This document shows, piece by piece, positions 1 to 39,036 of a DNA stretch of 39,036 nt (the stretch's first letter is position 1; each line of letters begins with the position of its first letter). The DNA lies in the NCBI GenBank assembly GCA_902560685.1, contig CACEMT010000009.1, forward strand, positions 1 to 39,036, written 5' to 3'. The notes under the pieces were generated by a model. The model saw only the letters and a list, made by a program, of their open reading frames with translations. It ran no database searches and was not told the DNA's origin. The position numbers and the translations under genes are program-made. The DNA is from an uncultured Pelagibacteraceae bacterium. Lineage in GTDB: Bacteria; Pseudomonadota; Alphaproteobacteria; Pelagibacterales; Pelagibacteraceae.

Positions 1-38
1 AATGCAATCGAAAGAAATATTTTTTTAAGAAATTTCAT
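1..38 (-). CDS. Start of an exported protein (partial, runs off the left edge)
   Basis: Only the first 12 codons are in the window, reading MKFLKKIFLSIA on the minus strand: a basic start followed by a hydrophobic stretch, as in a Sec signal peptide. The start is supported by a strong Shine-Dalgarno sequence GGAGGG (minus strand, positions 49-44) five bases upstream of the ATG. Such strong sites in this window otherwise precede transport genes, so a periplasmic binding protein is possible, but that is inference. It diverges from the oxygenase gene at 215, with 176 bases between the two starts. Confidence 0.6.
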   Translation of the reverse strand, partial: MKFLKKIFLSIA

Positions 39-214
39 GAATTCCCTCCATATTATTAGTTTAAACTGGGCGTATTAAAACTTGATACGCAATAAAATAC
101 AACCATTAATGAGATTGTTAGCTGTTAATAAAGTAAGGAAAAATCCATATAAATTGTAAAGATTCAATTATAAATTGAATTGAAAACAAATTTAATTAAA
201 ATAATAATTAATTT
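39..214. promoter_or_regulatory. Divergent intergenic region with two inverted repeats
   Basis: This 176-base gap must hold the promoters of the two divergent genes. It contains a 6-bp inverted repeat GCGTAT/ATACGC (70-75 and 85-90, nine-base spacer) and an AT-only inverted repeat around 163-181 (ATTCAATT...AATTGAAT). Neither is followed by a T-run, so they look more like operators or leader hairpins than terminators. No confident -35/-10 pair could be picked out in such AT-rich sequence. Confidence 0.35.
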
Positions 215-1348
215 ATGTCTATAGAAATTTCTAAAGTTTCAAAAAATGGTTCAGCGTTAAATGTTGAATGGAGTGATGGCGAAAAAAGCAATTTTCACTT
301 TATGTGGCTAAGGGATAATTGCCCAACGGCCCATGATAAGGATTCAAGACACAGGATGTTCAATATACTTGAAGTTTCAACAAAAATAGAACCTAAAACA
401 TGCAAAATTAATAATGAAGGGAAGTTAGAAATTGAGTGGAGTGAAGGAAATCATGTAAGTTATTATGATCAAGAATGGTTAAGAAAAAATTGTTATACAA
501 TAAACAATAATAAAAAATATACCTCTCCTTACCAATTATGGGACTGTTCTTTACAAAAAAATTTAGAGACTATTCGAATAGATCATGATGAAATTATTAA
601 TTCTAAAGAAGGTTTAATAAAATGGTTAGAACTTTTACATTATAAGGGAATTGCAATTGTTAAAAATGCTCCAACAGAAAAAGAATCTGCTTTTAAAGTT
701 TTAAACAGAATAAGCCACACAAGAGAAACTTTTTTTAAAACTCCTTTTGAGGTTATTAATATTCCAAAACCAAATAATTCAGCTTACACAGCGCACGCTT
801 TGAGGAATCATATGGATCTACCTTGGTTTGAAAATCCTCCAGGCTATCAATTTCTTCACTGTTTAACTAATTCTGCAAAAGGAGGGGATTCTTCAGCAAT
901 TGATGCTTTTGCGGTAGCAAACTATTTAAGAAATAATGAAAAAGAAATATTTGAAACGCTGGTAAATATACCTCTTAAATTTAGAGATAAAGATTACACG
1001 CAAGAAGCCCATAGAAGTTTTTATGCTCCAGCAATTTCTTTAACTAAGGATGGTGATTATAATGATATAAGATTTAGTGTAGCAACTATGGACGCCTTAG
1101 ATTGTCATCCAGATGTTATGGATAAAGTTTACAAAGCTCACCATAAATTTGGAAATCTTTTACACGATGATAAGTTTCAAATAAATTTTAGACTTGAACC
1201 AGGTGATATTTTTTCATTTAATAATAGAAGAGTTTTACACGGTAGAACTGAATTTGATCCGAATTCAGGCCATAGGCATCTCCAAGGTTATTATATGGAC
1301 CGCGATGAAATTATAGGAAGATTAAGTTATTTAAAAAATAATTTATAA
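215..1348 (+). CDS. Gamma-butyrobetaine dioxygenase-like Fe(II)/2-oxoglutarate oxygenase (TauD/TfdA family)
   Basis: A 377-aa protein with the two-part layout of gamma-butyrobetaine hydroxylases: an N-terminal GBBH-like domain (about 1-95, with WLRDNC at 31-36) and a C-terminal TauD/TfdA jelly-roll. The iron facial triad is visible as H199-x-D201 in NHMDLPW and H342 in VLHGRTEF; an Arg shortly after (YYMDRDE) is placed to bind 2-oxoglutarate. The family hydroxylates trimethylammonium compounds (gamma-butyrobetaine to carnitine, or trimethylaminoethylphosphonate), so a quaternary amine substrate is likely but not proven. Family enzymes normally carry a Cys-rich zinc site in the N-terminal domain; here only Cys36 of that cluster is present. 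The 3' end overlaps the convergent GDPD gene by six bases. Confidence 0.75.
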   Translation: MSIEISKVSKNGSALNVEWSDGEKSNFHFMWLRDNCPTAHDKDSRHRMFNILEVSTKIEPKTCKINNEGKLEIEWSEGNHVSYYDQEWLRKNCYTINNNKKYTSPYQLWDCSLQKNLETIRIDHDEIINSKEGLIKWLELLHYKGIAIVKNAPTEKESAFKVLNRISHTRETFFKTPFEVINIPKPNNSAYTAHALRNHMDLPWFENPPGYQFLHCLTNSAKGGDSSAIDAFAVANYLRNNEKEIFETLVNIPLKFRDKDYTQEAHRSFYAPAISLTKDGDYNDIRFSVATMDALDCHPDVMDKVYKAHHKFGNLLHDDKFQINFRLEPGDIFSFNNRRVLHGRTEFDPNSGHRHLQGYYMDRDEIIGRLSYLKNNL

Positions 1349-1990
1349 ATTTTCAAATATTAAATTATTATTTTTATTATATTTATTAAATTCTGATTTA
1401 TTTTTTATCGTATAATAGTATTTTTTAATTTTTAAATTTTGTATATTTTTATTTTTCAAAAAGATCTTATCTAAAATTAAATAATTAATTTTTTTGTTAT
1501 TTGATTTTTTAACAATCATTTTGGCACTATTAGAATTTGAAAAAGACAAACCTACCTTTGAATTACTTTTTATTTTCAACAAATTATAAATATTCTTATG
1601 ATTGAAAGAAATGAATACACATTTTCTGTAACTTGATGTTTCTTTCAATAATTTTTGTAAAAGTTTTTTTGAGAACAATGGTTTTAATTCAATAAACAAA
1701 AGGTATTTATTTTTTGAAGTTTTAAGCAAATCCTTTAATAGTGGAATTGTCTTTTTATTTTTAGAACTTATTTCTTTAATTTTAGAATAATTTAAGTTTT
1801 TTACACTAACATTTTTTTTAAAAATTCTATTTAAAGTAAAGTCATGAAAGCAAATAAATTTATCATCCTTTGTTGCATGAATGTCAGTTTCAACCCCATA
1901 TCCTTTTTTAAATGATTGCTTAAATGATTTAAGAAGGTTCTCTTTATAATTTTTACTTACAATACCTCTGTGAATTAACAGATTTGTCAT
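1343..1990 (-). CDS. Glycerophosphodiester phosphodiesterase family protein
   Basis: A 215-aa TIM-barrel GDPD protein, slightly short for the family (usually 230-260). The signature is clear near the N-terminus: HRG, then ETD with the following FICFHD, giving the two catalytic His and the acidic Ca2+/Mg2+ ligands; IELKP supplies the next acidic strand. GDPDs release glycerol-3-phosphate from deacylated phospholipids, a phosphorus and glycerol salvage route. No signal peptide, so cytoplasmic. The protein is very rich in Lys and Asn in its C-terminal half. It is the last gene of a three-gene minus-strand operon, eight bases after the ALDH gene, and its stop overlaps the convergent oxygenase gene. 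Confidence 0.8.
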   Translation of the reverse strand: MTNLLIHRGIVSKNYKENLLKSFKQSFKKGYGVETDIHATKDDKFICFHDFTLNRIFKKNVSVKNLNYSKIKEISSKNKKTIPLLKDLLKTSKNKYLLFIELKPLFSKKLLQKLLKETSSYRKCVFISFNHKNIYNLLKIKSNSKVGLSFSNSNSAKMIVKKSNNKKINYLILDKIFLKNKNIQNLKIKKYYYTIKNKSEFNKYNKNNNLIFENL

Positions 1991-1998
1991 TAAAAGTT

Positions 1999-3429
1999 TT
2001 ATTTCCAGCCGGTAATAGTTTTTACCTCTAGATATTCTTCTAATCCCCAGGAACCACCTTCTCGTCCATTTCCAGATTGCTTATACCCACCAAAAGGAGT
2101 TCCAGAGTCTGGTGAATTTCCATTAATATAAACTATCCCAGATCTAAGTTTTTTAGACACTCTTTTTGCCTTTTCTTTATCTTCAGTTTGAAGGTAGTTT
2201 CCAAGGCCGTACTCAGTATCATTAGTAACGTTAATTGCTTCTTCTTCTGTTTCAAAAGGGATAATAGAAAGAACAGGTCCAAAAATTTCTTTTTTTGCTA
2301 TTTGCATATCATTGGTAACATCAGTAAATATGGTTGGTTTAATAAAATATCCTTTATTTAAACCATTAGGCATTTCAGGACCCCCTGCAGCCAATGTAGC
2401 GCCCTCATTAATTCCATCTTTTATTAAGTTAATAATCTTATCGTATTGAACTTTTGAAACTACTGGACCTATGTGGTCTCCTTTTTTTGATGCAATATCT
2501 ACTTTAATTTTGTTGGCTTCATCCACTGCTTCATTAACAGCCCTTTCGTATATAGATTTTTCAACAAGCATTCTTGTAGGAGCATCGCAAGATTGTCCAG
2601 AGTTACTCATTACATTTCTTATACCATCTCTAACAGCATTAGGGTATGAGTCTGCAAATACAATATTTCCACCTTTACCACCTAATTCTAAACAAACTCT
2701 TTTAATTGTTTCAGCTGCATTTTTTGTAATTAATTTTCCAGCCCTTGTTGATCCAGTAAAAGAAACCATATCAATATCAGGATGACCAGATATATATGTT
2801 CCAACACCAGCGCCATCTCCATTTACTAAGTTGAAAACTCCAGGTGGAAAACCAGCTTCGTGAATCATTTCAGCAAATAACATTGCTGATACAGGAGCTA
2901 TTTCTGATGGCTTAAGTATCATTGTACAGCCCGTTGCTAAAGCAGGTATTACTTTGAGTGCAATTTGGTTTATTGGCCAGTTCCAAGGAGTAATTAATCC
3001 ACAAACTCCAATAGGTTCATAAAATATATAATTATTTGATTTTGAGTTAAATTGTTTATCAAAATTAAAATCTTTTAGTCTTATAATGAAATCTTCTAAG
3101 TGAGCTTGGCCTGATGCATTTTGAACATTCGACGACCAATCTAATGGAGCTCCCATTTCTTTAGAAATGGCTTCAGTCATTTCATTATATCTTTTTTTAT
3201 AAACTGATAATAAATTTTCTAATAATTTAATTCTTTCTTCTTTAGTAGTCTCTTTCCAAGTTTCAAAAGCTTCTTTTGAGACTTTGACAGCGAAGTCAAC
3301 ATCAGCTTTAGAGCCCAAAGATATTACAGCAAATGATTCTTCATTTGATGGATTAATTACTTCAAAATCATTTTTTTTTGTAGGCTCTATCCATTTACCA
3401 TTAATATAGAATTTTTTTTTATCTAACAT
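1999..3429 (-). CDS. NAD(P)-dependent aldehyde dehydrogenase
   Basis: A full-length 476-aa ALDH superfamily member oxidising an aldehyde to the acid with NAD(P)+. Visible are the cofactor motif ITPWNWP, the FTGSTRAG glycine loop, the catalytic Glu in LELGGKGG and the catalytic Cys (about residue 282) in SGQSCDAPTRM. The EIFGPVLSI motif binds the nicotinamide ribose. It sits two bases after the 3-hydroxyisobutyrate-dehydrogenase-like gene, so the pair probably performs successive oxidation of a hydroxy compound to aldehyde to acid. It closely resembles the ALDH at 20186-21619 along its whole length. The substrate cannot be read from sequence; aspartate semialdehyde or another ectoine product is possible because the EutA/EutD-like genes diverge from this operon. 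Confidence 0.9.
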   Translation of the reverse strand: MLDKKKFYINGKWIEPTKKNDFEVINPSNEESFAVISLGSKADVDFAVKVSKEAFETWKETTKEERIKLLENLLSVYKKRYNEMTEAISKEMGAPLDWSSNVQNASGQAHLEDFIIRLKDFNFDKQFNSKSNNYIFYEPIGVCGLITPWNWPINQIALKVIPALATGCTMILKPSEIAPVSAMLFAEMIHEAGFPPGVFNLVNGDGAGVGTYISGHPDIDMVSFTGSTRAGKLITKNAAETIKRVCLELGGKGGNIVFADSYPNAVRDGIRNVMSNSGQSCDAPTRMLVEKSIYERAVNEAVDEANKIKVDIASKKGDHIGPVVSKVQYDKIINLIKDGINEGATLAAGGPEMPNGLNKGYFIKPTIFTDVTNDMQIAKKEIFGPVLSIIPFETEEEAINVTNDTEYGLGNYLQTEDKEKAKRVSKKLRSGIVYINGNSPDSGTPFGGYKQSGNGREGGSWGLEEYLEVKTITGWK

Positions 3430-3431
3430 TC

Positions 3432-4373
3432 TTATATCTCGTATCCTTTTTCTTCTGGCTCATTATCTATTAATTCTTCTGGAAAGCCTGAAGCTCTAAA
3501 GTTTATATTATACTTTTCTTCAAGTCTTTTTACCACCATAGACGACCAAGCCCTTGATCCAAACTTTTTTTCAGCTTCTTCAAATATATTTAATATAAAT
3601 GGCGATATTTCTAATTTTGTGTTTAATTTTTTTGAAAGCTGATCAAAAAGATTCATGTCTTTTTTTACCAAGTCCATGGTAAAATTAATATTATACGAAC
3701 CATTTAAAATTACCTGACTTTCAGTTTCATGAACAAAAGAATTTCCAGATGAAGCAGCTATTCCTTTATAGGTTTTATTGAGATCTAAATTAGATTTTTT
3801 TGCAACAGTCCACGCTTCTCCTAATGCAGCCAAATGAACAGAAGCTAAATAATTAGTAATAACTTTTAAAACAGATGCAGTTCCAAGTTCTCCTGTATGT
3901 AAAATCTTTCTACCCATAATGCTTAAAATTGGCAATATTTTTTCAAAACTATTTCTTTCACCACCAACAAAAATAGCAATATTTCCAGTTGCAGCCCTAT
4001 GACATCCACCACTAACTGGCCCATCCATAGGAATAGCTTTTTTATCCATAACAAGTTTACCTAATCTTTTAACCTCAGACTCATCTGTTGTGCTCATTTC
4101 TAACCATATTTTATTTTTTGAAAGTCCATTAATAACTCCGTCATCAGATTCCATAACTTCCGCGCATATTTCAGGAGAAGGAAGACAGGTAATAATTAAA
4201 TCTGTTTGTTCAGCTAGCTTTTTAGCACTGTCAGAAACTTTTGCTCCTTTACTTTTAAAATCATTTGTTAGGTTTTTTTCTACGTCTCGCACTGTTAAAT
4301 CGAATTTATTTCTTAACAAGCTGTTCGCTAATTTGCCTCCAACATTTCCAAGTCCTATAAATCCTATTTTCAT
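3432..4373 (-). CDS. 3-hydroxyisobutyrate dehydrogenase-family NAD(P)-dependent oxidoreductase
   Basis: A 313-aa beta-hydroxyacid dehydrogenase. The N-terminal Rossmann fold opens with GFIGLGNVG (residues 4-12); the substrate-binding signature DGPVSGG follows at about residue 118, and the catalytic Lys is in the motif LKVITNYL (about 170). The family reversibly oxidises 3-hydroxyisobutyrate, tartronate semialdehyde, 2-hydroxyglutarate and similar acids. Length is slightly above the usual 290-300, with an acidic tail. It is first in the minus-strand operon, immediately ahead of an ALDH, which suggests consecutive dehydrogenation steps. The start faces the EutA-like gene across 57 bases, which must contain both promoters. 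Confidence 0.85.
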   Translation of the reverse strand: MKIGFIGLGNVGGKLANSLLRNKFDLTVRDVEKNLTNDFKSKGAKVSDSAKKLAEQTDLIITCLPSPEICAEVMESDDGVINGLSKNKIWLEMSTTDESEVKRLGKLVMDKKAIPMDGPVSGGCHRAATGNIAIFVGGERNSFEKILPILSIMGRKILHTGELGTASVLKVITNYLASVHLAALGEAWTVAKKSNLDLNKTYKGIAASSGNSFVHETESQVILNGSYNINFTMDLVKKDMNLFDQLSKKLNTKLEISPFILNIFEEAEKKFGSRAWSSMVVKRLEEKYNINFRASGFPEELIDNEPEEKGYEI

Positions 4374-4430
4374 AACAACCTTTTAATTATAGTGAATATT
4401 AAATGCTTTATGATATATTTTTTTTTGAAA

Positions 4431-5177
4431 ATGTATTCAATAAAAATAGATCCAAAATACAACAAGTATCAAAATCCGAAAATTGGGTTAATAGCACTTG
4501 CAAGTGACTATATGATTGAAAAAGACTTTATTAATGTAATTAAAGATAAAAAAATAGACTTTTTTGTTAATAGAATTGAATGTTTTAATCCTTTAACCAG
4601 TGAGAATTTAATAAAAATGTCTGAAAAAATTACAGAAGTTACAAAAGATATTCTGCCAAATGAAAAAATTGATTGTGTAGTTTATGGCTGTACCTCAGGA
4701 ACCATTGCTGCTGGTTATCAATCTATAGAAAAAAAAATAAAGAAAGCAAAACCTGAAGCTGAAGTTACAACTCCAAGTTCATCATCTATTAAAGCTCTCA
4801 AAAAGTTAAATCTAAATAAAATTGCAATTTTTACTCCTTATCCTAAAAAATTAAATGACGAAGTGATAGATTTTTTTGAAAAAGAAAATTTTCAAATTAC
4901 ATCAAACTCTTATTTCGATATTGCTTCCGACATTGATATTGGCAAAGTAGATGCTAATTATTTATATGATGTTTTGTCAAAAATGGATTTAAAGGGAGCA
5001 GATGCTTTATTTATTTCGTGCACAGCTTTACCAGCCTTGTCTATAATAGATAAACTTGAAAAAAAATTGGACAAAATTGTTTTATCAAGTAATCAAACAT
5101 TAATATGGGATACTTTAGAAAAAATAGGTGAAAATAATTCAATAAATGGCTTTGGAAAATTATTTTCAAACAATTAG
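4431..5177 (+). CDS. eutA: EutA-like Asp/Glu racemase-superfamily protein (ectoine utilisation / maleate isomerase type)
   Basis: Aspartate/glutamate racemase-fold protein of 248 aa from the ATG at 4431. An in-frame GTG at 4392 would add 13 residues (MNIKCFMIYFFLK), but these are outside the conserved fold and the ATG is preferred. The paired catalytic cysteines of the maleate isomerase/arylmalonate decarboxylase/EutA group are present: C87 in YGCTSGT and C197 in SCTALPA. The N-terminal PKIGLIALASD is typical of EutA. In Sinorhizobium-type clusters eutA sits beside eutD, as here, where the ectoine hydrolase-like gene starts two bases after this stop. Its exact role in ectoine use is not settled. 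A generic maleate isomerase is the main alternative. Confidence 0.7.
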   Translation: MYSIKIDPKYNKYQNPKIGLIALASDYMIEKDFINVIKDKKIDFFVNRIECFNPLTSENLIKMSEKITEVTKDILPNEKIDCVVYGCTSGTIAAGYQSIEKKIKKAKPEAEVTTPSSSSIKALKKLNLNKIAIFTPYPKKLNDEVIDFFEKENFQITSNSYFDIASDIDIGKVDANYLYDVLSKMDLKGADALFISCTALPALSIIDKLEKKLDKIVLSSNQTLIWDTLEKIGENNSINGFGKLFSNN

Positions 5178-5179
5178 AA

Positions 5180-6349
5180 ATGTTATTTACAAAAGAAGAA
5201 TACAAAGAAAGACTTAAAAAAGTTCAAAAATCAATGCAAGAAAAAGGCATTGAACTATTAATTTCTCAAGATACTAACAATATGAATTATCTTACAGGAT
5301 ACGATGCTTGGTCATTTTATTACGCTCAGTGTGTAATAGTTCATGTTAATGCAGAAGAACCATTGTGTTTTGTAAGAGCACAGGATGCAGGCGGAGCCTA
5401 CATAAAAACTTACTTAAAAGACGAAAATATTATTGTTTACGATGAAAAATACATCCATGTTTGGCCAATACATCCTTACGATAGGTTAATAGAAATTATA
5501 AAAGAAAGAAAGTGGGACAACCTAAGTATAGGTGTAGAGATGGATAGTCATTATTTTACCGCTTATTCACATGAAAAATTAAAAAATGGTTTACCCAATG
5601 CTAGAGTAAAAGATTGTGAGAGATTAGTTAACTGGGTGAGATTGGTTAAATCTGATGAAGAGATTAATTATATGAAGATAGCATCTCAGATTACTCAACT
5701 AGGAATGAAAACTGCATTTGAAGCAATTAACCCTGGAGTTAGACAATGTGATGCAGTTGCAAAAATATATTCAACATTAATAAGCGGAACCAAAGAACAT
5801 GGTGGAGACTATTCTTCAATTGTACCATTGATACCAACAGGCAAAGGAACATCTGCCTCTCACTTATCTTGGACAGATGATAAATTTGTTGAAGGGGAAG
5901 CATCAATAATTGAAATATCTGGAGTATATAAAAAATATCATTGCCCTATGGCAAGAACAGTATTGTTGGGAAAACCCGATCAAAAAAAAATAGATACAAT
6001 GAAAAGAACAAGAGAAGCACTGCAAGCAGGTATTGATGTGACAAAACCTGGAAATACTGCAGACGACGTAGCCCAAGCATTTTGGAAAGTTTTGGATAAA
6101 TATGGAATAGAAAAAAAATCTAGAACGGGTTATTCAATAGGAATAGGATATCCACCAGATTGGGGTGAACATACACTTAACATTCAAAAAGGAGACAAAA
6201 CTGTTTTACAAAAAAATGTTTGTTTTCATATGATTGCAGTAATGCAGTTTGGAGAGTGGGGAGTTGAAAGTAGTGAATCAATTAGAGTTTCAGAAAATGG
6301 AGCTGAAAATTTTTATAAATTTCCTGGTGATTTACATATCAAAGGGTAA
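5180..6349 (+). CDS. doeA: Ectoine hydrolase-like M24-fold protein (EutD/DoeA)
   Basis: A 389-aa creatinase/M24-fold protein. Ectoine hydrolase (DoeA/EutD) opens the ectoine ring to N-acetyl-diaminobutyrates in the cytoplasm. Family-like segments are the N-terminal NYLTGYDAWSFY and the C-terminal GYSIGIGYPPDWGEHT; the latter occupies the place of the metal-binding GHGIG of true peptidases. The usual M24 metal Asp pair is replaced in IEISGVYKKYHCPMARTV and the histidine ligand is Ser, so this is a creatinase-like, metal-free hydrolase rather than an aminopeptidase. Coupling to the EutA-like gene (two-base gap) supports the assignment. The partner deacetylase EutE/DoeB is not in the window. A different creatinase-like hydrolase is the alternative. 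Confidence 0.72.
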   Translation: MLFTKEEYKERLKKVQKSMQEKGIELLISQDTNNMNYLTGYDAWSFYYAQCVIVHVNAEEPLCFVRAQDAGGAYIKTYLKDENIIVYDEKYIHVWPIHPYDRLIEIIKERKWDNLSIGVEMDSHYFTAYSHEKLKNGLPNARVKDCERLVNWVRLVKSDEEINYMKIASQITQLGMKTAFEAINPGVRQCDAVAKIYSTLISGTKEHGGDYSSIVPLIPTGKGTSASHLSWTDDKFVEGEASIIEISGVYKKYHCPMARTVLLGKPDQKKIDTMKRTREALQAGIDVTKPGNTADDVAQAFWKVLDKYGIEKKSRTGYSIGIGYPPDWGEHTLNIQKGDKTVLQKNVCFHMIAVMQFGEWGVESSESIRVSENGAENFYKFPGDLHIKG

Positions 6350-6975
6350 TGAAAAAAATTTTAGGGATCGTATTTCTGAGTTTTTTTTTAAGTACAAGCG
6401 TTCATTCAGATAATATTAAAAATTTTAAGATTGAAAACATAAGCATTGGAGATAGTGCTTTAGATTATTTTAATGAGACCGAGCTAGAGAATGGTGAGCT
6501 AGATTGGTTTAATTATAGTTATAAGGAATTTGCGACTTCACTTGTATCGGGAAAAGGTATTTATGATTGGTTTAAAATTAGCTATAAAAGTGATGACGAT
6601 AATTTTACAATCGAAGGATTAGTTGGAATAGTAGTAAAAAAAAAATATGATGATGCTGAATGCAATAAAGAATTAGATTCTGCAGCATTAAATATATCAG
6701 AATTATTTAAAAATACTAAACGAAGTAAAAAAAAATTATACAAGGTTGAATATAATTCAAGAAAAGTTTTTCAAGAGGCAAACCAATCAGGAAAAAGTAC
6801 AGTAACCAGTATTTCGTTTGATTTTAATGATAGAGGAAAAATAATTTTATCATGTTACGATATGGATAAAGCAACAAATCAAATAGATTCACCTTTAAAA
6901 GATATTAATCAATTTGATTCTTTCAGAATTGATATTAGAAGCAAAGTTTTTAAAAATTACTTAGAAAAAGTTTAA
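6349..6975 (+). CDS. Exported protein of unknown function
   Basis: Not recognised. The 208-aa product begins with a clear Sec signal peptide (MKKILGIVFLSFFLSTSVHS, cleavage around residue 20), then a mixed alpha/beta soluble domain without membrane segments. It has two cysteines far apart (one in DDAECNKEL, one in ILSCYDMD) that could form a disulfide in the periplasm. The A of its ATG is the last base of the preceding ectoine-hydrolase stop (TAATG), so it is translationally coupled to that gene, yet its job need not be related. It is followed after eight bases by another exported protein. Confidence 0.75.
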   Translation: MKKILGIVFLSFFLSTSVHSDNIKNFKIENISIGDSALDYFNETELENGELDWFNYSYKEFATSLVSGKGIYDWFKISYKSDDDNFTIEGLVGIVVKKKYDDAECNKELDSAALNISELFKNTKRSKKKLYKVEYNSRKVFQEANQSGKSTVTSISFDFNDRGKIILSCYDMDKATNQIDSPLKDINQFDSFRIDIRSKVFKNYLEKV

Positions 6976-6983
6976 TAAAATTT

Positions 6984-7544
6984 ATGAAAAAATTAGTACA
7001 ATTTATTATCCTAAGCTTGTTAATCTTTAGCAGTGTCAGTGCTGAAACAAGAAATAATGAATTAAACAATCTATTTAAATTGCTTAAAAATAGCGAAAAT
7101 ACAAAGGCTATAGAAATAGAAAATAAAATATGGAAAATTTGGATAACACATCCATCAGAAGATAGAAGAGGATATAGATTAACAGAATTGTTAGCTCAAG
7201 GTTCGTTGTTAATTAATCAGGGAGAATTAAATAAAGCTTATGGACTTTTTTCACAGATAATTTTAGAGGATCCAAAATGGGCTGAGGCCTGGAATAAACG
7301 TGCTACTGTTCTTTATATTATGGGTAACTATGAACAGTCTCAAAACGATATTAATGAAGTACTTAAGCTTGAAGAAAGACACTTTGGAGCATTATCTGGA
7401 CAAGGTTTGGTTCAAATTAAATTAAAAAATTATAAAAAAGCTATTGAAAGTTATAAAGAAGTAGAAAAATTACATCCATCAATGGAAGCACCAAAGGTTA
7501 TGATTCCTCATATAAAAAAATTAATTAAAGAACAGTCGATATAA
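6984..7544 (+). CDS. Exported tetratricopeptide-repeat protein
   Basis: A 186-aa protein with an N-terminal signal peptide (MKKLVQFIILSLLIFSSVSA) and about three TPR units: roughly residues 65-98 (LAQGSLLINQGELNKAYGLF), 99-132 (AWNKRATVLYIMGNYEQS) and 133-166 (ALSGQGLVQIKLKNYKKA). TPRs make protein-binding scaffolds, here in the periplasm; the partner is unknown. It lies eight bases after the preceding exported protein and may be co-transcribed with it. The gap of 73 bases downstream, before the ABC ATPase, is a likely promoter site for the next operon. Confidence 0.8.
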   Translation: MKKLVQFIILSLLIFSSVSAETRNNELNNLFKLLKNSENTKAIEIENKIWKIWITHPSEDRRGYRLTELLAQGSLLINQGELNKAYGLFSQIILEDPKWAEAWNKRATVLYIMGNYEQSQNDINEVLKLEERHFGALSGQGLVQIKLKNYKKAIESYKEVEKLHPSMEAPKVMIPHIKKLIKEQSI

Positions 7545-7617
7545 AAAATATAGAAAAAACAACTATAAGAAGTAATTATTAATTAATCCTTGAATTAATC
7601 ATTATCTAATGTTTTAA

Positions 7618-8712
7618 ATGCGCATGTCTCAAAAAGATAGTTTCGTAAAATTCGAGAAGGTAGATAAAAGTTACGATGGAGAAATACTAGTCGTTAAAGA
7701 TTTAAATCTTGATGTTCCAAAAGGTGAGTTTTTAACAATGTTAGGACCTTCTGGTTCAGGTAAGACAACAGTGTTAATGATGTTAGCTGGATTTGAAACT
7801 CCAACAAGCGGAGAGATTTATTTGGATGGAAATCCAATAAGCAGTATTCCACCAAACAAAAGAGGTATAGGAATGGTTTTTCAAAACTATGCTTTATTTC
7901 CTCACATGACTGTAAAAGAAAATTTAGCATTCCCACTTGAAGTTAGAAAAATGCAACAATCTGAAATTGATGAAAAAGTTGGAAATGCACTTGCGATGGT
8001 TGAATTGCAAGATTTTGGAAATCGTATGCCATTACAATTATCGGGTGGACAACAACAACGTGTCGCATTAGCAAGATCTTTAGTGTTTGAACCAAGATTA
8101 GTTTTAATGGATGAGCCACTTGGAGCACTTGATAAAAATTTAAGAGAGCAAATGCAGTATGAAATAAAACATATTCATGAAAAAATTGGAATAACAGTAG
8201 TTTATGTAACTCATGATCAAAGTGAAGCTTTAACAATGTCAAATCGAATTGCAGTTTTTAATGACGGAAAGATTCAACAAATTTCTTCACCAGATGTTTT
8301 GTATGAAAAACCAAATAGTTCTTTTGTTGCACAGTTTATTGGAGAAAATAATCAACTAAGAGGAAAAGTAAAATCGATTAATGGAGAAAATTGTATCGTC
8401 ACGACAGAATCCGGAGATGATATTCATGCTTTAAAAATAAATGTGAATAATAATGGTGATGGTTCTTTAGTTTCTTTAAGACCTGAGAGAGTTGCTATTA
8501 ACTCATCAGAAAAATTTGAAAATAATTTTGATGCAAAGGTAAAAGAATTAATTTATTTAGGTGACCACATCAGATCTCGAGTAGAAGTTTGTGGAAATGA
8601 TCAATTTATAGTTAAAATTCCAAATTCTTATAAGGAAGCAAATTTAAAAGAAGGTTCGACAGTCAAACTGTCATGGAAGGCATCAGATTCAAGGGCTTTA
8701 GACCTTAATTAA
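7618..8712 (+). CDS. potA: Polyamine-type ABC transporter ATPase (PotA-like)
   Basis: A 364-aa ATPase of the spermidine/putrescine (CUT/POPT) class. Walker A is GPSGSGKTT (about residue 44), Q-loop in MVFQNYALFPHM, signature [14 protein letters not shown], Walker B LVLMDEP and switch His in VTHDQSEAL; the C-terminal 120 residues form the TOBE domain of this class. Two start codons are possible, 7618 and 7624 (MRM). It heads a potA-D-B-C-type order with its binding protein 112 bases downstream. The imported ligand cannot be read from the ATPase. Confidence 0.88.
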   Translation: MRMSQKDSFVKFEKVDKSYDGEILVVKDLNLDVPKGEFLTMLGPSGSGKTTVLMMLAGFETPTSGEIYLDGNPISSIPPNKRGIGMVFQNYALFPHMTVKENLAFPLEVRKMQQSEIDEKVGNALAMVELQDFGNRMPLQLSGGQQQRVALARSLVFEPRLVLMDEPLGALDKNLREQMQYEIKHIHEKIGITVVYVTHDQSEALTMSNRIAVFNDGKIQQISSPDVLYEKPNSSFVAQFIGENNQLRGKVKSINGENCIVTTESGDDIHALKINVNNNGDGSLVSLRPERVAINSSEKFENNFDAKVKELIYLGDHIRSRVEVCGNDQFIVKIPNSYKEANLKEGSTVKLSWKASDSRALDLN

Positions 8713-8824
8713 GCTAATAAATTTAGGAAAAATCTATCAAAAAACGTTTTGCAGTCTCTAAGTAATTATGTTTTACTTTCGCCTTTAAAACTTAAATTAA
8801 ATTTAATTTAAAGGGGAAAAATAA
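8713..8824 (+). promoter_or_regulatory. Leader of the PotD-like binding-protein gene with a perfect 20-bp palindrome
   Basis: The 112-base gap ahead of the binding-protein gene holds a perfect AT-only palindrome at 8792-8811 (two 10-base arms, no spacer), immediately followed by the Shine-Dalgarno AAGGGG (8811-8816), eight bases before the ATG. The long leader inside the operon suggests an internal promoter or mRNA-level control that lets the binding protein be made in excess of the ATPase. AT-rich palindromes arise easily by chance here, so the function is inferred. Confidence 0.4.
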
Positions 8825-9886
8825 ATGAGAAAAGCAATCAAAGCAGCTTTTTTTGGTTTAATCTCAATTGCGTTTGTTGGATCTGCAACAGCAGATATAA
8901 CTTTCGTTTCTTGGGGTGGTGCATATACAGCCAGCCAACAAAAAGCTTACATAGACACTTATAGCAAAGGTTCTTCAATTACTGTTGAAAACTACAACGG
9001 TGGTCTTGGAGAAATCAAAGCACAAGTGGAAGCAGGAAATGTAACTTGGGATGTAGTAGACGTACTTCCAGACCAAGCGATCACAGGATGCGATGAAGGT
9101 TTATTTGTTAAAGTAGACCAAAGTGAGTTTATAAACGATATGGTTGTACCACCAGTTTCTGACTGTGTTGTTCCACAAATCTTTTGGGCTTACACTGCAT
9201 TTTATGACAAAGCAGCATTCCCAGGAAAAAAACCAAAAAACATTAAAGATTTCTTTGATGTTAAAAAGTTTCCTGGAAAAAGAGGAATACATACTTGGGC
9301 AAACGCTTTAATCGAAATGGCACTAGTTGCTGACGGTGTTAAAGCAAGCAAAGTATACGAAGTAATGAGTACTCCTGAAGGAATAGACAGAGCATTTGCA
9401 AAACTAGATACAATTAAAGATCACGTTGTATTTTGGTCTGCAGGTTCTAAGCCACTTGAGTTAGTATCAAGCGGTGAAGTTGTTATGGCATTAGCTTACA
9501 ACGGTAGAATTGGTGCTGCTATCCTTTCAGAAGGTAAAAACTTCGAATACATTTGGGACGCTACAGTTCTTGAACAAGAATATCTTGTAGCTATCAAAGG
9601 TGGAAATGAAGCTGAAGCTCTTGAGTTCATGGCGCATGCTTCAACAGCAGAGTCAAACGCTGAGCAAGCTAAATACATTCCATATGGCCCTATGAGAAAA
9701 TCTAGTATCAACATTATCAAAAAAGGTGAACCTTGGTTCATAACATCAAGCGGTAATATTGATATCTTACCTCACATGCCAACTACTCCAAAAGTTCTAA
9801 AAAGAGCTGTAATAGGAGACCCAGTTTGGTGGGCTGATAACGGTGCTGAAGTTCACGAAAGATTTGGTGCTTGGAAAGGTAGCTAA
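8825..9886 (+). CDS. potD: Periplasmic polyamine-type substrate-binding protein (PotD/PotF-like)
   Basis: A 353-aa extracytoplasmic binding protein. The signal peptide ends at SATA (about residue 23) and the mature protein starts with DITFVSWGGAY, the first strand typical of spermidine/putrescine-type (and related Fe3+/amine) binding proteins. The segment WDVVDVLPDQA corresponds to the ligand-pocket strand. Codon use is more GC-rich than in neighbours, consistent with high expression. It is bounded upstream by a structured leader and downstream by an intrinsic terminator before the permease gene. Ligand is uncertain: spermidine, putrescine or another small cation. Confidence 0.85.
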   Translation: MRKAIKAAFFGLISIAFVGSATADITFVSWGGAYTASQQKAYIDTYSKGSSITVENYNGGLGEIKAQVEAGNVTWDVVDVLPDQAITGCDEGLFVKVDQSEFINDMVVPPVSDCVVPQIFWAYTAFYDKAAFPGKKPKNIKDFFDVKKFPGKRGIHTWANALIEMALVADGVKASKVYEVMSTPEGIDRAFAKLDTIKDHVVFWSAGSKPLELVSSGEVVMALAYNGRIGAAILSEGKNFEYIWDATVLEQEYLVAIKGGNEAEALEFMAHASTAESNAEQAKYIPYGPMRKSSINIIKKGEPWFITSSGNIDILPHMPTTPKVLKRAVIGDPVWWADNGAEVHERFGAWKGS

Positions 9887-9904
9887 TAATTCGTAGTATA
9901 ATTT

Positions 9905-9939
9905 AAAAAAGGCGAGATTTTTATCTCGCCTTTTTTTTT
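9905..9939 (+). terminator. Intrinsic terminator between binding protein and permease
   Basis: An 8-bp stem GGCGAGAT/ATCTCGCC (9911-9918 and 9923-9930) with a TTTT loop, preceded by six A and followed by nine T. It lies 18 bases after the PotD-like stop and about 35 bases ahead of the permease ATG. Probably a partial terminator or 3' stabiliser that keeps binding-protein mRNA more abundant than permease mRNA. Confidence 0.9.
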
Positions 9940-9973
9940 ATTGTGTAATAATTTTATTTTATAAAATAACTTT

Positions 9974-11233
9974 ATGAATCAAACGCAGACATCAACAGGT
10001 CCAATATTAACAACTGATGGAATTCCATTAAAAGTCAGTCTTAAAAAAGCAGAACGTATAAATAAAATAAGAGCATTTCTTTTAGTGCTGCCACTTTTAG
10101 CATTTATATTAATTACATTCTTGGTCCCAATTGGCGACATGTTAGCTCGGAGTGTTGATGACAGACAAATTAATACGGTTTTTCCAAAAACTTTTGAGGT
10201 TTATAAAAAATGGGACAGACAAGGCCTTCCTTCTGAAGAAGTATACAAAACAATGTTTTTTGAATTAAAAAATAGTGAAGGCTATAGTGTTGGTAAAGCA
10301 AGTACCAGAATGAATTATTCTAAATCTGGTTGGAAAAGTTTATTAAAAAAATCTAAAAGAAAATTTAAAAAAATTGAAGAAGGTCCTTTTAAAGAGCAAA
10401 TGATTGCTATTGACAAAAAATGGGCTGACCCTGAATATTGGCTAGCTCTTGGACAAATGGTAGATCCTACGACAATGGGATATTATTTAAATGCCGTTGA
10501 TTTAAAATATGATTCAAGCAAAAACATAGTTCAACAAAAAGAAAATAGACGTATTTATAACAAAACTTGGATTAAAACTTTTAAAGTAAGTCTTTTAGTT
10601 ACACTGTTTTGCTTACTTTTGGGATACCCAATTTCATATTTGCTTGCAACATTGCCCATGAAATACAGCAATCTTTTAATGATATGTGTCTTACTGCCTT
10701 TTTGGACTTCTTTGCTAGTTCGAACTGTTGCTTGGATGGTTATGTTACAACAAAAAGGTGTTCTGAATAATCTCTTAGTTATGTCAAATTTGATTGCAGA
10801 TGAGAACCGTTTCCAACTAATGTACAACCAAACAGCAGTTGTAATAGTTATGACTCAAATTCTACTACCTTTTATGGTTTTACCTCTCTATAGTGTAATG
10901 AAAACTATTTCACCAACATATATGAGAGCAGCTTTAAATCTTGGAGCTTCTCCGATGCATGCATTTTATAAAATTTATATGCCAAATTCAGTTCCAGGAG
11001 TTAGTGCAGGGTGTTTGCTTGTATTTATAATTGCCATTGGATACTACATCACACCTGAACTTGTAGGTGGTAAGGATGGACAAATGGTAGGAAACTGGAT
11101 TGCTTATCATTTAAAAACAACATTGAATTGGGGACTTTGTGCTTCATTGGGAGCAATACTTTTAGCAATGATGACTGTCTTGTATTGGGCTTACAATAAA
11201 ATAGTAGGAATAGAAAATATTAAATTAGGATAA
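9974..11233 (+). CDS. potB: Polyamine-type ABC transporter permease with large periplasmic insertion (PotB-like)
   Basis: A 419-aa inner-membrane permease. The first membrane helix is at about 30-52; then comes a hydrophilic, Lys-rich insertion of roughly 140 residues (55-195), and then the standard permease core of five helices starting at WIKTFKVSLLVTLF. The coupling (EAA) loop is recognisable in MRAALNLGASPMHAF. Canonical PotB is about 275-290 aa, so the insert accounts for the extra length. It sits two bases before the PotC-like gene. The insert should lie on the periplasmic face, where it could touch the binding protein. Confidence 0.87.
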   Translation: MNQTQTSTGPILTTDGIPLKVSLKKAERINKIRAFLLVLPLLAFILITFLVPIGDMLARSVDDRQINTVFPKTFEVYKKWDRQGLPSEEVYKTMFFELKNSEGYSVGKASTRMNYSKSGWKSLLKKSKRKFKKIEEGPFKEQMIAIDKKWADPEYWLALGQMVDPTTMGYYLNAVDLKYDSSKNIVQQKENRRIYNKTWIKTFKVSLLVTLFCLLLGYPISYLLATLPMKYSNLLMICVLLPFWTSLLVRTVAWMVMLQQKGVLNNLLVMSNLIADENRFQLMYNQTAVVIVMTQILLPFMVLPLYSVMKTISPTYMRAALNLGASPMHAFYKIYMPNSVPGVSAGCLLVFIIAIGYYITPELVGGKDGQMVGNWIAYHLKTTLNWGLCASLGAILLAMMTVLYWAYNKIVGIENIKLG

Positions 11234-11235
11234 TT

Positions 11236-12117
11236 ATGGCTTTACCCGCATATGCAACCACTGGACAAAAAGTAGGATACTATTCTTTTTTAACTTATTG
11301 TGGTTTTGTTTTTTTCTTTTTAATTGCGCCAATTTTTATAATCCTTCCACTCTCATTTAGTGCATCACCATTTTTTGAGTTTACTAGAGAATTTATGAAT
11401 TTTGAGCCAGAAGCCTGGTCTCTTAGATGGTATAGACAGATGGTTGGTATTAGCAGCATAGGAGACACAACAGTTGTTACTGATAAATGGATGATGGGAA
11501 CTAGAAATAGTTTTTTTGTTGGAATTGTTGCTACACTTCTTGCAACTGCTCTTGGTACTGTTGCTGCGTTAGGATTAAGTAGACCACATATGCCATTCAA
11601 AGCTGTTCTTATGGCAATATTAATTTCACCAATGATTGTACCATTAATCATTACTGCAGCAGGAATGTTTTTCTTTTATTCGAAAATTGGGCTAACTCAT
11701 ACTTATCTAGGATTAATTCTTGCACACACTGCTCTTGGAACACCATTTGTTGTAATCACAGTTACTGCCACTTTAACTGGTTTTGATACCAATTTAATTA
11801 GAGCATCACAAAGTTTAGGAGCAGATACAATGAGAACTTTTTTTAAAGTTATTATGCCCCTAATACTTCCTGGTGTAATTTCAGGTGGATTATTCGCGTT
11901 TATTACTTCTTTTGATGAAGTTGTAATTGTTATGTTCATTGGTAGCGTTGAACAAATAACTATACCAAAACAAATGTGGGCTGGACTGCGTCAAGAAACC
12001 AGTCCTGTTATTTTATGTATGGCAACATGTTTGGTTGCATTATCAATAGCCTTATTAACTACCGTTGAGATGCTTAGAAGAAGATCTGAAAGATTAAGAG
12101 GAATCAAACAAAGATAA
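11236..12117 (+). CDS. potC: Polyamine-type ABC transporter permease (PotC-like)
   Basis: A 293-aa integral membrane permease with six predicted helices and the coupling loop IRASQSLGADTMRTFFKVI, which docks onto the ATPase. Together with the genes from 7618 it completes an ATPase, binding protein and two-permease importer. Two bases separate it from the PotB-like gene. A C-terminal cytoplasmic basic tail (RRRSERLRGIKQR) ends the protein. Fifty bases follow before the next gene with no clear terminator, so read-through into the fatty-acid-type enzyme downstream is possible. Confidence 0.88.
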   Translation: MALPAYATTGQKVGYYSFLTYCGFVFFFLIAPIFIILPLSFSASPFFEFTREFMNFEPEAWSLRWYRQMVGISSIGDTTVVTDKWMMGTRNSFFVGIVATLLATALGTVAALGLSRPHMPFKAVLMAILISPMIVPLIITAAGMFFFYSKIGLTHTYLGLILAHTALGTPFVVITVTATLTGFDTNLIRASQSLGADTMRTFFKVIMPLILPGVISGGLFAFITSFDEVVIVMFIGSVEQITIPKQMWAGLRQETSPVILCMATCLVALSIALLTTVEMLRRRSERLRGIKQR

Positions 12118-12167
12118 ATTTTATCATTTCCAGATAGACTATTATAAGTTAAAAAACCATTTCATTT

Positions 12168-14390
12168 ATGGAAATAAAAAAAGTTGTAATTATAGGATCG
12201 GGAACAATGGGAAGCGGTATTGCAGCTCATTTATGTAATGCAAATATTCCTGTGACATTGCTAGATTTAAAAACAGAAATTTCAGAGAAAGCGAGAGAGA
12301 AAATACATAAATCTAGACCTCCATTGTTAATAGATAAGTCTAAGATAAATAATATTAATGTAGGTAATATAAATGATGATTTTGATGTAGTGAAAGATGC
12401 TGACTGGATAGTAGAGGCAGTTGTTGAAAGAATTGATATCAAACATAATATTTATGAAAAAATTTTTAAAGCAAGAAAAACAGGTGCAATTGTTTCATCC
12501 AATACTTCATCAATACCTATAAAAATTTTATCTGAAAAATTAACAGAAGAAGAAAAAAAAGATTTTTGTATTACACACTTCTTTAATCCAGTTCGTTACA
12601 TGGGATTATTAGAAATTGTAAAAAATGAAAATAATGACCTTAATAAAATTAATTCTTTAAAAAAATTTTGTGAACAAGAACTAGGAAAAGGTGCAATAGT
12701 TTGTAATGATACTCCAGGTTTCTTAGGAAATAGAGTAGGAGTTTTTGCAATGCAAATAGCAATGACAGAAGCTTTTAAAATGAAATTATCAATCGAAGAA
12801 GCGGATGCGGTTTTTGGTCGGCCTATGGGAATACCAAAAACAGGAGTATTTGGCTTATATGATTTGATTGGCATAGATTTAATGGCAGATGTTTTAAAAA
12901 GTTTTATAAAAGAACTTTCTGAAAATGATCCTTTTCAATTAGTTGCTAAAGAAATTCCATTAATTACAAAATTAATTCAGACAGGCTATACGGGAAGAAA
13001 GGGCAAAGGTGGCTTCTATAGAATGAATAAGCAAAACAATCAAAAAATATTAGAAGCGATTAATCTTGAAACAGGCGAGTATTCCTCTTCAAAAAAAATT
13101 GATCTTGGTATTGATACTGTAAATTTAAACTTACTAATAAATAGAAAAGATAAGTATGGTGAGTATGCATGGTCAGTGATTTCACAAATAATAAAATATG
13201 CATCATCATTAGTTCCTGGCATCACAGATAAATTTAACGATATTGATGAAGCTATGCGTCTTGGTTTTAATTGGGCTATGGGCCCTTTTGAAATGTTAAA
13301 GTCAATTGGAGTTAAAAATTTCTTTGATCGTATTGATAATTTTGAAAATAATAAATTCTTGGAAAATTTATCAAAATCAAAAGATGAAAATTTTTATGGT
13401 GAAAGACAACAGTATACAAATATTGAAACTTTAGGAAAAATTAAACCAAAAGCAATTAAAGTAGACAAAAATAAATCTGCTGAAATTTATAGATTTAAAG
13501 ACTTTAATATTGTTGAGTTTACTACAAAAGCTTGCGCTTTAGACTATGACTCCATGGATGCATTAAAAAATGCAACTGATAAACCTTTAATAATTATAAA
13601 TGAAAGTATGCAATTTTCCGCAGGTGTAAATTTAACTTATACTATGAATTTTGCAGACAAAGGTGATTTTAAATCCATCGAAAAATTTATTAAATATTTT
13701 CAAGAAACTTGTAAGCACTTAAAATACTCTGATCATCCAGTTATTTCGGCTCCATCTGGTTTAGTTTTAGGAGGAGGAGAAGAAGTAGCAATCCAATCAA
13801 ATTTTGTAGTATCGCATACAAATATTGTAATGGGTTTAGTTGAAACAGGAGTAGGTCTTGTGCCTGCAGGCGGAGGATGTAAAGAAGTTTTATGGAGATG
13901 GTCTCAAACTGATGAAGCTAAAAAAGATCCTGATTTTGCTCCTTTAAAAGTATTTAATATTATTGGTTATGGAACTACAGCTACCTCAACAGTTGAAGCT
14001 GAGCCACTAAAATTTTTAAGACCAGAAGATAAAAAAGTTATGAATAGAAACAGTTTGTTTGAAGTTTCAAAAAAATTAATATTAGAAAATAAAGATTTTA
14101 CACCTCCAAAAGAATGTTCGTTCAATTTATCTGGAAAACCCCTTAAGGAAAAAATGATAAAAGTTTTAGAAAAATTATATAACGATAAGATTATACTAGA
14201 CCATGGTATGAAGGTTGGTTCAGAATTAGCAAATGTTTTAAGTGGAGGAGATACAACAATAAAACAAACCCTTTCAGAAGATGAATTATACAAATTAGAA
14301 CTAGAGTCTTTTATGAAATTAATTGAAACAAAAGAAACTCAAGAAAGAATTAAACATACTTTAAATACAGGTAAACTTTTAGTAAATTAG
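12168..14390 (+). CDS. Fused 3-hydroxyacyl-CoA dehydrogenase / enoyl-CoA hydratase
   Basis: A 740-aa bifunctional beta-oxidation-type enzyme with domain order dehydrogenase first, hydratase last, the reverse of E. coli FadB. The Rossmann motif is GSGTMGSG (residues 10-17), the dehydrogenase catalytic His lies in THFFNPV, followed by two 3HCDH C-terminal repeats (about 185-285 and 330-400). The crotonase-like domain follows at about 440-640, with the oxyanion/Glu region VLGGGEEVA and VGLVPAGGG. It catalyses hydration of enoyl-CoA and NAD-dependent oxidation of the hydroxyacyl-CoA. No thiolase lies beside it; an amino-acid- or solute-derived acyl-CoA is as likely a substrate as fatty acid. The next gene begins two bases after its stop. 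Confidence 0.85.
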   Translation: MEIKKVVIIGSGTMGSGIAAHLCNANIPVTLLDLKTEISEKAREKIHKSRPPLLIDKSKINNINVGNINDDFDVVKDADWIVEAVVERIDIKHNIYEKIFKARKTGAIVSSNTSSIPIKILSEKLTEEEKKDFCITHFFNPVRYMGLLEIVKNENNDLNKINSLKKFCEQELGKGAIVCNDTPGFLGNRVGVFAMQIAMTEAFKMKLSIEEADAVFGRPMGIPKTGVFGLYDLIGIDLMADVLKSFIKELSENDPFQLVAKEIPLITKLIQTGYTGRKGKGGFYRMNKQNNQKILEAINLETGEYSSSKKIDLGIDTVNLNLLINRKDKYGEYAWSVISQIIKYASSLVPGITDKFNDIDEAMRLGFNWAMGPFEMLKSIGVKNFFDRIDNFENNKFLENLSKSKDENFYGERQQYTNIETLGKIKPKAIKVDKNKSAEIYRFKDFNIVEFTTKACALDYDSMDALKNATDKPLIIINESMQFSAGVNLTYTMNFADKGDFKSIEKFIKYFQETCKHLKYSDHPVISAPSGLVLGGGEEVAIQSNFVVSHTNIVMGLVETGVGLVPAGGGCKEVLWRWSQTDEAKKDPDFAPLKVFNIIGYGTTATSTVEAEPLKFLRPEDKKVMNRNSLFEVSKKLILENKDFTPPKECSFNLSGKPLKEKMIKVLEKLYNDKIILDHGMKVGSELANVLSGGDTTIKQTLSEDELYKLELESFMKLIETKETQERIKHTLNTGKLLVN

Positions 14391-14391
14391 A

Positions 14392-15219
14392 ATGACTTAC
14401 TTGTCTGACCACCAGATAAAATTCTATAATGAAAAAGGTTATGTTGCTCCAATCGATGTACTTTCAATTCAAGAAGCTAATGAAATTAGAGAAGAAATAG
14501 AAAATATTGAAAAGAAATGGCCAAATGCTATTGAGGGTCTAGGACGAAATTATGTACATATGATCTCTCCTGTCTTTAATAATGTATGTCTTAATAATAA
14601 AATTCTAGATGCTGTTGAAAGTATTATTGGTAAAAATATTCTTATTTGCGGAACAACACTTTTTATTAAAAATGCTAATGAAAAAGGGTTTGTAAGTTTT
14701 CATCAGGATGCAAAATATATAGGTCTTGAACCTCACAATTGGGTGACAGCTTGGATAGCAGTAACAAATTCCAACGAAGAAAATGGATGTATGCGAATGT
14801 GGCCAGGATCTCATAAGGAAGATTTAAAGAATCATGAACAAAATTTTGATGAGGATAATTTGCTAACAAGAGGACAAACAATTGAAAATGTGCCAATAGA
14901 AGAAACAGAACCTGTAATTTTAAAAGCAGGTCAAATGTCGTTACATCATCCAACTGTAATCCATGGTTCAGGTTTAAATAGAAGCAATGATAGAAGAATA
15001 GGATTTGTAGTTCAAAGCTATATCGGGAGTAATGTAGATCAAGTACTTGGAAAAATATATGTTCAAAAAGCAAGAGGAGAAGATACTCACCAATTTCATG
15101 AATATTCTAATGTTCCTAAAGGACTAATGGTAAAAGAAGACATTATATCGTGGAATAAGGCAAAGGACGAACTATCAAAAATATTTTATAGTGGAGCAAC
15201 CAAAAAAGGAAAGTATTAA
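14392..15219 (+). CDS. Phytanoyl-CoA dioxygenase (PhyH) family oxygenase
   Basis: A 275-aa Fe(II)/2-oxoglutarate oxygenase. The iron ligands are H-x-D in FHQDAKYIGL (about residue 105) and the distal His in VIHGSGLNRS, whose Arg neighbourhood (NDRRIGF) binds 2-oxoglutarate. The retained Asp indicates hydroxylation rather than halogenation. It lacks the conserved signature region of ectoine hydroxylase EctD, so that assignment was not used. It starts two bases after the fused acyl-CoA enzyme and precedes the MOSC gene, suggesting one transcript. The substrate is unknown. Confidence 0.8.
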   Translation: MTYLSDHQIKFYNEKGYVAPIDVLSIQEANEIREEIENIEKKWPNAIEGLGRNYVHMISPVFNNVCLNNKILDAVESIIGKNILICGTTLFIKNANEKGFVSFHQDAKYIGLEPHNWVTAWIAVTNSNEENGCMRMWPGSHKEDLKNHEQNFDEDNLLTRGQTIENVPIEETEPVILKAGQMSLHHPTVIHGSGLNRSNDRRIGFVVQSYIGSNVDQVLGKIYVQKARGEDTHQFHEYSNVPKGLMVKEDIISWNKAKDELSKIFYSGATKKGKY

Positions 15220-15223
15220 TATT

Positions 15224-16003
15224 ATGAATTGCTCAATTTCATCTATTTATTATTGTCCAGTTAAAACTTTATCATTTCAAAGCATTGAAAGTTGCAATGT
15301 AAAAAAAGAACTAGGAATGATCAACGATAGGATATTCGCATTTTCTAGAGGGGTAGATTTAGAAAAAGCAAAGTCTATGGAATCCAATCCTAATGATAGA
15401 AAATTAATTAATTTATTAACTTTAAAAAATTCTCCAGCTTTAAATAAATATAATTTTACTTATAAAGAGGGAAAACTTAGTTTAAATCTTAAAGAAAAAG
15501 AAATAATTTCAATCTCACCAGATAATAATGAAGAAAGAATTAAACTTTCTGAAAAGTTAATTGAATTAGAAAGTTCTTTAGCAAAACCTATCTTTCTTTT
15601 AAAAAATGTTGAATTTCCGTTTTTTGACACTACTCATTCTAATAATATTTTTAACTCAATATCATTGATAAACTTAAATACTGTTAAAGATTTTGAAAAA
15701 AAGATTAATCAAAAAGTTGAGTTTGAAAGATTTAGGGGTAATTTTTATTTTGATGGCCTGGATGCAGGAGAAGAAAGAAATTGGATAGGTAAAGTTATAA
15801 AAATTAATAATATTTCTTTTAGAGTTGAAAAAAATATTCCAAGATGTGTAGCTATAAATTTAAAACCAAAAACCGATGATAATTCTTTAAATTTACTCCA
15901 ATCTCTAAAAAAAACTTATAATCATTTTGATATGGGGATTTATTTAAATGCTTTAGACGATGGAAAAATAAATATTGGTGATAAAATTCAATTATCCCAG
16001 TAA
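15224..16003 (+). CDS. MOSC domain-containing protein
   Basis: The start chosen is the ATG at 15224, four bases after the PhyH stop; an earlier in-frame ATG at 15191 would overlap that gene and add an unrelated stretch. The 259-aa product has an N-terminal MOSC_N beta-barrel (SSIYYCPVKTL, about 5-15) and a MOSC domain (about 120-259) with the conserved Cys in IPRCVAIN and the preceding RFRGNFYFDG. MOSC proteins handle sulfur or molybdenum cofactor chemistry, for example in molybdoenzyme-type N-hydroxylate reduction. No molybdoenzyme is seen here, so its link to the neighbours is unclear. Confidence 0.8.
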   Translation: MNCSISSIYYCPVKTLSFQSIESCNVKKELGMINDRIFAFSRGVDLEKAKSMESNPNDRKLINLLTLKNSPALNKYNFTYKEGKLSLNLKEKEIISISPDNNEERIKLSEKLIELESSLAKPIFLLKNVEFPFFDTTHSNNIFNSISLINLNTVKDFEKKINQKVEFERFRGNFYFDGLDAGEERNWIGKVIKINNISFRVEKNIPRCVAINLKPKTDDNSLNLLQSLKKTYNHFDMGIYLNALDDGKINIGDKIQLSQ

Positions 16004-16117
16004 TTTTTTTTAATTTCTATTAGTCAACCTCTGATTGAAAAAATAATTTTGTGTGTACAAGTAACCGTTTTTTTAGTTAAATTATTTAAAATAAATTAAA
16101 TGAGAGGGAAATAAACT
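16004..16117 (+). promoter_or_regulatory. Leader of the EhuB-like binding-protein gene
   Basis: The 114-base gap ahead of the binding protein likely contains the promoter of the ehu-type operon. Just upstream of the start is an imperfect AT-only inverted repeat (about 16078-16100, ten of eleven positions paired) followed by the purine-rich Shine-Dalgarno GAGAGGG. The layout, AT hairpin then strong ribosome site, is the same as upstream of the PotD-like gene at 8825. No regulator gene or convincing operator is visible. Confidence 0.35.
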
Positions 16118-16963
16118 ATGAGTAGATTATTTAAATCTTTTACTGTTCTTCTTGTTATTCTTTTTAGTGTTTCATCAGTAAGTGCTGCAACACTAACTCA
16201 AAGACTAGCAGACGGACATAAATTAAGACTAGGATTTGGTACAGCAGTGCCGTGGGCATATGCAGGAGATAACGGTGAAGCACTAGGATTTGTTAATATG
16301 ATCGCTTTAACAGTTCTAGAAGAAATGGGAATTACTGAGCATGAAACTAAAGTTTTTGAATGGTCTGGATTAATTCCTGGTATTAATGCCAATAGATCAG
16401 ATATGATAACTGGCGGTATGTACATATTAAAAAGTAGATGTGCAAACATAAACTTTTCAGACCCTATAGGGGTTTTTGGTGATGCCATGTTAGTTCCTAA
16501 AGGCAACCCAAAAAATATTAATAACTACCAAGATGTTATTGATACTGGTGCTACGCTAGTAACAGGAGCTGGTTTCAATACTGTCGAAGCAGCTAAAAAA
16601 TTTGGTGTTCCAGATAGTCAAATGTTATTAGTTGAAGGTGAAGTTGGAATATTAGCTGCTATGAAAGCAGGCAGAGCTGACGCTGCAGTACAAACTTTCT
16701 TTGGTGCGAAAGAGCATGAAGAAAAAACAGGCGGTGCATTTGAAGTTACTGATCCTAAATTAATGCCTAAAGAAACTGTAAATGTAGTAGGTATTGGTTT
16801 TAGAAAAAGTGATGAAGAATTTAGACAAGCTTTTAATGCTGCTTTAGCAAAAGTTATGGCTAATCCAGCAAAAATGTTAGAGAGAGCTGGTGAGTATGGG
16901 TATGATAAAGCTCAACTACCACCTGCTGATATGACTACTGAGTGGGCTTGCTCAACTAAATAG
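16118..16963 (+). CDS. ehuB: Ectoine/hydroxyectoine-type ABC transporter binding protein (EhuB-like)
   Basis: A 281-aa family-3 periplasmic binding protein. A signal peptide is cleaved near SVSA (about residue 23). The mature start RLRLGFGTAVPWAY-like strand (positions about 34-50), the WSGLIPGINANRSDM segment and the ARCANINFSDP-like strand (here SRCANINFSDP) match the EhuB branch of amino-acid-type binding proteins; two cysteines (SRC and the C-terminal EWAC) may pair. Four genes in the order binding protein, two permeases and ATPase follow, as in ehuBCDA clusters. A terminator separates it from the permeases. Ligand is predicted as ectoine-like, but the downstream ureohydrolase leaves a guanidino compound as an alternative. 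Confidence 0.75.
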   Translation: MSRLFKSFTVLLVILFSVSSVSAATLTQRLADGHKLRLGFGTAVPWAYAGDNGEALGFVNMIALTVLEEMGITEHETKVFEWSGLIPGINANRSDMITGGMYILKSRCANINFSDPIGVFGDAMLVPKGNPKNINNYQDVIDTGATLVTGAGFNTVEAAKKFGVPDSQMLLVEGEVGILAAMKAGRADAAVQTFFGAKEHEEKTGGAFEVTDPKLMPKETVNVVGIGFRKSDEEFRQAFNAALAKVMANPAKMLERAGEYGYDKAQLPPADMTTEWACSTK

Positions 16964-16981
16964 TACAAAATACATTTATTT

Positions 16982-17016
16982 AATCAGGCGACTTTTAAAA
17001 GTCGCCTGATTTTTTT
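16982..17016 (+). terminator. Intrinsic terminator after the EhuB-like gene
   Basis: A perfect inverted repeat 16982-17011 with a GC core (CAGGCGAC/GTCGCCTG) and A/T flanks, running into seven T. It starts 18 bases after the binding-protein stop and ends about 24 bases before the permease start. Expected to terminate most transcripts or protect their 3' ends, giving excess binding protein over membrane parts. Confidence 0.9.
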
Positions 17017-17039
17017 CAATTTAATTAAAGGTTTTTTTA

Positions 17040-17702
17040 GTGAGTTATTTTGCATTCTTAGCCGAACACGGAACGACACTCTTATTAGGAACGGTTACTA
17101 CTATTAAAGTTTTAGTATGTTCAACTATTCTTTATGTGATTATATCGATGATATTTGGTTTAATGCGATTATCTAAAAATCCTGCAATTCAGGGAATAGC
17201 AACCGTTTATATAGAATTTTTTAGAGGAACATCATTGTTAGTTCAATTGTTTTGGGTTTATTATGTGCTACCTTTTTTTGGTCTTTCTTTAGAAGCTTTT
17301 GTTGCAGGAGTCGTAGCATTAGGAATGAATTTTGGAGCATATGGTGCAGAAATAGTAAGAGCAGGTATAATTGCAGTACCCAAAGGCCAATGGGAGGCAG
17401 CTCATGCACTTAATTTTAGTCCTGCAAAAAGAATTAAAAGAATTATTATTCCACAAATATTTCCAATTATTTTACCACCAGCAGCAAATTTAACAGTAGA
17501 ACTTTTAAAAGCTACTGCACTAGTAGCTCTTGTTACTGTTGTCGATTTAACTTTTGAAGCAAAACAAATTAACTCAATTACCTGGCTCTCAGCACAATGT
17601 TTTGGAACTGCCTTATTAATTTATTATATTATGGCAAGATTTGCACTTGTTCCATTTTTAAGATGGCTAGAAGTATTAGCAGCAAGAAAGGTAGGAAGGT
17701 AA
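17040..17702 (+). CDS. ehuC: Ectoine/hydroxyectoine-type ABC permease (EhuC-like)
   Basis: A 220-aa His/Glu/Gln-type ABC permease starting with GTG, with an AAAGG site about eight bases upstream. Predicted membrane helices begin at about residue 13 (TLLLGTVTTIKVLVCSTILY). The RGTSLLVQLFWVYY segment and the EAA coupling loop WEAAHALNFSPAKRIKRII are typical. It forms the channel with the following permease. A twelve-base spacing to the next gene indicates co-translation; the upstream terminator means it is transcribed by read-through or from a weak promoter in the short gap. Confidence 0.8.
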   Translation: MSYFAFLAEHGTTLLLGTVTTIKVLVCSTILYVIISMIFGLMRLSKNPAIQGIATVYIEFFRGTSLLVQLFWVYYVLPFFGLSLEAFVAGVVALGMNFGAYGAEIVRAGIIAVPKGQWEAAHALNFSPAKRIKRIIIPQIFPIILPPAANLTVELLKATALVALVTVVDLTFEAKQINSITWLSAQCFGTALLIYYIMARFALVPFLRWLEVLAARKVGR

Positions 17703-17714
17703 AAGGTATAATAT

Positions 17715-18392
17715 ATGGAAATGGGATTTAGATGGGATTTTGCTTATGAAATTTTACCACAAATGTTATGGGCAACTTTAAATACAATAATCGCTGCGGG
17801 AGTTGGATATGCAATAGCTTTAGTTGTTGGATTATTTTTTTTACTTGGCCAAAGAACCCCTTCTAAGATTGTAAATGTAATTAATAGAGAAATAGTAGAA
17901 TTTATCCGTTCAACACCACTTTTAATACAATTATTTTTTGTTTACTTTGTATTACCTCAATTTGGAATAAAATTATCAGCATGGTTATGTGGGATGATTA
18001 CAATCGGTTTACATTTTGGAACTTACTTATCTGAAGTTTATCGTGGAGCATTAGAAGGAGTATCCAAAACTCAATGGGAAGCATGCAGAGCATTAAACTT
18101 TTCAACTGTTTATACTTATAGAAGAATTGTTTTACCTCAGGCATTTCCAATTGCAATTCCCGGAATGGGTAATTATTTAGTTGGAATTTTCAAAGACACA
18201 CCACTCTTATCAACAATTGGTGTTGCAGAGTTATTTCACGCAGCAACAGCTGTAGGGGGCTATAATTATAGATATTTGGAACCTTATACAATGGTTGGTA
18301 TAATATTTTTAACACTTTCTATCCCAGCTGCTATGTGGGTTAGAAATTTAGAAAAAAAAGTTAACGTAGCTCAAGGAAAATTAAAACAATAA
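17715..18392 (+). CDS. ehuD: Ectoine/hydroxyectoine-type ABC permease (EhuD-like)
   Basis: A 225-aa paralogue of the preceding permease. It shows the same [14 protein letters not shown] region and coupling loop [18 protein letters not shown]. Starts at 17715 or 17721 are both in frame (MEMG). Its stop shares a base with the start of the ATPase gene (TAATG), so the two are translationally coupled. A longer C-terminal segment ends in a basic tail ([16 protein letters not shown]). Confidence 0.8.
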
Positions 18393-19180
18393 TGGATAAA
18401 AATTCTCAAGAAATAATTGTAAAGTTTGACGAAGTTACCAAACAATATGGAGATCTTGTAGTTTTAGATAAGCTAAATTTAAATATTAAAAAAAATGAAA
18501 TGGTTTCAATTATTGGTCCTTCTGGTTCAGGCAAAACTACTGTTTTAAGAGTATTAATGACTTTGGAAAAAATCAATGGTGGAGTTATTCATTTGGATGG
18601 TGAACCACTTACTCATATGGATACAAATGGCAAATTAGTAGAAGCGAATGAAAAATATTTGAGAGATAGACGTTCAAAAATTGGTATGGTATTTCAACAA
18701 TTCAATTTATTTCCACATATGACAGCTCTTCAAAATTGTATTGAAGCTCCAGTTGAAGTTTTAGGTATGAAAAAAGAAGAGGCAGAAGAAAGAGCACTTG
18801 AGCTTTTAGAATTAGTGGGGTTAACTGACAAAAAAGATCAACATCCTTCAAGATTATCTGGAGGCCAGCAACAACGTGTTGCAATCGCAAGAGCTTTAGC
18901 AATGAGACCAAAAGTAATGTTGTTAGACGAAATAACTTCAGCTTTAGATCCAGAAGTAGTTGGAGAAGTTTTAAACGTTATAAGATCGTTAAATAAGGAA
19001 CACAATTTGACTATGATTATGGTCACACACCAAATGGGATTTGCGAGAGAAATTTCTGACAGAGTATGTTTCTTTAATGAAGGAAAAATTTTTGAACAAG
19101 GTCCACCCGAACAATTATTTGGAGATCCTAAAAATGAGAGAACAAAACAATTTCTACATGCTGTACTTGATGCGAATTAA
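18392..19180 (+). CDS. ehuA: Ectoine/hydroxyectoine-type ABC transporter ATPase (EhuA-like)
   Basis: A 262-aa polar-amino-acid-type ABC ATPase. Walker A is [10 protein letters not shown]-loop [12 protein letters not shown], signature [14 protein letters not shown], Walker B VMLLDEI followed by TSALDPE, and switch His in VTHQMGFA. Between Walker A and the Q-loop there is a longer loop ([18 protein letters not shown]) typical of the EhuA/amino-acid subgroup. It overlaps the EhuD-like gene by one base and completes the importer. Thirty bases separate its stop from the disrupted start region of the ureohydrolase gene. Confidence 0.82.
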
Positions 19181-19210
19181 AAAACTATATATATTTTTAA
19201 AAATTATACT

Positions 19211-20171
19211 TTGAAAAAAAAATAAAAAAACAAAACAACCGGTTAGTGGAACAAAGGTTCCTAGATTTGCAGGACCTTCAACTTTTGCAAGATTACCTGA
19301 ATTAAGAGATGTTGAAAAATGCGATATAGCAATTGTTGGGATACCATTTGATGCAGGAACTAGCTATAGACCTGGTGCAAGATTTGGACCACAAAGTATA
19401 AGACAAGCATCAAGGCATTTAAGAACGAATTATCACCCAAACTATGACAGCGAACCTTTTGTTGAACAACAAGTTGCTGATGCTGGTGATATAGCTTGTA
19501 ATCCTTTTAATATTAATGAGGCAATTAAACAAATAGAAGTTGGAGCGACAGACTTACTAAATAAAGTAGGTGGAATAATTAGTATGGGAGGAGACCACAC
19601 AATTGCATTTCCACTTTTAAAAGCTGTAAATAAAATAAATAAAGGTCCAGTAGCATTAGTTCATTTTGATGCACATTTAGACACTTGGGATACTTATTTT
19701 GGAGCTCCGTTTACTCATGGAACTCCATTTAGAAGAGCTAGAGAAGAAAATTTATTTTTAGATGATGCCTCAATGCACGTAGGAATAAGAGGTCCTTTAT
19801 ATAGTAGAGATGATATAAAAAATGATGAAAGTTTCGGTTTTAAAATAATTCATTGTGATGAGTTTCAAAACCAAGGTACTGACAAAATTGCAGAAAGAAT
19901 AAGAAATAGAGTAGGAAATAACCCTTTATATTTATCAATTGATATAGATGTTTTAGACCCTGCTTTTGCCCCAGGAACTGGTACACCTGAAATTGCAGGT
20001 ATGACTACAAGAGAAATGGTGAATGTTTTAAGAGGGCTTTCAGGTCTAAACTTAATTTCAGCTGATGTAGTTGAAGTTTCTCCAGCATATGATCATGCTG
20101 AAGTAACATCTTTAGCTGCTGCGACTATTGTATATGAATTAACAAATCTATTTGCAAAAAAAAAACTTTAG
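19211..20171 (+). CDS. speB: Agmatinase-family ureohydrolase with frame-disrupted start
   Basis: Conserved coding begins well upstream of the first in-frame ATG (19584): in-frame sequence from 19215 reads PVSGTKVPRFAGPSTFARLP and GIPFDAGTSYRPGARFGPQS, the normal N-terminus of agmatinases. The metal site is complete: GGDHT, HFDAHLDTW and SIDIDVLDP. These enzymes hydrolyse agmatine, guanidinobutyrate or related guanidino compounds to an amine plus urea. The frame has a TGA at 19212-19214 and no ATG, GTG or TTG before 19584. A TTG at 19211 followed by nine A is one base out of frame; removing one A gives a 319-aa protein of normal length beginning MKKNKK. An indel error, a real mutation or slippage on the A9 run are the explanations. 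It follows the ehu-type genes and precedes an ALDH. Confidence 0.8.
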
Positions 20172-20185
20172 GTTAGATTTTCCAA

Positions 20186-21619
20186 ATGCTAGATAGAAAA
20201 AACTTTTACATTGATGGAAAGTGGGTCTCACCAGCAGAACCAAAAAATTTCAAAGTAATCGATCCATCAAATGAAGAAATATGTGCTGAAATATCTATTG
20301 GAGGAAAAAAAGATGTTGATAAAGCAGTTAGCGCTGCAAAGAAAGCTTTTGAAACTTGGGCTTTTTCAAAAAAAGAAGAAAGATTAGATTTATTAGAAAA
20401 ATTATATGTAGTTTATAAAAAAAGATGGGCAGAAATGGCAAAACTCATCTCTCTTGAAATGGGTGCGCCAATGAAATTTTCAACAGAAATGCAAGCTGCA
20501 ACAGGAGCTAGTCATATAAAATCTTTTAAAAATATCCTAAAAGATTTTAAATTTGAAAAAGATCTAGGAGAAGAAAAAAATAATCAAAAATTACTGTATG
20601 AGCCAAAAGGGGTTTGTGCTTTGATAACACCTTGGAATTGGCCAATAAATCAAGTTAACTTAAAAGTAATTCCAGCACTAGCATCAGCATGCACTGTAGT
20701 GTTAAAGCCGTCTGAAATAGCACCGCTATCATCTATGTTACTTGCAGAGATGATAGATGAAGTAAAATTTCCTTCTGGAGTTTTCAACTTAGTTAATGGA
20801 GATGGAGCAACAACTGGAGATGCGTTAACAAGCCATCCTGACGTAAACATGATATCATTTACTGGCTCAACTAGAGCAGGTGCATTAATTTCTCAAAATG
20901 CTGCAAAAGATTTTAAAAGAATTAGTTTAGAACTTGGTGGTAAGGGTGCAAATATAATATTTAAAGATGCTGATTCTGAAGCTGTATCTAGAGGAGTTCT
21001 AAGATGTTTTAGAAACTCAGGGCAATCATGTAATGCACCAACAAGAATGCTTGTTGAAAAATCAATTTATGATGAAACTGTAGAAAAAGTAAAAGAATTA
21101 GCAAATAATACTAAAGTAGATGCGCCACAAAAAGAAGGTGATCATATTGGACCTGTAGTTTCAGAAGTACAATATAATAAAATTCAGGATTTAATTCAAA
21201 AAGGAATAGATGAAGGTGCAAAGTTAATTGCTGGTGGAACTGGAAAACCAAAAGGTTTTGAAAAAGGATACTACGTAAAACCAACAGTGTTCGCTGACGT
21301 TAATAATCAAATGGAAATTGCAAGAACTGAGATTTTTGGTCCAGTATTATCTATAATTCCTTTTGAAAATGAAGAAGAGGCCATTTCAATAGCTAACGAT
21401 ACTCCTTATGGTCTTACAAATTATATTCAAACTCAAGATAAAGAAAAAGTCAAAAGAGTTGCGAGAAAACTTAGATCAGGAATGGTAGATGTAAATGGAG
21501 TTGGTATAGCCGTTGCCTCACCTTTTGGTGGATACAAACATTCTGGAATTGGACGAGAAGCTGGTACAGAAGGATTAATAGAATTTTTGGAAGTAAAAAC
21601 AGTCGGTGGCTGGAATTAA
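20186..21619 (+). CDS. NAD(P)-dependent aldehyde dehydrogenase
   Basis: A 477-aa ALDH with ITPWNWP, FTGSTRAG, catalytic Glu in LELGGKGA and catalytic Cys in SGQSCNAPTRM. It is nearly the same length as the ALDH at 1999-3429 and similar throughout, from the start (MLDRKNFYIDGKW) to the end (EVKTVGGWN), so the two are paralogues. It begins 14 bases after the ureohydrolase stop, so a plausible substrate is the aminoaldehyde derived from the product of that enzyme (for example from putrescine or 4-aminobutyrate routes), or aspartate semialdehyde in ectoine breakdown. Neither is proven by sequence. Confidence 0.9.
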   Translation: MLDRKNFYIDGKWVSPAEPKNFKVIDPSNEEICAEISIGGKKDVDKAVSAAKKAFETWAFSKKEERLDLLEKLYVVYKKRWAEMAKLISLEMGAPMKFSTEMQAATGASHIKSFKNILKDFKFEKDLGEEKNNQKLLYEPKGVCALITPWNWPINQVNLKVIPALASACTVVLKPSEIAPLSSMLLAEMIDEVKFPSGVFNLVNGDGATTGDALTSHPDVNMISFTGSTRAGALISQNAAKDFKRISLELGGKGANIIFKDADSEAVSRGVLRCFRNSGQSCNAPTRMLVEKSIYDETVEKVKELANNTKVDAPQKEGDHIGPVVSEVQYNKIQDLIQKGIDEGAKLIAGGTGKPKGFEKGYYVKPTVFADVNNQMEIARTEIFGPVLSIIPFENEEEAISIANDTPYGLTNYIQTQDKEKVKRVARKLRSGMVDVNGVGIAVASPFGGYKHSGIGREAGTEGLIEFLEVKTVGGWN

Positions 21620-21746
21620 ATTCCAAATTTAAGTTAATAGATCAAATTGGGTTTAATAAATCATAAAACAGGGGACTTTTAACTCATCATTAATAAACGC
21701 TTGATATTATTATCATAAAATTTACCGTTATTTAATTAGAAAACAT

Positions 21747-21757
21747 GGAAGGAGGAA
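21747..21757 (+). promoter_or_regulatory. Strong Shine-Dalgarno of the NCS1 permease gene
   Basis: GGAAGGAGGAA ends a few bases before the ATG at 21761, an unusually full match to the ribosome's anti-SD for this genome, where most genes have weak or no site. The 141-base gap 21620-21760 upstream holds no gene; it shows a small inverted repeat over the ALDH stop (21611-21625) but no confident terminator, promoter or riboswitch. Confidence 0.6.
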
Positions 21758-21760
21758 GAT

Positions 21761-23215
21761 ATGGGTAGATCTTCTAAATTATATAATAAGGATTTAGCTC
21801 CAACTCCAAGTTCAGAGAAAAAATGGGGATGGTTTGAAATCTTTAACGTATGGGCTAACGATGTTCAAAGTTTATTTGGATATACTTTGGCAGCTTCATT
21901 ATTTATAGCATCAGGTTTAAATGGCTGGGCTGTATTTCTTGCATTAATTCTTGCAGGATTTTTTATAATGTGGCTTGTTAACCTATCAGGAAAACCAAGT
22001 GTTAAACATGGTATTCCATATCCAGTATTTGCGCGTGTAAGTATGGGGGTATTTGGTGCAAACTTTCCAGCAATGGCAAGAGGCCTTGTTGCAATGTTTT
22101 GGTACGGTGCTCAAACTTATGCAGCTTCAACAGCAGTTGCACTTTTAATCACAGCACTAACAGGAATACAGGGTGAACCTGTATTACTTGGAATGTCGGG
22201 AGTAATGTGGATTTCATTTATTTTTGTTTCACTTTTCCAAGTTTATCTGTTTTGGCAAGGAATTGATCTTGTTAGAAGATTTTTAAACTTTGCTGGACCA
22301 GCAGTTTATATTGTGATGATTGTTTTAATGATAGCTATTTGGGCTAAAGCTGGTGGCGGATTATTATCAGAAGTTGGAGAAATATTTTCAGGAGGTGAAC
22401 GTTCAGGTGGATTTGAAGGCCTAGGTTCGTTTGGTGCTTTCTTGGCAGTATTCTCAATTATGGTAGGATATTTTGCTGCAGTAGTTATTAACTTTGGTGA
22501 CTTTGCTAGATTTGTTAAAAATGAAGATGAAATGAAAAAAGGTAACCTATGGGGATTAGTAGGGAATGTAGTTTTCTTTTCATTCATAACTTTAATGATC
22601 ACTGGTGGTACAATTGCAATATTTGGAGAGTACGTTGCGCAACCAACAGAAATGGTTGCTAAAGTAGACAATTTACTTTTAACTTTAATTGCAGCATTTG
22701 CATTTTTTGCAGCTACAGTTGGTATAAATATGGTAGCTAACTTTATACCTCCAGCATATGACCTTGCAAACTTAATGCCAGACAAAATAAATTTTAGAAC
22801 TGGTGGTTTAATAACTGCTATTTTTGGATTTGTTATTGGTGGAATGTGGGTCGCTGTTATTACACAAATGGGAATGTTTCCATTTGTTAATACTTTAGGA
22901 GCAATTTTAGCACCAGTATTTGGAATAATGATTGTTGATTATTATGTAATCAAAAATCAAAAAATCGATGTAGATGATTTATTTTCTGATAAAGCAAGTG
23001 GAAAATATCATTACAACGGAGGATTTAACGGAAAAGCAATGTTAGCTTGGTTGATATCAGGTTATGTTGCAGTTGGATCAGTTTGGCCAAATATATTATT
23101 TGCTGGTTTGGATGATTTCTTCGCTAATTTAGGTGGCGGAGGAGGATATGCTTGGATGATTGGAGCAGCTTTAGGTGCTATCATTCATATGGCAATATCT
23201 GGAAGAGGTAAATAA
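21761..23215 (+). CDS. NCS1-family nucleobase/allantoin:cation symporter
   Basis: A 484-aa inner-membrane permease with about twelve predicted helices. The NCS1 signature is clear: IFNVWANDVQSLFGYTLAAS near the N-terminus, then GIPYPVFARVSMGVFGAN and RGLVAMFWYGAQTYA. NCS1 proteins take up cytosine, uracil, hydantoins or allantoin with Na+ or H+. The convergent operon just downstream encodes three allantoin-degrading enzymes, so allantoin (or a related ureide or purine) is the most likely substrate, by context. It is read by its own strong ribosome site and ends at a GC-rich hairpin. Confidence 0.88.
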   Translation: MGRSSKLYNKDLAPTPSSEKKWGWFEIFNVWANDVQSLFGYTLAASLFIASGLNGWAVFLALILAGFFIMWLVNLSGKPSVKHGIPYPVFARVSMGVFGANFPAMARGLVAMFWYGAQTYAASTAVALLITALTGIQGEPVLLGMSGVMWISFIFVSLFQVYLFWQGIDLVRRFLNFAGPAVYIVMIVLMIAIWAKAGGGLLSEVGEIFSGGERSGGFEGLGSFGAFLAVFSIMVGYFAAVVINFGDFARFVKNEDEMKKGNLWGLVGNVVFFSFITLMITGGTIAIFGEYVAQPTEMVAKVDNLLLTLIAAFAFFAATVGINMVANFIPPAYDLANLMPDKINFRTGGLITAIFGFVIGGMWVAVITQMGMFPFVNTLGAILAPVFGIMIVDYYVIKNQKIDVDDLFSDKASGKYHYNGGFNGKAMLAWLISGYVAVGSVWPNILFAGLDDFFANLGGGGGYAWMIGAALGAIIHMAISGRGK

Positions 23216-23233
23216 TCGAGTAAATTAAAATTA

Positions 23234-23267
23234 AAAGCTCGCCGCATGTTGTGCGGCGGCGGGCTTT
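23234..23267. terminator. GC-rich bidirectional terminator between permease and allantoin operon
   Basis: A hairpin whose inner arm CGCCGCA pairs with TGCGGCG (23240-23246 and 23252-23258) and whose outer arm AAAGC pairs with GCTTT (23234-23238 and 23063-like position 23263-23267), with a small bulge on the right side. It lies 18 bases after the permease stop and overlaps the end of the convergent ureidoglycolate lyase gene, so it can serve both strands. Its GC content is far above the surroundings. Confidence 0.75.
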
Positions 23268-23763
23268 AGTATTTCAAAGTAATATTTTCTTTATCTAAGT
23301 TTTCAATAACTAGATTTTCACCAGATCCTTTTCTATCGACTACTAAAAAATTCATATCTTCAGTAGATATTAATGGGAAATGCCAAGTACCTGGATTGTA
23401 ATTTACTCCTATACCAGGAGGTATTATAAAAGCTTCAATTTTGTTTAAATCTAATTTTTCTTCTCTAGGTGCAACAAATACTAAAAAAGTAGTTTCTTTC
23501 ATTGGTATGAATGCTTGACTTCCCAAAGGGTGTTTTTCCATCATATCAATCTTCATTGGAAAACTTCTTTTTAAAGCAGAAAAAATACTAATTGTAGTTT
23601 CACCATTATCTTTCGAGGTATTTAATTTAGCTATACCATCATATCTTTTTGCATACCCATTATTTATTTCTAAAGGCTCTATATCCTTTGTTGAGATCAT
23701 GTCTCCATATTTAGCAAAATTTTCCTTTGTAATTGGTATTGGTTCTATTATTTTTTCAGTCAT
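23266..23763 (-). CDS. allA: Ureidoglycolate lyase
   Basis: A 165-aa cupin-fold protein of the AllA family, full length. It splits ureidoglycolate to glyoxylate and urea, the last step of the allantoicase route. Conserved features are PITKENFAKYGDMIS at the N-terminus, MEKHPLGSQAFIPM in the middle, and the PGIGVNYNPGTWHFPL active-site segment. Its ATG overlaps the allantoicase stop by four bases (ATGA), showing translational coupling. It is the last gene of the minus-strand allantoin operon. Confidence 0.9.
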   Translation of the reverse strand: MTEKIIEPIPITKENFAKYGDMISTKDIEPLEINNGYAKRYDGIAKLNTSKDNGETTISIFSALKRSFPMKIDMMEKHPLGSQAFIPMKETTFLVFVAPREEKLDLNKIEAFIIPPGIGVNYNPGTWHFPLISTEDMNFLVVDRKGSGENLVIENLDKENITLKY

Positions 23764-24752
23764 TCTGCTTTTCCAAATGCTCTTATTCTAGAAATCCCAC
23801 CGTCTGGGAAAATATTAATTCTAATATAATTTATTTTTTTATTTTTCATTATTTTATTATTAAAGTTATGTTTTTTATGTGCATGGAGTTTAATTTTGTT
23901 AAGAAGATAGGCCCATTTTTTTGATTTGTTAACAATATTTTTTTCTGAAATTTTATAAGGAATATAAGCTGCTTGCACCGAACATTTGTCTGGATAATTT
24001 CCTTTAAAATGATGAGTATCTAATTGAATTTTATTAATCTTACCTGGTGAAGAACATTTTATTATTATCCAATCAAAGTTTTTTCCTCTACTTCTTCTAG
24101 TTTCCCAACCATCGCCCATATTTTTTCCAACACCAGGAGCAAGTATATTTTCTGCTCTTCCAAAATGTTCATTATTACAAGCAATGGGTACTGCTCCATT
24201 TACAACAGATGTCAAATTTTGAACTTTATTATTAATTTTATTTTTAATTTTCATAGAACCATAAACTCTTAATCTTGCAACTCCTCCATCAGGAAAAATA
24301 TTCAATTTTATATGGGTAAAATAATTTTTATTTTTAACCTTAAAAAAATGATGACTATTTGCTTTAGTTCTACTTTTTTTAATGATTGTTATCCAGTTAG
24401 TTTTTTTATCAGGTATTTTTTTTTTACTTATACAAGCTTGTAGCGAAATTTGATCAGGATGATTGCCAGAAAAGTAAGATGTATCGATATCTACTTTTTT
24501 TATAATACCCGGTTTTCCGAACTTTAAAATTAGATAATCATATCCTTTTGTTCTTTTTCTTCTTGTTTCCCATCCATCCATCCACTTACCATGTTTATCA
24601 AACACTCCCTCTTTAAACACAGCAGGCCAAGGGTTAATTATTCTTTTAGCAGGTGCAAAAAATTCATCAGTTTTATAAACGATTTGAGAACCTAATCTTG
24701 ATTGAGCTAAATCAACCAATCCATTTAAGTAAATTATATTATTTTTTTTCAT
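23760..24752 (-). CDS. alc: Allantoicase
   Basis: A 330-aa allantoicase made of two similar beta-jelly-roll repeats (about 1-170 and 175-330). Each repeat carries the pattern GDGWETRRSRGKNFDW-like (first copy MDGWETRRKRTKGYDY), then IDTSYFSGNHPD or LDTHHFKGNYPD, and ends with NIFPDGG. It hydrolyses allantoate to ureidoglycolate and urea. The gene lies eight bases downstream of allantoinase and overlaps ureidoglycolate lyase, so all three steps from allantoin to glyoxylate are encoded together. Confidence 0.93.
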   Translation of the reverse strand: MKKNNIIYLNGLVDLAQSRLGSQIVYKTDEFFAPAKRIINPWPAVFKEGVFDKHGKWMDGWETRRKRTKGYDYLILKFGKPGIIKKVDIDTSYFSGNHPDQISLQACISKKKIPDKKTNWITIIKKSRTKANSHHFFKVKNKNYFTHIKLNIFPDGGVARLRVYGSMKIKNKINNKVQNLTSVVNGAVPIACNNEHFGRAENILAPGVGKNMGDGWETRRSRGKNFDWIIIKCSSPGKINKIQLDTHHFKGNYPDKCSVQAAYIPYKISEKNIVNKSKKWAYLLNKIKLHAHKKHNFNNKIMKNKKINYIRINIFPDGGISRIRAFGKAE

Positions 24753-24760
24753 TTTTTATT

Positions 24761-25663
24761 TTAGTTTGGATAATTTTTAATCCAGTGCTTTGCAATATCT
24801 ATCCTTTTACAAATCCATACATCATTAAATTTTAGGACATAATCTAAGAATTTTTTAAGGGACTGTATTCTTCCCGGTCTTCCAATTAATCTACAATGCA
24901 ATCCAACAGACATCATTTTTGGATTAGTTTTACCTTCTTCATATAGAGCGTCAAAACTATCTTTTAAATATGTATAAAATTGTTCTCCACTGTTAAAGCC
25001 TTGGCTTGTAGCAAATCTCATATCGTTATTATCTAAAGTATAGGGAACAATTAATTGTTTTTTATTTTTTCTATATTCCCAATAAGGCAAATCATCACTG
25101 TAGGAGTCGCTATCGTATAAAAACTCACCATCATCAAATACTAAGTCTCTGGTATTTGGACTACATCTTCCTGTGTACCAACCCAAAGGTCTTTTGCCAA
25201 AAATTTTTTTTATAGTTTTAATAGCTAATTTCATATCTTTTTTTTCAGTACTTTTTTTTACATTTTGATAGTCAATCCATCTCCAGCCATGACAGGCAAC
25301 TTCATAATTTCCATTCTTTATTGCATCACATACTTCTGGATTTCTTTCTAAAGCCATTGCAACACCAAAAATTGTTATAGGTATTTTTTTTTCTTGAAAT
25401 AATTTATGAAGTCTCCAAAAACCTCTTCTTGAACCATATTCATACATTGACTCCATATTAATATGTCTGTCTTTAAATGCTTGTGCTCCTATAATTTCTG
25501 ATAAAAAAGTTTCAGAATGTTTATCACCATGAAGAATATTATTTTCACCACCTTCCTCATAGTTAAGAACTATTTGTAAAGCAAGTTTTGCATTATTTGG
25601 CCAAACCACTTTTGGTTCTTTTGAACCATAACCTATCATATCTCTTGGATATTTTTTTGACAT
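24761..25663 (-). CDS. puuE: Allantoinase, PuuE type
   Basis: A 300-aa polysaccharide-deacetylase-fold protein of the metal-independent allantoinase (PuuE) group, which opens allantoin to allantoate. Typical stretches are YPRDMIGYGSKEPKVVWPN at the N-terminus, NYEEGGENNILHGD, the NodB-like motif EVACHGWRWIDYQ and the GWYTGRCSPNTRDLV segment. It is unrelated in fold to the amidohydrolase AllB. It sits four bases after the ArgE-like gene and eight before allantoicase. No uricase or 5-hydroxyisourate enzymes are in the window, so the pathway appears to start at imported allantoin. Confidence 0.93.
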   Translation of the reverse strand: MSKKYPRDMIGYGSKEPKVVWPNNAKLALQIVLNYEEGGENNILHGDKHSETFLSEIIGAQAFKDRHINMESMYEYGSRRGFWRLHKLFQEKKIPITIFGVAMALERNPEVCDAIKNGNYEVACHGWRWIDYQNVKKSTEKKDMKLAIKTIKKIFGKRPLGWYTGRCSPNTRDLVFDDGEFLYDSDSYSDDLPYWEYRKNKKQLIVPYTLDNNDMRFATSQGFNSGEQFYTYLKDSFDALYEEGKTNPKMMSVGLHCRLIGRPGRIQSLKKFLDYVLKFNDVWICKRIDIAKHWIKNYPN

Positions 25664-25667
25664 TTAT

Positions 25668-26858
25668 TTAATTTTGTATTGATTTATCTTTAACACCATT
25701 CAAGAAATTTAAACATTTCTTAATTTCTTCTAATTTAATAAATTCATCTATTTTATGAGCTTGTTCTATTGATCCCGGACCACATACAGCAGTACTTATA
25801 CCTATTTCTTGAAACAGACCTGCTTCTGTTCCAAATGAAACCACTTCTCTTGAATTGTCACCTGTTATACTAGAAACAAACTCACATGCTTCAGATTTTT
25901 CATCTCGATCAAATCCAATTATTTCACCAATTATTTCTTTTGAAATTTTTGAGTCTGGATAAACTTTTTTCATTTCAGGCAAAAGTATTTCATCAACATA
26001 TTTGGCTAGTTCTGCGTTTAAATATACCGCATCATCTTTAACTACAGGTCTTGTCTCCCATTTAACATGACATTTGTCAGAAATCACATTATGCGCAATC
26101 CCTCCAAATATTCCTCCAACAGAAAGAGTAGAGTAAGGAGGATCAAATATAGAATTTTTTGGAACTCTATCTTTTAGTTTATCTCTTAGTTCAATAAGTT
26201 TATTAACATATCTAGCTGCATACTCGACTGCACTAACACCTTTATGAGGTTGAGAACTATGACCAGCCAAACCCTCAAAATATGTTGTATATTCATAAGC
26301 ACCTTTATGAGCGTCAATGATTTTCATATTTGTAGGTTCCCCCACAATACATATTCCTTTTTTAAATCCTCTTTCTTTTAGTTCTTTAATTAATAATGGA
26401 GCCCCTATACACGCCGTCTCCTCATCAAACGTAAATGAAAAATTAATATCCCTATCCAAATTTGATTTTGAAAAAACCGGTGCAAAGGCTAATGTACATG
26501 CAATAAATCCTTTCATATCACACGAGCCTCTACCATATAGCTTGTCACCTTTAATTGTAGCTTTAAACGGATCTGTAGACCAACCTTTGGAAACAGGCAC
26601 TACATCTGTATGACCTGATAAAATTATTGGAATTTTTCCATTAGGTTTTTTAGCCTTTATTGTAGCAAAAAGATTTACTCTTTTTTTGTCATCATCAAAT
26701 GTTCTAAATGAAGTTGCGCCTAGCTTTTTTAAAATATCATCACAATAATTGATTAGGGAATTGTTATCTTCCCCAGAAATTGTTTTAAAAGATATGAGAT
26801 CTGATAAAATTTTTATTGAATTATTGTAAAGTTCGTTGTTATTATTTTCTGTACTCAT
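25668..26858 (-). CDS. argE: M20 metallopeptidase, acetylornithine deacetylase (ArgE)-like
   Basis: A 396-aa di-zinc amidohydrolase. Ligands are visible in SGHTDVVP (His and Asp), GRGSCDMKG (bridging Asp), FDEETACIG (catalytic Glu pair), and the C-terminal EQAHKIDEF (His); the dimerisation domain lies between. The start used is the ATG at 26858; an upstream TTG at 26870 is in frame but unnecessary. ArgE removes acetyl from N-acetylornithine. Here, however, it is the first gene of the allantoin operon, four bases from puuE, so another N-acyl or N-carbamoyl substrate is possible. Only 27 bases separate it from the divergent csaA. Confidence 0.85.
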   Translation of the reverse strand: MSTENNNNELYNNSIKILSDLISFKTISGEDNNSLINYCDDILKKLGATSFRTFDDDKKRVNLFATIKAKKPNGKIPIILSGHTDVVPVSKGWSTDPFKATIKGDKLYGRGSCDMKGFIACTLAFAPVFSKSNLDRDINFSFTFDEETACIGAPLLIKELKERGFKKGICIVGEPTNMKIIDAHKGAYEYTTYFEGLAGHSSQPHKGVSAVEYAARYVNKLIELRDKLKDRVPKNSIFDPPYSTLSVGGIFGGIAHNVISDKCHVKWETRPVVKDDAVYLNAELAKYVDEILLPEMKKVYPDSKISKEIIGEIIGFDRDEKSEACEFVSSITGDNSREVVSFGTEAGLFQEIGISTAVCGPGSIEQAHKIDEFIKLEEIKKCLNFLNGVKDKSIQN

Positions 26859-26885
26859 AAATATAATCAATTATATATTAAAAAA

Positions 26886-27227
26886 ATGAAAGAACAAATA
26901 ACCTACGATATTTTTAATAAAGTAGATATAAGATTAGGGACTGTTATATCTGTAAAGAAAAACGAAAAGGCTAGAAAACCTTCATTAGTTGTGGAAGTGG
27001 ACTTTGGAAAAGAAATAGGAATTAAACAATCTTCTGCCCAAATTACACATTATTATAATGAAGAAAATTTAACGGGAAAACAAGTTATAGCTGTTTGTAA
27101 TTTTCCAGAAAAAAATATAGCAGGAGTGGTTTCTCAAGTTTTAATTCTAGGATCTGTAGATTCAGAAGGTAAGGTAACTTTAGTTCACCCCTCACAAAAA
27201 GCTGATAACGGTCTTCCAATAGCTTAA
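26886..27227 (+). CDS. csaA: CsaA-like tRNA-binding protein
   Basis: A 113-aa single-domain OB-fold protein. The EMAP/tRNA-binding pattern is evident: FNKVDIRLGTVISV, then SAQITHYY, and CNFPEKNIAGVVSQVLILG. CsaA is a small dimeric tRNA-binding protein reported to have chaperone-like activity in export. It begins a plus-strand run; the LysE-type gene starts four bases after its stop. Confidence 0.88.
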   Translation: MKEQITYDIFNKVDIRLGTVISVKKNEKARKPSLVVEVDFGKEIGIKQSSAQITHYYNEENLTGKQVIAVCNFPEKNIAGVVSQVLILGSVDSEGKVTLVHPSQKADNGLPIA

Positions 27228-27231
27228 TTAA

Positions 27232-27819
27232 ATGCACCCAGAACTGTTATTATTAATTGGTATTTCATTTTCAATGGGTTTTACACCAGGCCCAAACAAT
27301 GCTGTAGCATCTTATTCTGCATTTAATTTTGGAGTAAGAAAAACCCTTCCAATAATTTTAGGAGTAGGTTTAGGTTATACTGTTTTGGTAGTTTTATTAA
27401 TATTTGCTTTAATTTCAGTTTTTCAAAAATATCCTTATTTGCAAGAAATAATTAGAATTTTAGGATCAATATTTTTAATTTATTTAGCTTATAAAATTTC
27501 TTTTTCTAAAAGTAAATCTCAATCAAAAACAGAAAATCCCGTTAAATTTTATGAAACATTTTTTTTCCAATTTATAAACCCCAAAGGAGTAATGGCAGCG
27601 ATCACTCTTATTTCTAAATTTGTATCGCAAGAAAATTATATTAGTTCTTCAATCACAGTAATTGTAGTTTGTTCTGTTACTGCTTTTTTAAGTATAACAA
27701 GTTGGGCCTTATTAGGTAAATTTTTAAGAAAATTCGCGACAAATAATGAATTCATTAAAAGGTTTAATTATGCTATGTCCATCCTACTTGTTGGGTGTGT
27801 TGCAAGTTTTTATATATAA
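27232..27819 (+). CDS. LysE-family amino-acid exporter
   Basis: A 195-aa membrane protein with about six predicted helices. The N-terminal ISFSMGFTPGPNNAVASYSAF is the LysE/RhtB signature, including the conserved PGPN turn; the NPKGVMAAITLISKF segment follows the cytoplasmic loop. The family exports basic or neutral amino acids or related metabolites. It lies four bases after csaA and three before aconitase. Confidence 0.87.
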   Translation: MHPELLLLIGISFSMGFTPGPNNAVASYSAFNFGVRKTLPIILGVGLGYTVLVVLLIFALISVFQKYPYLQEIIRILGSIFLIYLAYKISFSKSKSQSKTENPVKFYETFFFQFINPKGVMAAITLISKFVSQENYISSSITVIVVCSVTAFLSITSWALLGKFLRKFATNNEFIKRFNYAMSILLVGCVASFYI

Positions 27820-27822
27820 ATT

Positions 27823-30492
27823 ATGAAACCTGGAAATAAAAATTCATTTAAATCTCTAAAATCAATAAAGATAAATAACAAAGACTATAAATATTTTTCC
27901 TTAGTAGAGGCTGAAAAAAATGGTTTAAAAGGAATTTCAAATTTACCGAAATCATTAAAAGTTTTGTTAGAAAATCTACTTAGATATGAAGATGATTTGT
28001 CAGTTACCAAAGATCAAATAGAAGCAGTTCAAAAATGGTTAAAAGAAAAAAAATCAAATACTGAAATAGCTTACAGGCCTGCAAGAGTTTTGTTACAAGA
28101 TTATACTGGAATTCCTGCTGTTGCAGATTTAGCAGCAATGCGAGAAGCTGTTAAAGAAAAAAATAAAGATCCCAATACTATCAATCCACTTTCTGCCGTT
28201 GATTTAGTAATAGATCATTCAGTACAAGTTGATCAATCAGCAAAACCTGATTCTTTTGAAAAAAATGTTGATATAGAGTTTAAAAGAAATGGTGAAAGAT
28301 ATTCGTTTTTAAAGTGGGGACAACAAGCTTTTAATAATTTTAGAATTGTTCCACCAGGAACTGGTATCTGCCACCAAGTAAATTTAGAGTATTTATCAAA
28401 AGTTGTTTGGTCAGAAAAATATAAAGAAGATGAATATTTATTTCCTGACACTTTAGTTGGAACAGATAGTCATACAACAATGGTAAATGGTTTATCTGTA
28501 CTTGGCTGGGGAGTTGGTGGAATAGAGGCTGAAGCAGGAATGCTTGGTCAGCCAATTTCAATGTTAATTCCTGAAGTTATAGGTTTTGAAGTAAAAAATA
28601 AAATGCCCGAAGGTACTACAGCTACTGATTTAGTTTTAACAGTTGTAAAAATTTTAAGAGACAAAGGAGTTGTTGGAAAATTTGTAGAATTTTATGGAGA
28701 TGGATTAAAAAATCTAACACTTGCCGATAGAGCAACTATCGCAAATATGGCTCCAGAATATGGAGCTACTTGCGGTTTTTTTCCAATTGATGATGAAACT
28801 TTAAAATATTTAAGATTTTCTGGAAGAAATGAACATATAGTTTCTATAGTAGAAAAATATGCAAAAGAGCAGGGATTGTGGGCAAGTGAAAATATTGAAT
28901 TTACAGATAAGGTTTCACTAGACATGTCTTCAATTGTTCCAACAATATCTGGACCAAAAAGACCTCAAGATAAAGTTTTATTAAACGAAGCATCATCAGA
29001 ATTTAAAAAAGTATTTGAAAATATTACAGGGCGAAAGGAAAAGCATATTTCAAAAGTTAATGGAGCTGATTTTGAAATTAAAGACGGCTCTATATTAATT
29101 GCAGCAATAACTTCATGTACAAATACATCTAATCCAAATGTTTTAATAGGAGCAGGTTTGTTGGCAAAAAAAGCTGTGGAACTTGGGTTAAAAACAAAAC
29201 CTTGGGTAAAAACTTCATTAGCACCAGGATCGCAAGTAGTAACCGATTATTTGGAAAAAGCAGGCCTTAATAAATACCTAGATGAATTAGGATTTAATTT
29301 AGTTGGCTATGGATGCACAACATGCATTGGAAACTCAGGTCCATTGCCTGATAATATTGTAGAAGCAATTGAAAAAGAAAATATATACGCTGTATCAGTT
29401 TTATCTGGTAATAGAAATTTTGAAGGTCGTATATCACCACACATAAAAGCAAATTATTTGGCATCACCTCCTCTTGTTGTTGCTTATGCTTTAGCCGGTC
29501 ATATGGAAGTAGATTTATACAAAAATCCTTTGGGAAAAGATAAAAATGGTAAAGATATTTTTTTAAAAGATATTTGGCCCTCAAATAAAGAGATAGAAGA
29601 TACTTTAAGAGAAGCATTAAATGCAAAAATGTTTGTTGAAAGATACTCCAATGTTTCTGAAGGACCAGTTCAATGGCAAAAAATTAAAACCGAAAAAAGT
29701 AGTATTTATAAATGGGATGAAGGATCAACATATGTAAAAAGACCACCTTTTTTTGATAATATGCCAGATGAGCCAGAGGGATTTAAAAAAATTAAAGATG
29801 CTAGGCCATTATTGATTTTGGGAGATATGGTTACTACAGATCATATTTCTCCAGCAGGTTCTATTCAAGAAGAAAGTCCAACTGGTCAATATTTTATGGA
29901 ACATCAAATTTTACCAAAAGATTATAATTCTTACGGATCAAGAAGGGGAAATCACGAGGTTATGATGAGAGGTACATTTGCTAATATAAGAATTAGAAAT
30001 GAGATAGCGCCAGGTACCGAAGGCGGTTTTACAAAGTTATTTCCAGAAGGAAAGGTCATGACAGTTTATGATGCGGTAGTAGAGTACAAAAAAAGAGGAA
30101 CCGATTTAGTTGTAATAGGTGGAAAAGAATATGGAACTGGTTCATCTAGAGATTGGGCCGCAAAAGGTACTAAATTATTAGGTATTAAAACAGTTATAGC
30201 TGAAAGTTTTGAAAGAATTCATCGGTCTAATCTTATTGGAATGGGAATATTGCCTTTGCAATTTATGGATGGAATGAATAGATCAAATTTAAATATCAAA
30301 GGATCTGAGTTAATTAGTGTATTAAATATCGAAAAAGGTCTATCTCCTTCGGATAAAGTAGAATTAGAAATAAAATACATATCTGGCGATATAAAGAAAA
30401 TTAAAACATTGTGCAGAATAGATACTAAAAATGAGTTAGAATACTATAAAAATGGTGGGATTCTACAATATGTTCTAAGAAATATGATTTAA
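27823..30492 (+). CDS. acnA: Aconitate hydratase A
   Basis: A full-length 889-aa AcnA/IRP1-type aconitase, isomerising citrate to isocitrate in the TCA cycle. The [4Fe-4S] cysteines are in TSCTNTSNP and GYGCTTCIGNSG; the substrate-binding swivel domain contains YGSRRGNHEVMMRGTFAN and KEYGTGSSRDWAAKGT. DSHTTMVNGLSVLGWGVGGIEAE is present in domain 1. It is tightly packed between the exporter and the YfgM-like gene (one base gap), so it is probably co-transcribed with csaA. Confidence 0.97.
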   Translation: MKPGNKNSFKSLKSIKINNKDYKYFSLVEAEKNGLKGISNLPKSLKVLLENLLRYEDDLSVTKDQIEAVQKWLKEKKSNTEIAYRPARVLLQDYTGIPAVADLAAMREAVKEKNKDPNTINPLSAVDLVIDHSVQVDQSAKPDSFEKNVDIEFKRNGERYSFLKWGQQAFNNFRIVPPGTGICHQVNLEYLSKVVWSEKYKEDEYLFPDTLVGTDSHTTMVNGLSVLGWGVGGIEAEAGMLGQPISMLIPEVIGFEVKNKMPEGTTATDLVLTVVKILRDKGVVGKFVEFYGDGLKNLTLADRATIANMAPEYGATCGFFPIDDETLKYLRFSGRNEHIVSIVEKYAKEQGLWASENIEFTDKVSLDMSSIVPTISGPKRPQDKVLLNEASSEFKKVFENITGRKEKHISKVNGADFEIKDGSILIAAITSCTNTSNPNVLIGAGLLAKKAVELGLKTKPWVKTSLAPGSQVVTDYLEKAGLNKYLDELGFNLVGYGCTTCIGNSGPLPDNIVEAIEKENIYAVSVLSGNRNFEGRISPHIKANYLASPPLVVAYALAGHMEVDLYKNPLGKDKNGKDIFLKDIWPSNKEIEDTLREALNAKMFVERYSNVSEGPVQWQKIKTEKSSIYKWDEGSTYVKRPPFFDNMPDEPEGFKKIKDARPLLILGDMVTTDHISPAGSIQEESPTGQYFMEHQILPKDYNSYGSRRGNHEVMMRGTFANIRIRNEIAPGTEGGFTKLFPEGKVMTVYDAVVEYKKRGTDLVVIGGKEYGTGSSRDWAAKGTKLLGIKTVIAESFERIHRSNLIGMGILPLQFMDGMNRSNLNIKGSELISVLNIEKGLSPSDKVELEIKYISGDIKKIKTLCRIDTKNELEYYKNGGILQYVLRNMI

Positions 30493-30493
30493 T

Positions 30494-31138
30494 ATGGATG
30501 AAGATATATCAATAATTAACACCAATACAAGAAAAGAAAAAATTAAAAATTTTTTTATTAATAATAAAAAATATTTAATTATAATTATATCTTTACTATT
30601 AGTAATTATATTTACTTTCTTTTTATTAGAAGAAATTAAAGATAGGAAAACAAAAAATTTATCAGATAAATACAACAATATAACAATTAACTTTAATAAT
30701 TCTGATAAAATAAATATTAAAAATGAATTAGTAGAAATAATTAAGAAAAAAGATTCTACTTATTCACCTCTTGCTTTGTATTTTATTATAGATAATGAAA
30801 TTCAAGCATCAAACCAGGAAATTAATCAATATTTTGATATTATAATTAATGAAACAAACCTTGAAAAAGAAATTAAAAATCTAATAATTTATAAAAAAGG
30901 TTTATTTAATTCAGAATTTGAAAATGAAAATAATTTAATGCTAATTTTGAATCCTCTAATCAAATCTGAAAGTATTTGGAAGTCCCACGCATTATATTTA
31001 ATTGCTGAATACTTTTTTAATAAAAATCAAAAACAAAAAGCAAAAGAATTTTATACAAAAATATTAACTTACGAAAAAAGTAATGAAAATATAAAATTTG
31101 AAGCGCAAAAAAGATTAAGTAGAGATCTAAGTGAATAA
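30494..31138 (+). CDS. YfgM-like single-pass membrane protein with TPR-type domain
   Basis: A 214-aa bitopic protein: a short N-terminal cytoplasmic stretch, one membrane helix (about residues 26-47, YLIIIISLLLVIIFTFFLL) and a periplasmic helical domain in which SHALYLIAEYFFNKNQKQKA looks like a TPR unit. This matches the YfgM/TPR_21 family, which associates with the Sec translocon and periplasmic chaperones. Its stop overlaps the next, BamB-like, gene by eight bases, the usual YfgM-BamB pairing. Confidence 0.75.
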   Translation: MDEDISIINTNTRKEKIKNFFINNKKYLIIIISLLLVIIFTFFLLEEIKDRKTKNLSDKYNNITINFNNSDKINIKNELVEIIKKKDSTYSPLALYFIIDNEIQASNQEINQYFDIIINETNLEKEIKNLIIYKKGLFNSEFENENNLMLILNPLIKSESIWKSHALYLIAEYFFNKNQKQKAKEFYTKILTYEKSNENIKFEAQKRLSRDLSE

Positions 31139-32438
31139 ATTATTTTATTTATTAGTAACTTTTTTATTTTTATCAAGCTGTTCATTGGACACAAAATCCG
31201 GGTTATGGACTAAAACTGAAGAACTTGACTCTGAAAATAAAAATTTAGAAGTTAAAATATTCGAAGAAAATGAAATATACGAAAGAGAACTTAATATTGA
31301 TCTAAAAATTAAATTAAGAAATAACTTTAAAAAAAATAGCTTCATAAATAATCTTAGTAATAATAATGGTGTAGTAAATTTTGATGGATCTATTGATAAA
31401 ATAAAAAAGTTTAAATTTTCAAAAATAGATCAATTTGACAATTATCAACCAGAGTTACTTATTACTAAAAATAATAATTTAATCTTTTTTGATGATAAAG
31501 GAACTGTTCTCAATTTTTCTTCAGACAATGAGTTAATTTGGAAAAATAATTATTATTCTAAAAGAGAAAAAAAACTTAAACCAATATTATATTTTGCAGC
31601 AAATGAAAAAACTTTAGTTGTTGCTGACAGTATATCAAAATATTATGCAATAAATATTAATGATGGAAAACTAAATTGGATAAATAACAACATTGCCCCC
31701 TTTAATTCTCAAATTAAAATATTTAAAGATAAATTTTTTGTAGTTGATTTCGAAAATATTTTAAGATGTTTTTCAATTAAAAATGGTAAAGAAATTTGGA
31801 ATTTTAAAACTGAAAAATCATTTATAAAATCTCAACAAAAACTTTCTTTAATCATAAATAATAATAGAGTTATTTTTACAAATACATTAGGTGATATAAG
31901 CTCGCTAGATATCGAAACAGGTAATCTAATATGGCAAACTCCTACCCAGAGCAGCGATATATATGAAAACTATTTTTCTTTAAAAAATTCTGATTTAATC
32001 TCAGAAAATAACACTATTTATTTTTCAAATAACCAAAACGAATTTTTTGCAATAGATCAAAGAAATGGTGTAATTAAATGGAAGCAAAATTTAAACTCAA
32101 ATTTAAGACCAACTTATGCAGATAATTTGGTGTTTACTATAACACTCGAAGGCTATTTTGTGGCTATAGATTCAAGAAATGGAAATATTGTTAGAATGAC
32201 AAATATTATTAACAAAATCAAAAAATATAAAAAAGAAAATATTAAACCAATAGGTTTTATTGTATCTCAGGACAAAGTGTATTTAAGTTTAAGTAACGGA
32301 AGATTGATAATAATTGAAACCTTAACTGGAAAACCAATAGATATTAAAAAAATTGACAATGAGAAAATTTCAAGACCGTATGTTTTAAATAATGACATGT
32401 ATATTATAAAAGATAACGCTATTTTAAAATTAAACTGA
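31131..32438 (+). CDS. bamB: BamB-like PQQ-repeat outer-membrane lipoprotein
   Basis: A 435-aa lipoprotein: the N-terminal signal ends in the lipobox FLSSCS (Cys17), then about 90 residues of linker and a beta-propeller of PQQ-like repeats recognisable by their W-containing blade ends (GKLNWINN, GKEIWNFKTE, GNLIWQTPTQ, GVIKWKQN). BamB is a scaffold subunit of the BAM outer-membrane assembly complex. Its place directly after a YfgM-like gene is the classical order. In many proteobacteria the GTPase gene der follows; here a cupin does. Confidence 0.8.
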   Translation: MNKLFYLLVTFLFLSSCSLDTKSGLWTKTEELDSENKNLEVKIFEENEIYERELNIDLKIKLRNNFKKNSFINNLSNNNGVVNFDGSIDKIKKFKFSKIDQFDNYQPELLITKNNNLIFFDDKGTVLNFSSDNELIWKNNYYSKREKKLKPILYFAANEKTLVVADSISKYYAININDGKLNWINNNIAPFNSQIKIFKDKFFVVDFENILRCFSIKNGKEIWNFKTEKSFIKSQQKLSLIINNNRVIFTNTLGDISSLDIETGNLIWQTPTQSSDIYENYFSLKNSDLISENNTIYFSNNQNEFFAIDQRNGVIKWKQNLNSNLRPTYADNLVFTITLEGYFVAIDSRNGNIVRMTNIINKIKKYKKENIKPIGFIVSQDKVYLSLSNGRLIIIETLTGKPIDIKKIDNEKISRPYVLNNDMYIIKDNAILKLN

Positions 32439-32440
32439 TT

Positions 32441-32872
32441 ATGATTTTAAAACTTCTTGAAAAACTTGGAAGAAAAAAAACAGTATTAGATAGAGGACCT
32501 TCTCATCCAAAATTTAGTGAAGCAAAACCATGGTTAAATAGATATTATGTTTTATTTAGATATCGCCCAAGATGGTTTCCATTCAACATAATAATTCACG
32601 AAATGCTTGACGATGATCATGGAGACGGTGTTCATAATCATCTATGCCCATATATGACTATAATAATTAAAGGTGGGTATTGGGAAACAACAAAAACAGG
32701 AAAGCATTGGAGGTCTCCAGGTTATATAGGTTTCAGGTCTGCCAATAACTTTCACAGAGTTGATTTAAAACCAGGAACAAAACCTATGACCATATTTATT
32801 CCTGGCCCTTTTGGTTTAAGAAAAGGTCCAAGATCAGAATATGGAATTGATTTTAAAACTAAAATTAAATGA
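32441..32872 (+). CDS. Cupin-fold protein of unknown function
   Basis: A 143-aa single-domain protein resembling RmlC-like cupins. The central stretch GDGVHNHLCPYMTIIIKGGYWE gives a possible metal site (two His plus Glu), and a third His appears in NNFHRVDL. No cysteine or Tyr-based dioxygenase signature identifies a substrate. It starts two bases after the BamB-like stop and converges with the minus-strand conserved unknown, overlapping it by eight bases. Function cannot be assigned. Confidence 0.65.
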   Translation: MILKLLEKLGRKKTVLDRGPSHPKFSEAKPWLNRYYVLFRYRPRWFPFNIIIHEMLDDDHGDGVHNHLCPYMTIIIKGGYWETTKTGKHWRSPGYIGFRSANNFHRVDLKPGTKPMTIFIPGPFGLRKGPRSEYGIDFKTKIK

Positions 32873-33326
32873 AAGGGTTGTAAGCCCACTGAAGTATAGC
32901 TTGTCTCTGCCTTCTTCTGCATCCAAGGTCATTTTTTTCACAATTTTTTTCAATTGCCAAAACATGTCTTCTAAAATTTTTCCATCTTTTAATTTGGATT
33001 TCATCAATATGATGAATTCTTCTTCCATTACAAAACCTGCAATACCATTGAAACCATCCTAATGGGTCTTCTTTAAAAATCCATCCTTTTTCAATCCAAT
33101 GTTCTCTTGATAATCCTGATTTAACTTTAAATCTATTAATACTTACATCAAAATTTTTACTCAACTTGGCATTTTTAAACCATGAGGATGGAAATTCTTT
33201 TATTTTAGGTCCAAAATATGAGCCTCCAAAAACTCCAAGCTCCATCATTTTTTTTGGTGTTAATTCTGGTTTAAAAATTTTATAAAAATCAAGATTAATT
33301 GATTTTTTTTTATATATTTTTTTCAT
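32865..33326 (-). CDS. Conserved Trp/Arg-rich protein of unknown function
   Basis: A 153-aa protein I cannot name. It looks like a widespread uncharacterised family: FKPELTPKKMMELGVFGGSY near the N-terminus, then GWFQWYCRFCNGRR, RRHVLAIEKNC and CRRRQRQAILQWAY. Trp, Arg and four Cys residues in the C-terminal half could build a small-ligand or nucleic-acid site. It starts two bases after the diaminopropionate-lyase-like gene, the last member of the glutamine-synthetase operon, and its 3' end overlaps the convergent cupin gene by eight bases. Confidence 0.7.
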   Translation of the reverse strand: MKKIYKKKSINLDFYKIFKPELTPKKMMELGVFGGSYFGPKIKEFPSSWFKNAKLSKNFDVSINRFKVKSGLSREHWIEKGWIFKEDPLGWFQWYCRFCNGRRIHHIDEIQIKRWKNFRRHVLAIEKNCEKNDLGCRRRQRQAILQWAYNPFI

Positions 33327-33328
33327 TT

Positions 33329-34456
33329 TTATTCTGTTAATAATTTTTTATATAACTCTTCATCTGCATCACCCTCGCAACCAAATATAAGTACATTAGA
33401 GTTTTCATTTAAATTGATTTTTTTTCTTGTTTCATAGTCATTATTTAATCCAGCCAAGCTAACTATACCTGGGGTAGAGCACTCTCCGCCTATAATTTTT
33501 TCATTACTAAACTCTTTATTTGCTAGGTATTTTACAGTTTTTGAAATGTAATCGTCAGAAACAGTCACACAGAAGTGCACTGAATTTTTCAATATTTCCC
33601 AAGGAACCAAAGATACTTCTCCACAGGACATACCTCCCATTATACTTTCTTTTTCAATAGAAATTTTTTCTATTTTACCCTTGTTAATACTTTCCAAAAC
33701 ACATGCTGCACTATCTGGTTCTACCACTATAATCTGAGGTATGTAATCCAGATATCTTGCAATACCCGCAACCATCGCTGCAGCCATTCCACCAACTCCT
33801 GCTTGTAATATAACATGTGAAATTTTTTCGTTTTTAATTTGTTCAGAAGTTTCTTTCATCATTACAGAATATCCAGCCATTGTTAATTTCGGAACCAACT
33901 TATAATCTTCCCAAGCAACATCTTGAACTATTTGCCAATTATTTTTATTAGATTGTATGATGCATTCATTTAAAGAATCTTCATAGTTTCCTTTAACTCT
34001 AATCACATCGGCACCAAAATTTCTCATAACTTTTGCTCTAGATTCACTAACAAATTCACTAATAAAAATTTTACATTCTAAACCATTTTTCTGAGCTCCC
34101 CATGCAACAGACCTTCCATGATTTCCTGCTGTCGCTGTAGATATAACATTTTTATCGTTTCCTTTAATTATTTTTTCAACCGCATAAGCACCACCTAATG
34201 CTTTAAAAGATTTTAAATGAAATCTTTTAGATTCATCTTTATAAAAAATTTTATTAAGTTTTAATTTTTCATTTAATTTATTTAATAAAATTAGAGGTGT
34301 AGACAAATAATTGTCCCAGCTTGATATTGTTTTGTAAGCTATATCAATATCTTCAGCAGAAAGTATTTGTAAAATTTTTTTCTTATTGAAATTACTATTT
34401 TTATTGATTAAAAATCTTTCGTATTTCCATTGTAACACTTCAGAGTTCAATGACAT
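33329..34456 (-). CDS. dpaL: Diaminopropionate ammonia-lyase-like PLP enzyme
   Basis: A 375-aa fold-type II PLP enzyme. The PLP Lys is K85 in FHLKSFKALGG, the phosphate loop region is QAGVGGMAA, and KDESKRF and NHGRSVAWGAQ match diaminopropionate ammonia-lyase (E. coli YgeX, about 398 aa), which turns 2,3-diaminopropionate into pyruvate and ammonia. In E. coli DpaL the residue before GNHGR is an Asp that acts as second general base for the D-isomer; here it is A110. The enzyme may thus be L-specific or act on another beta-substituted amino acid such as hydroxyaspartate. It sits three bases after the glutamine-synthetase-like gene, which could re-fix the released ammonia. Confidence 0.75.
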   Translation of the reverse strand: MSLNSEVLQWKYERFLINKNSNFNKKKILQILSAEDIDIAYKTISSWDNYLSTPLILLNKLNEKLKLNKIFYKDESKRFHLKSFKALGGAYAVEKIIKGNDKNVISTATAGNHGRSVAWGAQKNGLECKIFISEFVSESRAKVMRNFGADVIRVKGNYEDSLNECIIQSNKNNWQIVQDVAWEDYKLVPKLTMAGYSVMMKETSEQIKNEKISHVILQAGVGGMAAAMVAGIARYLDYIPQIIVVEPDSAACVLESINKGKIEKISIEKESIMGGMSCGEVSLVPWEILKNSVHFCVTVSDDYISKTVKYLANKEFSNEKIIGGECSTPGIVSLAGLNNDYETRKKINLNENSNVLIFGCEGDADEELYKKLLTE

Positions 34457-34459
34457 TTT

Positions 34460-35785
34460 TTAACAATCTAAAGTATTATTTTTTTCCCACTCTGTAACAG
34501 GACTTCTTTTATCAAAACTATCATTTTGTTCAAAATCTTCTATTTCTTTTCTTTTCAATTTTAAATAACTGTTAATTACATCATCTCCAAAAGCTTCTCT
34601 TAAATTCTTATTTTCGTCTAATTCATCAAGAGATTCTTCTATGTCATTTGGTAATTTTTCTAAATTAGGATAATTTTTATAATCAGTATACATATTGCAT
34701 GTTAATGGTTCGCCAGGATCTGTTTTTTGGTTTAATCCAAATAATCCTGCAGCTATAACTCCTGCTTGTAAAAGATATGGATTTGCTGATCCATCCATTA
34801 GCCTAAGCTCAAATCTACCTGGATCTGGAATTCTAATCATATGAGTTCTATTATTACCAGTGTAAGAAATACTACTTGGTGACCATGATGCGCCAGATTT
34901 GGTTGCTGGAGCATTTATTCTTCTGTAGCTGTTTATTGTAGGATTGAATAGAGATGACAAAGACCTTGCATTTTTTAATATACCACCAACAAAATGATAA
35001 GCAGTCTTGCTTAATCCGTACCTATCGCCTTCATCTAAAAACTTATTTTTATTTCCATTCCAAAGTGATACATGGGCATGACAACCATTACCTGTTAAAT
35101 TTTCAAATGGTTTAGGCATAAATGTAGCTCTTAATCCGTGTTTTTCAGCCAGAGATTTAACCATAAATTTAAAAAAAACGTGTCTATCAGCAGTAACTAA
35201 ACAATCATCATAATCCCAATTCATCTCAAATTGTCCATTCGCGTCTTCATGGTCATTTTGATAAGGCTTCCAACCTAATTCGATCATACTGTCACAAATT
35301 TCTTTAATTAACTCGTATCTTCTCATTAGTGCAGATTGATCATAGCAAGGTTTAGATTGTATATCTCTACTATCTGCAATATCTGAGCCGTCTTGTGAAA
35401 TTAAAAAATATTCACACTCAACACCAGATTTCATTTGCAAATTCATTTTACTTAATTTTGTTATTTGATCTTTAAGCATAACTCTAGGAGATGCTTTAAC
35501 TTTCTTACCATTCATCCATAAATCTGATGCTAACCAACCTACTTCTTTATTCCATGGTAGTTGGATTAAACTATCTGGGTCAGGTATTGCAAACATATCA
35601 GTATCAGCGGGCGTCATATCTAACCAGGTAGCAAAGCCAGCAAAACCTGCTCCATTTTTTTGCATTTCACCTATTGCTTGCGCAGGAACAAGTTTAGATC
35701 TTAGAACTCCAAACAAATCCACGAAGCTTATTAAGAAATATTTAATTTTTTTTTGTTTTGCTAACTTAGAAAGATCTTTTGCCAT
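34460..35785 (-). CDS. glnT: Type III glutamine synthetase-family ligase (GlnT / possibly GmaS)
   Basis: A 441-aa member of the GlnT branch of glutamine synthetases. Catalytic-domain motifs are the Glu cluster VECEYF and GQFEMNW, GNGCHAHVS, NSYRRI and RFELRLMDGSANPYL; the adenylylation-Tyr tail of GlnA is absent. It ligates glutamate with ammonia, or with methylamine as gamma-glutamylmethylamide synthetase (GmaS), which belongs to the same branch. Nearby Amt and the GltB-like protein at 38210 (MgsC/GlxD type) fit either nitrogen assimilation or the N-methylglutamate pathway. It is preceded by a 52-aa membrane protein gene and followed by the DpaL-like gene three bases later. Confidence 0.85.
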   Translation of the reverse strand: MAKDLSKLAKQKKIKYFLISFVDLFGVLRSKLVPAQAIGEMQKNGAGFAGFATWLDMTPADTDMFAIPDPDSLIQLPWNKEVGWLASDLWMNGKKVKASPRVMLKDQITKLSKMNLQMKSGVECEYFLISQDGSDIADSRDIQSKPCYDQSALMRRYELIKEICDSMIELGWKPYQNDHEDANGQFEMNWDYDDCLVTADRHVFFKFMVKSLAEKHGLRATFMPKPFENLTGNGCHAHVSLWNGNKNKFLDEGDRYGLSKTAYHFVGGILKNARSLSSLFNPTINSYRRINAPATKSGASWSPSSISYTGNNRTHMIRIPDPGRFELRLMDGSANPYLLQAGVIAAGLFGLNQKTDPGEPLTCNMYTDYKNYPNLEKLPNDIEESLDELDENKNLREAFGDDVINSYLKLKRKEIEDFEQNDSFDKRSPVTEWEKNNTLDC

Positions 35786-35792
35786 AATAATT

Positions 35793-35951
35793 TTAACTAA
35801 ATAAATTTATAATTTTATCTTTGTAATATATTAGATTAACTACCACAATTATTATTATTGCCACGATAAGCCCATACTTTGCTTTTGGCCAAGCTATTCT
35901 GGACATTTTTTCAGGGGTTTTATTTATGTTTTCTGAATTTTTTTCTTCCAT
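35793..35951 (-). CDS. 52-aa single-helix membrane protein (small gene)
   Basis: Read directly from the minus strand: a 52-codon frame from the ATG at 35951 to the TAA at 35793-35795, ending seven bases before the glnT-like start. The N-terminal 26 residues are hydrophilic (MEEKNSENINKTPEKMSRIA), followed by one strongly hydrophobic helix (about 27-42, IVAIIIIVVVNLIYY) and a short KDK tail. There is no strong Shine-Dalgarno; the amt terminator lies only eight bases upstream. The charge pattern (acidic-basic, then helix, then KDK) looks like a genuine bitopic protein. It has no recognised family. It could be spurious translation of an AT-rich leader. Confidence 0.5.
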   Translation of the reverse strand: MEEKNSENINKTPEKMSRIAWPKAKYGLIVAIIIIVVVNLIYYKDKIINLFS

Positions 35952-35954
35952 GAT

Positions 35955-35984
35955 TAAAAAGGGCGCATAATTATATGCGCCCTT
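35955..35984 (-). terminator. Intrinsic terminator after the amt operon
   Basis: On the minus strand an 11-bp stem AAGGGCGCATA/TATGCGCCCTT (35984-35974 with 35969-35959) with a four-base loop is followed by a run of five T (35960-35956). It lies 15 bases after the 73-aa membrane protein stop and ends just before the 52-aa gene, so it separates the amt unit from the glnT unit or lets only part of the transcripts through. Confidence 0.88.
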
Positions 35985-35998
35985 AATTTAAATTTTAA

Positions 35999-36220
35999 TT
36001 ACCCGTCGGTAACATTGCTTTTCCAGTCATTTGAACCAGGTCTTCTTCTGGCAATTGCATCCGATTTGCTTTTCTCTTGCATATTCGAAATGAAATGCCA
36101 ACCTATCCAAAGTACCACTAGAACAAGAACTAAAATTCCTTCAGTTCCTACACCAGGGTAAACTGGCCCTTGCACTTCAGCAGCGCTAAGGTGATCTATC
36201 CAATTTGATACTGTTGCCAT
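35999..36220 (-). CDS. 73-aa small membrane protein beside Amt
   Basis: A small single-helix protein: acidic N-terminal segment (residues 1-28), one membrane helix (about 29-47, ILVLVLVVLWIGWHFIS) and a basic, polar tail. Its AAAGGAGGAAA ribosome site (36224-36234) overlaps the end of the amt gene, so it is co-translated with the transporter and should be abundant. No family is recognised. The pairing suggests a subunit or modulator of the ammonium transporter, by analogy only; nothing in the sequence proves contact. Confidence 0.8.
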   Translation of the reverse strand: MATVSNWIDHLSAAEVQGPVYPGVGTEGILVLVLVVLWIGWHFISNMQEKSKSDAIARRRPGSNDWKSNVTDG

Positions 36221-36232
36221 ATGTTTCCTCCT

Positions 36233-37633
36233 TTACCTTGAGGATGACGCAACAGCTTTTTCATCGCTCTTTGCATCTTCCATTATTGTATAGTCTAGAC
36301 CAGCTAACTCTACTTCTTTTGGAATTCTAAGCTTGCCCATTCCTTGAAGTATTTTAGCTAATATCCATCCTGGTAAGAAACCAAGCACACCGAACATAAT
36401 TATTGCACCAATAAACATTCCCAAAGGATTTATTGGGGCATAGTCTGTTCCTACCCACATAGCTCCTACACTATAACCTGATGAAGGATATCCATTTAGA
36501 ACAAAACCACAAATTATAAGTCCAGCGACACCGGCATAACCATGTACTGCAACAGCACCAACTGCATCATCAATTTTGAACTTACGTTCAACCCAGTAAT
36601 GCAATCTGTATGCTACCCATACTCCAATCATTGCAATTATGAATGATTGAATTGGATGATATAAATCATTTCCTGCAGAAGCACATATTATTCCAGCTAG
36701 TCCACTTGAATATGTCCAGAAAGGATCTCCTTTTGATATAAGATATCCGGCCATTAAACCTCCAGATAACGACATCAAGAAGTTCATTGTGATTGCACCT
36801 AACGTTGTTGGTGTTACATAAATGTTAGTTGCCGTCCAGAATGTTACTCCTTCCATTCCATACTCAGGTCCAAGATTAAAGATTGGTATATTACACGCTG
36901 CATAAAATCCCCAGAAACCTGTATAAATTAAGAATAAACCGATGGTTACTAACCATGGATTTCTTGGTCCTATATTTCTAGGTTCACCGCTAGATGAGAA
37001 TTTTCCTATTCTTGGTCCTAATACCGCTAGAACTCCAAGAGCAAATCCTCCTGCTACCGCGTGAATAACTCCAGATGCATAAGCATCATGGTATCCCAAT
37101 ATTTTTAACATCCAACCATCAAAATGCCATCCCCAAGCAGCATCAATTGTCCAGAAAACTGAACCAATTGCTATTGCTAATATACCGAACGCAAATGTTG
37201 TAATTCTTTCAATTACAGCACCTGAAACGATAGAGGCAGCAGTCCATGAGAATAATAGAAACGCAGCCCAAAATACTCCGCTTATACGGTCATTTAAGTT
37301 TGTTCCCATTAAGTCACTAGTTGGTACATACCATTTAGCACTAAAAGCTGACTCATCAGTTATTAATGATGCGCTTTCGTTCATTATAGAAGGTGCTAAA
37401 CCTGGTCCAGTTGGAAACGCCCAATATATCCACCATCCAAATAAAAACCACGTAACTGTTACCAAAGGTATCAGCATCGTATTTTTCATCAAAGTGTGTT
37501 GGTGATGTTTATATCTAGAGGCTCCAACTTCATACATACAGAAACCTACGTGGATCAGGAACATAAGTACCACTGTTATCCAGTAATAGAACTCTGTAAA
37601 TATGGTAGTCAATGCAGTAAGTTGATCTGTCAT
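36233..37633 (-). CDS. amt: Ammonium transporter (Amt family)
   Basis: A 466-aa Amt/Mep/Rh channel with 11 or more predicted helices. The family segments HAVAGGFALGVLAVLGPR (first pore His region) and the second pore His in VAVHGYAGVAGL are visible, together with GAVIERITTFAFG. It imports ammonium or methylammonium. The strong ribosome site AGGAGGAAGG (37645-37636) and an upstream leader point to high expression, as expected in a nitrogen-limited ocean bacterium. It is followed by a small membrane protein and a terminator. No signal peptide is needed. Confidence 0.92.
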   Translation of the reverse strand: MTDQLTALTTIFTEFYYWITVVLMFLIHVGFCMYEVGASRYKHHQHTLMKNTMLIPLVTVTWFLFGWWIYWAFPTGPGLAPSIMNESASLITDESAFSAKWYVPTSDLMGTNLNDRISGVFWAAFLLFSWTAASIVSGAVIERITTFAFGILAIAIGSVFWTIDAAWGWHFDGWMLKILGYHDAYASGVIHAVAGGFALGVLAVLGPRIGKFSSSGEPRNIGPRNPWLVTIGLFLIYTGFWGFYAACNIPIFNLGPEYGMEGVTFWTATNIYVTPTTLGAITMNFLMSLSGGLMAGYLISKGDPFWTYSSGLAGIICASAGNDLYHPIQSFIIAMIGVWVAYRLHYWVERKFKIDDAVGAVAVHGYAGVAGLIICGFVLNGYPSSGYSVGAMWVGTDYAPINPLGMFIGAIIMFGVLGFLPGWILAKILQGMGKLRIPKEVELAGLDYTIMEDAKSDEKAVASSSR

Positions 37634-37787
37634 TGCCTTCCTCCTTTTTTTTATCTACTCTGTTAATTTAAACTAACTAGTTAGGATTCTAGATGTTAGA
37701 AAAGTTATCACAAGAATAAAAAATCCTAATTTTAAAGGATTATATTACTACTACACAACCTACAGTAGATTAAATTAATTAAGATTC
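37634..37787 (-). promoter_or_regulatory. amt leader: 12-bp palindrome and terminator of the upstream unit
   Basis: This 154-base gap holds three things on the minus strand. The hairpin AATCCT/AGGATT (37741-37736 with 37727-37722) followed by a run of T (37721 downward) ends the upstream glutamate-synthase unit. A perfect 12-bp palindrome CTAACTAGTTAG lies at 37673-37684, about 40 bases ahead of the amt ATG, a good place for an operator. The ribosome site AGGAGGAAGG is at 37645-37636. No nitrogen-regulator consensus could be confirmed. Confidence 0.45.
37716..37741 (-). terminator. Terminator after the glutamate-synthase unit
   Basis: Stem AATCCT/AGGATT with an eight-base loop, followed on the minus strand by six or more T (37723-37718). 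It lies about 46 bases after the 137-aa protein stop. The stem is only six pairs, so strength is probably modest. Confidence 0.6.
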
Positions 37788-38201
37788 TTAAAATTTTCTA
37801 TAAGCTTTTTTAAGGTCAACAAGAGGGTGGTTAGGTGACATTTGAAACTTTACAAGAAGTTCTCTTGCTATCATATCTCTGTCTTGTTGATTGTTTGGAA
37901 GTTTAATTTTTTTTGGAATTGTAACCCATCCATTAGCATTTCTATCAAAAACTGCAGGTCTGTCTTCTTCATAACCCATATGAACATCTTCAAGCCAATT
38001 CAAATCATCCCATCCCATATGTTCAATATATTTTTTTAGAAATGGTGTAAGTCTATTATAATCAGGAAGCAAGTTTACATCATATCGGTATCCGATAGTC
38101 TGTCCAATCATTTTTTCTCTTGCTGATTCTTTCTTTTTTCCTAATTGACCTTTTACTTCTTTAATTTTTGTTTTTTTCTTTTTATTTTTCTTTTTAACCA
38201 T
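37788..38201 (-). CDS. Protein of unknown function with very basic N-terminus
   Basis: A 137-aa protein, not recognised. The first 30 residues are almost entirely Lys-rich (KKKNKKKKTKIK), which resembles nucleic-acid- or ribosome-binding tails; a soluble domain follows, with GYRYDVNLLPDYNRLTPFLK and DDLNWLEDVHMGYEEDRPAVF and the closing basic KKAYRKF. The start is eight bases after the GltB-like stop, so it is co-transcribed with that gene. An internal Met near residue 31 is an alternative start that would remove the basic tail. Confidence 0.7.
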   Translation of the reverse strand: MVKKKNKKKKTKIKEVKGQLGKKKESAREKMIGQTIGYRYDVNLLPDYNRLTPFLKKYIEHMGWDDLNWLEDVHMGYEEDRPAVFDRNANGWVTIPKKIKLPNNQQDRDMIARELLVKFQMSPNHPLVDLKKAYRKF

Positions 38202-38209
38202 TTTAAACC

Positions 38210-39036
38210 TTAAATTTTATGAAAGTCATCAACTCCTACAGTATGATTTGTACCTGATAATGGAACTTTTGCTAAAGCAGAAGCTTCCATAGTTAATGCT
38301 GCCATATCTTCTGGCTCTAACGAATGAATATTTGTTTTACCACAAGCTCTAGCTAACAATTGTGCTTCTAAAGTCATTGTATGTAAATAGTTATAAACTC
38401 TTAATGCAGCTTCATCAGGGTTTAATCTTTTTCTTAGTTTTGGATCTTGAGTTGCAACACCAACAGGGCAACGACCTGTATGGCAATGATAGCAATGACC
38501 AGCTGGAACTCCCATTTCTTTTTCAAAATTAGATTCTGGTATTTCTTTATTACAGTTAAGAGCAATCATGGCTCCAGTTCCAATAGCAATAGCATCTGCT
38601 CCTAAAGCTAAAGCTTTTGCCATATCTGCTCCATCTCTAACTCCGCCAGCATAAATAAGTGTTACTTTTCCAGTTTTTCCAACATCATCAATAGCTCTTC
38701 TTGCTTCTCTAATCGCAGCTATTCCTGGGATACCAGTATTTGCTGCTGCAATATGAGGACCAGCTCCAGTTGATCCTTCCATTCCATCCAAATAAATTGA
38801 ATCTGGATCACATTTTGCAGCCATACGTACATCATCATAAACTTTAGCTGCTCCCAGTTTTAATTGAATTGGCACTTTATTTTTTGTTAATTCTCTTAGC
38901 TCCTGAACTTTTAAAGCTAAATCATCTGGGCCTAGCCAGTCAGGGTGTCTAGCAGGTGATCTTTGGTCTATTCCTGCTGGTAATGATCTCATCTCAGCAA
39001 CTTGGTCAGTAACTTTTTGGCCCATCAAATGTCCAC
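38210..39036 (-). CDS. glxD: FMN/Fe-S glutamate synthase large-subunit-like protein (C-terminal part, runs off the right edge)
   Basis: The frame is open to the window edge, reading GHLMGQKVTDQVA at the extreme right, so the N-terminal part of the gene lies outside; an apparent start there is not real. The 275 visible residues are the FMN barrel of the GltB type: LKLGAAKVYDDVRMA, IYLDGMEGSTGAGP, LIYAGGVRDGADMAKALALGADA, and an Fe-S cysteine set in CYHCHTGRCPVGVATQD. In the GlxD/MgsC group this subunit makes glutamate or N-methylglutamate. Genes beyond the edge would decide: a glutamine-amidotransferase and GlxC partner would favour the N-methylglutamate route used with GmaS. Confidence 0.88.
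   Translation of the reverse strand, partial: GHLMGQKVTDQVAEMRSLPAGIDQRSPARHPDWLGPDDLALKVQELRELTKNKVPIQLKLGAAKVYDDVRMAAKCDPDSIYLDGMEGSTGAGPHIAAANTGIPGIAAIREARRAIDDVGKTGKVTLIYAGGVRDGADMAKALALGADAIAIGTGAMIALNCNKEIPESNFEKEMGVPAGHCYHCHTGRCPVGVATQDPKLRKRLNPDEAALRVYNYLHTMTLEAQLLARACGKTNIHSLEPEDMAALTMEASALAKVPLSGTNHTVGVDDFHKI

Follow-up and report, generated by a model that had tools for sequence, protein, structure and literature searches.

The window, a stretch of 39,036 nucleotides assigned to an uncultured Pelagibacteraceae bacterium, carries a long open frame between a gene for an EhuA-like ABC transporter ATP-binding protein and a gene for an aldehyde dehydrogenase (Table 1). In a profile search, the translated frame exceeds the curated cut-offs of PF00491 (316.7 bits, cut-off 22, 1.9e-94) and of two agmatinase models, NF002564 (314.3 bits, cut-off 302) and TIGR01230 (235.5 bits, cut-off 174.3), and is accordingly predicted to encode a ureohydrolase of the agmatinase/arginase family. 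Among the protein matches listed, which also include partial and distant ones, the near full-length matches are 86-98% identical and nearly all of them align from residue 1 or 2, which marks the frame as a real gene. An agmatinase (speB) has been postulated to convert agmatine to putrescine in cultured SAR11, in the relevant passage of PMC8437039. The closest solved chains by sequence are a 3-guanidinopropionase (2.2e-79) and a guanidinobutyrase (9.9e-78), with agmatinases behind at 2.3e-60 and weaker, and so agmatine is not settled as the substrate of the predicted enzyme, which may act on another compound. A second ureohydrolase was not found in the assembly of the window's genome, which is 81% complete and in which the gene itself is the sole match. 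On the 3' side of the gene, positions 20186-23763 of the window hold the aldehyde dehydrogenase gene, an NCS1-type permease gene and, on the opposite strand, a ureidoglycolate-lyase-like gene, a setting which, together with the closest solved chains, may point to a substrate other than agmatine.

Table 1. Features at the ureohydrolase locus and frameshifts or start flags in the same assembly and in other SAR11 loci (window coordinates unless a contig, C, or a locus, L, is named)
Feature	Position	Strand	Basis or remark
ABC transporter ATP-binding gene, EhuA-like, upstream	18392-19180	+	TIGR03005, 408.1 bits, cut-off 345.4
TTG, matching the start codon used by the closest relatives	19211-19213	+	28 bases before 19239 here
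TGA closing the gene frame upstream	19212-19214	+	Stop-to-stop frame begins at 19215
A9 run	19214-19222	+	Sequence and comparison with relatives, the closest of which have A8 or an interrupted run
TAA ending the TTG frame after four codons	19223-19225	+	Translation
Open frame of predicted agmatinase-family ureohydrolase, 318 codons and stop; its head lacks an in-frame start	19215-20171	+	NF002564, TIGR01230, PF00491
Earliest in-frame ATG of the gene (MGGDHT)	19584-19586	+	Translation; a start here loses the first 123 codons
Aldehyde dehydrogenase gene, downstream	20186-21619	+	PF00171
uvrC frameshift	Near C17:6880 (gene pieces C17:6320-8153)		At or beside an A7 run; offset +1
galU-like gene frameshift	Near C7:38545		At or beside an A7 run; offset -2 (same frame as +1)
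ribH (lumazine synthase) frameshift	Near C3:94463 (pieces C3:94243-94621)		A8 run; offset +1
Broken start of C14 gene	C14, near 8410		T7 after ATGGAAGAG; T6 in G199
Remaining flagged start in the window's genome	C2:43472		Not counted as real
Homopolymer frameshift, other neighbourhood gene	L056, near 6320
Homopolymer frameshift, other neighbourhood gene	L052, near 3915
Homopolymer frameshift, other neighbourhood gene	L057, near 6847
Homopolymer frameshifts, other neighbourhood genes	L058, near 4215 and 5072

The head of the gene contains no usable start in its own frame. Exactly nine A lie directly 3' of the TTG, with a T as the next base, so that the frame of the TTG reads TTG AAA AAA AAA TAA. 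The frame of the gene itself is bounded by a TGA and meets its first ATG, GTG or TTG at 19584, from where 195 amino acids remain. The original prediction had described both frames, including a loss of about 120 residues from a start at 19584, and direct reading confirms the description with its coordinates, the loss being that of 123 codons of open frame. It had also proposed initiation at a non-standard codon, which would be permitted by a frame that is open from 19215. No CTG, ATT, ATA, ATC, ATG, GTG or TTG, however, was found in frame from the TGA to 19239, and a start at the ATG would dispense with the first 123 codons, so that this proposal gains no support and such initiation is exceedingly improbable. 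A poly-A run directly after a start codon is in itself ordinary in the window's genome: 695,197 bases of that genome yielded 665 mechanically called open reading frames of at least 100 amino acids, and the start is directly followed by at least six A in 47 of these and by at least eight in 11.

The original prediction had suggested a comparison of the locus with related SAR11 genomes, and this comparison was carried out. Matches, weak and partial ones included, were obtained in 176 of 201 genomes of the genus by protein search, the window's genome being among the 201, and in 348 of 399 genomes by DNA search. From the best matches of these longer lists, 138 loci besides the window's own were taken for a census of starts; one was truncated by a contig edge and dropped, and merging of identical sequences reduced the other 137 to 99 distinct sequences. 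In all 99, an ATG, GTG or TTG stands in frame, 8-13 codons ahead of the residue encoded at window position 19239, and an out-of-frame start was found in none of these 99, which were counted across species with one genome per species. A TTG start is present in 19 of the 99, in 18 cases nine codons before that residue, and these 19 comprise 14 sequences with A8, three with a five-A run broken by T or C, and two that are more divergent. The commonest states with another start codon are GTG with A10 (33 of the 99), ATG with A6 (22) and ATG with A10 (16). The length of the run thus varies among relatives, yet not one of the starts is out of frame. Among the matches listed, the closest sisters, at 91-92% DNA identity, possess A8 or an interrupted run. 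By this comparison, the out-of-frame A9 state is private to the window's genome among the sequences examined.

It is probable that the additional A is a technical insertion of one base, made during amplification, sequencing or assembly, and that translation from the TTG yields a normal enzyme in the cell. The normal start of the gene would be that of its nearest relatives, TTG followed by eight A, and one further A in the run would place the start out of frame in the window's sequence. That A would have been introduced during whole-genome amplification, sequencing or assembly, and we infer a laboratory or assembler origin for it; the lesion at the ureohydrolase would then be one of several of the same kind in the assembly, and the living cell would probably produce an enzyme of ~319 residues. 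Its 37 contigs, a completeness of 81% and the designations of the nearest named relatives suggest that the assembly itself is a single-cell genome. A fault rather than a control device is most likely, because every relative with a readable start is in frame and one-base breaks of a similar kind are scattered over this and other SAR11 assemblies. The undecayed state of the coding sequence from 19239 on also speaks for a technical insertion.

To search for frameshifts elsewhere in the window's genome, 982,293 of its 1,077,484 bases were compared, in pieces, with the proteins of one relative (G012) and part of those of a second (G199), a comparison that overlooks most shifts near gene ends and in genes with no counterpart among the query proteins. 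Internal frameshifts were detected in three of 651 genes tested, namely uvrC, ribH and a galU-like gene, all at or beside runs of seven or eight A (Table 1). Starts were flagged as missing in five of 608 genes tested, and two of the five are taken as broken, that of the ureohydrolase and that of a gene on contig C14, whose G199 protein matched no NCBIfam model at E 0.001. The flags at C7:38853 and C3:31469 were rejected as lesions, since the sequence there looks like over-extended starts of the query proteins. In uvrC, ribH and the C14 gene, one extra base lies in or beside the run relative to one or two relatives. For the galU-like gene, the sole aligned relative is 75% identical and the window's genome has two bases fewer, which establishes a shift to the one-extra-base frame but not an extra A; the galU-like protein of G012 falls under the curated cut-off of TIGR01099. 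Both ribH and uvrC are present as two pieces in different frames, and an intact copy of either was not found in the assembly, which is 81% complete. The ureohydrolase lesion is thus accompanied, in unrelated genes of its own assembly, by lesions of the same class, and a private lesion in such company is a pattern expected of an assembly or amplification error.

The frequency of such lesions differs between the genomes compared. In 400,000 bases of G199, none of 267 genes contains an internal frameshift, where about one would be expected at the rate of the window's genome, and the single start flag looks by eye like a tRNA stretch. In 1.34 Mb of G012, two of 535 genes contain an internal frameshift, or five pairs under other rules, and one start is flagged. 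This inequality among assemblies counts against an artefact, although the expectation for G199 was no more than about one. Across 79 further SAR11 loci from named records (L032-L110; 522,106 bases), five frameshifts were found in 493 genes, distributed over four loci, with offsets of +1 in four cases and +2 in one, while none of 418 starts tested in these loci was lost; the rate is a rough one, because all these loci represent a single gene neighbourhood and the query proteins were in part those of the window's genome. Relative to orthologs, three of the five have one extra A, one has two extra A, and in the fifth the surplus base lies among A and G. Of the four affected records, L052 and L057 carry titles that call them single amplified genomes, and the other two bear AG- names, as used for single cells.

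For a marine single-cell workflow, benchmarking has put indels at 3.0 per 100 kb (PMC11247762). The window's genome shows five apparent coding frameshifts in 982 kb, ~0.5 per 100 kb, and although the two figures are not like for like, the benchmark counting all indels, the lesions described here need no error rate higher than that of the benchmark. The resemblance to the indels of single-cell assemblies lies in isolated small changes scattered over unrelated genes, at a density that is lower here; a difference is that the benchmark passages of PMC11247762 give no share of indels that falls in homopolymers or in genes.

The remainder of the gene is informative for a second explanation, that the extra A is a real and very recent one-base insertion into an A8 run of the cell or strain, which has switched the gene off. 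From 19239 on, the codon changes private to the window are 18 silent and no replacement in a comparison of six sequences, and 30 silent and two replacement in one of four sequences. In the absence of general decay, the gene cannot be long dead, if it is dead at all, and for the same reason a real mutation would necessarily be recent. The off state may be reversible, because such runs mutate often: for the swrA run of Bacillus subtilis, rates of ~1e-5 for the change from eight to nine and ~1e-4 for that from nine to eight are cited in PMC2831843. The same source describes inlA of Listeria (A7/A6), which shares with swrA (8/9 A) and with the ureohydrolase gene a short run of A near the 5' end of the gene; translation of the A6 form of inlA ends after 8 residues, and here it ends after four codons. 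A further point in favour of a real mutation is that the leader separating the TTG from the transporter gene is more changed than in relatives and that one head codon before 19239, outside the counts above, codes for a different amino acid (AAA; in most relatives ATA, ATT or ATC), as would fit relaxed constraint; a one-base artefact explains neither the changed leader (19180-19211) nor the AAA codon. Unlike known phase variation at 5' poly-A runs, however, none of the other 99 distinct sequences, counted across species, is out of frame at this position. Moreover, ribH and uvrC are similarly broken with no intact copy found in the 81% complete assembly, a condition unlikely in a live free-living cell. 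A real mutation is therefore regarded as possible but less likely than a technical insertion.

Slippage on the A9 run was also considered, whereby RNA polymerase or the ribosome would slip on the run and an in-frame fraction of product would rescue or regulate the gene. Precedents exist in the A11 run of Citrobacter rodentium tssM, with about 20-25% frameshifting according to the part of PMC4256274 that treats it, and in the nine A of Thermus dnaX, for which PMC1088944 reports that about half of the product is of the other form. The coding sequence of the ureohydrolase, in addition, looks selected. The locus resembles tssM in that a poly-A run lies shortly before a premature stop with coding sequence beyond it, although the stop is 28 bases from the run in tssM and directly adjoins it here (PMC4256274). 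In contrast to the A11 run of tssM, the run here is shorter and is not conserved, the out-of-frame state being absent from all 99 distinct sequences. The direction of slippage is also unfavourable: repair of the frame requires that one A be lost or two be gained, or, for a ribosomal shift, +1 (or -2), whereas single insertions are described as prevailing in homopolymers in the passages concerned of PMC5574713 and PMC6260861, and a gain of one A leaves the frame broken.

Runs of nine A are, furthermore, not avoided in SAR11 open reading frames. With expectations derived from synonymous-codon shuffles of the open reading frames of three genomes, A9 was observed 326 times against 321.6 expected in G012 (1.01), 240 against 213.6 in the window's genome (1.12) and 158 against 133.4 in G199 (1.18). 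Avoidance is clearest for longer runs in G012, where the ratio of observed to expected falls to 0.79 for A10, 0.65 for A11 and 0.35 for A12 and longer; the corresponding ratios are 0.93 for A10 and 0.42 for A11 in the window's genome, and 1.22 for A10 in G199. The regulatory slippage put forward in the original prediction thus lacks both a conserved out-of-frame run and a run length that is shunned in coding sequence, and is improbable. A trace of product may arise by slippage, with no sign that A9 is a used device. A search of the literature for slippage in SAR11, judged by titles, returned nothing on the subject. A broader version, in which SAR11 bacteria carry real one-base poly-A/T frameshifts, those of ribH and uvrC included, and tolerate them because RNA polymerase or ribosomes slip on A7-A9 runs often enough to yield some full-length protein, as described for Buchnera, is more improbable still; the start of the ureohydrolase gene would then be one instance. 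Among the four explanations offered at the outset, it is homopolymer error that is best supported, a true mutation in part of a population comes next, and neither a non-standard start nor regulatory slippage is supported.

These lesions call for caution, in that automatic annotation would shorten or omit a conserved SAR11 enzyme on account of one base, and claims of gene absence from single SAR11 assemblies carry the same kind of error. As a rough rate, one apparent coding frameshift occurs per 100-200 kb in the window's genome and the 79 loci, whereas 400 kb of G199 contained none and 1.34 Mb of G012 two internal ones. If the lesions were real, the question would become what allows a streamlined free-living bacterium to live with them.

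No Rfam family matched at its gathering score anywhere in the window, and the leader of the ureohydrolase gene is therefore not explained by any known riboswitch family. The leader (19181-19210) differs from its counterparts at many positions, and several relatives are near-identical to each other there.
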